Assembly (NCBI RefSeq): GCF_946886695.1
Contig: NZ_CAMPJD010000040.1
Coordinates: 1 to 45,176, forward strand
DNA length: 45,176 nt
Source of the DNA: an uncultured Pseudoxanthomonas sp.
Lineage (GTDB): Bacteria > Pseudomonadota > Gammaproteobacteria > Xanthomonadales > Xanthomonadaceae
Reading direction: 5' to 3'
The position numbers and the translations under genes were made by a program. Every line of letters begins with the position of its first letter. The stretch's first letter is position 1. Positions 1-45,176 of the stretch are shown here, one piece after another. The notes under the pieces are model-generated. The model was not told where the DNA came from. It saw nothing but the letters and a program-made list of their open reading frames with translations, and searched no databases.

Positions 1-898
<898 letters not shown>

Positions 899-944
899 GG
901 GTAAGTCCTGTGTGCCGGCTCGCGCGCGGCGGTTCAATGGGAAT

Positions 945-1472
945 TCAGTGCGTCAGCGCCGACTGCAGGCGCGCCAGCTTGCCTTTCAGCGAGCCGTCGA
1001 TCACCACGCTGCCGGCATCGATCACGGCGCCGCCGATCAGCGATGCGTCGACGGCCGTCTCGACTTCGACCTCGCGGCCGAAGCGCTTCTTCAACGCGGC
1101 CTTGATCAGGTCCAGCTCGCCGGCCGGCAGCGTCGTGGCGGAGGTCACCTTCGCCTTGACGATGTGCTCGGCCTCGGCGCGCAGTTCCTCGAACAGGCCG
1201 GCGATCTCCGGCAACTGGGGCAGGCGGCGCGCGTCGGCGAGGATGCCCAGGAAGCGGACGAACGTCTCACTCGCGCCCTCGGGCGCGAGCAGGGTCACCG
1301 CATCGGCGTGCAGCAGCTGCGGATTGGGCAGCAGTGCGGCCACGCGCGGGTCCGCCGCGACATGCGCGGCGAAACCCAGCGCCTGCGACCAGGCGGCGAA
1401 GTTGCCTTCGTCGCGCGCCGTCGCAAAGGCGGCGCGGGCGTAGGGGCGGGCGACAGTCAGGGCCTGGCTCAT
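945..1472 (-). CDS. atpH: ATP synthase F1 subunit delta
   Basis: Encodes the 175-residue delta subunit that ties the top of the F1 head to the peripheral stalk formed by subunit b. The N-terminus ([16 protein letters not shown]) shows the family's conserved YARAAF signature, and the C-terminal part has the usual basic-acidic pattern ending in [14 protein letters not shown]. Length matches the family (about 175-180). It starts 17 bases after the atpF stop and is followed by atpA, the standard b-delta-alpha order. Identification rests on motif, length and synteny together. Confidence 0.97.
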
Positions 1473-1489
1473 CGATCAGATCGTCCGGA

Positions 1490-1960
1490 TCAGATTTCGG
1501 CGGCGAGTTCGTCGAGCAGCGCCTTGTGGGCGTTGGCATCGATCTCGCGCTTCAACAGCTTCTCGGCACCGCTGACGGCCAGCGAGGACACCTGCTTGCG
1601 CAGGTCCTCGCGGGCACGCGTGGCGGCGGCGTCGATCTCGGCTTCGGCCAGCGCCTTCTGGCGGTTGGCTTCGGCGATCGCATCGTTCTTGGCCGCATCG
1701 ACGATCTGGTTGGCGCGCGCATGGGCCTGGTCGATGATCTCGTTGGCCTTGACGCGGGCTTCCTTCAACGCCTCGTTGACCTTTTCCTGGGCCTGCGCCA
1801 GATCCTTCTGGCTGCGGTCGGCCGCGGCCAGGCCTTCGGCGATCTTCTGCTGGCGTTCTTCGATGGCAGCCAGCAGCGGCGGCCAGATTTTGGTCGCAAT
1901 GATCCAGATCAGGCCGGCGAAGGCCAGCGCCTGGGCAAACAGAGTGAGATTGATATTCAT
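1490..1960 (-). CDS. atpF: ATP synthase F0 subunit b
   Basis: Encodes the 156-residue peripheral-stalk subunit b, which works as a dimer holding F1 still relative to the membrane motor. There is one N-terminal membrane segment (about residues 5-27, with the WPPLL exit motif), followed by a long charged, Ala-rich helix suited to a right-handed coiled coil. The open frame extends upstream to 1993, but the ATG at 1958-1960 gives [10 protein letters not shown] and the same length as the E. coli protein, so I use that start. The gap to atpE (1961-2065) is the largest in the visible operon and shows no gene. Confidence 0.97.
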
Positions 1961-2065
1961 CGTAAACCTGCCGGTGATGAAGGGCCCGCGCACATCGCGC
2001 CGGCCCAGCTACGCCTGGTGACTGACCGCGGGCGGATGCCCGGGGTCAGGCGTGCACGCGACGGA

Positions 2066-2380
<315 letters not shown>

Positions 2381-2429
2381 TTAAGTGCTTGAAAGGTGAT
2401 GGTACGAAGGAAACGGTGAAGCGGAAACT

Positions 2430-3227
2430 TTAGTGGCTGTCTTCCGACAAGCTGAGGTAGACGATCGACAGCATCATGAAGATGAAGGCCTGCAGCGGGA
2501 TGACCAGCAGGTGGAACAGCATCCAGCCCAGGCCGAACGTCGCACCACCGAGCATGCCGAGGATGCCGGCCCCGCCCAGCACCCAGATCAGCAGAAAGAC
2601 GATCTCACCGCCGAACATGTTGCCGAACAGTCGCATCGCCAGCGAAATGGGCTTGCTGACCCATTCGACGATGTTGAGGATCAGGTTGAACGGCATCATC
2701 CACTTGCCGAAGGGCGCCGTCAGGAATTCCTTGGCGAAACCGCCCAGGCCCTTGGAGCGGAGCGCGAACACCAGCATCAGGAAGAACACGCTGATTGACA
2801 TGCCCAGCGTGGCGTTGACGTCGGCGGTGGGCACCGGCTTCCAGTAATGCACGCCCATCAGTTCGAGCGGCTTGGCGATGAAGTCTGCCGGGATCATCTT
2901 CAGCAGGTTCATCATCAGGATCCAGAAGAAGATGGTGATCGCGATGGGCGTCACCAGCTTGCTGGTCCCGTGGTAGGTGTCGCGGGCCTGCTTGTCGACG
3001 AACTCCAGCATGATCTCGACGAACGCCTGCCACTTGCCCGGCACGCCGGCCGTGGCCTTGCGGGTCGCCATCCAGAAGGCGAACACGATCAGCAGACCCA
3101 TCAGCACGGCGGTCACGAAGGTGTCGACATTGATCGTCCAGAACGGACCATCGCCGCCCACCTGCGCCGTGAGGTTCTTCAGGTGATGCTGGATGTAGCT
3201 GGTGGGAGTAAGAGCCTCGCCCGCCAT
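2430..3227 (-). CDS. atpB: ATP synthase F0 subunit a
   Basis: Encodes the 265-residue stator subunit a, which provides the two proton half-channels beside the c-ring. Several hydrophobic helices are visible. The invariant stator arginine is Arg199, in ISLAMRLFGNMFGGE, and NLILNIVEWVSKPI precedes it as in proteobacterial AtpB. The start at 3225-3227 (MAGEALTPTS) is 24 bases after the atpI stop. The 64 bases before atpE hold no gene. Confidence 0.97.
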   Translation of the reverse strand: MAGEALTPTSYIQHHLKNLTAQVGGDGPFWTINVDTFVTAVLMGLLIVFAFWMATRKATAGVPGKWQAFVEIMLEFVDKQARDTYHGTSKLVTPIAITIFFWILMMNLLKMIPADFIAKPLELMGVHYWKPVPTADVNATLGMSISVFFLMLVFALRSKGLGGFAKEFLTAPFGKWMMPFNLILNIVEWVSKPISLAMRLFGNMFGGEIVFLLIWVLGGAGILGMLGGATFGLGWMLFHLLVIPLQAFIFMMLSIVYLSLSEDSH

Positions 3228-3251
3228 GAGTCGGAAACCTTTCTAGTTGGG

Positions 3252-3623
3252 TTATCGCTGCTTGCCGGTCGCGACCAGCACCTGTGCCACCAGTCCGGTG
3301 ATCACGCCCGCCAGGAGAGGCAGCGGCGGCAGCTTGTACAGCCCCGCGCCCATCACCAGCAAGCCAATCACCACGACCCACTTCACCACCATCCCCGCGA
3401 CCAGCCTCAGGACCGCCGAAACGGCTCCGAGTACGCCACCACCGAAGGCCATCCAGGCCGCCAGCAGCGCGCCAGTCACGATCGCCAACCCTCCGACGGC
3501 CGCCGCAACCGCCTGGGGCACGCCCCAGAGCAGGAACAGCAGCGCGACCAGCAGTACCGCGACCGTCTGCCAGACGGCGGCGCGCAACACCAGCCGCCGG
3601 CCCGCAGCGACGGAATTCAGCAC
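3252..3623 (-). CDS. atpI: ATP synthase assembly protein I
   Basis: Encodes a 123-residue membrane protein with four hydrophobic segments. It is placed first in the atp operon, where AtpI helps assemble the c-ring. Family sequence conservation is low, so the call rests mainly on position directly upstream of atpB, length and topology. The N-terminus is basic (RRLVLRAAVWQT) and the C-terminus ends in GVITGLVAQVLVATGKQR, similar in style to AtpI of other gammaproteobacteria. It is the first gene after the promoter at 3684-3713. Confidence 0.88.
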   Translation of the reverse strand: MLNSVAAGRRLVLRAAVWQTVAVLLVALLFLLWGVPQAVAAAVGGLAIVTGALLAAWMAFGGGVLGAVSAVLRLVAGMVVKWVVVIGLLVMGAGLYKLPPLPLLAGVITGLVAQVLVATGKQR

Positions 3624-3683
3624 ACGAAAGCCCTACGGAATTGGCGGGGTACAAGGCGGTAAAGCGCCTCGCCGAGCCGCAAA

Positions 3684-3713
3684 AGTATAGCAGCGGGACA
3701 ATTTCCGGGACAA
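3684..3713 (-). promoter_or_regulatory. Candidate sigma-70 promoter of the atp operon
   Basis: On the minus strand, TTGTCC (3713-3708) is followed after 18 bases by TATACT (3689-3684). That is four and five matches to the -35 and -10 consensus. Transcription would start near 3677, about 50 bases before atpI. A direct repeat of GGGACAA on the plus strand overlaps the -35 region. Confidence 0.55.
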
Positions 3714-3901
3714 CCGCCAAAGGTCGAAACCGCGAGTTCGGCGTCGGATTCCGCCAAAGCCAGCGGGGACAAGGCTGTAACCGTTTCCCCTGTTCAGAAT
3801 TTTCCGGGGGATTTCCCGGAACTTTGACGAAAACCGTCTGTCAGTCCCTCCGAGGCCTGCCGCTCAACTTCCTCGTCCGATGCTCCGTCGCAGGCTCTCC
3901 A

Positions 3902-3936
3902 GAAGCCCCGGTTGCCCCCGGGGCTTCCTTTTTTTC
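3902..3936 (+). terminator. Intrinsic terminator, plus strand, with no obvious gene in front
   Basis: A perfect 10-bp stem pairs GAAGCCCCGG (3902-3911) with CCGGGGCTTC (3918-3927) around a six-base loop. CCTTTTTTTCC follows. On the minus strand there is no U-run after the hairpin, so it works rightward only. It would end a short transcript from 3640-3900 or attenuate the leader of the gene at 4041. Confidence 0.85.
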
Positions 3937-4040
3937 CGGCGGGAAACGCTGCGGAGAGCGCCACTCGTTCAGTCAATTCACTCCCTGTCGACCCGGGGAT
4001 GGCGAACGTTGAGCTCTCCACACCCAACCGCATGGACCCC

Positions 4041-4976
4041 ATGAGCCGCCACACCCCCCGCCGCACCGCCGCATCGGTCTTTTGCTGCCTGTCCCTTGCC
4101 ATCGCCACCTCCACCGTGTCCGCACAGGAGGTTTCCGACGACGCCCGCTTCGAACTGAGACTCTCCGCCTTCAATCCCGAGGCGAACATCCGCTTCACCG
4201 GCGATGCCGTGGCCACCAATGGCGAGCGAACGGAGGCGTTGAGCGCAGCAGGAGAGATCCATGCCGACGGCCGCTGGCGCCCGCGCGGCGAACTCGCCTT
4301 CAACATGACGCCCCGCCAGTCGCTCCGGCTCAATTACTACGACTATCGACGGGATCAATCGTGGGGCTTCGATGGCGACTGGGTCGATCCCGGCACGATC
4401 TTCGACGAGGTCGAGATCCCGGGCGAGCCGGTTGAGGTGCCCGCCGTCGACGTGTCGGGCCGCATCAGCTTCGAACTGGCCAGCCTCAACTACGAGTTCG
4501 CGATGGTCGATACGCCACGCTTCCAGTGGGGTCTCGGTGCCGGCATCACCCATGCGACGCTGGCGGCGCGCGGTACCGCCACCAGCGCGGGTACCGGCGA
4601 CATCGACCCGCAGTGGGAAGACCTGGACTGGAAACGTGATGGCACTTCGCCGAACCTGCATACCCGCGTGGCATGGTCGCCGACGCCGCGCCTGCGCATC
4701 GAGGCGCAGGGACAGTACCTGGATACGCGCTGGGGCAACTTCATCAATGAGCGCGGGCATTTCGAGCGCGGCGGCTTGCTGGTCGAGTACCGGGTAACCG
4801 AGCGGATCGGCGTGCATGTGGGTTACGACTGGTTCCGCCTGAAGCTCAGCGACGACTATCGCGGTTCGTTCGAAGCGCCGGCGGAGTCGGGTATCGGCAC
4901 GGTGGATGTCGCGGGCAAGGCCACCGGCGAGTTCAAGGTGCATGGCCCGATGGCGGGCGTGTCGGTCCGGTTCTGA
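4041..4976 (+). CDS. Predicted outer-membrane beta-barrel protein, unknown function
   Basis: A 311-residue protein with a signal peptide (MSRHTPRRTAASVF then a hydrophobic core, cleavage after ...STVSA before QEVS). The mature part is rich in alternating hydrophobic/aromatic strands (for example SLRLNYYDYRRDQ, RFQWGLGAGITHA, RIGVHVGYDWFRLKL) and ends in Phe (AGVSVRF), the usual BAM-recognition end. This is the pattern of a small single-chain barrel of 8-10 strands. I do not recognise a functional subfamily. In-frame ATGs also exist at 4032 and 3999; 4041 is chosen because it gives the cleanest signal peptide. It lies just behind the terminator at 3902-3936 and may be subject to it. Confidence 0.75.
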   Translation: MSRHTPRRTAASVFCCLSLAIATSTVSAQEVSDDARFELRLSAFNPEANIRFTGDAVATNGERTEALSAAGEIHADGRWRPRGELAFNMTPRQSLRLNYYDYRRDQSWGFDGDWVDPGTIFDEVEIPGEPVEVPAVDVSGRISFELASLNYEFAMVDTPRFQWGLGAGITHATLAARGTATSAGTGDIDPQWEDLDWKRDGTSPNLHTRVAWSPTPRLRIEAQGQYLDTRWGNFINERGHFERGGLLVEYRVTERIGVHVGYDWFRLKLSDDYRGSFEAPAESGIGTVDVAGKATGEFKVHGPMAGVSVRF

Positions 4977-5091
4977 CCCGACGGCAGCGCGCGAACGGAC
5001 GCAGGCGCCTGATCCGCTCCGATCTGCCAGACGGAAGCCCACCGCCCTTGAATTGATAGCTGATACCTATCGCTGGTAGTGGATCATTCCA

Positions 5092-5134
5092 TTGGACAGC
5101 GTCAAATGTCCCTCCATAATGAGATTAATTCTCA
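5092..5134 (+). promoter_or_regulatory. Promoter overlapped by a Fur-like box
   Basis: TTGGAC (5092-5097), an 18-base spacer and ATAATG (5116-5121) form a plausible promoter. Overlapping its -10 and start site is TGAGATTAATTCTCA (5120-5134), a near-palindrome that differs by one base from the 7-1-7 Fur motif TGAGAATNATTCTCA. It ends 13 bases before the GTG start of the DUF2061 gene, so Fur-Fe bound here would block initiation. Confidence 0.55.
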
Positions 5135-5147
5135 TCTGGAGCCCGTC

Positions 5148-5351
5148 GTGAACAAGACCCTGAGCTTCGCGATCCTGCATTTCTCGGTGGCCTTCGCCCT
5201 GGGCTACCTGTTCACCGGCAGCCTGCTGGTGGGCGGCATGCTGGCGTTGATCGAGCCGGCGACCAACACCGTGGTCTTCCACTTCCATGAAAAGGTGTGG
5301 AAGCGGATCGAAGCCCGGCGGGCGTCCAAAGCAATGCCCTTGCCCGCCTGA
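5148..5351 (+). CDS. DUF2061 family small membrane protein
   Basis: A 67-residue protein beginning (GTG start) VNKTLSFAILHFSVAF. Two hydrophobic segments carry the DUF2061 pattern: FxILHFxVAFxxGYLxTGS, then ALIEPxxNTxxFHFHEKxWxR. The function of the family is unknown. The open frame extends upstream to an ATG at 5079, but the GTG at 5148 has a GGAG six bases before it and matches the family's start, whereas the longer version would begin inside the promoter and Fur-like box. A Fur-type box at 5120-5134 suggests iron-dependent expression. Confidence 0.8.
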   Translation: MNKTLSFAILHFSVAFALGYLFTGSLLVGGMLALIEPATNTVVFHFHEKVWKRIEARRASKAMPLPA

Positions 5352-5367
5352 CAGGCCCGACACCAGA

Positions 5368-5403
5368 AACGGAAAGGCCGCACATCCGCGCGGCCTTTCC
5401 GTT
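5368..5403. terminator. Strong hairpin between convergent genes
   Basis: AACGGAAAGGCCGC (5368-5381) pairs perfectly with GCGGCCTTTCCGTT (5390-5403), a 14-bp stem with an eight-base loop. It sits between the stop of the DUF2061 gene and the stop of lpd. There is no long U-run on either side, so termination efficiency is uncertain. Placement suggests a bidirectional terminator. Confidence 0.6.
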
Positions 5404-5423
5404 CCTGCTTCACCCGATGTCGC

Positions 5424-7550
5424 TCACTTCTTCTTCGGGATGTACAGGTCGGTGATGGTGCCTTCGTAGACCTCCGCCGCCATCGCCACCGATTCGCTGA
5501 GCGTCGGATGCGGATGGATGGTGGCGCCGATATCGCCAGCTTCCGCGCCCATCTCGATCGCCAGCGCCAGTTCGCTGATCAGGTCGCCGGCGTGCACACC
5601 AACGATGCCGGCACCGATGATGCGGTGGGTGTGCTCGTCGAAAATCAGCTTGGTCGAGCCTTCACCGCGGCCGATGCCGACCGCGCGCGCCGACGCCACC
5701 CACGGGAACTTGCCCACGCCGATCTTCAGGCCCTTGGCCTTGGCTTCGGTCTCGGTCACGCCGACCCACGCGATTTCCGGATCGGTGTAGGCCACGGACG
5801 GAATCACGCGGGCCACCCACTCCTTCTTCTCGCCGGCCGCCACTTCTGCGGCCAGCTTGCCTTCGTGCGTGGCCTTGTGCGCCAGCATCGGCTGGCCCAC
5901 CAGGTCGCCGATGGCGAAGATGTGCGGCACGTTGGTGCGCATCTGCGCGTCCACCGGGATGAAGCCGCGCTCGGTGACGGTGACGCCGGCCTTGTCGGCA
6001 TCAAGCTTGCCGCCATTGGGCGAACGGCCCACCGCGACCAGGACGCGGTCCCACGTGCCCGACTCGAGTTCCGGCTTCTGGCCTTCGGTGGCGCTCTCGA
6101 AGTGCACGGTGATGCCCTTCTTCGACGCCTCGACCTTGGCGGCCTTGGTCTTCAGCTGCACGACCACGCCCTGCTTCTTCAAGCGGTCGGCGAGCGGCTT
6201 GACCAGGTCCTTGTCGGCACCCGGCATCAGCTGGTCCATGAACTCCACCACGGTCACCTCGGCGCCCAGCGCGCGGTACACGGTGGCCATCTCCAGGCCG
6301 ATGATGCCGCCGCCGACGACGAGCAGCTTCTTCGGCACCTCGGCCAGCTGCAGCGCGTCGGTGGAATCCATCACGCGCGGGTCGTCCCACGGGAAGTTGG
6401 GCAGCTTCACCGCCTGCGAACCGGCGGCGATGATGCACTGCTCGAAGCGCAGGAGCTGCGTCTTGCCGTCGCTACCGGCGATCTCGAGCTCGTTCGGCGA
6501 CACGAACTTCGCCACGCCCGTCACCGTGCGCACCTTGCGCTGCTTGGCCATGCCGGCCAGGCCCTTGGTGAACTGGCCGACCACCTTGTCCTGCTTGAAA
6601 CCGCGCAACTTGTCGAGGTCGATCTTCGGCTTGCCGAAGCTGATGCCGATGTCGTCGGAGTGGGAAGCTTCATCGATCAGGGCCGCCGCATGCAGCAGTG
6701 CCTTCGACGGGATGCAGCCCACGTTGAGGCAAACGCCGCCGAGCGCTTCGTAGCGTTCGATGAGGACCGTGTCCAGACCGAGGTCAGCGGCGCGGAACGC
6801 CGCCGTGTAGCCGCCCGGACCGGAACCGATCACGACGATGCGGCATTCGATGTCGGCTGGCTTGCCGGTGCCCAGCGCGGGCTTCGGCGCCGTGGTGGCC
6901 GGTACGGCGGGTGCCGCTGGCGAGGCCGCGACCGGCGCAGGCTTCGCGGGGGCCGCCGCGGCGCCCTCGCCTTCCAGGATCGCGACCAGGCTGCCTTCGG
7001 CCAGCGAATCGCCGAGCTTGACCTTGATCTCCTTGATCACGCCGGCAGCGGGCGACGGCACTTCCATCGTCGCCTTGTCCGATTCCAGCGTGACCAGGCC
7101 CTGGTCCTTCTTCACCCTGTCGCCCACGGCGACCAGGATCTCGATCACCGGCACGCCGTCGTAGTCGCCGATGTCGGGCACCTTGGCTTCGATCAATCCG
7201 CCACCGCCGGACGGCGCGGGTGCCGCGGCCGGTGCTGCAGGAGCGGGCGCCGCCGGTGCGGGCGCAGGCTTGGCGGGAGCTGCGGGCGCGGGCGCGGATG
7301 CCGCGGCGCCTTCGGCTTCCAGTACGGCCACCACGCTGCCTTCGGACAGCGAATCGCCCAGCTTGACCTTGATTTCCTTCACCACGCCGGCGGCCGAGGA
7401 CGGCACTTCCAGCGTGGCCTTGTCCGATTCCAGCGTGACCAGGCCCTGATCCTTCTTCACCGTGTCGCCGACGGCGACGAGGATCTCGATGACCGGCACA
7501 TCGCTGTAATCGCCGATGTCGGGGACTTTGACTTCAATCGTGTTCGCCAT
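5424..7550 (-). CDS. lpd: Dihydrolipoyl dehydrogenase (E3) with two N-terminal lipoyl domains
   Basis: Flavoprotein of the pyruvate dehydrogenase complex that reoxidises dihydrolipoamide with NAD+. The 708-residue chain has lipoyl domain 1 (residues 1-80, lipoyl Lys44 in ESDKAT), an Ala/Pro linker, lipoyl domain 2 (about 119-196, Lys159), a second linker, then the FAD/NAD disulfide oxidoreductase. There the FAD motif GSGPGG is at 242-247, the redox pair is Cys274/Cys279 (GGVCLNVGC), and the His681-Glu686 dyad (HPTLSE) is present. Classical E3 has no lipoyl domain, and related xanthomonad enzymes usually carry one, so two is notable. The lipoyl domains closely resemble that of AceF, its upstream neighbour, and likely arose by duplication. 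All catalytic residues are intact. Confidence 0.97.
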   Translation of the reverse strand: MANTIEVKVPDIGDYSDVPVIEILVAVGDTVKKDQGLVTLESDKATLEVPSSAAGVVKEIKVKLGDSLSEGSVVAVLEAEGAAASAPAPAAPAKPAPAPAAPAPAAPAAAPAPSGGGGLIEAKVPDIGDYDGVPVIEILVAVGDRVKKDQGLVTLESDKATMEVPSPAAGVIKEIKVKLGDSLAEGSLVAILEGEGAAAAPAKPAPVAASPAAPAVPATTAPKPALGTGKPADIECRIVVIGSGPGGYTAAFRAADLGLDTVLIERYEALGGVCLNVGCIPSKALLHAAALIDEASHSDDIGISFGKPKIDLDKLRGFKQDKVVGQFTKGLAGMAKQRKVRTVTGVAKFVSPNELEIAGSDGKTQLLRFEQCIIAAGSQAVKLPNFPWDDPRVMDSTDALQLAEVPKKLLVVGGGIIGLEMATVYRALGAEVTVVEFMDQLMPGADKDLVKPLADRLKKQGVVVQLKTKAAKVEASKKGITVHFESATEGQKPELESGTWDRVLVAVGRSPNGGKLDADKAGVTVTERGFIPVDAQMRTNVPHIFAIGDLVGQPMLAHKATHEGKLAAEVAAGEKKEWVARVIPSVAYTDPEIAWVGVTETEAKAKGLKIGVGKFPWVASARAVGIGRGEGSTKLIFDEHTHRIIGAGIVGVHAGDLISELALAIEMGAEAGDIGATIHPHPTLSESVAMAAEVYEGTITDLYIPKKK

Positions 7551-7563
7551 ACCGCTCTCTTTC

Positions 7564-7623
7564 GTAGGGTGGGCCTGGGCCCACCGTGGCTTGGTCGGAT
7601 CGGTGGGCCGGGGCCCACCCTAC
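7564..7623. repeat. Inverted pair of GTAG-headed palindromic repeats (GTAGGGTGGGCC class)
   Basis: The left copy starts GTAGGGTGGGCC at 7564 and folds on itself through GGTGGGCC/GGCCCACC. The right copy (7602-7623) is its inverse, ending GGGCCCACCCTAC. Both the single hairpins and a long hairpin across the pair are possible. It fills the gap between aceF and lpd within one transcription unit, so it probably shapes mRNA processing or stability. Its body sequence differs from the other REP class in this window. Confidence 0.8.
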
Positions 7624-7627
7624 GGAC

Positions 7628-9052
7628 TTACAGCAGCACGCGACGCATGTCGCCGAGCAACTGGGCGAGATAGGCCGTGAAGCGCGCCGCGGAGGCGCCG
7701 TCGATCACGCGGTGGTCGTAGCTCAGCGACAGCGGCAGCATCAGTCGCGGCTGGAACTGCTTGCCGTCCCACACCGGCTGGATCGAGGACTTGGACACGC
7801 CCAGGATGGCCACCTCCGGCGCATTGACGATGGGCGTGAACGCCACGCCGCCGATGCCGCCCAGCGAAGAGATCGAGAAGCAGCCGCCCGACATCTCGGC
7901 CGGACCCAGCTTGCCTTCGCGCGCCTTCTTTGCCAGTTCGCCGCTTTCCTGCGCGATCTCGTTGACGCCCTTCTTGTCGACGTCGCGGATCACCGGCACG
8001 ACCAGGCCGTTCGGCGTGTCGGCGGCGAAGCCGACGTGGAAGTACTTCTTCAGCGTGAGGTTCTCGCCGCTGGCGTCGAGCGAAGCGTTGAAGTCCGGGA
8101 ACTTCTTCAGCGCCGAGACGCTGGCCTTCATCAGGAAGGCGAGCATGGTCAGCTTGATGCCGGCCTTCTCGTTCTCCTTGTTCAGCGCCACGCGCAGCGC
8201 TTCCAGATCGGTGATGTCGGCGTGGTCGTGCTGGGTGACGTGCGGGATCATCGCCCAGTTGCGCGCCAGGTTGGCGCCGGAAATTTTCTTGATGCGCGAC
8301 AGCGCAACGGTTTCGGTCTCGCCGAACTTGCTGAAGTCCACCTTCGGCCACGGCAGCAGATTCAGCCCACCACCACCCGCCGGCGCCCCTGCCGCAGCAG
8401 GAGCGGCAACGCCACCTGCCAGCGCACCCTTGACGTACTTCTGCACGTCTTCCTTGCTGATCCGGCCACCGCGCTCGCTGCCCTTCACCTGATTGAGGTC
8501 CACGCCCAGTTCGCGCGCGAACAGGCGCACGGCGGGACTGGCGTAAGCGACCTTCTCCGGCAGCACGCGGTCGGCGTTGAACTCGACCGGCGGCGAGCGC
8601 GGCGGCGAGGCTTCCGGATCAATACCCGGCTTGTCGTCCAGCACGCGCGAGGCAGCGGGGGCGACGGCCGGCGCGGCGCGCTCCTGCGCGATCTCGCGCT
8701 GGGTGATCTTGTCGGGGGTCGGCGAAACCGCGACCGGCTCGACCTTGGCGCCGGTCTCGGCGGTGGCGGTCGGTGCGGGTGCGGCGGCGGGCTTCGCCTC
8801 GGCGGCGCCTTCGCTCACTTCGATCAGCGCGACGACCGCGCCTTCGGCGATCTCGTCGCCCAGCTTGACCTTGATCTCCTTCACCACGCCGGAGAAGGCG
8901 GACGGTACTTCCATCGTGGCCTTGTCCGACTCCAGCGTGACCAGGCCCTGGTCCTTCTTCACCGTGTCGCCCACGGCCACCAGGATCTCGATCACCGGTA
9001 CGCCGTCGTAGTCACCGATGTCGGGGACTTTGGCTTCCTTGATGTCGGACAT
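7628..9052 (-). CDS. aceF: Pyruvate dehydrogenase complex dihydrolipoyl acetyltransferase (E2)
   Basis: Transfers acetyl groups from lipoamide to CoA and forms the core of the pyruvate dehydrogenase complex. The 474-residue chain has one lipoyl domain (1-80, Lys44 in ESDKAT), an Ala/Pro-rich linker (about 84-160), a peripheral-subunit-binding domain (about 171-208, ASPAVRLFARELGV and GGRISKEDV) and the catalytic domain. The active-site DHRVIDG places the general-base His at 447. E. coli AceF has three lipoyl domains; this one has one, while lpd just downstream has two. aceE is not in the window. The 206 bases upstream (9053-9258) should hold the promoter. Confidence 0.97.
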   Translation of the reverse strand: MSDIKEAKVPDIGDYDGVPVIEILVAVGDTVKKDQGLVTLESDKATMEVPSAFSGVVKEIKVKLGDEIAEGAVVALIEVSEGAAEAKPAAAPAPTATAETGAKVEPVAVSPTPDKITQREIAQERAAPAVAPAASRVLDDKPGIDPEASPPRSPPVEFNADRVLPEKVAYASPAVRLFARELGVDLNQVKGSERGGRISKEDVQKYVKGALAGGVAAPAAAGAPAGGGGLNLLPWPKVDFSKFGETETVALSRIKKISGANLARNWAMIPHVTQHDHADITDLEALRVALNKENEKAGIKLTMLAFLMKASVSALKKFPDFNASLDASGENLTLKKYFHVGFAADTPNGLVVPVIRDVDKKGVNEIAQESGELAKKAREGKLGPAEMSGGCFSISSLGGIGGVAFTPIVNAPEVAILGVSKSSIQPVWDGKQFQPRLMLPLSLSYDHRVIDGASAARFTAYLAQLLGDMRRVLL

Positions 9053-9258
9053 GGCGTTACTCCGGTATGGGCGTGAAGAAGGGAACCCCTATTGTGTCCG
9101 CAGTGGCGCGATGCGCCAACCATTCCTTCGGACTAATTGCTGTCCACATCGGGACATTGCGTGTCGTCGTGGAGGAAACGACGACACCACGCAAGCCTGC
9201 GGCCGCAGTGGTATCGCTTTGGTTCGACACTCGACTCACACGATACGCCGCCGCATTG

Positions 9259-9780
9259 TCAGACGGGTATGCGCAGCAACGGCGAGATCGCAGCCCACGC
9301 GTCCCGCAAGGCGTCGTGGCGGATCGCCGCGTTGGCGGGGCTGGTGGATGGCAACGCGAACAGGGCCGGCATACGGATTCCCTGCAGCCGCGGCTGTACA
9401 TGGCGGCGGAAGGCCTCCGCCGCTTTTCCACCGTTGAGCGCGATCGCCACGATACCGCGGTGCGCCATCAGCACCTCCTCCAGCGGATTGGCAACCTCGC
9501 TGCCGCGCACGATGGCTGCATCCAGACTGCCACGTCGCTCGCACTGGCCTATGACATCCCACAATCCCACGCCGGCTTCATGCAGGTAACGTAGGCCATG
9601 CTCGTACGGGGCGGCGGGATCGAATCCGCAGATCGACGCCATCACCGGCCAGAACCGGTTGCGTGGATGGGCGTAGTAGCGCGCGGCCTGCAGCGAGGCG
9701 TCGCCCGGCATCGACCCCAGCACAAGCACGCGACAGTCTGCCCCGATGCTGGGCGGCAGACCGGTGAGCACGTCCGCCAC
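9259..9780 (-). CDS. Hypoxanthine/uracil-DNA glycosylase (HDG, UDG family 6)
   Basis: A 173-residue base-excision repair enzyme expected to remove hypoxanthine (deaminated adenine) from DNA. Family motifs are visible: GSMPGD at 22-27 with YYAHPRNRFWPV following, and LPSTSPAN at 143-150. These correspond to motifs I and II of the UDG superfamily in the HDG branch. The start codon is GTG (9778-9780), three bases after the stop of the YdcZ-like gene, so the two are probably co-transcribed. Confidence 0.87.
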   Translation of the reverse strand: MADVLTGLPPSIGADCRVLVLGSMPGDASLQAARYYAHPRNRFWPVMASICGFDPAAPYEHGLRYLHEAGVGLWDVIGQCERRGSLDAAIVRGSEVANPLEEVLMAHRGIVAIALNGGKAAEAFRRHVQPRLQGIRMPALFALPSTSPANAAIRHDALRDAWAAISPLLRIPV

Positions 9781-9783
9781 GGA

Positions 9784-10239
9784 TCAGCCGCCCGCCGACT
9801 GCCAGGGTTTAACCACCAGCAGCGCGCCGGCGACCACCAGCAGCAGGCCGACGACGCGCAGCGCATCCACCGGTTGCCGCGCATGCAGCACGCCGAAGTG
9901 GTCGAGCACCACCGACCCCACCAGTTGCCCCGCCACCACCAGGCAGATCAACGACGCCGCTCCCAGGCGGGGCACCAGCAGGGTGGCCGAGGCGACGAAC
10001 ACCGCCCCGATCACGCCCCCGGTCCATGCCCACCAAGGCACCTTGCCCAGCGCGGCGGGCACGAACACCGGCCGGCTGAGCCACCACCACGCCAACAGCA
10101 CCCCGGTTCCGACCATGAAGGACGCCAACGAGGCGAACACGGGACCGAAGGTCTGTTTGCCGAGCGATGCATTGATCAGCGCCTGCAGCGGCAGCAGCAT
10201 GCCGATGAAGAGGGCCAGGGCCACGCCGGTCGCGTTCAT
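9784..10239 (-). CDS. YdcZ/DUF606 family membrane protein (DMT superfamily)
   Basis: A 151-residue protein with about five hydrophobic helices (GVALALFIGMLLPLQALINA, then FASLASFMVGTGVLLAWWWL and further segments). The YdcZ/DUF606 family is a half-size relative of drug/metabolite transporters that often works as pairs; its substrate is unknown. The frame runs upstream to 10425, but the ATG at 10237-10239 has GGAGG about six bases before it and gives the family length. The 92 bases upstream to the esterase-fusion stop show nothing. Confidence 0.82.
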   Translation of the reverse strand: MNATGVALALFIGMLLPLQALINASLGKQTFGPVFASLASFMVGTGVLLAWWWLSRPVFVPAALGKVPWWAWTGGVIGAVFVASATLLVPRLGAASLICLVVAGQLVGSVVLDHFGVLHARQPVDALRVVGLLLVVAGALLVVKPWQSAGG

Positions 10240-10331
10240 GCGCGCCTCCGCTGTCATGTCGAAGGCATCACGATACCCGAGGTGCCCGCCCATGCTTCGT
10301 GACGGGACCAAAGCAATGGTGGCGAGGCTTC

Positions 10332-12956
10332 TCAGCGCCCAAGGTGACGATCGAAGAAGGCCGCTGTCACCGCGTACGCTTCCTGCGATTCGGGCAGCTC
10401 CGGGTCCGAGAAGAACGCGTGCCACATGCCATCCCAGACGTGCAGCTCCGCCTGCACGCCGGCCTTGGTCAGCTGCCGATGGCTCTGCAGCACCGAGCTC
10501 ATCGCGAAATCGCGCGTGCCGGACAGCAACAGGGTCGGCGGGAAACGGGCGAGCAGCGCTGGATCATTCGCTGGCACCACCATCGGATCATCGGCGCGCG
10601 CACCCTTGAAGTACGGCAGGCGTTCGACGATGGACACGGGGCCGTTGCCGATCGGGTCACCACTGAGCAGGGGGCCGACATAGGCGGAATCGCCGCCTAG
10701 CGCCGCGACCGAACCGCAGAATGTGCCGATCGCGCCCGGCAACGGGATCGCATCACGGACCAGGCGCGCCACGACCTGGCCGGTGAGCATGCCGCCTGCC
10801 GAACAGCCATAGATGCCGATGTTCGCCGCCGGATGGCGCTGCATCAGTGCCTTGTAGACGGCCACCACGTCGTCGGTCGCGGCGGGGAAGACGTGCTCCG
10901 GCCCCTGCCGGTAGTCGACACCGACCACCCGCACGCCGCCGAGCGCGGCAACCGGGATCGCCTCAACGAGCGCACCGCTGTGTTCGCCCCACAGGAAAGC
11001 GCCGCCGTGCAGCACGATCAGCACCCGGTTGCGGTTGGCCGGCGCGATGCCACCCGCAGGCTCGACGATGTCGACGTCCACGCCCGCCACGGTATCGGTG
11101 GACAGCGTGACCGGATAGCGGGCGCGCATCCGCGTGACCCGGTCGCGGTTGATGCGATCGTAGAACGCGCGCCGGGCCTCGATGCCGCTGGAGAGGCCGG
11201 ACGCGGCGCGCCCTTCGGCCAGCATTCCACTGAACCGTGCCTGCGCTTCCGGCGAGGCGTAGCGGGAGAACGGCACCGCGAACGCGGGCAGTTCCATCGT
11301 ACCGGCGGAACCGCCTGCGTCGACGGGCGTCCGCAGCAGTTCCCGCATCTTCAGATAGACGCCATTGCTCCAGCCGAACCCGACCACGTTGTCGGCATAA
11401 CCCATGGTCACCTGCACGTCGGCATCGCCGCTCACCATGTTGTACTTCTCGCGGATGGTGCCGTCGTGCGCGATGGCACGGTCGATGGTGGCGGTGAAGG
11501 CCCGCGCGATGCGGTTGGCGTCGTCGCGCTTGCCATAGCGGTCCAACCCCGCCACCACCAGCCAGTTGACCGGCGCCCAGCCGAACGGCGCATCCCACTG
11601 CGCACCACTGCGGTCGCGGCTCATCGCCAGGCCGCCCGGGTGCTCGAACAGTACGAGCTTGCCGCGCAACGCTTCGGCCTGCGCAGGTGATGCCGCCCCC
11701 GCCCACAGCGGATAGAACGTGGTCACGTAAGGGTCGTCGGCATGCCGGCCGGCGACAAAATCATAGTCTGCGTACATGCCTGCAGCGGGCCGCCACAGGT
11801 GGCGATCCATGGCCACCCGCCGCGTCGCTGCCGCCTGTTCGTAGACGAACGCGTCGCCGGGCTTTCCCAACCGCCGAGCAAACGCGGCCAGGTCGCGCTC
11901 GTAGGCGTACAGCAGGCTGTTGAGGCAGACCGGCGCGTAATGGTGAGTCGCGGCGGCGAACGGACCGAAGTGGAAGTTCACGTCGAACCCCGATTCGCGC
12001 ATCGCGCGGTCGCCCAAGTAGAAGTCGGCGCGCAACCGGTAACCATCGACCCAGGCGTCCCGGCACACCTGCGAGGCGACGACATCGCAGCTTTCCCGCT
12101 TCAGGCGCGCGGCTTCCGCTGCATCGGGATGCTCGGACGCCGCGAGCAGCCAACCCGGATCGCGCGCCGGATGCGCACGCAGCCAGGCGATCACCTTGCG
12201 CAGGTAGTCCGCCGTGCGCATCTCCAGCACCGGTCCGCTGCCGTAGTCGAAATAGCGTGCGAGTCCGGTGTCGCCCGCCAGGTGCTCGGGACGGGTCCAG
12301 GTGGCGTGGTCGCGCACCGCCAGCGGCCAGGCATGCGCCAGCCAAGCATCGGCTTCGGTGGCACTGCCGAAGGCCGAACCGTCATCGAGCATCGCGCGGA
12401 TCATCGCGCCCAGGAACGGCGGCTGCGAGCGGGTGAGATAATAGCTGCGGTTGGCGTTGAGCACGCCGCCGTAGTGCTCGACCTGGTACAGGAAGTTGTC
12501 GACCATGTCGCGCGCCAGCGCGGCACGCCCGTCGGCCAGCAGGCCCAGCACGATGAAATAGCTGTCCCAGCCATACATTTCGTTGAAGAAGCCGCCCGGC
12601 ACCACATAGGGCTTGGGCAGGTACAACAGGCCTTGCTGCGCGAGCGTGTGCGGATTGATGTCGCCGATCCGCGAAATCGTGCGTGGCAGCGCGCGCAGTT
12701 CCACACCGCAGCGGCGGGCGGTGGCCGCAAGCGCGGCATCGGCCGGCGCGTCCGCCGGCACGTAGACCACCGGATGCGTCCCGACCTTGGGATCGGCGAG
12801 TGCCGAACAGTCCTCGACGCGGCGCGTCAGCGTGTCCCATCCCCGGTCGATGTACGCCTCCGTGCGCGCTGGATCGGGAGCAGCGGCGTGGGCCACGACC
12901 GGCGTGAACAACAGCGACAGCAACAGGCAACCGAAGGTGGAAGCGGAATGCCTCAT
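10332..12956 (-). CDS. Exported GH37 (trehalase)-like domain fused to an HSL-type alpha/beta esterase
   Basis: An 874-residue exported protein with signal peptide 1-25. Residues about 30-540 match GH37 trehalase: PGGFFNEMYGWDSYF (120-134), NANRSYYLTRSQPPF, QWDAPFGWAP (453-462), GFGWSNGV (526-533). By eye against E. coli TreA, the acid Asp312 is kept (Asp325 in ESGFD), but the base Glu496 aligns with Tyr520 and substrate-binding Arg152 with Phe123. Residues about 557-874 are an alpha/beta hydrolase of the hormone-sensitive-lipase type: HGGAF oxyanion motif (650-654), GCSAG elbow with Ser719, then Asp816 and His846. Both parts lie in one uninterrupted frame. The ATG at 12954-12956 overlaps the previous stop as ATGA. 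The long frame upstream to 13274 is antisense to nothing useful and is rejected. It likely acts in the periplasm on an acylated alpha-glucoside, but the substrate is unknown. Confidence 0.87.
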   Translation of the reverse strand: MRHSASTFGCLLLSLLFTPVVAHAAAPDPARTEAYIDRGWDTLTRRVEDCSALADPKVGTHPVVYVPADAPADAALAATARRCGVELRALPRTISRIGDINPHTLAQQGLLYLPKPYVVPGGFFNEMYGWDSYFIVLGLLADGRAALARDMVDNFLYQVEHYGGVLNANRSYYLTRSQPPFLGAMIRAMLDDGSAFGSATEADAWLAHAWPLAVRDHATWTRPEHLAGDTGLARYFDYGSGPVLEMRTADYLRKVIAWLRAHPARDPGWLLAASEHPDAAEAARLKRESCDVVASQVCRDAWVDGYRLRADFYLGDRAMRESGFDVNFHFGPFAAATHHYAPVCLNSLLYAYERDLAAFARRLGKPGDAFVYEQAAATRRVAMDRHLWRPAAGMYADYDFVAGRHADDPYVTTFYPLWAGAASPAQAEALRGKLVLFEHPGGLAMSRDRSGAQWDAPFGWAPVNWLVVAGLDRYGKRDDANRIARAFTATIDRAIAHDGTIREKYNMVSGDADVQVTMGYADNVVGFGWSNGVYLKMRELLRTPVDAGGSAGTMELPAFAVPFSRYASPEAQARFSGMLAEGRAASGLSSGIEARRAFYDRINRDRVTRMRARYPVTLSTDTVAGVDVDIVEPAGGIAPANRNRVLIVLHGGAFLWGEHSGALVEAIPVAALGGVRVVGVDYRQGPEHVFPAATDDVVAVYKALMQRHPAANIGIYGCSAGGMLTGQVVARLVRDAIPLPGAIGTFCGSVAALGGDSAYVGPLLSGDPIGNGPVSIVERLPYFKGARADDPMVVPANDPALLARFPPTLLLSGTRDFAMSSVLQSHRQLTKAGVQAELHVWDGMWHAFFSDPELPESQEAYAVTAAFFDRHLGR

Positions 12957-15022
12957 GGCTCGTCCACCGCCAGATAGACCGTGCTCCACAATTGCGCGGC
13001 ATTGGATTCGTCCTCGTGCGTGCCCTGCGCACCGAATGGCTCCAACCGGTAGCGCCCATCGACATATGACCACGACCACAACTCGGAAGTGCGGACATCG
13101 TCGGTGGCGCGGATCGCCTGCCAGAGTCGCGTCTGCGCCTCCTGCAGCGCCTCGCGCGTGGAGGCAGGCAGGTCGTCGCGCGCCAGTTGCCGTCGCAGGC
13201 CTGCGGCCAGCACGGCCTGCTGCCATGCCCACACCACCGTGCCGTGGTAGGCAGCGTTGCCCAGCCGCGGCCATGCCGCGCGGTCGGCGTACGCGGGATT
13301 GGCGACGAGCAGGCCGACGTCCGTCATCAGGCCCGCGGGGAATGGCCGCATCATCGCAGCGACCTCCGCGTCCAGCGCGCGCGCATCGGGATGCCCGAAC
13401 AGCAGGCGGAATCCCTCATCCGAATGCAGCACTGGAACCGGACGACCTTCCGCATCCAGCGCGATCGCTGGGAACGTCACCCCCGCTGCATCCAGCGATG
13501 CCAGCGCCGCGGTGTCGGGCACGCCTGCCTGCGCGGCATAGGCGCGCACCTGGGCCGCCGCCTGCGCGTGCGGGATCTTCACCGCGAACAGACCGACCGC
13601 CTCGCGCTCCCAGATGCCGGCGCGATCCGCCGCCGCCCTCAGCGTGCGCTGCTGCACATCGCTCATGTACGGCGCCAGCAGGCCGCTGTCGAGGAATCCA
13701 CCTATCGCGCGCAGGGCCGCCGGCATCCAGACGGCATTGACATCGTAGGGATAGCGGCCACGTCCGATGCCTTCGTTGCTGTCGCGCCACTGGCCGACCG
13801 GCTTTCCCTCCTTCAGCGCGACCAGGTTCGCAGGCACCGGCGACTCGGCGAAGGCGGCACTCTGCCCCGCCACGAACAGAAGATTGCGCATCATCGCGTC
13901 GCCGTTGCGCTGTCCACCCGCCTCCGACCGCAGGAAATCGACGGCGCGCGCACGGCCGCGCGCGTCCTCCAGCAGCCATGCCGCGGCGACCGGCGGTAGC
14001 ATGTAGTCGTCGTCGATCATCACGTAGTCGTAGACCGGCGCGGCGGACGACGTGCCGTGTTCCTTGCGGTGGCGCAGCACCGCGAACTCGCCGATGTCCT
14101 CTTCGTGCGCCACTTCGCCGCCTGGCGAAAGCCGCGACAGCACCGCACCCAACCCGGCCTCCACCGCCGCCGGCTGCAGGGCCGGCATCAGCAGGCGCAC
14201 CGACATCAGGGTGTCGCGGCCGAAGTAGGTGTTGAAGCGCCATGAGCCGGCCAGGAACTTCTCGCGGTAGCTGAGGAACTGCAGCGCCTGCCGGCTGCGC
14301 GGGTCGGTGGCGGCATGCGCGTTCAACAACAACTCGTCCGCGGTGAACGGCGTCAGCGGGGTCTCGCCCGTCGTCGCGGTGATGCGCAGGCGTAGCGGAC
14401 CATCCGCGCCGTCCGCCTGCAGCACGATTTTTCCATCGTCGCGACTGAAGCGTCCGTTCTGCGCGTCCAGTGTGATCGCGTAGCCGGGCGCGCCATCCAG
14501 GCGGTCGCGCTGCCACGTCACCATGTGGCCGCTCACCGCCGCCGTCGCGCGGGTGTCCTCGGGATAGGGCAGGCCAAGCTGGTAGTCGCGCAGCACGCGC
14601 ACGCTGCCGAGCACGGCATCCTTCAGTACCAGGCGGTGCGCATCGACGCTCGCCTCGGCGGTGATGCCGTGCCAGGCGTGCCCCTCGCGCAGGCGGCGTT
14701 CGCCGGTCACCGTTCCGAGCATCCAGTGGACAGGTGTGGCCGTGTCTTCGAACCAGACACCGACGCCGCTGTTGCCGGCCGGGAATGCCACCAGCACGCG
14801 CGGCCGCGTGCCCGAGCTGAGCAGCAGGTGGGCGGCGACCGGTCCGTCCTGATGGAACGCGTTCTCGATGCGCCCCTCGGTGATGCGGAACTGCAACGGC
14901 GCCGGCGCGGACTCCTTCGCCAGCGCGGGCATCAGCGCGCCGGCGGATGACAGGACGACGGCCGCCAGGAGGATGACGCCGACGCGGCGCACGCGCGGAA
15001 CAGAGAGCATGCGATCGATCAT
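12953..15022 (-). CDS. Exported six-hairpin glycosidase-like protein (glycogen-debranching-like fold)
   Basis: A 689-residue protein with a signal peptide (about 1-35, ending MPALA). The N-terminal half (about 40-235) looks like a beta-sandwich. The C-terminal part (about 240-689) is helical with six-hairpin features: YFGRDTLMSVRLLMP (266-280), resembling the GRDT signature of amylo-1,6-glucosidase-type enzymes, then GEVAHEEDIGEF, YVMIDDDYMLP and YPYDVNAVWMPAAL. I cannot assign a known GH family number. Several Asp/Glu candidates exist for an inverting mechanism, but none can be fixed by eye. It starts with a good GGGAGG before the ATG at 15020-15022. Its start overlaps the MFS stop and its stop overlaps the GH37-esterase start, so the three are translationally coupled. 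Confidence 0.7.
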   Translation of the reverse strand: MIDRMLSVPRVRRVGVILLAAVVLSSAGALMPALAKESAPAPLQFRITEGRIENAFHQDGPVAAHLLLSSGTRPRVLVAFPAGNSGVGVWFEDTATPVHWMLGTVTGERRLREGHAWHGITAEASVDAHRLVLKDAVLGSVRVLRDYQLGLPYPEDTRATAAVSGHMVTWQRDRLDGAPGYAITLDAQNGRFSRDDGKIVLQADGADGPLRLRITATTGETPLTPFTADELLLNAHAATDPRSRQALQFLSYREKFLAGSWRFNTYFGRDTLMSVRLLMPALQPAAVEAGLGAVLSRLSPGGEVAHEEDIGEFAVLRHRKEHGTSSAAPVYDYVMIDDDYMLPPVAAAWLLEDARGRARAVDFLRSEAGGQRNGDAMMRNLLFVAGQSAAFAESPVPANLVALKEGKPVGQWRDSNEGIGRGRYPYDVNAVWMPAALRAIGGFLDSGLLAPYMSDVQQRTLRAAADRAGIWEREAVGLFAVKIPHAQAAAQVRAYAAQAGVPDTAALASLDAAGVTFPAIALDAEGRPVPVLHSDEGFRLLFGHPDARALDAEVAAMMRPFPAGLMTDVGLLVANPAYADRAAWPRLGNAAYHGTVVWAWQQAVLAAGLRRQLARDDLPASTREALQEAQTRLWQAIRATDDVRTSELWSWSYVDGRYRLEPFGAQGTHEDESNAAQLWSTVYLAVDEP

Positions 15023-16269
15023 TCTTGTCCTCCCACCGCCGCGGCGGTATCGGGTATATGGGCACTGCGGTTCAGCAGGGTCAGCGACACCAGCAGCATC
15101 GCCATCGGCACCAGCAGCAGGTAGAAGGCGCGGGAACCATCGAAGTGCGCGAACAGCTGGCCGGTGATGAGCGATCCGGTGGTGCCACCCAATGCGGAGA
15201 ACACCACGATAAGCCCGGTCATCGCCGCGTGCCGCGTTCTCGGCAGCGCGCTGAGAACGACCGAATTGATGGTGGGATAGATCGGCGCCATGAGTAGTCC
15301 GATCAGCGGGAAAACGTAGGCTGCGGCAGGCGCATTCCACCAGGTCTGGTCGGGCCGCGCCTGCACGTTCGCCGCCAGCGGCAGCGCCACCAGCACCAGC
15401 ACCGCCATCGCCATCACGCAGGCACCCAGCACCCAGAACCAGCGCACACGGCGCAACACGAAACCGCCGCCCAATCGCCCCAGCGCCAGCGACCCGGCGA
15501 AGATGCTGGCCGCCTGCACGCTCAACGTGGTCGGCAGATGCAGGATCTCGCGATTGAAGGTGGGCAACCAGGTGTTGATGGCCTGTTCCATCAGCACGTA
15601 CAGGAAGGCCGACACCAGGAACACCACCACCAGCGGCCGACCCAGCAGACGCAGCATGTCGGCAAAGGACTCACCGACGGCATGGCCGTCATGTGCTGCG
15701 GCCTCGTCCATTTCCGCGCTGGCGAGCAGCGCAATCACCGCCACGCAGAGGCCGGCGATCACCCAGTACACATCCAGCCAGACCGGGTCACCGGGTGCGT
15801 CCGGATTGATGAAGGCCGCGAACAGCCAGGCGCTGCCCAGGATGCCGACCATGAACCAGCCCTCGACCGTACTGGTCAGGCCTGCATGCGCTTTAGGGTC
15901 ATCGGTCAGCAGACCGATGCTCGAATAGACCGACACCTTCACCAGCGCGAAGCAGACGCCTACCGTGGCGAACAGCAGCTTGGTCGCCCAGAACGTCTGC
16001 AGCAGCGGCATGGATGCGCATGCCAACGCCACCAACAGCAGGCCCAGCATCATCGCGCGGCGGTAGCCCAGTCGTGGCAGCGTCGACGCCACCAGGAACG
16101 AGGCGATGGCGATGGGCAGGTCCTTGAAAGCTTCCAGCGTCGCCGCGCCGGACTTGCTGACGCCGAAGCCCTGCATCACCTGCAGGATCACCGCACCAAC
16201 GGAATTGAGCAGCATGGCGAAGATCATGTAGGTCAGGATCAACGCCAGCACCATGCGGCTTCGCTTCAT
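15019..16269 (-). CDS. MFS sugar transporter
   Basis: A 416-residue inner-membrane protein with about 12 hydrophobic helices. It has the MFS-style short basic loop after TM2 (LPRLGYRRAMM) and a long central loop around EMDEAAAHDGHAVG between the two halves. Position between a TonB-dependent receptor and two exported glycosidase-type proteins implies import of the released sugar, most simply the disaccharide cleaved by the GH65 enzyme. GGAG lies just before tandem ATGs at 16272 and 16269; the second has better spacing. It couples to the next gene by ATGA. Confidence 0.85.
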   Translation of the reverse strand: MKRSRMVLALILTYMIFAMLLNSVGAVILQVMQGFGVSKSGAATLEAFKDLPIAIASFLVASTLPRLGYRRAMMLGLLLVALACASMPLLQTFWATKLLFATVGVCFALVKVSVYSSIGLLTDDPKAHAGLTSTVEGWFMVGILGSAWLFAAFINPDAPGDPVWLDVYWVIAGLCVAVIALLASAEMDEAAAHDGHAVGESFADMLRLLGRPLVVVFLVSAFLYVLMEQAINTWLPTFNREILHLPTTLSVQAASIFAGSLALGRLGGGFVLRRVRWFWVLGACVMAMAVLVLVALPLAANVQARPDQTWWNAPAAAYVFPLIGLLMAPIYPTINSVVLSALPRTRHAAMTGLIVVFSALGGTTGSLITGQLFAHFDGSRAFYLLLVPMAMLLVSLTLLNRSAHIPDTAAAVGGQE

Positions 16270-16379
16270 CATCCACTCCGTGCGCGCCATGCTCGGCACG
16301 CATCACTGTGTGATCGCCAGCATGGCGGCGCAAGAGGCCGCATGCCATGTATCGCCGCGCGCATGCGCCGCAGCCGCAA

Positions 16380-16414
16380 GGGGGCGTCTCCCGGGAGAGG
16401 AGGGAGACGCCCCC
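16380..16414 (-). other. Perfect 13-bp hairpin between receptor and transporter genes
   Basis: GGGGGCGTCTCCC (16380-16392) pairs fully with GGGAGACGCCCCC (16402-16414) around a nine-base loop, eight bases after the receptor stop. No U-run follows on the minus strand. It could act as a partial terminator or 3' stabiliser that makes the receptor mRNA more abundant than the downstream genes. Confidence 0.65.
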
Positions 16415-16422
16415 GACCGCAC

Positions 16423-18924
16423 TTACCAGCTGTATTTCGCCTGTACGTTGATCTCACGACCTTCCAGCGGACGCGCCAGCAGTACGCCGCCGGCGGTGGT
16501 CGCCGATCCGAAGATGCGCGAGTTGCTCTCGGTCAGTCCCAGCTCGTTGGTCATGTTGGTGCCGCGCAGGTTGAACTGCCAGTTGTCGCCCACGTTCGCG
16601 GTCACGCCGAAGTCCAGCGTCTGGTATGAGCCCAGCTGCTGCAGGCCCGACTGGTCCTGCGTGTGGTCACCCACGTAGGTGTAGGTGATGTACGGCGTCA
16701 CGTCACCCCAGCCAGCCTCGATGCGATAGCTCGGCGTGAACATGGCACGGAACTTCGGCTGGCGCTGCAGCTGCTGACCTTCGATCGTGGCGCACTGGGA
16801 GGTACCGTTGATATCCGTGTACGGCACGCAGGCGTCGTAGTCGGTGTATTCGCCGTCCAGGTAGTTGGCCACCAGCTGCAGGCGCAGGTTGTCGACCGGG
16901 GTCAGTGCGCCGATGAAGTTCACGCCCACCGATTCCGATCCGTAGATCGCCGGCGCACCCAACGGGGTACCAAGGCCATTGGTAGGCTGGTACTGCAGGC
17001 CCGTGAACACCCGACGATACGCACTGATGTCCGCATACAGCAGCGGAGATTGGTACTTGAAGCCAACCTCGTAGTTGCGGATCTTCTGCATCGGCGGGTA
17101 ATTGTCGTTCGTCGTGCCGCGGATGCCATTGTCGAAGTCGAGGAAATGACCGCCGGTGTTGACGCGGCCGTAGGCCGACATGTGGTCGGTGAAGGCATAG
17201 TTCGCGCCGGCAGTGAAGGCCGGATGAGTCTTGTCGTAGGTGTTGCGCGCGAAGGTGCCGTTGCAGGTTTCCACGTTGTTGTCGTACAGCGTGTTCGGAT
17301 TGCCGTCCAGGCCGCCCGCACCCGACGAGCTGCGGTTGCAGACATTGCTGGTGGCGTCCTGGTTCTCGACGCGACCGGACAGGTCCAGCAGCCACTTGCC
17401 GATGCGCCACATGTCGGACACGTACAGGGCCGTGTTGGTGGCGCGGCCGTTCTGCGCGATATGGTAGCCGCCGAAGTCCGCGAAGCCCTGGCTGTCGGTG
17501 CGCTGGTAGGTCTGGCCGCCATTGACGTAGCTGACGGTGATCGGCGTGGCGTTGGGCTCGTTCGTCATCAGCATCTGGTTGCCCAACGACCACTTGTCGC
17601 TCATGGAGTAGTGGTTGACATAGAGCCCAACGGTCAGCGTGTTGCCTTCGAACAGGTCCTTGCTGAGGCGGAAGTCGTTGTTGAACGCCTTCAGTTCCTT
17701 GTGGATGTACCACCAGCCCTGCTGGATGACGCTCTGCGTCAGCGGCACCGCACCGCCACCGACATAGGTCGCCGTCGCCGAACCAGCGGGCAGCTGGAAG
17801 CCTCCAGGCGTACCGGCCGTGTACAGCATGTCCTGCAGCGTCGCCGGGTTGTTGCCGGAGAACAGCGCGTTGGTGTCCATGTCGCCCTGGGTGAACAGGA
17901 ACTTGTCGCTGATCGACCACCCGTTACCGAACGAATAGTCGAAGTTGCCGCCAGCGAACACCACATCGGCACCGCGTCCGTTGGCCAGGTCCGCGTCGAC
18001 CGGACCGCCCGGATAGTTCGGCAGGCGCACATGACGGATGGCCTGGCTGTAGTACGTATCCTTCAGCGGATCGAAGCCCGGATATGCGCTGAAGTCGTCC
18101 TCGCCCCGCTGGATCAGCGGGATGGGCGTGATGAACTGGTTCTTGTCGTTGAGGTAGCGTGCGTACAGCGTGAGGCGACCGTTGTCGAAATCGCGCGACA
18201 GCGTACCGGTCAGCTGTCCGCCCTTGTCTGCCTTGAAGCCGGGATCGCGCACGCCGTCGGACTCACGCCAGAAACCACCGACGCTGCCGTACCAGTTCTC
18301 GGAAACCTTGAAGCCAGCGAAGCCATCAAGCCGCCACAGTCCTTCATTGCCGTATGTCAGACCCACGCTGCCGGAGGGTTCGTCGGTGCCGGTCTTCAGG
18401 AAGAAGTTGGCGCTGGCACCCATCTGGCCGTCAGCGAACACCACCGAGGGTCCGCCCTGCAGGATCTCCACCGCTTCCACCGTGTCGTCCAGTCGGAACA
18501 TCGAGGTGGTTTCGAAGAACGACAGCGTGGGCATGCCGTACAGCGGCGAGCCCATCAGCAGCGTGGAGAAGTACGGCGCGTCGCCCCCCCCGGGGAAGCC
18601 GGCGATCTCGATGTTGGCGCCCGTCTGGCCACCGGTGGATTCCGGCCACATGCCGGGTGAGATCTTCAACAGGTCGGCCGTGCTCTTCGGATTGGCCTGT
18701 TTGATCTGTTCGGCATTGGCGGTGACGATGTTGAAGCTGGCTTCCAGCTTGCGCACGCCGCCGGCGGAGGCGGAACCGGACACCACCACGGCGTCCAGGG
18801 TGGTGGCATCCGCCTGCTTCTCGGTGGGCGCGGCGTCCTGCGCCAGGACGGCGCCGGGCGCCAGCGCCGCGGCGATGGCGGCGGACAGGGCATAACGGAT
18901 CAGGTGTGGCTTGCGGTACTGCAT
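16423..18924 (-). CDS. TonB-dependent outer-membrane receptor
   Basis: An 833-residue receptor with signal peptide 1-28 (ending GAVLA) and a plug domain with LDAVVVSGSAS as the TonB-box-like start. Conserved plug pieces follow (NPKSTADLLKISPGM, IEIAGFPGGGDAPYF, VEAVEILQGGPSVVFADG). The 22-strand barrel ends with Trp (INVQAKYSW). It most likely takes up an oligosaccharide energised by TonB-ExbBD, given its place between the GH65 enzyme gene and the MFS gene. The ATG at 18922-18924 follows GGAGGGAGA. There are 73 bases between it and the GH65 stop and no terminator, consistent with one operon. Confidence 0.92.
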   Translation of the reverse strand: MQYRKPHLIRYALSAAIAAALAPGAVLAQDAAPTEKQADATTLDAVVVSGSASAGGVRKLEASFNIVTANAEQIKQANPKSTADLLKISPGMWPESTGGQTGANIEIAGFPGGGDAPYFSTLLMGSPLYGMPTLSFFETTSMFRLDDTVEAVEILQGGPSVVFADGQMGASANFFLKTGTDEPSGSVGLTYGNEGLWRLDGFAGFKVSENWYGSVGGFWRESDGVRDPGFKADKGGQLTGTLSRDFDNGRLTLYARYLNDKNQFITPIPLIQRGEDDFSAYPGFDPLKDTYYSQAIRHVRLPNYPGGPVDADLANGRGADVVFAGGNFDYSFGNGWSISDKFLFTQGDMDTNALFSGNNPATLQDMLYTAGTPGGFQLPAGSATATYVGGGAVPLTQSVIQQGWWYIHKELKAFNNDFRLSKDLFEGNTLTVGLYVNHYSMSDKWSLGNQMLMTNEPNATPITVSYVNGGQTYQRTDSQGFADFGGYHIAQNGRATNTALYVSDMWRIGKWLLDLSGRVENQDATSNVCNRSSSGAGGLDGNPNTLYDNNVETCNGTFARNTYDKTHPAFTAGANYAFTDHMSAYGRVNTGGHFLDFDNGIRGTTNDNYPPMQKIRNYEVGFKYQSPLLYADISAYRRVFTGLQYQPTNGLGTPLGAPAIYGSESVGVNFIGALTPVDNLRLQLVANYLDGEYTDYDACVPYTDINGTSQCATIEGQQLQRQPKFRAMFTPSYRIEAGWGDVTPYITYTYVGDHTQDQSGLQQLGSYQTLDFGVTANVGDNWQFNLRGTNMTNELGLTESNSRIFGSATTAGGVLLARPLEGREINVQAKYSW

Positions 18925-18997
18925 GGTCTCTCCCTCCGGGGTACTGCATGTTGTGATGATGGTGGTCTGCCGCCGCGGCTTCTGTGGCCAGGTGCGG

Positions 18998-21900
18998 TCA
19001 AGGCGAAACGAACGTCCTCAGGTCGAAATCGGCGATGCGGGGAATCACGGCGTCGGCGTGGCGCAGCGCGCGCGCATCGCCAATGCCCACGGCGGCCATG
19101 CCGGCGGCATGGATGGCCTCGATGCCGGCGGCGGCGTCCTCCACCCCGATGCACAGGTGCGCGGGCACGCCGAGTGCGGCGGCCACGTCCAGAAAGATGG
19201 CCGGGTCCGGTTTGGCACGCGCGATGCGGCCGGCATCGGCGATGTAATCGAAGCAGTCCGCGATGCCGAGCTTGTCCAGCAGCGCAGGCGCGTTGCGGCT
19301 GGCGGACGCCAGCCCAAGCTTCAGACCCGCGGCACGCGCGGCGTCCAGCACCTCGCGCGCACCCTCGAACAGATCCTGCGGACCCACGTTGGCGATTTCC
19401 TGCACGTAGTAACCGTTCTTGGTATCGGCCAGCGCGCGCTTCTCGTCTGCGCTATAGGCGCGTGACGCACGCTCCAGGATGATCTCCAGCGAGGCCATCC
19501 GGTCCACACCCTTGAGCCGCTCGTTCACCAGCAGGTCGAATGGGACGTCGATTTCGTCGGCCAGCCGTTTCCAGGCCCGGTAATGCGTATGCGCGGTGTC
19601 GGTCAGTACGCCGTCCAGATCGAAGACCAGGGCACGGCAGGCGCGCGGGAACGCGGCCTTCGGCGGCGACGGCACGGCCAGCGGCAACACGGCTTCCCTG
19701 CCGGGCTTCAGCACCACCTCGCTCCCGGCATGCGCGAAGGCGAGCAGGTCGCCCTCGTCCAGCCGGTAGCGCACGCCCCGCGCATCCACGTCCACCCGCA
19801 ATGCACAGCCGCGCCAACGCAGGTTGAAACCGTAGCCCTTCCAGGCGACCGGCAGCGTCGGCGCGAACTGCAGGCGACCGCCCACGATGCGCAGCCCGCC
19901 GAAGCCCTGCACCAGCCCCAGCCAACTGCCCGCCATCGCCGCCATGTGCACGCCGTGGTCGGTGTTGCCATGCAGGTCGTCGAGATCGACGCGCAGGCTG
20001 GCGTCGAAATAGCGCCATGCCTTTTCTTCGTGCCCGACTTCGCTGGCCAGGATGCCGTACACGGGTGCCGACAGCGTGGAATCGTGGGTGGTGACCGCTT
20101 CGTAGTAGTCGAAATCGCGCCGCTTCGTCCCCAGCGGGATGCCGTCACCCGCCAGCACCATCGCCATCACCACGTCGGCCTGCTTGCAGACCTGGTGGCG
20201 GTACAGCGTGAGCGGGTGGTAGTCGAGCAGCAGCGGACGATGCGGCCCTTCGCGCTTCGGGAACGGCCAACGCGGCTTGGCGAGGAAATCGTCGTCCTGC
20301 GGGTGGATGCCCAATGCGTCGTCCGCCGGCAGATGCATCGCATCGGCGGCGCGTTGCCACAGCGCGACTTCGTCGGCGTCCAGTCCGATGCGGGTCGCCA
20401 GCACGCGCAGCGCCTCCGGGCGGTCGACCGACAACCGGTTCCATGCCTCGACGGCGCGCAGCAGGTGCCGCTGCGCCATGCGGTTGGTGTACCAGTTGTT
20501 GTTGACCAGCGTGGTGTACTCGTCGGGCCCGGTCACCTCATGGATGCAGAACGCGCCATCGAGGCGCGGATTGAAATGCCCGGCCTGCGGCCAGATGCGC
20601 GCGGTCTCGAAAAGAATCTCGGCGCCAGCCTCGCTGAGGAAGTCGAGATCATCGCTGGCGTCGAGATAAAGCCCGATCCCGTAGGCGATGGCGGCGTTGA
20701 TGTGGTATGCCGCCGAGCCACTGGGATAGTGCGCGGAACATTCGCGGCCGGCGATGGTGCGCCACGGGTACAGCGCGCCGCGGGGATGGTTCATCGCGCG
20801 CGCGGTGTCGCGCGCGCCGTCGAGCGTGCGGAAGCGGTACATCAGCATCGCGCGCGCCACGTCCGGCGCGGTGAATGCCATGACGGGCAGCACGAAGGCT
20901 TCGGTATCCCAGAAGCAGTGGCCTTCGTAGCCTTCGCCGGTGATGCCCTTGGCCGCCGTCCCGGTGATGCCATCGCGGCCGGCCGACTGCAGCAGGTGGA
21001 ACAGGTTGAAGCGCAGCGCCAGCTCCGCGGCCGGATCGCCGTCCACCGACAGGCCTGCGCGCTGCCAGAAGGCCTGCATCGCGTCGGCCTGCGCGCCGGC
21101 GATGCCGTCGAACCCTTCGCGCAGCGCCCGCGCCAGCACGGCGTCCACGCCGTCCTGCGTATGGCCATTGCCGTCGTCGTAGGCCACGAATTTCTCGACC
21201 ACCACCGATGCGCCAGGCGTCAGCGTCGCCGTGTAGCGCTGTTCGACACGGCCCGCAGTGGTGGCGGCGCCCTCGAAGACGAGACCGGGCGACAGCCGAT
21301 GGTGCTGCGCGCATACCAGCGCCACGCCACTGTGATGGGTGCGCTGGGTCAGTCGCGCGCCATCGGCATCGGCGTGTTCGTCCGACACCTGCAGATCCGT
21401 GCCGCCATGCACGCCGATGCGGGGATCGTCGCCCTGCTCCACTGCCTGGCGCCCGGTCTCGATCGACGAACACAGCATCAGCGGACCGGCGTAATCGATG
21501 GAAGCTACCTCGAAGCGGATCGCCAGCAGCGCCCGCTCGGCCATCGGCACCACGCGACGCGCGCGGATTTCCAGGGTGTGACCCTGCACAGTCTTCAGGC
21601 GCAGGCGACGGTCCAGTGCGCCGGCAGCGAGATCGAGCGTGCGCTCGAAGTCCAGCCACTCGACCTCCTGCAGGCGCAGGGGCACGTCGCCGAGCTGCAG
21701 GCGGATGTGCTTGCCCTCGGCCACCGGCACGCGGGTATCGGTGCTGCGGGTGAAGCCGGGGAAGCGCTCGTGGTAGTGGATCGGGTTCTGTTCGAACACG
21801 CTGGACAGGAACGTGCCGTCGCTGGCGCTGTCGCCTTCCTCCAGCGCGCCACGCACACCCAGCGTGCCGTTGGCCAAGGCGAACAGGGTTTCATCGCGCG

Positions 21901-22012
21901 CGGTATGCGCGGTGTCGACCCCGCGGTGCGTGAGCCGCCACGGATCCTGCCGATCCTGGCCGACATCGCCGACGGTGACTGCTGCTTCTTTCCTGCCTTG
22001 TTCCACCGACAT
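18998..22012 (-). CDS. GH65 alpha-glucobiose phosphorylase fused to beta-phosphoglucomutase
   Basis: A 1004-residue cytoplasmic bifunctional enzyme with no signal peptide. Residues about 20-780 are a GH65 inverting phosphorylase. The catalytic acid is Glu498 in TGPDEYT, followed by NNNWYTN; KQADV is at 610-614 and the phosphate-site THDSTLS at 642-648. Residues about 790-1004 are a HAD-superfamily beta-phosphoglucomutase with DLDGVLTDT (nucleophile Asp798, acid/base Asp800), SASRNA, KPDPAIF (Lys934) and GVEDAAAGI. Together they turn an alpha-glucobiose (trehalose, kojibiose, nigerose or maltose class) plus phosphate into glucose and glucose 6-phosphate. Which linkage is used cannot be told by eye. 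I choose the ATG at 22012; a TTG at 22090 would begin inside the operator repeat. Confidence 0.93.
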   Translation of the reverse strand: MSVEQGRKEAAVTVGDVGQDRQDPWRLTHRGVDTAHTARDETLFALANGTLGVRGALEEGDSASDGTFLSSVFEQNPIHYHERFPGFTRSTDTRVPVAEGKHIRLQLGDVPLRLQEVEWLDFERTLDLAAGALDRRLRLKTVQGHTLEIRARRVVPMAERALLAIRFEVASIDYAGPLMLCSSIETGRQAVEQGDDPRIGVHGGTDLQVSDEHADADGARLTQRTHHSGVALVCAQHHRLSPGLVFEGAATTAGRVEQRYTATLTPGASVVVEKFVAYDDGNGHTQDGVDAVLARALREGFDGIAGAQADAMQAFWQRAGLSVDGDPAAELALRFNLFHLLQSAGRDGITGTAAKGITGEGYEGHCFWDTEAFVLPVMAFTAPDVARAMLMYRFRTLDGARDTARAMNHPRGALYPWRTIAGRECSAHYPSGSAAYHINAAIAYGIGLYLDASDDLDFLSEAGAEILFETARIWPQAGHFNPRLDGAFCIHEVTGPDEYTTLVNNNWYTNRMAQRHLLRAVEAWNRLSVDRPEALRVLATRIGLDADEVALWQRAADAMHLPADDALGIHPQDDDFLAKPRWPFPKREGPHRPLLLDYHPLTLYRHQVCKQADVVMAMVLAGDGIPLGTKRRDFDYYEAVTTHDSTLSAPVYGILASEVGHEEKAWRYFDASLRVDLDDLHGNTDHGVHMAAMAGSWLGLVQGFGGLRIVGGRLQFAPTLPVAWKGYGFNLRWRGCALRVDVDARGVRYRLDEGDLLAFAHAGSEVVLKPGREAVLPLAVPSPPKAAFPRACRALVFDLDGVLTDTAHTHYRAWKRLADEIDVPFDLLVNERLKGVDRMASLEIILERASRAYSADEKRALADTKNGYYVQEIANVGPQDLFEGAREVLDAARAAGLKLGLASASRNAPALLDKLGIADCFDYIADAGRIARAKPDPAIFLDVAAALGVPAHLCIGVEDAAAGIEAIHAAGMAAVGIGDARALRHADAVIPRIADFDLRTFVSP

Positions 22013-22076
22013 TCCCACGCTGGCCTCTGGTCCTTGCCGGGCTGGCAGCCCGGGCGGAGGCACGCTAGGAGTCGTT

Positions 22077-22104
22077 GTTATCGATGTCAAGTTATCGATA
22101 TCAA
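22077..22104. promoter_or_regulatory. Tandem ATCGAT-centred operator candidate for the LacI-type regulator
   Basis: Two 14-base direct repeats lie back to back, GTTATCGATGTCAA (22077-22090) and GTTATCGATATCAA (22091-22104). Each has a palindromic core with the central CG typical of LacI-family sites. On the minus strand the first copy contains TTGACA (22090-22085), a perfect -35 hexamer, with TAGCGT 17 bases on as a weak -10. Binding would block transcription of the GH65 gene 65 bases downstream. Confidence 0.6.
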
Positions 22105-22254
22105 TTTACATGAACGGCATGCCCCGGCACGCGGCGAGGCGCCTCGCCGACACCATTAAATCCCGCAGATTCAATGTGTTGCACATAGTTGCCGCTTCCG
22201 CGGCCGCGCAGAATGTCTACCGGGTAGCCGCTGCGATGCAACAGCGCCCTGCGC

Positions 22255-23289
22255 TCAGGTCGTGCGGACCACCAGGTGGGTCGGCAGGGTCTCGGATCCG
22301 GCCGCTTCGCCCTCGATCAGGGCACGGACCTTGCGCGCCAGCAGCACGCCGGCGTCGATGAAGTTCTGGTGCACCGACGTCAGCGGCGGCACATAGGTGG
22401 CGCCCAGGGGCGTGTCGTCGTACCCGATCACCGACACGTCCTCCGGTACGCGGCGGCCGCGCTCGATCAGCGCGCGGATCGCACCGATGGCCAGCAGGTC
22501 GCTGGCGGCGAACAGCGCATCGACCTGGGCATGCGTGTCCAGCAGCGCATGCACGGCTTCCGCCCCCGCTCCGACGGTGAAACTGGCAACGGTGGGGGTC
22601 AAGGGCGTGATGCCATGCTCGGCCAATGTGGCGATGAAGCCTTCGAGGCGCTCGGCGAACTCGCCGTGCGCGGGATCGCCGAGGAACGCCGGCCGGCGGC
22701 GACCGAGTGCGATGAAGCGCTCCGCCGCCAGCGCTCCGCCGCGACGGTTGTCACTGCCGACGACGACCTGCGACTCATGCCGGCTGACCGCACCCCAGAC
22801 CACCATGGGCCGGCCCCAGCGCTGCACCGCATGCATCGCATCCTCATGCGCGCCCTGCCCCAGCAGGATCACACCGTCGGCGGCCTGCACGTTCGGCAAC
22901 GCGCCGCCCTGCAGCGAGGTCAGCAGTACGCTGTATCCGGTCGTCGTGAGTTCCTGGGTGATGCCGCCGAGCAGGTCGAGCGGATAGGGACCGGACATCT
23001 GGCGCTCGACAGTGGGCTTCATCTCCACCACCACGGCCACGGTCATGCTGCGGCGGAGCTTGAGGTTGCGTGCGCTCACGTTGAACGCGTAGCCGTACTG
23101 CTGCGCGACCTGGCGCACGCGTTCGCGCGTTTCGGTGTTCACCAGCGGGCTGTCGCGCAACGCGCGGGAAACGGTGATGGCCGAGACACCGGCCACCTTC
23201 GCCAGGTCCGCCATCGTCAGGTGGCCGCCGGGTTCCGGCAGGTCTGTCCCGGCACGTGCGGTGCGCGGCTTGCGTTTGGCGGGGGGCAT
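22255..23289 (-). CDS. LacI-family transcriptional regulator
   Basis: A 344-residue repressor with an N-terminal helix-turn-helix (TMADLAKVAGVSAITVSRAL, residues 25-44), a hinge (ARNLKLRRSMTVAVVV) and a periplasmic-binding-protein-like effector domain (for example NRRGGALAAERFIALGRRRPAFLG and SVIGYDDTPLGA). It is encoded immediately upstream of, and in the same direction as, the GH65 gene, with tandem ATCGAT operators between them, so it is the likely local regulator of the sugar locus. The ATG at 23289 is used. A GTG at 23298 overlaps the DUF1801 stop as GTGA and is an equally possible start, adding three residues. Confidence 0.92.
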   Translation of the reverse strand: MPPAKRKPRTARAGTDLPEPGGHLTMADLAKVAGVSAITVSRALRDSPLVNTETRERVRQVAQQYGYAFNVSARNLKLRRSMTVAVVVEMKPTVERQMSGPYPLDLLGGITQELTTTGYSVLLTSLQGGALPNVQAADGVILLGQGAHEDAMHAVQRWGRPMVVWGAVSRHESQVVVGSDNRRGGALAAERFIALGRRRPAFLGDPAHGEFAERLEGFIATLAEHGITPLTPTVASFTVGAGAEAVHALLDTHAQVDALFAASDLLAIGAIRALIERGRRVPEDVSVIGYDDTPLGATYVPPLTSVHQNFIDAGVLLARKVRALIEGEAAGSETLPTHLVVRTT

Positions 23290-23294
23290 GCGGG

Positions 23295-23750
23295 TCACTT
23301 CCGTGCGCGGCTGGCTTCGTAGTGTGCAATATGCACGTCCACCGGCGTGGATGCGATCACCGCGCCGATGGCGTCGGGCAGCAGCTCATCCCATGTCTTG
23401 AAGCGCAGACAGGACTTGCCCATGTCCAGCTTCCGGCCAGCCGCGGCGTACGCGCCACGCAGAGCCGCATCCTGGCTGGAGTCCGCGTAGCAGCCCATCA
23501 GGTACAGGGCGTAGTGCTGCTTCTGGGCTGCCAGCGCGACGTATGACAACGGTTGCCTGTTGTAGGTCGCCGGATAGCGTGAGAGCGGGATCTCCCAGCT
23601 GATCATCCCCCAGCTCATCGTCTCCGCGTAGCCTTCGGGCAGATGGCGAATGACCAGCTCGCGCACCCTCGCCACCACCTGCCGCCGCGCCTCGGGCAAT
23701 TCCGCAAGATAGCCGTCGACCGTCTCCGCTTTGCTGCTGACCATGGGCAT
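23295..23750 (-). CDS. DUF1801 domain protein
   Basis: A 151-residue soluble protein with the DUF1801/YdhG-type pattern: TVDGYLAELPEARRQVVARVRELV, then EGYAETMSWGMISWEIP and QKQHYALYLMGCYAD, ending with CLRFKTWDELLPDAIGAVI. The family is related to CyaY-like or putative iron chaperones, but its function is not established. The ATG at 23748-23750 follows GAGGAGCG. The stop overlaps a possible GTG start of the LacI gene, so it may be co-transcribed with it by location alone. Confidence 0.82.
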   Translation of the reverse strand: MPMVSSKAETVDGYLAELPEARRQVVARVRELVIRHLPEGYAETMSWGMISWEIPLSRYPATYNRQPLSYVALAAQKQHYALYLMGCYADSSQDAALRGAYAAAGRKLDMGKSCLRFKTWDELLPDAIGAVIASTPVDVHIAHYEASRARK

Positions 23751-24045
23751 CGCTCCTCGTGCCTTTGACAGTAGCGCAGCCAGGCATGCACGTCATTCGG
23801 AGTCAGCCCACATCGCACGCGACAGATCCGGGACAGGTGACGAAAGACCTTCGCCCCGCTACCGGGCGCATGCGCAAGCTCATGGTCAGCGACATGCACG
23901 CGCGGTGAAGAATCGCCTTCGATTCCGCCCGGTTCGTTGTTCGTTCACGTCGCGACGTGGCAGACGTTCATGCGCTGGTGGTTACGGTGCGCTCGCCCTG
24001 ATCGCAGCGACGCAGGGACATAAGAAAACAACAGGAGACACCCGC

Positions 24046-24681
24046 ATGACTTCGATTCGTACCCTCACGATTGCCCTTGCTTCCCTCATCGCCGCCCCCG
24101 CGGCCTTCGCACAGGATGCGGCCACGGATACCGCATCTTCCGCCTACGGCAAGCGGTTCGCCGTCGTCGGCGGCGCCGCCATTCTCAAGCCCGACCGTGA
24201 CCCTGCGCCCGGCTTGAAGATCGATGGTGACGTGGCCCCTGTGATCAGCGCCAGCTGGTATGCCACCGACAATATCGCGGTGGAGCTGTGGGGCGCGGCC
24301 GACAAGTTCAACCATCGCGTGAAGGCCGATGGCGCCGGCAAGATCGGTACCGTCGACCAGCAGCCGATTGCACTGAGCGGCCAGTACCACTTCGGCACGC
24401 CGGACAAGGTGATGCGTCCGTTCGTGGGACTGGGCTACTACGAGTCCAACTTCAGTGACGAGACCATCGGCGGCGACGGCGCGCACGTGGGCCTGGAGAC
24501 CGCCAAGGGCGCCATCGCAACGGCCGGCATGGACTTCAACATCAACGAGCGCTGGTTCGCGCGTGCGGATGCCCGCTACATGAAGGGCGACGCCGGCGTG
24601 CGTGTCGCAGGCCAGGGCACCGGTGAAGAACTGACGATCGACCCCTGGGTCGTGGGCGTGGGTATCGGCGCGCGCTTCTGA
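24046..24681 (+). CDS. OmpW family outer-membrane protein
   Basis: A 211-residue barrel protein with signal peptide 1-22 (ending PAAFA before QDA). OmpW features are visible: VVGGAAILKPDRDP, LKIDGDVAPVISASWYATDNIAVELWGA, FVGLGYYESNFSDET, and a C-terminal strand ending in Phe (VVGVGIGARF). OmpW proteins are 8-stranded barrels with a hydrophobic channel for small apolar compounds. AGGAGA precedes the ATG at 24046 by eight bases. The open frame extends to 23731, but that part has no family similarity. The 295 bases before it (23751-24045) show no gene. A strong terminator follows at 24706. Confidence 0.9.
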   Translation: MTSIRTLTIALASLIAAPAAFAQDAATDTASSAYGKRFAVVGGAAILKPDRDPAPGLKIDGDVAPVISASWYATDNIAVELWGAADKFNHRVKADGAGKIGTVDQQPIALSGQYHFGTPDKVMRPFVGLGYYESNFSDETIGGDGAHVGLETAKGAIATAGMDFNINERWFARADARYMKGDAGVRVAGQGTGEELTIDPWVVGVGIGARF

Positions 24682-24705
24682 TCCATTGCTCCAACGCGTC
24701 GATAC

Positions 24706-24735
24706 GGCGGCGGGCCTTCGGGTCCGTCGCCTTTT
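24706..24735 (+). terminator. Intrinsic terminator with UUCG tetraloop after ompW
   Basis: GGCGGCGGGCC (24706-24716) pairs with GGTCCGTCGCC (24721-24731), with two G-U pairs, across a TTCG loop, followed by TTTTC. It lies 25 bases after the OmpW stop. Confidence 0.88.
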
Positions 24736-24751
24736 CATTGAGCGGGACGGA

Positions 24752-25309
24752 TCACCGTATGACGTGGCCGCGCAGGCGTTGCAAGCGCGTGACGCGCCAC
24801 TTCACGCCCCAGGCATAAACCAGGTAGTAGCCGAGCAGCAGGCCGGCCACTGCCAGCAAGCTGCCGTGGCCGCTCAGCAGCGCGTGGGTCGCCGGCACGC
24901 CGCCGCTCCGCCAGTACTGCGCCATCTGCACGAATCCCAGCACGATGCGCCCGGCCACGATGGCGACCAGCAGCAACGCAAGCCAGGCATTGGGCTGATA
25001 GAACACGCCCTGCGGCGCGACGTCCCAGCGCGTGAGCCATATACCCAGGAGGCCGAGCAAGCTGCCGGCAGCCAGCCCCACGCCGGCGCCGACCAGGCTG
25101 TCCGGCCACCAGAACAGGCCGAACGCGCTGACCGCGACGAAGATCGCGACCGACAGCAACAGGCCCCATGCGTTGAACGTCAGCAACCAGCCGCGTGCCA
25201 TGCGACGCGCACGGCCGTAGCGGTAGCGCTGCCACAAGGACACGGGCAACAGTACCGCCCACAAGGCAAGCAGCAGGAAGACGAAAAGCAGGACGAGGAC
25301 GATAGGCAT
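24752..25309 (-). CDS. DUF1453 (CcdC-like) membrane protein
   Basis: A 185-residue protein with five or six hydrophobic helices. Between them lies LTRWDVAPQGVFYQPNAWLA, a pattern I associate with the DUF1453/CcdC family, whose biochemical role is unsettled. The N-terminus is a membrane helix directly after the start, followed by a basic loop (WQRYRYGRARRMARGW). The start is at 25309, 33 bases after the stop of the MBL lipoprotein gene, so the two probably share a transcript. Confidence 0.65.
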   Translation of the reverse strand: MPIVLVLLFVFLLLALWAVLLPVSLWQRYRYGRARRMARGWLLTFNAWGLLLSVAIFVAVSAFGLFWWPDSLVGAGVGLAAGSLLGLLGIWLTRWDVAPQGVFYQPNAWLALLLVAIVAGRIVLGFVQMAQYWRSGGVPATHALLSGHGSLLAVAGLLLGYYLVYAWGVKWRVTRLQRLRGHVIR

Positions 25310-25342
25310 GCGTGCATCATGCCCGAAGGCGGACGAACGGCT

Positions 25343-26335
25343 TCATGGCGGACAGTACGCCGGACGCTCGGGGCGGCCACGCAGGCGCTGCGGCAGGTAG
25401 TAATCCTGCAACAACTGCCGTGCATGGGCGCGCTGGGCTGCGGGTACCAGGTCGCCGACATCGGCGAGCCAGGCGTCGGTGCAGGCGGCATCACTGCCGG
25501 GACCAGCTGCGCACGCCAGCAGGCCCCGGAAGGCGACGCGATACCGCTGGAAGCCGGCCCGGCCCATGGGCTCGCCGTGGCCAGGCACCAGCACCTCGAA
25601 CGGAACACCCTCGAGCGACGCCAGTCCTTCCACCCACACCGCGGGACAGGCGGTGTCCAGCAGCGGCACGGGCAACGTCACCAGGTCGCCGGCGACCAGC
25701 ACACGCGTACCCGGATCGAACACCCACACATCGCCGCCGCTGACCGCCTCACGCTGAAGTCCGAGACGTAGCGGCCGTCCATCCAGGGTCCGCATGCCAC
25801 CCGTGTCCACCGGATGGGTCGGCTCGAAGGCACGGGCACCGTCGATGCGCGCGATTTCATCGCGCCATGCCGGCACCTGCGGATCGTCCACGCGCTCACG
25901 CAGCAGCGCCTCAAGTTGGGTCCGGTAGCGCGCGAGGAATCCATTCCGCTCGGTGACCACCTGCCTGCTCGCATGCACCTCGGCCCGCGGATGCGTCGCC
26001 CGCAGCGGAAGGTTGCCGCTCACGTGATCGAGGTGCCAGTGCGTGTTGACCAGCGCGACGAGCGGCGTCCTGCTGCTCTCCACGAAGGCCTCTATGGCCT
26101 CCGCATGGGCGGCATGGCGGCCGGTGTCGATGACGATCCAGCCCGTCCTGCCGCGCAGCAGCACACTGTTGCCATCGGGCTGTTCCCCTGCGACGAAGCG
26201 TCCGGGAATGAAGTACACGTCCTTGGCGATGCGCCTGGCACTCCTGTCGGTCGCCGCCGGCGCATCCTTCGGCGGCGGCGCGCACGCGCAGAGTAGGGAC
26301 AGCACGGCGGCGAGACAGCGCCCTCGCAAGCTCAT
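25343..26335 (-). CDS. Metallo-beta-lactamase fold hydrolase, predicted lipoprotein
   Basis: A 330-residue protein with a short signal and a lipobox-like LCAC at 15-18, which suggests lipid attachment at Cys18, followed by a Pro-rich spacer. The metal-binding motif THWHLDH (98-104) is intact, and a later GH of VPGHGEP supplies another ligand. The segment FDPGTRVLVAGDLVTLPVP is in the right place for the bridging Asp. The active site is of a generic binuclear hydrolase; the substrate cannot be inferred. The ATG at 26333-26335 follows GGGAGG by eight bases, so the longer frame to 26401 is not used. Confidence 0.82.
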   Translation of the reverse strand: MSLRGRCLAAVLSLLCACAPPPKDAPAATDRSARRIAKDVYFIPGRFVAGEQPDGNSVLLRGRTGWIVIDTGRHAAHAEAIEAFVESSRTPLVALVNTHWHLDHVSGNLPLRATHPRAEVHASRQVVTERNGFLARYRTQLEALLRERVDDPQVPAWRDEIARIDGARAFEPTHPVDTGGMRTLDGRPLRLGLQREAVSGGDVWVFDPGTRVLVAGDLVTLPVPLLDTACPAVWVEGLASLEGVPFEVLVPGHGEPMGRAGFQRYRVAFRGLLACAAGPGSDAACTDAWLADVGDLVPAAQRAHARQLLQDYYLPQRLRGRPERPAYCPP

Positions 26336-26404
26336 CGCGGATCCTCCCGGCGGGACAGCGCGTCCAGTGTCGTGGCTTCCGGCGTGCGTCCCCCGGGCCA
26401 AAGG

Positions 26405-27289
26405 TCACGGATGCTCGGCTTCCACGTGCACCTTCTCCCGCCGCAGCAGATACATCCCGCTCGCCACGATGATGCCCGCACCGATCCAGGTGACACCGTC
26501 CGGCAACACCGACCACAGGGCGACGTCAAGGATCACGCCCCACACCAGCGCGGTGTATTCCAGCGGCGCGATCAGCGAGGCCTCGCCACGGCGGAAGGCC
26601 TCGGTCAACGCCACCTGTGCCAGCGAACCGGAGACACCGACGCCCGCGATGATCCAGCCATGCGCGGGCTGAAGCGGCTTCCATGCGGGAAGCGCAAGCA
26701 GCCACGCGCCCAATGACAGCAGCACGACGAACCAGAACACCATCGCCTGCGTGCTGTCGCGCTGCGCCAGCATGCGCACGGTGACCGCACCCAACGCGTA
26801 GCAGATCGCGGCCAGCAGGATCGCGAGCCCACCCCGGGTCAGCATTCCCTCGCCGGTGGGGCGCAGGATCACCAGCACGCCCACCAGGCCGATGAAGATC
26901 GCCACCCAGCGCGCCGGTCCCACGCGCTCCTTGAGCAACGGGCCCGCCATCGCCGTGACCAGCAATGGCGCGACGAAGGTGATCGCGTAAGCCGTGGACA
27001 GCGGCATCGTCCGCAAGCCGTAGACGAACCCCGTCATCATCGCGATGCCCAGCACGCCGCGCAGCAGGTGCAGCGGCCAGTACACGCGCAGCAACGAGCG
27101 TGGCGGCACCGTGGCCAGCACCCACAACGCGACCAGGGGCAGCGAGGAGAGTCCACGTAGCGCGGCGACCTGCAAGGGCGGATAGTGCGCCGAGAGCAGC
27201 TTCAGCCCCGCATCCATCAACGCGAACATCAGCACGGCCGCCAGCATCAGCAGGATGGCGGAAGCGAGGGAGGGACGGGGCGCGGGCAT
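26405..27289 (-). CDS. EamA/DMT family exporter
   Basis: A 294-residue integral membrane protein with ten predicted helices in two five-helix EamA repeats (MLAAVLMFALMDAGLKLL in the first; LAILLAAICYALGAVTVRML in the second). The C-terminus is short and charged (LRREKVHVEAEHP). Members of this RhaT/YdcZ-related superfamily export metabolites; the substrate is unknown. It starts at 27289, divergent from yajQ, with 80 bases between for both promoters. Confidence 0.87.
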   Translation of the reverse strand: MPAPRPSLASAILLMLAAVLMFALMDAGLKLLSAHYPPLQVAALRGLSSLPLVALWVLATVPPRSLLRVYWPLHLLRGVLGIAMMTGFVYGLRTMPLSTAYAITFVAPLLVTAMAGPLLKERVGPARWVAIFIGLVGVLVILRPTGEGMLTRGGLAILLAAICYALGAVTVRMLAQRDSTQAMVFWFVVLLSLGAWLLALPAWKPLQPAHGWIIAGVGVSGSLAQVALTEAFRRGEASLIAPLEYTALVWGVILDVALWSVLPDGVTWIGAGIIVASGMYLLRREKVHVEAEHP

Positions 27290-27369
27290 GCGCCATTATC
27301 GCCCGCCGGCGCTCGGCGGCGAGGGTGGCGCGCTAGAATGGCGATGCATCAGACAGGAAGAACCCCCCC

Positions 27370-27852
27370 ATGCCCTCTTTCGACGTCGTCTCCGAAGTCA
27401 ACGCCCACGAACTGACCAACGCCGTGGACCAGGCCAATCGCGAACTATCCACCCGTTTCGACTTCAAGGGCGTGGAAGCGAAGTTCGAGCTGGAAGAAAA
27501 ACTCATCACCCAGTCCGCGCCGAGCGACTTCCAGCTCAAGCAGATGACCGACATCCTGCGCGCCCGCCTGATCGCCCGCCAGATCGACGTGCGCTGCCTC
27601 GAGTTCGGCGACGTGGACACCAATCTGGCCGGCGCGCGCCAGAAGGTCACCGTCAAGCAGGGCATCGAACAGAAGCTGGCCAAGAAGATCGTCTCCACCA
27701 TCAAGGACGCCAAGCTCAAGGTGGAAGCGCAGATCAACGGCGAGAAGCTGCGCGTGACCGGCAAGAAGCGCGACGACCTGCAGGATGTCATCGCCCTGCT
27801 GAAGAAGACCGAGTTCGAACTGCCGCTGCAGTTCGACAATTTCCGTGACTGA
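27370..27852 (+). CDS. yajQ: YajQ family nucleotide-binding protein
   Basis: A 160-residue protein starting MPSFDVVSEVNAHELTNAVD, with RFDFKGVEAKF and DLQDVIALLKKTEFELPLQFDNFRD, all family hallmarks. YajQ has two ferredoxin-like domains; the Xanthomonas campestris homologue is a cyclic di-GMP effector that controls virulence genes through a LysR-type partner. An AGGAA lies ahead of the ATG, separated by a run of C. The stop overlaps the start of the DUF1415 gene. Confidence 0.96.
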   Translation: MPSFDVVSEVNAHELTNAVDQANRELSTRFDFKGVEAKFELEEKLITQSAPSDFQLKQMTDILRARLIARQIDVRCLEFGDVDTNLAGARQKVTVKQGIEQKLAKKIVSTIKDAKLKVEAQINGEKLRVTGKKRDDLQDVIALLKKTEFELPLQFDNFRD

Positions 27853-28408
27853 CGTTCCGCACATCGTCGAGGGCATGGCCGACCCCATCGCCACCACCCG
27901 CCAATGGGTGGAGCGCGCGGTGATCGGCCTGAACCTGTGCCCGTTCGCAAAAGCGGTGTACGTGAAGCAGCAGGTCCGCTTCGTGCTCAGCGATGCGAGC
28001 ACCCCGGAGGCACTGCTGGAAGAGCTGGCAGAAGAACTGGTGCTGCTGCGCGATGCGGACCCCGAACAGGTCGACACCACGCTGATCATCCATCCCGACG
28101 TGCTGACCGACTTCCTCGACTACAACGATTTCCTCGACAACGCCGACGCCGCGGTCGAGGCATTGGACCTGCAGGGCGTGATCCAGGTGGCCAGCTTCCA
28201 CCCGGACTACCAGTTCGCCGGCACCATGCCGGACGACATCAGCAACTACACCAACCGTTCGCCCTATCCCACCCTGCACCTGCTGCGCGAAGCCAGCATC
28301 GACCGTGCGGTGGAAGCCTTCCCCGATGCCGATGTCATCGTGGAGCGCAACGTGAAGACGCTGGATTCGCTGGGGCATGCAGGGTGGGCGAAGCTGTTTT
28401 CGGAGTGA
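27845..28408 (+). CDS. DUF1415 family protein
   Basis: A 187-residue soluble protein of unknown function. The conserved family core is visible: TTRQWVERAVIGLNLCPFAK near the N-terminus and ASFHPDYQFAGT with the NYTNRSPYPTLHLLRE segment later, including Cys, His and Asp/Asn residues that could form an active site. The GTG at 27845 overlaps the yajQ stop by eight bases. The ATG at 27875 (MADPIATT) is an alternative start, and neither has an ideal Shine-Dalgarno. It is probably co-translated with yajQ. Confidence 0.85.
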   Translation: MTDVPHIVEGMADPIATTRQWVERAVIGLNLCPFAKAVYVKQQVRFVLSDASTPEALLEELAEELVLLRDADPEQVDTTLIIHPDVLTDFLDYNDFLDNADAAVEALDLQGVIQVASFHPDYQFAGTMPDDISNYTNRSPYPTLHLLREASIDRAVEAFPDADVIVERNVKTLDSLGHAGWAKLFSE

Positions 28409-28426
28409 GCGAGGTCTGTCTCTTCC

Positions 28427-28449
28427 GTAGGAGCGACGTAAGTCGCGAC
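28427..28449 (+). repeat. REP/SMAG element, GTAG head on plus strand (left of RAYT)
   Basis: GTAGGAGCGACGTAAGTCGC followed by GAC: the GTAG tetranucleotide, then a hairpin GCGAC/GTCGC with a four-base TAAG-type loop. It lies 18 bases after the DUF1415 stop and is inverted relative to the copy at 29046. Confidence 0.9.
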
Positions 28450-28486
28450 CGCCGACCGTCCGCCCCACAGCTCCGTCATCGCTTCT

Positions 28487-28981
28487 CTAAGCCTGTAGCC
28501 ATACTGCATCCCAGTACGGATAGCTCCCGATCCTATCGACCAATCCAGCGCGCAATGGATTGGCGACCAGGTAGCGCGCGGCGGCCCGCAGGCCATCATC
28601 CGAACGGATCGCGCGATCATGGAAGCCAGGCGCCCACACACGTTGCGGACCTTCGGGCCTGGCCGCCGCGCGTGACGTATTGGTCTTCAGGCGCTGCACG
28701 CAGACGGACAGGGATTCCATAGCTCCCAACTCGATCAGCCCATGCCAGCGATCCGGCATGAGTACCCACGCCAACAGCCGGGAGCGATACCAGAGCCGCC
28801 TGTCGGTGGCCGCACGCGCGGCATCGTGGGCCATGGCAGGATCGGAGAACAGCGGTCGGCGGTCATGCGTGACGAAGGTGACCAGGTAGACCTGTCCTTC
28901 CGCTGACATGCGTCCGTGACGCAAAGCGGCGTGACCTCCAGTTCGTCGCAGGCAGTCGGCGTTATCCATGCCGGCGAGCAT
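28487..28981 (-). CDS. REP-associated tyrosine transposase (RAYT), degenerate HUH motif
   Basis: A 164-residue member of the Y1/HUH transposase superfamily (TnpA_REP type), which processes REP hairpins as single strands. Visible family parts are GQVYLVTFVTHDRRPLF (29-45), WVLMPDRWHGLIELG (72-86) and AARYLVANPLRAGLV with the catalytic Tyr137. In active members the middle motif reads DHxH; here the first His is Arg78, leaving only His80, so metal binding and catalysis are doubtful. It is flanked by inverted GTAG repeats at 28427 and 29046, forming a classic REPtron. The start at 28981 keeps the usual family N-terminal RRTGGHAALRHGR. Confidence 0.87.
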   Translation of the reverse strand: MLAGMDNADCLRRTGGHAALRHGRMSAEGQVYLVTFVTHDRRPLFSDPAMAHDAARAATDRRLWYRSRLLAWVLMPDRWHGLIELGAMESLSVCVQRLKTNTSRAAARPEGPQRVWAPGFHDRAIRSDDGLRAAARYLVANPLRAGLVDRIGSYPYWDAVWLQA

Positions 28982-29045
28982 GGAATCACCCCTAGGGCCG
29001 CCATATCAGGAGACCTCGCGCATTCGAGTGGGAATTTGCCGTGTG

Positions 29046-29068
29046 GTCGCGACTCACGTCGCTCCTAC
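29046..29068 (-). repeat. REP/SMAG element, GTAG head on minus strand (right of RAYT)
   Basis: On the plus strand it reads GTCGCGACTCACGTCGCTCC then TAC, so on the minus strand it is GTAG-headed. It overlaps the end of the HAD gene: the TAG of GTAG (29067-29065) is that gene's stop codon. Confidence 0.9.
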
Positions 29069-29751
29069 AGGAGCTCTCCAGGCACGCCTCGCTCCAGCAA
29101 CATGCGGGCATCTTCAAGCGACCGCAGGATGGTGTGCCCCAGCGCACGCACGGCGTCGTCCGGTTCCAGCAAGTCAGGGATCTGGATCGGATGCATGCCG
29201 GCGGCGAGGGCGGCGCGCACGCCGGTGGGCGAATCCTCCAGCACCAGGCATCGCACCGGTTCGATGCCCAGCGAGCGCGCCGCCAACAGATAGACATCGG
29301 GCGCAGGTTTGGGGTGTTGGACATCGCTGCTGGTGCAGATGGCGTCGAACCGGAGCAACAGGCCGGCGGCGTCAAGCTTGCGCAGCGCCAGCGGACGACG
29401 CGTCGACGTGGCGACGGCGCGTGGAATCCTGCGGAAATCGAGGAAATCCAGCATCTCGATGATGCCGGGACGGTGTGGTACGCCCGCCGCGACCACCGCC
29501 TCGTAAAGCACGTGCGAACGCTGCAGCACGCGTTCGCGCTGCGCTTCGCCGATGGCTTCATCCAGCAGGTGGCGGCAGACGGCCTCGCTGTGGCCGACCA
29601 TCGACAGCCACAGCACCTCGGGAAGCTCGTGGCCAAGCTCGCGCGCGGCTTCCGCCAGGCAACCGATGATCGCGCGTTCGCTGTCCAGCATCAGGCCGTC
29701 CATGTCGAAGATCACCGCCTCGGGCACGAACGGCAGATGTGCAGGACTCAC
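29065..29751 (-). CDS. HAD-IA family phosphatase (beta-PGM/YniC-like)
   Basis: A 228-residue phosphohydrolase of the HAD superfamily, subfamily IA. The nucleophile motif is VIFDMDGLMLDSE (Asp16 and Asp18), motif II is VATSTRR, Lys lies in QHPKPAPDVYLLAA, and motif IV is VLEDSPTGVRAA. These resemble beta-phosphoglucomutase-type or sugar-phosphate phosphatases; the substrate is not determined. The GTG at 29749-29751 overlaps the rsuA stop (GTGA) and has AGGGG before it. The stop codon TAG is supplied by the GTAG head of the REP element, so the original C-terminus may have been altered by repeat insertion. Confidence 0.88.
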   Translation of the reverse strand: MSPAHLPFVPEAVIFDMDGLMLDSERAIIGCLAEAARELGHELPEVLWLSMVGHSEAVCRHLLDEAIGEAQRERVLQRSHVLYEAVVAAGVPHRPGIIEMLDFLDFRRIPRAVATSTRRPLALRKLDAAGLLLRFDAICTSSDVQHPKPAPDVYLLAARSLGIEPVRCLVLEDSPTGVRAALAAGMHPIQIPDLLEPDDAVRALGHTILRSLEDARMLLERGVPGELL

Positions 29752-30455
29752 GCGTTCCCCTCGAACAGCTGGCGGAGATCTTCCTCGCCCAGGAGACGCC
29801 ATTGCCCCGGCTCGAGGTCGCCCAGCGTCAGTCCTCCGATGCGACTGCGATGCAATGCCTCCACATGGTTGCCGACGGCGGCGAACATGCGGCGCACCTG
29901 GTGGTACCGACCTTCGGTAAGCGTGACCTGCGCATGGCGTGGGTCGATCACGTGCAAGCCGGCCGGTGCCAGCGGCGTCTGCTCCGATTCCAGCATCAAC
30001 GCGCCGCTGGCGAAGGCCGCGCCTTCATCGCCGCGCAGGTCCTGCGCCAGCGTGACGTCGTAGACCTTGGGCAGGTTGGCCTTCGGCGAGATGATCCGAT
30101 GCAGCAACCCGCCATCGTCGGTGAGCAGGAGCAGGCCGCTGGTCTCGCGATCGAGCCGCCCGACCGTGGACAGCACTGGCGAGCGATCGCGGAAACGCGA
30201 CGGAAACAGATCGTAGACGATGCGGCCGGTGTCTTTGGTCGAACACGTGTAGCCGACCGGCTTGTGCAGCAGGATCGCGATCCCGGGCGCGGGATCGAGC
30301 GGCTCGCCATCCACGCGGATGGTGTCGTGGTCGACCGCATCATCGGCATACAGCACCTCGCCGTTGGCATTGGTGATGCGGCCTTCGCGGAACATCCACT
30401 GCACTTGCTTGCGGCTGCCGTAGCCCAGGTTGGCGATGTGCTTGACGATCTTCAT
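29748..30455 (-). CDS. rsuA: 16S rRNA pseudouridine(516) synthase
   Basis: A 235-residue pseudouridine synthase of the RsuA/RluB/E/F family. It has an N-terminal S4 RNA-binding domain (about 1-55; KHIANLGYGSRKQVQWM) and a catalytic domain with GRLDRETSGLLLLT, nucleophile Asp102. RsuA isomerises U516 of 16S rRNA on assembling 30S subunits. RluE/F-type specificity cannot be excluded by eye. The ATG at 30453-30455 lies four bases after the rsmC stop, whose GAGGCGGTGA region supplies the ribosome site. Confidence 0.9.
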   Translation of the reverse strand: MKIVKHIANLGYGSRKQVQWMFREGRITNANGEVLYADDAVDHDTIRVDGEPLDPAPGIAILLHKPVGYTCSTKDTGRIVYDLFPSRFRDRSPVLSTVGRLDRETSGLLLLTDDGGLLHRIISPKANLPKVYDVTLAQDLRGDEGAAFASGALMLESEQTPLAPAGLHVIDPRHAQVTLTEGRYHQVRRMFAAVGNHVEALHRSRIGGLTLGDLEPGQWRLLGEEDLRQLFEGNA

Positions 30456-30459
30456 GCGC

Positions 30460-31521
30460 TCACCGCCTCGCCTTGACGGCGGCAATGACCTTGAAGCCGT
30501 CGCGTTCGCCCGCCACGCGCACGTCGCCGAAGCGCTCGTTCAAGGTCTGCTCGTACGGCAGGTGACGGTTGGCGACCAGCCACAGTCGGCCGCCCGGCTT
30601 CAGCGCCTCGGCCGCCGCGCTGATGAAGCGCTGGCCGATGTCGGGACGGTCCGCGCGGCTCTGCGTATGGAAGGGCGGGTTGCTGACGATGAAGTCGTAG
30701 CGCTCCGGCAGCCCCGCGGTCACGTCGTGCCAGCGGAAATCGAGGCGCGCGGAAGCAGCGGCATTGCCCAGGTTCTCCTTCGCCAACGCCAGGGCGCGCG
30801 CCTCGGCCTCGTAGAGATCCAATGCGGTGATGCCGGGGTTGCGTTCGAGCAAAGCGAGCGACAGGAATCCCCAGCCCGCGCCGAGATCGGCGCCATGCCC
30901 GGCGATGTCGGCAGGCAGGCATTCGACGAGCAGCGCTGATGCCGGATCGATCCGGTTCCAGGCGAACACGCCTGGACGGCTCAGGAAGCGGCCGTTTTCG
31001 ATGCGGCGTGGCGCGTCGAGTGACAACCACTGGCGCAACAGCGATCCATCCGTGCCATCGCCCAGCGGCCGTGTCCAGAACGTGCGGCAATGGAACTTGG
31101 TCAAGGTGCCGCCGATGCCCGTGAGTTGCTTCAGATCGGCTTCGCCTGACTTCGCGCCTTCGTTGTTCGTCATTGCTGCGACAACGACACCGCCAGGCGC
31201 AGCAAGCTGCACTGCACGCGCCAGCAGCGCACGCGCTTCCTCGCGCTGGCGGGGGGGCAACACCAGTACCAGCGGATAACGCCCGTCGTCCGCGGCGGCA
31301 TCGGCCACCACGTGCAGTCCCGCGCGCTCCAGAAGTTCGGTGTCCGGGCGGAAGCTCTGCTCGCACACCAATTGCGCGAGCGAAACCTGGCGCAGCGCAG
31401 CGCCATCGCGCGCGCGCAGGAACAGCACGGGACCGGACGGCCAGGCAAGCAGGCCCTGCATGAAGGGCAGCATCAATGCGTCGAGCGCGGGATCGGAGAA
31501 TCGGGAGGCCACGGGCGGCAC
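30460..31521 (-). CDS. rsmC: Class I SAM methyltransferase, RsmC-like (16S rRNA m2G1207)
   Basis: A 353-residue protein with two Rossmann-like halves, as in RsmC. The N-terminal half is degenerate and helps folding or RNA binding. The C-terminal half has the SAM motif DLGAGWGFLS (212-221) and the guanine-N2 methylase motif NPPFH (281-285). RsmC methylates G1207 of 16S rRNA; RlmG is a close relative, but the co-transcription with rsuA fits a small-subunit role. The start is uncertain: GTG codons at 31521 and 31512 both lack a good ribosome site. I list the longer form. Confidence 0.85.
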   Translation of the reverse strand: MPPVASRFSDPALDALMLPFMQGLLAWPSGPVLFLRARDGAALRQVSLAQLVCEQSFRPDTELLERAGLHVVADAAADDGRYPLVLVLPPRQREEARALLARAVQLAAPGGVVVAAMTNNEGAKSGEADLKQLTGIGGTLTKFHCRTFWTRPLGDGTDGSLLRQWLSLDAPRRIENGRFLSRPGVFAWNRIDPASALLVECLPADIAGHGADLGAGWGFLSLALLERNPGITALDLYEAEARALALAKENLGNAAASARLDFRWHDVTAGLPERYDFIVSNPPFHTQSRADRPDIGQRFISAAAEALKPGGRLWLVANRHLPYEQTLNERFGDVRVAGERDGFKVIAAVKARR

Positions 31522-31614
31522 GCATGAGGAAGGAAGACGTCATTCTACCGGCTGGCCGCTGGCTACCGTTTCCGACACCGCCCGTCGGCCACGGAAAACA
31601 AAGTGAAAAAAATG

Positions 31615-31643
31615 TTGCGCGAACAAAACAACCGGCGTATCGT
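31615..31643 (+). promoter_or_regulatory. Candidate sigma-70 promoter for the small-ORF transcript
   Basis: TTGCGC (31615-31620), a 17-base spacer and TATCGT (31638-31643) match four of six bases in each hexamer. Transcription would start near 31650, about 40 bases before the 41-codon ORF. The stretch around it is unusually A-rich for this genome (GGAAAACAAAGTGAAAAAAA). Confidence 0.4.
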
Positions 31644-31690
31644 GCGCGGCCTTCGGCCCCTGCGGCTGTTTTTTCACCAGAACGAATTCC

Positions 31691-31816
31691 ATGAAGCCCG
31701 CGTACGACATCGCCAACACGCTTGACCTGCAGCCATCGCGCTGCGGCCTGCGCGTGCATGCGTATGCCTTCGCTGCCAAGCGCGGCAGCGAATCCGCACG
31801 GCGCATGGACACCTGA
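31691..31816 (+). CDS. Small ORF, 41 residues, unknown
   Basis: ATG at 31691 to TGA at 31816, giving MKPAYDIANTLDLQPSRCGL then RVHAYAFAAKRGSESARRMDT. About 34 of 41 third positions are G or C, as in real genes here, and the composition (mixed, basic C-terminus) is protein-like. No strong Shine-Dalgarno is seen (CCAGAACGAATTCC before ATG). It has its own promoter candidate and a terminator 50 bases after its stop, so it appears to be an independent short transcript at the border of the RNA-repair locus. I do not recognise the family. It could instead be part of a structured RNA. Confidence 0.4.
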   Translation: MKPAYDIANTLDLQPSRCGLRVHAYAFAAKRGSESARRMDT

Positions 31817-31833
31817 CATCCGGCTGACTCCCT

Positions 31834-31858
31834 GGGAGATCGGCCACCCCGATCTCCC
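31834..31858 (+). other. Perfect 10-bp hairpin after the small ORF
   Basis: GGGAGATCGG (31834-31843) pairs with CCGATCTCCC (31849-31858) around the loop CCACC. No U-run follows. It is 17 bases after the small ORF stop and 10 before the terminator, so the transcript's 3' end is highly structured. Confidence 0.75.
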
Positions 31859-31868
31859 GAGGAACGCG

Positions 31869-31907
31869 AACGCCCTCGGGTCGCCATACCCGGGGGCGTT
31901 TTGTTTT
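31869..31907 (+). terminator. Intrinsic terminator of the small-ORF transcript
   Basis: AACGCCCTCGGG (31869-31880) pairs with CCCGGGGGCGTT (31889-31900), with one G-U pair, around an eight-base loop, and is followed by TTGTTTTC. It separates the small-ORF unit from the tRNA-like region downstream. Confidence 0.85.
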
Positions 31908-31975
31908 CAGCGTTCGCGGAGGATGCGCATGCATCGAGGTTCGTTTCTTTCCATCACGGAAATCCTTTTCCGCCC

Positions 31976-31993
31976 TGGGGCATCCGGGTAGCG
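31976..31993 (+). promoter_or_regulatory. Weak sigma-54-type promoter candidate
   Basis: The string GGGCATCCGGGTAGCG (from 31978) has GG and GC 12 bases apart as in -24/-12 promoters and agrees with TGGCAC-N5-TTGC at about seven of ten positions. It is noted because rtcBA in E. coli is driven by sigma-54 through RtcR. It may be chance in GC-rich DNA. Confidence 0.2.
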
Positions 31994-32000
31994 CGCGTGC

Positions 32001-32020
32001 GCGCCCCGAGGCAGGGGCGC
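32001..32020 (+). other. Hairpin GCGCCCC/GGGGCGC upstream of the tRNA-like elements
   Basis: A perfect 7-bp stem (32001-32007 with 32014-32020) and a six-base loop GAGGCA. A second short hairpin, GGGCGC/GCGCCC, lies at 32093-32107. The 32021-32170 stretch has no convincing ORF. It may be leader or part of the structured RNA. Confidence 0.45.
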
Positions 32021-32170
32021 GGCTGCGACCGGCGCATGTGCGCTGCGTCGTGATGCCCCGACGCGGGCTGCACGTGGGAAGAACATCAACAAGGGCGCAT
32101 GGCGCCCGAACGGATTGCCGGTTGGCGACAGCCGGCGATGGGGAGCATCGATCGAACACGCTACAGCGGC

Positions 32171-32187
32171 ACGGGTTTGTATCCCGT
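32171..32187 (+). ncRNA. Anticodon-arm-like hairpin, loop TTTGTAT
   Basis: ACGGG pairs with CCCGT over five base pairs and encloses a seven-base loop TTTGTAT. That is the geometry of an anticodon arm, with U33, a UGU triplet (Thr) and A37. No D- or T-arm of normal form could be built around it. It might also be a decayed T-arm, as GG-TTTGTAT-CC resembles GG-TTCGAAT-CC with C56 and A58 lost. Confidence 0.35.
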
Positions 32188-32247
32188 CCGGTGCGCGCGG
32201 CGCTGCCGTGGCGTATGCCGAAGCGTGGGGGAAGGTGTTCCTCGAGC

Positions 32248-32317
32248 GGACGATAGCTCAGAGGCAGAGCAGCGGCGCATGCCGTTGGCCGCCGGTTCGA
32301 ATCCGGTTCGTCCACCA
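32248..32317 (+). ncRNA. tRNA-like RNA with CCA end and a four-base anticodon loop
   Basis: A near-complete cloverleaf. Acceptor GGACGA (32248-32253) pairs with TCGTCC (32308-32313), then A and an encoded CCA (32315-32317). The D-arm is GCTC-AGAGGCA-GAGC (32256-32270). The T-arm GCCGG-TTCGAAT-CCGGT (32291-32307) has a canonical loop. Between them, GCGGC (32272-32276) pairs with GCCGT (32281-32285) around only GCAT, followed by a normal five-base variable region. The anticodon loop is thus three bases too short to decode. The acceptor has six clear pairs. It should still look like a tRNA to CCA- and elbow-recognising enzymes but cannot translate. Probably a tRNA mimic served by the RtcB/SPFH system downstream. 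Confidence 0.7.
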
Positions 32318-32318
32318 C

Positions 32319-32389
32319 TGGATAGCTCAGATGGTTAGAGCATCGGTTTCAGATACCGAGTGTCGCGGGTTCGACTCCCGCTCCAACGC
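32319..32389 (+). ncRNA. Second tRNA-like element, CAG anticodon, broken acceptor stem
   Basis: It starts one base after the CCA of the previous element. D-arm GCTC-AGATGGTTA-GAGC (32325-32341), anticodon arm TCGGT-TTCAGAT-ACCGA (32343-32359) with anticodon CAG, five-base variable region, and T-arm GCGGG-TTCGACT-CCCGC (32365-32381) are all well formed. The acceptor is not: only TGGA/TCCA (four pairs) can form, and no CCA follows. The short variable loop rules out a real tRNA-Leu, which CAG would imply. So this is a tRNA-like domain, not a translation tRNA. An arm-complete, end-defective cloverleaf next to an end-complete, loop-defective one is striking. Confidence 0.65.
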
Positions 32390-32438
32390 CTGAAAAGGCA
32401 CATGACCTTTCACGTCATGACATGGGGACGCAAGTCCC
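32388..32438 (+). ncRNA. Hairpin trio with a tRNA-Glu-type anticodon loop
   Basis: Three stems follow each other: GCCT-GAAA-AGGC (32388-32399), CATGAC-CTTTCAC-GTCATG (32401-32419) and GGGAC-GCAA-GTCCC (32425-32438). The middle loop CTTTCAC is the tRNA-Glu(UUC) anticodon loop as found in E. coli. The outer two are capped by GNRA tetraloops where D- and T-loops would be. The order mimics D-arm, anticodon arm, T-arm with the elbow loops replaced. Confidence 0.5.
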
Positions 32439-32681
32439 ACCCAGGAAACGCCCCGTGCGGCGTGACGCTTTCCCGCGACGGAGCGCAGGAAGACGGCATG
32501 TCGCAGCAGGGACGAAGCCGGCACCGCGCCCTCGACGCGGAGGCGCGCAGCGTTCGATGCGGTCCACCGATCGCACCCTCGTTGCGAAGCATCCGCCGAC
32601 AGCGCCGGCCGCCCGCCTCGCCTCCGTCCAGGGGCGTTTCCACCTTCTTCCGTCGATCGCAGTGTGCGGTCGACACACCAT

Positions 32682-32708
32682 CGTCGTGGCGTTCGATCCT
32701 CCACGACG
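32682..32708 (+). ncRNA. T-arm-like minihelix just before the SPFH gene
   Basis: CGTCGTGG (32682-32689) pairs perfectly with CCACGACG (32701-32708). Inside, after one mismatch, a G-C pair (32691/32699) closes a seven-base loop TTCGATC, which is a canonical T-loop with the conserved G53-C61 closing pair. It resembles a coaxial T-arm/acceptor minihelix. It ends 49 bases before the slipin start and could serve as a leader element bound by the encoded proteins. The rest of 32439-32757 shows no gene. Confidence 0.4.
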
Positions 32709-32757
32709 GTGTTCCCCAACGGATCGAACCACCAGAGCCAACAAGGAGAACAACGCC

Positions 32758-33891
32758 ATGCTTCTGAACAGCATGTTCTGGACCAAGAGGGTCGTGATCG
32801 GTGACGGCGAGCGCGGCCTGGTGTATCGCAACCGTCGGTTCGAGCAGCTGCTCGCGCCCGGCGTGTACCGCTGGTTCGACCCGATGGGTCGGGTCGAGGT
32901 GCGCACCTTCAACATCGCCGCGCCGGAATACGCCGGCCACGACGTCGACGCGCTGATCGCGCGCCTGGGCGACCGCCTGGGCGAGGTCTTCGTGCTCGCC
33001 GACATCGGGGTGGACCAGGTCGGCCTGGTGCTGAAGAACGGCAAGCTGGAAGACGTGCTGCCGCCCGGCACGCGGCGCCTGTACTGGATAGGCCTGGTGA
33101 AGGTCGAGGTGCAGGCCGTGTCGCTCGCCACGCCGGACGTGGACGTCGCGGTCGCGCGACGCCTGCGCCAGTTGGGTGCGTTGTCGAAGCTGGCGGTGGT
33201 GGCCGATGTACCGGCGGAGTTCGCCGGCCTGGTCTTCATCGACGGCAAGCTCGAGCGCACGCTGGCACCGGGCAGCTACGCCTTCTGGAACTTCCAGAAG
33301 AACGTGGTGGTGGATGTGGTCGACCTGCGCGTGCAGTCGATCGAGGTCTCGGGCCAGGAACTGCTGACCCGCGACAAGGTCAGCCTGCGCGTGAACCTGG
33401 CCGCCAGCACCCGCGTCACCGACGTGGTGGCGGCGCGGACCAAGGTCGCGAAGGTCGGCGACTTCGTCTACCGCGAGCTGCAGTACGGCCTGCGCAAGGC
33501 GGTCTCCGCCAAGACGCTGGACGAACTGCTGGGCGACAAGGCCTCGCTGGACGCCGACATCTTCGCCTACGTGCGCGGCCAGGTGACCGGCTTCGGCGTG
33601 GAAGTGCTGGGCGTAGGCGTGAAGGACGTGATCCTGCCGGGCGAGATGAAGGAGATCCTCAACGGCGTGGTGCAGGCGGAGAAGACGGCGCAGGCCAACG
33701 TGATCCGCCGCCGCGAGGAGGCGAACGCCACGCGTTCCCTGCTCAACACCGCGAAGCTGATCGACGAGTCGCCGGTGCTGATGCGCCTGAAGGAGCTCGA
33801 GGCCTTGGAGAAGGTCACCGAGAAGATCGACAAGCTCACCGTGTTCGGCGGCCTGGATGGCGTGCTGAAGCAATTGGTGACGTTGAAGTAG
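32758..33891 (+). CDS. SPFH/band-7 (slipin-like) protein without a membrane anchor
   Basis: A 377-residue SPFH-domain protein. The C-terminal half holds the band-7 core (SIEVSGQELLTRDKVSLRVN, LDADIFAYVRGQVTGFGVEV, DVILPGEMKEILNGVVQAEK) followed by a charged helix (about 300-360), likely coiled-coil and oligomerising. Ordinary slipins start with a membrane hairpin, but here the N-terminus (MLLNSMFWTKRVVIGDGERG) has none, so the protein should be cytosolic. Three copies of a GLVxxxGKxExxLxPGxYxxW-type motif occur at about 20-39, 89-110 and 157-177. AAGGAGAACAACGCC precedes the ATG. It is followed by the unknown gene and rtcB on the same strand. A scaffold role in RNA repair is inferred from context and from published surveys of RtcB systems. 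Confidence 0.87.
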   Translation: MLLNSMFWTKRVVIGDGERGLVYRNRRFEQLLAPGVYRWFDPMGRVEVRTFNIAAPEYAGHDVDALIARLGDRLGEVFVLADIGVDQVGLVLKNGKLEDVLPPGTRRLYWIGLVKVEVQAVSLATPDVDVAVARRLRQLGALSKLAVVADVPAEFAGLVFIDGKLERTLAPGSYAFWNFQKNVVVDVVDLRVQSIEVSGQELLTRDKVSLRVNLAASTRVTDVVAARTKVAKVGDFVYRELQYGLRKAVSAKTLDELLGDKASLDADIFAYVRGQVTGFGVEVLGVGVKDVILPGEMKEILNGVVQAEKTAQANVIRRREEANATRSLLNTAKLIDESPVLMRLKELEALEKVTEKIDKLTVFGGLDGVLKQLVTLK

Positions 33892-33953
33892 CAAACCGTG
33901 GCGGCCGCATGGACGCGGCCGTCGCGGTCCACAAGGATGAAAGGACGACACAC

Positions 33954-34709
33954 ATGCGCAATGACATGTTCAAGGTCATCGTGGAGCGGCCGCGGCGCGG
34001 AGGAAGTTACGCCCGCGAGCGTACGCCGCACGCCAACGATGAAGGTGCGCCGGTTCAGGAAAGCCTGCGCTGGCGCCACCGGCACCGGAAATGGCTCAAC
34101 GAGAACCTGCGACCGCTGGAACGCTACCTGGACGGACAGGTCGGCAGGCCTTGGGACAAGGTGTATTCGGAGATCTGTTCCGGCATCGATCGGCGAAGCA
34201 CCGTGCAGCAGCACATCCATCAGCATCTGGCCGATTTCGTGGCGATGCGGCTGTCGATCATCGATGGCCGGTTGCACTGGCTCAAGGGCTGGGGACGGCC
34301 GACGCCGTTGGCCGACCGCCGGGCGCCGAAGCTCTGCGTGGATCCGGCGACGGGACTGCTGCGCCGCAATCGCGAACGCGAGCAGCTTCGTCGGCAGGAA
34401 CGGGCGACGTGGTCGATGCTGGAGCACACGCCAGACCGCATCGATCTGGGGCCGCTGCGTCAGCTGCACCGCCTGCAGGGCATCTGGTACGAGGTCGAGT
34501 TGGCCCTGATCCCGCCCGCCGGTCGTGGCCGAGGCGTCACCGACGTGGTGCGAGGCTGCACCGTCGTCGCCTACAGCCATCGGGGCGCAGGACGGCACGT
34601 CGTCCAGCGCGACCGGGCACTCTACGGTAGCGACGAAGTCTACGCGCGCCACAAGCGACAGCTCGATACACGCGAACTGCGCGTGCATCGACTCCACAAC
34701 ACACAATGA
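33954..34709 (+). CDS. Arg-rich protein of unknown family in the SPFH-RtcB operon
   Basis: A 251-residue soluble, strongly basic protein (many Arg and His, for example RWRHRHRKW at 39-47 and RRNREREQLRRQER at 137-150). Likely conserved pieces are MFKVIVERPRRG at 5-16, WLNENLRPLERYL at 47-59, GRPWDKVYSEI at 64-74, CVDPATGLLRRN at 128-139 and GIWYEVEL at 176-183. I cannot name the family and see no known catalytic motif. Basicity and its position between an SPFH protein and an RNA ligase suggest RNA binding, perhaps of the tRNA-like RNAs upstream. The ATG at 33954 is used; 33909 and 33966 are alternatives. There are 62 bases to the slipin stop and 52 to rtcB. Confidence 0.75.
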   Translation: MRNDMFKVIVERPRRGGSYARERTPHANDEGAPVQESLRWRHRHRKWLNENLRPLERYLDGQVGRPWDKVYSEICSGIDRRSTVQQHIHQHLADFVAMRLSIIDGRLHWLKGWGRPTPLADRRAPKLCVDPATGLLRRNREREQLRRQERATWSMLEHTPDRIDLGPLRQLHRLQGIWYEVELALIPPAGRGRGVTDVVRGCTVVAYSHRGAGRHVVQRDRALYGSDEVYARHKRQLDTRELRVHRLHNTQ

Positions 34710-34761
34710 TGAGAATCCGTCCGGGGCGCCGATGCGACTCGCAGACGAAAGGAAAAGGAAC

Positions 34762-35979
34762 ATGAGCACTACGTTCGAACTGCTGCACGCCGAGGGCAGC
34801 GCCACGCCGATCAAGGGCTGGGTGCGCGGCGTGCCCCTGGACCAGGGCGCCCACGAGCAGCTGCGGAACATCGCGGCGATCCCGTTCGTCGGCCCGTGGG
34901 TCGCGGTGATGCCCGACGTGCACCTGGGCAAGGGCGCCACCGTGGGCTCGGTCATCCCGACCCGCGGCGCCATCATCCCGGCCGCCGTCGGCGTGGACAT
35001 CGGCTGCGGCATGGCCGCAGTGCGCACCACGCTGCGCGCGAAGGACCTGCCGGACAGCCTGGCGCAGTTGCGCTCGAGCATCGAACGCAGCGTGCCTGTG
35101 GGCAACGGCCGCGGTGGCGAGCACTGGAAACTGCCCGACAGCATTGCCACGCGCATCGCGCAGTCGGGGCTGGAGCCGCGTCTGGAGGCGATCAAGCAGA
35201 AGCACCGCAAGATCCGCACCGACAAGCTGGACCGCCAGATCGGCACGCTGGGCGGCGGCAACCACTTCATCGAGATCTGCCTGGACGAGGCCGACGCGGT
35301 GTGGGTGATGCTGCACAGCGGTTCGCGCGGCACCGGCAACCTGATCGGCACGTACTTCATCGAGCGCGCGCGCGAGCAATTGGCGCACCGCGTGCTCGGC
35401 TTCCACCTGCCGGACAAGGACCTGGCCTTCTTCATGGAAGGCGAGCCCCTGTTCGACGACTACGTGGAAGCGGTGTCGTGGGCGCAGGACTATGCCCGCG
35501 AGAACCGTGAGGCGATGATGTCGCGCGTGCTGGCCGAGATGCGCCACCGCCTGCCGAAGTTCCAGTTGGAGAAGATGGCAGTCAACTGCCACCACAACTA
35601 CGTGCAGAAGGAAATGCACGGCGGCATGGACCTGCTGGTCACCCGCAAGGGCGCGGTGAGCGCGCGTGCCGGCGAGCTGGGGATTATCCCCGGCAGCATG
35701 GGCGCGAAGAGCTTCATCGTGCGCGGCAAGGGCAACGCGGACAGCTTCCACAGCTGCAGCCACGGGGCCGGCCGCGTATTGAGCCGTACCGCCGCGCGCC
35801 AGCAGATCACGCTGTCGCAGCACCGCGAGGCCACCGCGCACGTCGAATGCCGCAAGGACGCCGGCGTGATCGACGAGTCACCGGCGGCCTACAAGGACAT
35901 CGACGCCGTGATGGCCGCGCAGAGCGACCTGGTGGAGGTGCTCCACACGCTGCGCCAGGTGGTGTGCATCAAGGGGTGA
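34762..35979 (+). CDS. rtcB: RNA-splicing ligase RtcB
   Basis: A 405-residue GTP/Mn-dependent ligase that joins 3'-phosphate or 2',3'-cyclic-phosphate RNA ends to 5'-OH ends, as produced by tRNA-cutting toxins. All metal and catalytic residues are visible: Asp79 and Cys82 in GVDIGCGM, His168 in GTLGGGNHFIE, His185 in LHSGSRGTG, His278 in NCHHNY, and the guanylylated His334 in SFHSCSHGAGR. Length matches E. coli RtcB (408). The ATG at 34762 lies after GGAAAAGGAAC; the longer frame from 34525 overlaps the unknown gene and is rejected. RtcA and archease are absent from the window. A strong terminator begins inside the last codons. Confidence 0.97.
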   Translation: MSTTFELLHAEGSATPIKGWVRGVPLDQGAHEQLRNIAAIPFVGPWVAVMPDVHLGKGATVGSVIPTRGAIIPAAVGVDIGCGMAAVRTTLRAKDLPDSLAQLRSSIERSVPVGNGRGGEHWKLPDSIATRIAQSGLEPRLEAIKQKHRKIRTDKLDRQIGTLGGGNHFIEICLDEADAVWVMLHSGSRGTGNLIGTYFIERAREQLAHRVLGFHLPDKDLAFFMEGEPLFDDYVEAVSWAQDYARENREAMMSRVLAEMRHRLPKFQLEKMAVNCHHNYVQKEMHGGMDLLVTRKGAVSARAGELGIIPGSMGAKSFIVRGKGNADSFHSCSHGAGRVLSRTAARQQITLSQHREATAHVECRKDAGVIDESPAAYKDIDAVMAAQSDLVEVLHTLRQVVCIKG

Positions 35980-36000
35980 GCTTCGGCTCGCCCCTTTTTT
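35973..36000 (+). terminator. Intrinsic terminator of the rtcB operon
   Basis: GGGGTGAGC (35973-35981) pairs with GCTCGCCCC (35986-35994) across a TTCG loop and is followed by TTTTTT. The stem includes the rtcB stop TGA. Confidence 0.93.
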
Positions 36001-36008
36001 TCTTCTCT

Positions 36009-36073
36009 GTGGGAGCGACGTAAGTCGCGATGAGGCATTACCGGTGGCCCATCGCGACTTACGTCGCTCCCAC
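36009..36073. repeat. Inverted REP pair (BIME) between rtcB and ybbP
   Basis: The left copy GTGGGAGCGACGTAAGTCGC (36009-36028, continuing GAT) and the right copy (36051-36073) are perfect inverses over 23 bases, with 19 bases between. The head is GTGG instead of GTAG. They lie between the rtcB terminator and the convergent ybbP stop. Confidence 0.9.
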
Positions 36074-36086
36074 AAGAGCAGAAGCC

Positions 36087-38588
36087 TTAGCCCTGCAGCT
36101 CCCTCAGCGTCACCGAAGGCGGCGCATCCAGCACCTTGCGCGTGGCGAACAGCCCCGCGCCCAGTGCCGCCAGCATGCCCAGCCCGCCACCGATGGCGGC
36201 CAGCTGCCAGTTCGCCTTCCACGGCAGGTCAAACACCTGGGTCGCGACCACACCCGAAAGCACGGAGGCCGCGATCGCCGCGACCAGTCCCGCCAGCAGG
36301 CCGATGGCGGCGAACTCCGACGCCTGCGCCAGACGCAGCTGGCGACGACTGCCGCCGAGCACGCGCATCACGCCGCCCTCCAGCAGGCGTTCGTCCTGGC
36401 TCGCGCTCACCGCCGCCATCAGCACCAGCAGGCCCGCCGCCAAGGAGAACCAGAACACCACCTGCACCACCTGCGAGACCTGCTCCGCCGTGCTGCGCAC
36501 CTGGTTCAGCACCGCCTCCACGTCGATCACCGACAAGTTGGGGAACTGGTTGACCAGTTCGCGGGTGAAGGCGGCATCGCCCGATGGCACGCTGACGGCG
36601 GTGATGTAGCTGGCCGAATAGCCATCCAGCGCACCCGGCGAGGCGACGACGAAGAAGTTCGGCCGGAAGCTTTCCCAATCTACGCTGCGCAGGCTTGTGA
36701 TGCGGCCCTCGAAGCGCTGGCCGGCGATGTCGAAGGCCACCTGGTCGCCGAGCTTCCAGCCCAGGTCTTCGGCAAAGTCCTCCTCCACCGACAGCTTCGG
36801 CGACGAAGGCGTGCGTCCGCTCCAGAACTCGCCCGCGGTGACCTTGTTGTCGTCGCGCAACGTCGCCGACATCGACAGGTTGAATTCACGCTCGGCGCGT
36901 CGCTGTGCGCGCTCGTCGGTGCCCTCATAGTCGGCGCCGCTGGCGGGCTTGCCGTTGAGTTCGACCAGGCGGCCGCGGATCATCGGGTACAGATCGACCG
37001 CAGACAGACCGCGCGCCTGCATGAAGCTCTTCACCGGGTCGACCTGGTCCGGCTGCACGTTGACGATGAAGCGGTTCGGCGCATTGGCCGACAGCGCCAG
37101 CTGCCAGCGGTCCAGCAGGTCGGTGCGTACGAAGGTCAGCAACAGCAGCGCCATCAATCCGAGGCCAAGGGCCGAGACCTGCGCGATCGACGTACCGGCG
37201 CGCCGGCTGACGTTCGCCAACCCGTAGCGCAGGCTGCCGCGCAGGCGCGAGCGTACGCGGCGCACCAGCAGGATCAGCAGCCACGCCAGCAACGCGAGCA
37301 CGGCCAGGGTACCGACGATGCCGATGAGCATCGCGGTACCCAGCGTCGGCGAGCCCGCCTTCCACCACAGCAGCGCGCCCAGCCCGACGAAGCCCGTCAG
37401 CGCCACCAGCCAGGCGCTGGGCTCGGTGCGGTCCAGGTCGCGACGCAGCACGCGCAATGCCGGCACGCGACGCAGCGCCAGCACCGGCGGTGCGCCGAAC
37501 GCGAGCAGTACGATCATGCCCACGCCATAACCTTGCAGCGCCGGCATCAGGCCCGCCGGAGGAATGTCGATCTTCAGCGACTGCTGCAGCCAGCTGCCGA
37601 TGCCCCACTGCAGTCCGAAGGCGATCAGCACGCCGACGGTGCACGCAGCCAGGCCCAGCAGTACCAGTTCGCCGACGTGGATACCCACCAGCGTGCGCTG
37701 CTGCGCACCGAGGCAGCGCATCACCGCCGTGCCCGACAGGTGACGCTCGCTGTGGCGACGCGCGGCCATCGCGACGGCGACGGCGGCAAGCACCACGGAG
37801 ACCAAGGCAGCCAATCCCAGAAAGCGACTGGCGCGGTCCAATGCGGAGCGTACTTCCGGACGCGCGTCCTGGATGGTCTCCATGCGCTGGCCGCGCGCGA
37901 GCTGCGGCTTCACTGCCGCGGTGAATGTTTCGACCGCGGCCGCGTTGCCGGCGACCACCAGGCGATAGCGCAGGCGGCTGCCCTCCTGCACCAGACCGGT
38001 GGACGGCAGGTCGGCGAGATTGAGGAACACCTTCGGGGCGACGTTGAAATAGTCCAGCGCCGCATCCGGCTCCTGCGTCACCAGTGCCGCGAGTTTGAGC
38101 GTGCGCGTGCCGATGCCAATCTCGTCGCCGGGCTTGGCGCCCAGCGTTTCCGCACCAGCCTGGCTGATCCACAGCGTGCCCGGCGCCGGGATGCCAGCGG
38201 CATCGCGCTCGGCGCCGCCGCTACCATCGACCACGCGGAAATTGCCTCGCAGCGGGAAGCCTTCGCCCAGCGCACGCAGGTCACCCAGCGACAGCGACTC
38301 GCCGGCGCGGATCATGCTCTGCAGTTCCTGCGTTTCGGTCACCCGCAGGCCAGGCGCCGTCGCCAGTGCACGCAAGGCGTCGGTCGGCGCCGAGTCGCCG
38401 CGCACCACGACGTCGCCGCCCAGCAAGCGGTTCGCCTCGATCGCCAGCGCGCGTTCGGCGCGATCGGTGACGAAGCCCACGGCGGTGACCGCGACGACCG
38501 CGAGCACCAGCGCGGCGAACAGGATGCGGACATCGCCCGCGACCAGATCGCGGCGCAGCTGGCGCCAGGCCAGTGCGAGGGTCCTCAT
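36087..38588 (-). CDS. ybbP: YbbP-type ABC transporter permease (FtsX-like)
   Basis: An 833-residue inner-membrane protein with about ten helices in the FtsX/MacB arrangement: TM1 at the N-terminus (LFAALVLAVVAVTAVGFV), a large periplasmic domain, a helical bundle around 255-380, a second set near 395-510, another periplasmic domain and three C-terminal helices. With its partner YbbA and neighbour TesA it forms the same block as in E. coli. YbbAP is thought to work in envelope lipid or hydrophobic compound handling with TesA, though this is not firmly settled. Its start overlaps the ybbA stop as ATGA. Confidence 0.92.
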   Translation of the reverse strand: MRTLALAWRQLRRDLVAGDVRILFAALVLAVVAVTAVGFVTDRAERALAIEANRLLGGDVVVRGDSAPTDALRALATAPGLRVTETQELQSMIRAGESLSLGDLRALGEGFPLRGNFRVVDGSGGAERDAAGIPAPGTLWISQAGAETLGAKPGDEIGIGTRTLKLAALVTQEPDAALDYFNVAPKVFLNLADLPSTGLVQEGSRLRYRLVVAGNAAAVETFTAAVKPQLARGQRMETIQDARPEVRSALDRASRFLGLAALVSVVLAAVAVAMAARRHSERHLSGTAVMRCLGAQQRTLVGIHVGELVLLGLAACTVGVLIAFGLQWGIGSWLQQSLKIDIPPAGLMPALQGYGVGMIVLLAFGAPPVLALRRVPALRVLRRDLDRTEPSAWLVALTGFVGLGALLWWKAGSPTLGTAMLIGIVGTLAVLALLAWLLILLVRRVRSRLRGSLRYGLANVSRRAGTSIAQVSALGLGLMALLLLTFVRTDLLDRWQLALSANAPNRFIVNVQPDQVDPVKSFMQARGLSAVDLYPMIRGRLVELNGKPASGADYEGTDERAQRRAEREFNLSMSATLRDDNKVTAGEFWSGRTPSSPKLSVEEDFAEDLGWKLGDQVAFDIAGQRFEGRITSLRSVDWESFRPNFFVVASPGALDGYSASYITAVSVPSGDAAFTRELVNQFPNLSVIDVEAVLNQVRSTAEQVSQVVQVVFWFSLAAGLLVLMAAVSASQDERLLEGGVMRVLGGSRRQLRLAQASEFAAIGLLAGLVAAIAASVLSGVVATQVFDLPWKANWQLAAIGGGLGMLAALGAGLFATRKVLDAPPSVTLRELQG

Positions 38589-39325
38589 GCGCTACCGCCC
38601 TGCAGGCGGCCGGCATCCAGTCGGAGCAGGCGCTGGCAACGCTCGGCCAAGTGGTCGTCATGCGTGACCAGCACCAGCGTGGTGCCGGCATCGGCATTCA
38701 ACGCGAACAGCAGTTCGATGATCGCCTGACCGGTATGGGTGTCGAGATTGCCGGTGGGCTCATCGGCGAACAGCAGCGATGGCCGGGTGACGAACGCACG
38801 CGCCAGCGCGACGCGCTGCTGTTCGCCGCCGGACAGCTGGCGCGGGTAATGGCCCAGGCGCTGGCCGAGGCCGACCTTCTCCAGGATCTGCCGCGCCGGA
38901 CCCGCCACATCGGCATCGCCACGCAACTCCAGCGGCAGCATGACGTTCTCCAGGGCAGTCAACGACGGCAGCAATTGGAAACTCTGGAAGACGAAGCCGA
39001 CCTTCTCCCCGCGCACGCGCGCACGACCGTCCTCGTCCAGGTCCGAAAGACGCTCTCCATCGAGCGTGACCGTGCCGGCACTGGGCACGTCCAGGCCGGC
39101 CAGCAGCGACAGCAGCGTGCTCTTGCCGGAGCCGGATGCCCCCACGATGGCGACGGTGTCGCCACGCTCGATGCGGAAGCCGATGTCGTCGAGTATCGTC
39201 AGGGCACCGTCGGGCAGCGGCACATGCTTGCCCAACCCCTGCACGTCGAGCACGGCGTGGCGCGCAATGGAGGGGGCTTCAGTGGGGAGTCTGCTGGCGT
39301 CGGCCATGATCGTCTCGTCGGTCAT
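38585..39325 (-). CDS. ybbA: YbbA-type ABC transporter ATPase
   Basis: The nucleotide-binding partner of YbbP (246 residues from the chosen start). Motifs in order: Walker [11 protein letters not shown]-loop [10 protein letters not shown], signature LSGGEQQR, Walker [13 protein letters not shown] and H-loop LVTHDDH, typical of the LolD/MacB class that pairs with FtsX-like permeases. The start is uncertain. In-frame codons are GTG 39346, ATG 39337, ATG 39325 (MTDETIM) and ATG 39307 (MADASRL), none with a good ribosome site. It is transcribed divergently from tesA. Confidence 0.92.
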
Positions 39326-39355
39326 TTCATGGATCATCGGGAGCACGGATTAAAT
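39326..39355 (+). promoter_or_regulatory. Candidate promoter for tesA in the divergent region
   Basis: TTCATG (39326-39331), 18 bases, then TTAAAT (39350-39355). The region is conspicuously AT-rich for this genome (ATTAAATGTTTCTTAATTTG). If correct, the ATG at 39354 lies inside the promoter and the ATG at 39396 is the real tesA start. Confidence 0.4.
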
Positions 39356-39395
39356 GTTTCTTAATTTGAACAGGTATGGGGCCAGCGGCGTACGC

Positions 39396-40040
39396 ATGCA
39401 ATGGGCCATGAGCTTGGCGCTGCTGCTGCTCGTCGCATTATTCGCACGTCCCGCCGCAGCGCAGAGTGCGCAGGCCGCGCCCGCGAAGGGCACGCGCACC
39501 GTGCTGGTGATGGGCGACTCGCTCTCGGCGGCATACGGCCTGGCGCCGTCGCAGGGATGGGTGTCGCTGACCGCGGACCGGATCGGCAAGACGAAGCCGG
39601 GCTGGCGCGTCGTCAACGCCAGCATCAGTGGCGAGACCACTGCGGGCGGGGCGGCGCGCATCGCGGCGGAACTGCAACGCCACAAGCCCGCCGTCGTGGT
39701 CATCGCGCTGGGCGCGAACGACGGGTTGCGGGGCCTGCCACTGGCGCAGACGCGCGCCAATCTGGAGAAGATGATCAAGGCCGCGCAGGCGAGCAAGGCG
39801 AAGGTGCTGCTGGTCGGCATGCGCATGCCGCCGAATTACGGCCCGGACTACACACGCGGCTTCGAACAGAACTTCAGCGCGCTGTCCAAGCAGTACCGCA
39901 CCGCGCTGCTGCCATTCCTGCTGCAGCCCATCGCACTGGACCGCAATGCCTACCAGGCCGACAACCTGCACCCCGTCGCCAGCGCCCAGCCGAAACTGCG
40001 CGACCACGTCTGGACCGCGCTGGAGCCGCTGCTGCGCTGA
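39396..40040 (+). CDS. tesA: Periplasmic SGNH esterase/thioesterase I (TesA)
   Basis: A multifunctional GDSL-type lipid esterase/thioesterase of the periplasm, 214 residues, close to E. coli TesA. The signal peptide is MQWAMSLALLLLVALFARPA followed by AA before QSA. The SGNH blocks are all present: GDSLSAAYG with Ser42, NASISGETTAGG, LGAND with Asn108, and DNLHP with Asp189 and His192. The frame opens at an ATG at 39354, but that adds a non-signal N-terminus and lies in the promoter, so 39396 is preferred. It is divergent from ybbA-ybbP, the E. coli arrangement. Confidence 0.92.
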   Translation: MQWAMSLALLLLVALFARPAAAQSAQAAPAKGTRTVLVMGDSLSAAYGLAPSQGWVSLTADRIGKTKPGWRVVNASISGETTAGGAARIAAELQRHKPAVVVIALGANDGLRGLPLAQTRANLEKMIKAAQASKAKVLLVGMRMPPNYGPDYTRGFEQNFSALSKQYRTALLPFLLQPIALDRNAYQADNLHPVASAQPKLRDHVWTALEPLLR

Positions 40041-40060
40041 GGACCGGCGTTGCACCTACA

Positions 40061-40085
40061 CGGCGGTAGGAATTTTCCTACGCCG
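40061..40085. other. Hairpin after tesA
   Basis: CGGCGGTAGGAATTTTCCTA then CGCCG folds into a stem of about ten pairs with one bulged G and a four-base loop. There is no clear U-run. It is probably the 3' end structure of the tesA mRNA. Confidence 0.4.
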
Positions 40086-40175
40086 ATACGGGCAGTCCGC
40101 CGAATGTGATAACTGGCACATTCGCGCACAGTCCCCATGCCGGTTCCCTGCCCGGCATGTCGACTGGAGTACGCA

Positions 40176-40388
40176 ATGCCCCGCCTGCTTTTCACCATCG
40201 CCGCCGATGCCAGCGGCTGGCAACTGTATGAAGGCCAGTTCGGCCGGGACTGGTTCGACAACCTCGGCGACGCGCGCGAGAACGCCAAGTTGCTCGCGGC
40301 CACCCTGCACCAGCATCACGGCATCCCGACCGCCGTGGTGGTCGAAATGCCCAGCAACGAGTCCGTGCTGTTGGCACGCCACGGCTGA
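40176..40388 (+). CDS. Small conserved-looking hypothetical protein (DUF2188-like pattern)
   Basis: A 70-residue acidic soluble protein starting MPRLLFTIAADASGWQLYEG, with DARENAKLLAATLHQHHGIP and VVVEMPSNESV. The arrangement (beta hairpin with GW, then an Ala-rich helix, then a strand) resembles small DUF2188-type proteins, but I cannot confirm membership. GGAG lies before the ATG with suitable spacing, supporting 40176 over the upstream ATG at 40137. There is no clear operon partner. Confidence 0.6.
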   Translation: MPRLLFTIAADASGWQLYEGQFGRDWFDNLGDARENAKLLAATLHQHHGIPTAVVVEMPSNESVLLARHG

Positions 40389-40481
40389 AGCACCGTTCCG
40401 GGCGCGCGGGCGACTACGCCCCGCTGTCCGCTCTCCGTCACCGGATGGCATGATCCGCGGCACACACTTGGAGACCCCGCC

Positions 40482-40979
40482 ATGGGCAAGCACGCGTTCG
40501 AAGAGTCGCTGGCGCAAGGCCGGCACCTGCAACTGGCACAGATGGCCGGTGAGTGGGAAGGCCGCTTCCGCCTGTGGTTCACGCCGGACGAACTGGCCTG
40601 CGAGGCACCGCAGCGGGGACGCATCCGCAGCGTGCTGGGCGGACGCTTCCTGATGCACGAGTACGAGAGCCGCTTCAACGACGAGCCCATCGAAGGCATC
40701 GTGCTGTACGGCTACCACCTGGACGATGGTCACTGGGAATCCGCCTGGGTGGAGAGTTTCGGGACGGGCACCAACATCATGTTCTCGACCGGCGCCGGCA
40801 GCGAGCCCAACCCCAACGTCCTCGGCAGCTATGGCGACGGCCAAGGCGGTCCACGCTGGGGATGGCGCACGACACTGGAGCAACCCGACCCTGACACGCT
40901 GGTGATCACCATGTTCAACATCACCCCGCAGGGCGAGGAAATGCGGGCGGTCGAGACGCTTTACACCCGCGTCGGATAG
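40482..40979 (+). CDS. DUF1579 family protein
   Basis: A 165-residue protein of unknown function with the DUF1579 (lipocalin-like) pattern: LAQMAGEWEGRFRLWF, then RIRSVLGGRFLMHEYESRF, GIVLYGYHLDDGHW, and the C-terminal ITMFNITPQGEEMRAVETLYTRV. This looks like a small beta-barrel built from antiparallel strands, with no signal peptide. It lies alone between a small hypothetical gene and a convergent frnE-like gene, only 24 bases from the latter's stop. Confidence 0.83.
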   Translation: MGKHAFEESLAQGRHLQLAQMAGEWEGRFRLWFTPDELACEAPQRGRIRSVLGGRFLMHEYESRFNDEPIEGIVLYGYHLDDGHWESAWVESFGTGTNIMFSTGAGSEPNPNVLGSYGDGQGGPRWGWRTTLEQPDPDTLVITMFNITPQGEEMRAVETLYTRVG

Positions 40980-41003
40980 GCGGCCGTTGCGGGACGGGAG
41001 CGA

Positions 41004-41660
41004 TCAGGCTGCGATGCCCGACAGCTGGCGCAGCGCCTGTTCGAACACCTCCACCGGTTGCCCGCCCTGCACCAGGTGGCGGTCGTTGAAGATCACCGAC
41101 GGCACCGCGCGGATGCCCTGCTGCTGGTAGAAGTGTTCGCGTTCGCGGACCTGTGCGGCGAAGGTATCCGTGTCGAGGATATGCCGCGCCGCCGCGCCAT
41201 CCAGTCCGGCGGATCCGGCGATGGCGGCCAGCGTGTCGTGGTCTGACACGTTTCTTCCTTCGCCATGGTACGCATTCAGCAACGCATGCTTGAGGGCAAG
41301 CTGCTGCGGGGCGCCGAGTTCGCCCGCCCAGTGCAGCAGGCGATGCGCGTCGAAGGTGTTGTAGATGCGGTCGCGCTTCTGCATGTCGAAATGGAAGCCC
41401 AGGGCTTCTCCACGCTGGCGCAACGCTTCGCCGTTCTGCGCCAGCTGCTCCACGCTGAGGCCGTACTTGCGGCCGAGGTGCTCCGCGATGGATTCACCTT
41501 CCGGCGCCATGTCGGGATTCAGTTCGAACGGCTGGAAATGCAGGTCCACCTGCAGGTCGCTGCCGATGTTCGCCATGGCGTGTTCAAGTGCGGCCAGGCC
41601 GATGGCGCACCATGGGCAGGCCACGTCGGACACGAAATCGATCTTCACGGGCGTGGACAT
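41004..41660 (-). CDS. DsbA-family oxidoreductase, FrnE type
   Basis: A 218-residue cytoplasmic thioredoxin-fold protein with CPWC at residues 15-18 (DVACPWCAIG), the inserted helical domain (about 70-160) and the cis-Pro loop IRAVPSVIFND. FrnE-like proteins act as disulfide isomerases or reductases and, in some species, in oxidative stress. No signal peptide is present. The ATG at 41658-41660 is preceded by GAGGTG and lies ten bases after the amidohydrolase stop, so the two form a transcription unit. Confidence 0.9.
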   Translation of the reverse strand: MSTPVKIDFVSDVACPWCAIGLAALEHAMANIGSDLQVDLHFQPFELNPDMAPEGESIAEHLGRKYGLSVEQLAQNGEALRQRGEALGFHFDMQKRDRIYNTFDAHRLLHWAGELGAPQQLALKHALLNAYHGEGRNVSDHDTLAAIAGSAGLDGAAARHILDTDTFAAQVREREHFYQQQGIRAVPSVIFNDRHLVQGGQPVEVFEQALRQLSGIAA

Positions 41661-41670
41661 GCGCTGCACC

Positions 41671-42957
41671 TCACTCGCTCGCGACGTTCTTGTACACGCG
41701 ACCATGCTTCATCACGAAGCCGACATTTTCCAGTACTGCCACGTCCTGCAACGGATCGCCGTCCACGGCGATCAGGTCGGCGTAGTAGCCCGGCTTCAGC
41801 ACGCCCGCATCCTTGTCGATGCCGAACAGTCGCGCATTCACTACCGTAGCCGAGCGGATCGCCTGCAGCGGAGTCATGCCGAACTGCACCATGCGCGAGA
41901 ACTGGCGCGCATTGAGGCCGTGCGGATAGACCCCACCATCGGTGCCGAAACCCATGACGACGCCGGCCTGATGCGCCTTGCGGAAATTCTCACGCTGGGT
42001 GGCGCCCACGCGGCGTTCCTTCTCCAGCGATTCGGGCAGGAAGCCGGCCTTCTCGCCTTCGCCGAGGATGTACTCGGTGTTGTAGATATCCATCACCAGC
42101 ACGGTGCCGTTCTTCTTCGCCAAGGCGATGCCCTCGTCGTCGATGAAGCTGGCGTGCTCGATGGAATCCACGCCGGCCAGCAGCGCGTTGCGGATGCCGG
42201 TGGCGCCATGCGCGTGCGAAGCCACCTTGCGGCCCTGCGCATGCGCTTCATCCACGAGTGCTTTCAGTTCTTCTAGCGAGTACTGCGGCGCGCCGACCTC
42301 GGTGCCCTTGGACAGCACGCCGCCGGTGGAACAGGTCTTGATGAAGTCGGCACCGAACTTGACGTTCTGCCGCACCTTTTGCCGCGCCGCCCACGGACCG
42401 TCGGCCACGCCCTCGCCGACCGCCTTGTACTCGGCCGGCAGCAGGTTGTTGTCACTGCAATGACCGCCGGTGATGCCGATCGACACGCCGCCGGCGAGGA
42501 TGCGCGGCCCCTCGACTTCGCCCGTGGCGATGGCATCGCGCAGCGCCACGTCGGCATACCCGGGTGAACCGGGCACGCGCACGGTGGTGAAGCCGGCGAG
42601 CAGCGTGGTGCGCGCGTTCTTCGCGCCCTTGATCGCAGCGGCGGGCAGCGAGATGGACAGGCGGCGATAGCCCTGCAGGTCGGCATCGCCATGCAGGTGG
42701 ACGTGCGCGTCCATCAGACCGGGCAGCACGGTCTTCGTCGACAGGTCGTGGACCGTCGCACCGGTAGGTACCGGCGTGCTGGCGACAGGACCGATGGCGG
42801 TGATGCGCGTGTCCTCGATGACGATGGCCTGGTCGGTCAGCATCCGCCCGGATTCGACATCGAGCAGGCGGCCGGCCTTGACGTAGGTGGTGGCGGCGAG
42901 CGCGGGCACAGCGGTGGACAGCAAGGCGACAATGGCCAGCAGGGAAAGGCGGCGCAT
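41671..42957 (-). CDS. Exported metal-dependent amidohydrolase (imidazolonepropionase/prolidase-like)
   Basis: A 428-residue periplasmic enzyme with signal peptide 1-21 (ending PALA). The amidohydrolase metal set is complete: HVH at 85-87, the probable carboxylated Lys207 (FIKTCSTGG), His248/His250 (SHAHG), His268 (IEHASF) and Asp340 (GFGTDGG). Sequence style matches Xaa-Pro dipeptidase-like amidohydrolases that cleave dipeptides or acyl-amino acids (Sgx9260 type); the exact substrate is unknown. The ATG at 42955-42957 has GGAG before it. The much longer frame to 43614 runs through the REP pair and is rejected. Confidence 0.9.
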   Translation of the reverse strand: MRRLSLLAIVALLSTAVPALAATTYVKAGRLLDVESGRMLTDQAIVIEDTRITAIGPVASTPVPTGATVHDLSTKTVLPGLMDAHVHLHGDADLQGYRRLSISLPAAAIKGAKNARTTLLAGFTTVRVPGSPGYADVALRDAIATGEVEGPRILAGGVSIGITGGHCSDNNLLPAEYKAVGEGVADGPWAARQKVRQNVKFGADFIKTCSTGGVLSKGTEVGAPQYSLEELKALVDEAHAQGRKVASHAHGATGIRNALLAGVDSIEHASFIDDEGIALAKKNGTVLVMDIYNTEYILGEGEKAGFLPESLEKERRVGATQRENFRKAHQAGVVMGFGTDGGVYPHGLNARQFSRMVQFGMTPLQAIRSATVVNARLFGIDKDAGVLKPGYYADLIAVDGDPLQDVAVLENVGFVMKHGRVYKNVASE

Positions 42958-43004
42958 CGGGGCTCCAGTGGAAGATGATCGCGCGACTGTAGCAAGCCAG
43001 CCCT

Positions 43005-43109
43005 GTAGGAGCGACGTAAGTCGCGACCGTATCCTCACGGCCGCCGTCGCCAGCGGGTCAGGCATCGCAGTCGCCTCGGATCTGCGGTCGCGACTTACGT
43101 CGCTTGTAC
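43005..43109. repeat. Inverted REP/SMAG pair upstream of the amidohydrolase
   Basis: GTAGGAGCGACGTAAGTCGC plus GAC (43005-43027) and its inverse (43087-43109), which has one or two changes at the head (CGCTTGTAC instead of CGCTCCTAC). They are separated by 59 bases without a gene and lie between the amidohydrolase start and the aldo/keto reductase stop. Confidence 0.9.
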
Positions 43110-43166
43110 AGGGGAATCCGTCGCGCGGCGGACCGGGCGGCTCGGCTCGCGTCGTGCAGGACGTGA

Positions 43167-44201
43167 TCAGACCGGCGTGGGATTGCGGTACGCGAAGCCG
43201 GCCTGGTGCCAGTACGGATATGGCTTCGGGCGCTGACTGGCGGCATCCAGCTTCGCCACCTGTTCCGTGGTCAGATTCCAGCCCACCGCGCCGAGGTTCT
43301 GCTTCAACTGCTCTTCGTTGCGCGCGCCGACCACCACCGTGCTCACGGTCGGGCGCTGCAGGAGCCAGTTCAATGCGACCTGCGGGATCGACTTGCCGGT
43401 TTCCTGCGCGACCTCGTCCAGCACATCGACCACGTCGTACAGGTAGTCGAGGTCGACCTGCGGACCCGCATCGTTCGCGGTCTGCGATTGCAGGCGGCTG
43501 TTCTCGGGCAGTGGCTGGCCGCGGCGGATCTTGCCGGTCAGGCGGCCCCAGCCCAGCGGACTCCACACCACCGCGCCGACGCCCTGGTCGGCGGCCAGCG
43601 GCATCAGCTCCCATTCGTAGTCGCGACCGACCAGCGAGTAGTACGCCTGGTGAGCCACGTAGCGCGTCCAGCCATGGCGGTCGGCGGCGGCGAGCGACTT
43701 CATCAGGTGCCAGCCGGAGAAATTGGACACGCCCAGATAGCGGATCTTGCCCGCCTTCACCAGCGTATCGAGCGTGGACAGGACTTCTTCCACCGGCGGG
43801 CGCGCGTCGAAGCCGTGCAGTTGGAACAGGTCGATGTAGTCCGTGCCGAGCCGCTTCAATGCCGCATCGACCGCATTGATCAGATGATGACGCGAGGAAC
43901 CGACCTGGTTCTCACCGTCGCCGAAGCGGAAGGTGGCCTTGGTGGAAATGATCAGGGAATCGCGCGGCCTGCCCTTGATCGCCTCGCCGAGAATCTCCTC
44001 GGCCGCGCCCTTCGAATAGACATCGGCGCTGTCGAACATGTTCAGGCCCGCATCGAGGCAGACATCGACCATTCGGCGCGCCTCGGCCACATCGGTACTG
44101 CCCCAGGCACTGAACAACGCACCCTGGCCACCGAAGGTGCCGGTGCCGAAGGAGAGGACGGGCACGCGGAAGCCGGACGCGCCGAGGTAACGGTATTCCA
44201 T
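43167..44201 (-). CDS. Aldo/keto reductase
   Basis: A 344-residue NADPH-dependent oxidoreductase with a TIM barrel. The catalytic tetrad is visible: Asp57 (FDSADVY), Tyr62, Lys88 (ISTKATF) and His129 (LFQLHGFD). The cofactor segment near the end (TVSTVVVGARNEEQLKQNL) is also typical. It resembles the YghZ/Tas-type family that reduces diverse aldehydes. The ATG at 44199-44201 starts MEYRYLGASGFRV. It is 101 bases after the SDR gene on the same strand with a strong hairpin between. Confidence 0.92.
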   Translation of the reverse strand: MEYRYLGASGFRVPVLSFGTGTFGGQGALFSAWGSTDVAEARRMVDVCLDAGLNMFDSADVYSKGAAEEILGEAIKGRPRDSLIISTKATFRFGDGENQVGSSRHHLINAVDAALKRLGTDYIDLFQLHGFDARPPVEEVLSTLDTLVKAGKIRYLGVSNFSGWHLMKSLAAADRHGWTRYVAHQAYYSLVGRDYEWELMPLAADQGVGAVVWSPLGWGRLTGKIRRGQPLPENSRLQSQTANDAGPQVDLDYLYDVVDVLDEVAQETGKSIPQVALNWLLQRPTVSTVVVGARNEEQLKQNLGAVGWNLTTEQVAKLDAASQRPKPYPYWHQAGFAYRNPTPV

Positions 44202-44218
44202 GAGCGGATGCTCCAGAA

Positions 44219-44248
44219 GCGGGGGAGTGCGCCATTGCACTCCCCCGC
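44219..44248. other. Perfect 12-bp hairpin between SDR and AKR genes
   Basis: GCGGGGGAGTGC (44219-44230) pairs fully with GCACTCCCCCGC (44237-44248), loop GCCATT. There is no U-run on either strand. It may be an mRNA stability or partial termination element; it ends 18 bases before the AKR start on the minus strand. Confidence 0.6.
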
Positions 44249-44302
44249 CGCGACAGCGGCAACCCCTGGCGGTGGAAAACTCCGTTGCCTGCCGACGAAA
44301 AC

Positions 44303-45037
44303 TCAGTTGGGGCTGGCCGCCGGGCGCACGATGATCTCGCTGACGTCCACGTCGTCGGGCTGCTCCACCGCGTAGGCGATGGCGCGTGCGATGGCCTCGG
44401 CGGGAATCGCGACCTGGCGGAAGTCTTCCAGCCACGCTTTGATGCCGGCATCGCTGGTGGTCTCGGCCAGTTCGCTGGTGGTCACGCCCGGCGACACCAC
44501 CGTGACGCGCAGGTTGTCGTGTTCCTGCCGCAGGCCTTCGGACAGCGCGATCACGGCGTGCTTGGTGGCGCAGTAGACCGAGGCGCTGGGCCATACGCGG
44601 TGGCCTGCCGTGGAGGCGATGTTGATGATCTGTCCGCCACCCTGCACCTGCATGACCGGCAGCGCCGCCGCGATGCCGTGCAGCACGCCGCGGAGGTTGA
44701 CGTCGATCATCTGGTTCCATTCGTCGATCTTCAGCGCGGCCAGCGGCGACAGCGGCATGACGCCGGCATTGTTGACGATCACGTCGAGGCGGCCGAATTC
44801 CGCCTTGGCGAATTCGACGAACGCCTGCATGTCGTCCAGGCGGGTGACGTCGAGCGCACGCTGGCGGGCGGTGCCGCCAGCTGCTTCTATCTCTGCGACC
44901 AGCTGTTCGAGCCGGTCGGTACGGCGCGCGCCCAGCACGACGCGGGCGCCGCGGCGCGCGAGTTCACGCGCGGCGGCTTCGCCGATGCCGCTGCTGGCAC
45001 CGGTGACGGCGATGACTTTTCCTTCGATTCCGGACAT
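44303..45037 (-). CDS. Short-chain dehydrogenase/reductase (SDR)
   Basis: A 244-residue classical SDR. The cofactor loop TGASSGIG is at 12-19, GARRTDR follows beta-2 with Arg residues favouring NADP(H), NNAG is at 89-92, and the catalytic Ser142, Tyr155 and Lys159 (YCATK) are all present. It is similar to YdfG/serine-dehydrogenase-like oxidoreductases; the substrate is unknown. AGGTG precedes the ATG at 45035-45037. It is followed downstream by the aldo/keto reductase. The last 139 bases of the window (45038-45176) show no gene. Confidence 0.93.
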   Translation of the reverse strand: MSGIEGKVIAVTGASSGIGEAAARELARRGARVVLGARRTDRLEQLVAEIEAAGGTARQRALDVTRLDDMQAFVEFAKAEFGRLDVIVNNAGVMPLSPLAALKIDEWNQMIDVNLRGVLHGIAAALPVMQVQGGGQIINIASTAGHRVWPSASVYCATKHAVIALSEGLRQEHDNLRVTVVSPGVTTSELAETTSDAGIKAWLEDFRQVAIPAEAIARAIAYAVEQPDDVDVSEIIVRPAASPN

Positions 45038-45176
45038 GGGACACCTCGTTGGGGGAAGCCCGGCGCGGGCTGCGTCGGGAAGGGGCGCAGTCTGGGCGCT
45101 GGCATCATGGGGTCGATATCCGGTTCCTCCGCGATCCTTGCCTGATCCTGCGGAGCACCGTCCCGCCCCATTCCAT

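Follow-up and report, generated by a model that had tools for sequence, protein, structure and literature searches.

A tRNA-like RNA with two conserved elbows, often accompanied by a free anticodon arm, precedes an SPFH gene that mostly shares its locus with rtcB

At the sequence level, our comparison shows that an RNA with two tRNA-like elbows, accompanied in many loci by a free anticodon arm, is conserved before an SPFH gene, with RtcB mostly encoded in the same locus. The arrangement was analyzed in a stretch of 45,176 nucleotides from an uncultured Pseudoxanthomonas sp. (contig NZ_CAMPJD010000040.1), referred to below as the window. Our preferred reading, to which we assign a probability of about 40%, is that this array would supply the RNA side of a machine for RNA repair, acting as a bait that is held by SPFH and resealed by RtcB.

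All parts lie on the + strand in the order TL1-TL2 RNA array, SPFH gene, a gene for a basic protein (MID) and rtcB:

31868-31901, +, terminator-like hairpin with a 14-bp stem, a 6-nt loop and a T-rich tail
32171-32187, +, 5' hairpin ACGGG-TTTGTAT-CCCGT, stem of at least 5 pairs, loop variable among relatives
32188-32219, +, conserved 5' module CCGGTGCGC..GGCGTATGCC, predicted to fold as a bulged hairpin
32247-32317, +, TL1, tRNA-like RNA (Rfam RF00005, 47.2 bits; ARAGORN)
32316-32390, +, TL2, tRNA-like RNA (Rfam RF00005, 51.9 bits; covariance model R1, 81 bits)
32401-32419, +, free anticodon-stem-loop hairpin CATGAC-CTTTCAC-GTCATG, behind TL2 and separate from it
32425-32438, +, GNRA-loop hairpin GGGACGCAAGTCCC, conserved in the family alignment
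32444-32641, +, structured domain of ~198 nt closed by GGAAACGCCCC/GGGGCGTTTCC, predicted three-way junction (RNAalifold, 38 sequences)
32692-32728, +, hairpin CGATCC...GGATCG in the SPFH 5' UTR, predicted and partly covarying (RNAalifold)
32758-33891, +, SPFH/band-7 (slipin/stomatin-type) protein, 377 aa (Pfam PF01145 Band_7, 2e-30)
33954-34709, +, MID, basic protein of an unnamed family, 251 aa (48 K+R versus 30 D+E)
34762-35979, +, RtcB RNA ligase, 405 aa (Pfam PF01139, 1e-124)
35971-35996, +, terminator-like hairpin, 11-bp stem followed by a T tract, overlapping the rtcB stop codon

ARAGORN and Rfam each called only two tRNA-like genes in the 45-kb window, in tandem on the + strand (32247-32316 and 32316-32390). 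An earlier note on this DNA had described an array of about 1.2 kb with several tRNA-like folds. The tRNA-like folds stood as two RNAs, next to which the array also holds the free anticodon arm, the GNRA hairpin and the ~198-nt domain; the length did not stand, as the DNA ahead of 31901 ends in its own terminator-like hairpin and the structured RNA spans from about 32171 up to the SPFH start. The hairpin at 31868-31901 probably closes an upstream unit and would mark the left boundary of the array's surroundings. The same note had rightly placed the three genes on one strand and a terminator after rtcB.

A tRNA-like RNA was found upstream of the SPFH gene in 78 of the 79 loci with enough upstream DNA (67 by ARAGORN, a further 11 by the covariance model) and, in full, in 35 of 36 distinct fresh loci, while none of six SPFH-paralogue controls carried one according to ARAGORN. 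The conserved array loci come from beta- and gammaproteobacteria. Covariation was strong, with 97.2% of cells paired and a score of 0.629 versus 0.153 after shuffling. For the free-arm count, the fresh set comprised 38 of 40 loci, one being too short and one having a T-arm only. Twins were removed from it: L253 and L261 are identical to discovery loci, and L284 to another fresh locus; L116, the twin of L261, also trained R1. Before this removal, the counts were 38/39 for the tRNA-like RNA, 22/38 for the free arm and 17/22 for the identity of its loop. The earlier note had staked its proposal on upstream conservation in genomes with the same operon, on covariation of the stems and on co-occurrence with the SPFH gene. 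All three were observed, with sequence, structure and place kept in almost every readable locus.

TL1 consists of a 6-bp acceptor stem, a D- and a T-arm, an anticodon arm with a short loop and an encoded CCA at 32315-32317; TL2 is fused to its end. TL2 combines a near-invariant elbow with a 4-bp acceptor stem containing mismatches and a hypervariable anticodon loop (TTCAGAT in the window). Both acceptor stems are thus shorter in the window than the ordinary 7 bp, which some relatives have. We counted changes by the Fitch method on a tree built for SPFH from 61 Lysobacteraceae (unfiltered alignment, 61 of 64 sequences). Most sites of the TL2 D- and T-arm had changed 0-2 times, compared to 21 changes at U33 and 20-25 at the anticodon sites. 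An earlier set held 44 of the 64 family sequences, selected with a pattern in which most letters of the body are prescribed; its near-zero body counts therefore arise partly by construction. We do not claim positive selection on the TL2 anticodon because N59, a free site of the same RNA, changes as fast (26 steps); SPFH four-fold sites had a mean of 4.7 steps in the 44-locus set, a value that GC bias may lower. The TL2 loop equals a host tRNA loop in 9 of 44 cases, compared to a column-shuffled mean of 4.7. U33 is present in all 41 distinct real tRNA loops of genome G001, and the window's own TL2 also has it. Judged by its sequence, TL2 is no ordinary tRNA: among relatives U33 is not kept, the acceptor is short and anticodons are swapped on a nearly constant body. 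This agrees with the earlier description of these RNAs as disabled for translation, as do the 6-bp acceptor and the short anticodon loop of the window's TL1.

The loop of the free arm in the window is identical to the tRNA-Glu(UUC) loop of the nearest genome. The arm was found in 54 of 62 family loci (64 sequences less two whose array lies too far upstream), compared to a mean of 0.1 in single-base shuffles, and in 48 of these 54 its loop is one of the 41 host tRNA loops (Asp, Glu, Tyr, Lys). Among distinct fresh loci, 19 of 35 have the arm, and 14 of the 19 show host-loop identity, compared to the 3.9% of all loops of the free-arm pattern that would match. The distinct loops are few, only four of nine being host loops, and column shuffling still gives 32.5/54 host matches. 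Loop positions 32-38 took 1, 0, 15, 2, 11, 0 and 8 steps on the tree, with about 23 identity switches; such swapping at positions 34 and 36 within a constant loop frame fits the expectation for a changing bait. The constancy of U33 and of the purine at 37 is partly by construction, because both belong to the search pattern; hairpins with a 7-nt loop that fail this pattern numbered one in the 62-locus set and 7/29 in the fresh set. The remaining 16 of the 35 distinct fresh loci lack the arm or have it in altered form, and Xanthomonas-type loops close up. With a loose rule, the arm was recovered in 26 of 70 loci beyond the family set, Phe-type loops being frequent there. Of the 54 free-arm loops of the family, 52 have NUN anticodons (Asp, Glu, Tyr, Asn, His, Lys). 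Known targets of nucleases fall within this set, among them those of colicin E5. Another target within this set is tRNA-Lys, which is linked to PrrC in the available part of PMC10264068. A free anticodon arm with a host-identical yet switching loop looks like a new observation of this analysis.

For the 5' hairpin, the best hairpin ahead of the conserved motif was listed for 69 loci; 43 have a 7-nt loop, whose second base is T in 37. We do not claim this hairpin as a further tRNA anticodon arm, as just one of these 43 is identical to a host tRNA loop. Exact GGCGTATGCC occurs upstream in 45 of the 59 family sequences examined and also, among others, in L126, L132 and L144. The domain at 32444-32641 covaries, two closing pairs changing on both sides (G-C to A-T and C-G to G-C). 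A long-range helix in distant loci was weak (22/54 at p<=1/12).

The SPFH domain of the window is related to stomatin (stomatin/slipin family), and among PDB structures its profile hits QmcA as well as stomatins, the latter at about 1e-29. By a crude hydropathy test, no N-terminal hydrophobic or membrane segment was seen (best 19-residue value 1.58 at residue 74). Within the genus, 28 of 38 genomes carry the gene, as do 79 of 247 sampled from the family. RtcB follows SPFH in all 18 same-genus relatives, and it belongs to 36 of the 50 loci that have 6 kb or more on each side (53/84 over all loci). Alignment to solved RtcB chains places the active-site Cys and His residues, presumably with their catalytic roles, in the window's protein. 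MID had no match in Pfam, NCBIfam, PDB, PADLOC or PHROGs, in keeping with the earlier statement that it belongs to no nameable family. It has 685 homologues and, in locus L088, also adjoins RtcB, near RtcR. The earlier view of this protein as a core part of the system found no support, since only 4 of 18 same-genus relatives carry MID, which is therefore optional.

On the bait reading, the TL1 and TL2 elbows would anchor the RNA to the SPFH oligomer, to RtcB or to both, and the exposed loops, above all the free arm with its genuine host loop (Glu, Asp, Tyr, Lys), would attract anticodon nucleases. A nuclease cut would leave 2',3'-cyclic phosphate and 5'-OH ends, which RtcB would reseal, renewing the bait; the same assembly may also seal true tRNAs. 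We propose that the rapid turnover of bait-loop identity follows changes in the toxins that each lineage encounters. In favour of this reading are the conservation and covariation of the array, the host-identical loops of the free arm, the RtcB active-site residues, the control of the Salmonella rtc operon by damaged tRNAs and the phage induction of the rtcA/rtcB operon in P. aeruginosa PAK. Against it, TL2 is a poor copy of a nuclease target: most of its loops differ from host loops, and relatives do not keep U33. The small number of distinct free-arm loops and the loci with an absent or altered arm also count against it, as do the uncut YrlA RNA of Salmonella and, in P. aeruginosa, the unaffected phage plating after rtcB deletion and the lack of a pronounced phenotype in SPFH deletions (see below). 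A fuller and tentative version, which we would not bet on, would have an SPFH cage showing a disassembled tRNA, docked by its elbows, with exchangeable anticodon arms as targets that RtcB reseals after each toxin cut and with the anticodon swapped in an arms race against anticodon nucleases.

Alternatively, the RNA could act in cis as the 5' leader of the mRNA for SPFH and RtcB, in which loop damage or competition by damaged tRNAs would alter processing or translation and turn repair on without RtcR. In accordance with this, the array immediately precedes SPFH and shares its strand, the search for + strand terminator-like hairpins gave none in the interval, and the structured domain extends close to the SPFH start. 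Moreover, 19 genomes of the genus that carry the SPFH gene were examined for RtcR and none has it, so that the genus would need another input. However, RtcR is present in 12 of 16 other genomes with the same SPFH gene, and eight of these 12 have a sigma54-like site upstream (relaxed score, p<=0.03). The array is therefore not simply a substitute for RtcR, and we regard the leader as possible but rather unlikely. Given the site, the RNA probably heads an induced transcript in those eight relatives, although in one of them, L130, no tRNA-like RNA was found. The site was missed in L116, L157, L163 and L168; it was found in six of seven loci untested for RtcR and in 0 of 14 taken as RtcR-less, four of which were tested. 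The relaxed score was post hoc, covering 33 loci with p from single-base shuffles of 900 nt; with a first, strict pattern, just 4 of 79 loci had shown a site.

An unlikely alternative to the bait is a tether similar to Y RNA for Ro60, in which the elbows would be handles tying SPFH, RtcB and tRNA-handling enzymes together and unused loops would drift. The mostly frozen elbow sites of TL2, next to an anticodon evolving like an unconstrained site, are consistent with this, as is the score of the YrlA model from the TL1 T-arm to the TL2 D-arm (29.6 bits, under the cut-off of 69). Drift, however, would not give free-arm loops that are host loops in most loci having the arm.

It is highly improbable that the array supplies tRNAs usable in translation, a role that genuine tRNA arrays next to the system may play in some species. 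At least five tRNA genes lie on the operon strand in 13 of 87 loci, two of which have 33 and 36, and in Anabaena rtcB, a slipin gene and a 26-tRNA operon are under TrcR (available part of PMC10272220). Against this, U33 is not kept in TL2, a full acceptor stem is lacking in the window and any anticodon can sit on one body, which disfavours functional tRNAs for TL1 and TL2 alike. tRNA genes are common integration sites, but functionless debris of degenerate tRNA genes left by mobile-element insertion is practically ruled out by the conserved place, the covariation and the frozen elbow across beta- and gammaproteobacterial loci.

Burroughs and Aravind reportedly proposed in 2016 RNA-repair systems of the SPFH/Band-7 type that include a "novel tRNA-like molecule", a kind that shares with the window the RtcB ligase, an SPFH scaffold candidate and a tRNA-like non-coding RNA. 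The window has RtcB and SPFH in one operon and a tRNA-like RNA travelling with SPFH. The kind had reportedly been proposed already; the RNA anatomy and the anticodon pattern look new. The Salmonella rsr-yrlBA-rtcBA operon with its Y RNA likewise has a damage-linked RNA with a tRNA-like domain beside RtcB, but has Ro60/Rsr in place of SPFH, and RtcR is present; according to the available part of PMC7790460, the rtc operon is regulated by damaged tRNAs and the tRNA-like YrlA RNA is not cut by the nuclease. None of the three operon proteins of the window matched TROVE, the Ro60 partner domain, in Pfam or NCBIfam. The junction of the TL1 T-arm and the TL2 D-arm resembles a permuted YrlA domain; given its score under the Rfam cut-off, YrlA membership was rejected.

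The P. aeruginosa rtc locus with PaFlo8 likewise has an SPFH gene inside an rtcA/rtcB/rtcR locus and, unlike the window's genus, is under RtcR/sigma54 control; the RNA is unmentioned in the available parts of PMC13086221 and PMC4933390. Three other Pseudomonas in the set, L145, L161 and L162, carry TL1 and TL2, by eye with a 4-bp anticodon arm and an Asn-, Asp- or Gly-type anticodon. As far as the available part of PMC13086221 goes, the SPFH gene sits in the rtc locus of strain PA14 and its deletions gave no pronounced phenotype. Infection of strain PAK with phage PAK_P3 raised the rtcA/rtcB operon nearly 80-fold, and rtcB deletion left phage plating unaffected (available part of PMC4933390); we infer that this operon also contains the SPFH gene. 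In Anabaena, rtcB, the slipin gene alr0740 and the 26-tRNA trn operon share the repressor TrcR and are co-regulated under translational stress (PMC10272220, available part); these genes are scattered, and alr0740 is likened here to the window's SPFH as a slipin. In E. coli, a slipin-RlaP locus lies between yjbD and lysC. Found in 1617 of 5426 complete genomes, it has an SPFH protein 43% identical, a sigma54-like site and a T-arm-bearing RNA upstream. It differs in having no full tRNA-like RNA by model R1 and no RtcB annotated in a 13-kb stretch with an incomplete gene table. RlaP is the Pfam "RNA repair pathway DNA polymerase beta family".

In the literature searched, which covered neither the 2016 proposal nor most subscription papers, we found no account of how the RNA that accompanies SPFH-type repair systems is built or what it does. 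With a frozen elbow and a free anticodon in one piece and a host-identical, switching arm in another, the array allows direct tests of decoy versus sensor versus scaffold. If the bait reading is true, bacteria would possess renewable protection from toxins that cut tRNAs and from the nucleases of abortive infection, and if the bait is self-renewing with an exchangeable anticodon, that anticodon would be a heritable record of the nucleases met by a lineage.

ARAGORN and Rfam independently identified two tandem tRNA-like genes, TL1 and TL2, upstream of the SPFH gene. An encoded CCA (32315-32317) closes TL1 and overlaps the start of TL2.

32247-32316, + strand: TL1, tRNA-like RNA (ARAGORN; Rfam 47.2 bits)
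32316-32390, + strand: TL2, tRNA-like RNA (ARAGORN; Rfam 51.9 bits)

TL2 is followed on the + strand by the genes for SPFH, a basic protein without a family (MID) and RtcB, and by a terminator-like hairpin. Among named relatives, a Pseudoxanthomonas MAG (L089; SPFH 96%) is the nearest for this locus. In the structured RNA, here called the array, TL1 is preceded by a hairpin whose loop varies and by a conserved module, CCGGTGCGC..GGCGTATGCC. A separate anticodon-stem-loop hairpin, the free anticodon arm, lies behind TL2, and 3' of it we found a GNRA hairpin and then a domain closed by GGAAACGCCCC/GGGGCGTTTCC, the closing of which displays two-sided changes. In an Rfam scan of the window and ten relatives, tRNA was the only family reaching the cut-off. 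The combination of RtcB, SPFH and a tRNA-like RNA is already known as a kind, reportedly from Burroughs and Aravind in 2016, and the locus in the window appears to be a new variant of it. In the accessible parts of the literature on tRNA-like RNA with SPFH, or on RtcB together with a slipin, an SPFH or Band-7 protein or a tRNA-like RNA, we recognised no description of the array RNA.

Within the genus, 28 of 38 genomes have an SPFH orthologue (E <= 1e-60); the family sample gave 79 of 247 genomes and the class sample 15 of 274. RtcB followed SPFH in all 18 same-genus loci. In a wider set of 84 loci, collected by searching named genomes and viral contigs with an SPFH profile, RtcB was present in 53, and in 36 of the 50 that have 6 kb or more of flanking sequence on each side. 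Among the 79 loci with at least 700 nt upstream, 67 had a same-strand ARAGORN match within 900 nt upstream of SPFH, a count that takes in loci inside ordinary tRNA arrays, and 24 had two or more (background 0.14 per kb). ARAGORN had missed 12 loci; the covariance model R1, built from 50 TL2s (alignment A3), recovered the element in 11 of them, all outside the training set (partially in L113), and the sole exception was L130. Six SPFH-paralogue controls gave a single weak match (14.7 bits, E 0.06). Forty further family loci were fetched afterwards, and in the 39 of sufficient length R1 detected a full TL2 in 38 and only the T-arm in one. Two of the 39 were exact duplicates of discovery loci and a third duplicated a fresh one; after their removal, the full TL2 was present in 35 of 36. 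Pairing in A3 holds for 97.2% of cells; two-sided changes occur at 14 of 19 pairs, and the alignment has a covariation score of 0.629 vs 0.153 when shuffled.

None of the 19 same-genus SPFH-bearing genomes examined had RtcR, but 12 of 16 other SPFH-bearing genomes did. On a score devised post hoc, a sigma54-like site (TGGCAC type, p<=0.03) was found in 8 of those 12 RtcR-bearing cases, in 6 of 7 loci not examined for RtcR and in none of the 14 presumed to lack it. In the 8 it precedes the array, at a distance of 495-560 nt from SPFH (804 in L140), except that no array was found in L130. In L161 the RtcR match lies within an ORF divergent from the array, and rtcR is annotated in the matching position in Citrobacter (L294). 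In the taxa with RtcR and this site, the array therefore probably heads an RtcR-induced transcript. Infection of P. aeruginosa PAK by phage PAK_P3 reportedly raises the rtcA/rtcB operon nearly 80-fold (PMC4933390), and the rtc locus of PA14 includes the SPFH gene PaFlo8 (PMC13086221).

Judged from its sequence, TL2 is not a decoding tRNA. We counted Fitch steps on the SPFH tree for 61 of the 64 sequences of the family alignment, to which no filter was applied. At most sites of the D- and T-arm 0-2 steps were required, compared to 21 at position 33, 25, 20 and 21 at 34-36, 4 at 37, and 19 and 22 at 44-45; site 59, which is free in the T-loop, required 26. A second, stricter set, 44 TL2s of equal length picked by a pattern that fixes most body letters, gave 17 steps at 33, 23, 15 and 14 at 34-36, 1 at 37 and 19 at 59, vs 4.7 on average and at most 14 at four-fold sites of SPFH. 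Some of the TL2 steps may stem from leader exchange between lineages. The 5-bp anticodon stem is fully formed in 43 of these 44, and the loop equals a genuine tRNA loop of the nearest genome (G001) in only 9. Across all loci, 38 different anticodons occur in the 93 seven-nt loops taken from the ARAGORN match nearest to SPFH. On these alignments, TL2 is an RNA with a kept elbow and a free anticodon, A37 being much less free.

The free arm was searched for within 60 nt after TL2 as a hairpin of 5 or more Watson-Crick pairs whose 7-nt loop carries pyrimidine 32, U33 and purine 37. It was present in 54 of 62 family loci (single-base shuffles, 0.1 of 62); a 7-nt-loop hairpin departing from the loop pattern was seen in just one other locus. 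In 48 of the 54 the loop is that of a G001 tRNA (Asp 21, Glu 18, Tyr 8, Lys 1). The loops vary little: there are 9 distinct ones, 4 of them host loops, and shuffling of loop columns still yields 32.5 host matches of 54; of all loops that could fit the pattern, 3.9% are host loops. On the tree, the seven loop positions changed 1, 0, 15, 2, 11, 0 and 8 times and anticodon identity about 23 times. Since the pattern had been noticed in the very set counted, it was tested on the fresh loci, where the arm was found in 22 of 38 (shuffles 0.07), 17 of the 22 with host loops; without the three duplicates these numbers are 19 of 35 and 14 of 19. In Xanthomonas-type and some other loci the arm loop is closed up or altered. 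The arm in the window (32401-32419) has the loop of tRNA-Glu(UUC); an anticodon stem-loop of this tRNA, 35 nt long, has served to probe RtcR binding (PMC9650030).

The SPFH profile matched stomatins and QmcA in the PDB, including entries with 16 or 26 chains, which we take to form rings or cages; an N-terminal membrane segment was not evident in SPFH. RtcB aligns to solved RtcB chains, including Cys and His residues that are presumably catalytic. MID occurs in the window, in 4 of 18 genus loci and in L116, and lies beside RtcB in L088; it has 685 homologues, and no family was found. L088, from a genome of the same order, has an RNA-repair neighbourhood of RtcB, MID, a nearby RtcR and an ORF judged polynucleotide-kinase-like by eye only. 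In L143, L144, L154, L161 and L167, a small zinc-finger-like protein takes the place of MID between SPFH and RtcB; the one of the five examined (L161) matched Pfam zf_Tbcl.

Several further observations concern the surroundings. By eye, a short ORF of ~42 codons (31692-31820) precedes a strong terminator-like hairpin, possibly a small separate transcript between a methyltransferase gene and the array. Six REP-like elements were found in the window (expected 0.06), one pair flanking an ORF (28487-28981) that resembles a REP-associated transposase:

28427-28448, 29047-29068, 36009-36073, 43005-43109, both orientations: REP-like elements of the GTRGGAGCGACGTAAGTCGCGA type

A short hairpin plus T-arm without D-arm, resembling an armless half-tRNA, was seen by eye downstream of the tRNA-like match in L117, L120, L121, L129, L137, L152, L157, L160, L163 and L166. 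At least five operon-strand tRNA genes surround the system in 13 of 87 loci (L107, L123-L126, L128, L134, L148, L151, L157, L170, L076, L080; 33 and 36 in two), where spare tRNAs may be paired with RNA repair. A slipin and RlaP locus lies between yjbD and lysC in E. coli (L292:5466-7950) and Citrobacter (L294). Of 5426 complete E. coli genomes, 1617 carry it (>=80% of query), and both K-12 records listed are without it; its upstream region holds a sigma54-like site and an RNA bearing a T-arm.

Overall, we favour, at a probability of about 0.4, a role of the array as a bait that would be held by SPFH and renewed by RtcB. The strongest points for it are the host-identical loops of the free arm and the way they switch identity; what speaks most against it is that TL2 has un-tRNA-like loops, that many loci have lost the free arm, that free-arm loops are of few distinct kinds and that phenotypes are absent so far. 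A cis-acting sensor is a less probable alternative and a tether slightly less probable again, although TL2 suits a tether better than a bait. For this last reason, the bait reading is preferred in a mixed form, in which the elbows would dock the RNA and the free arm would serve as the bait.
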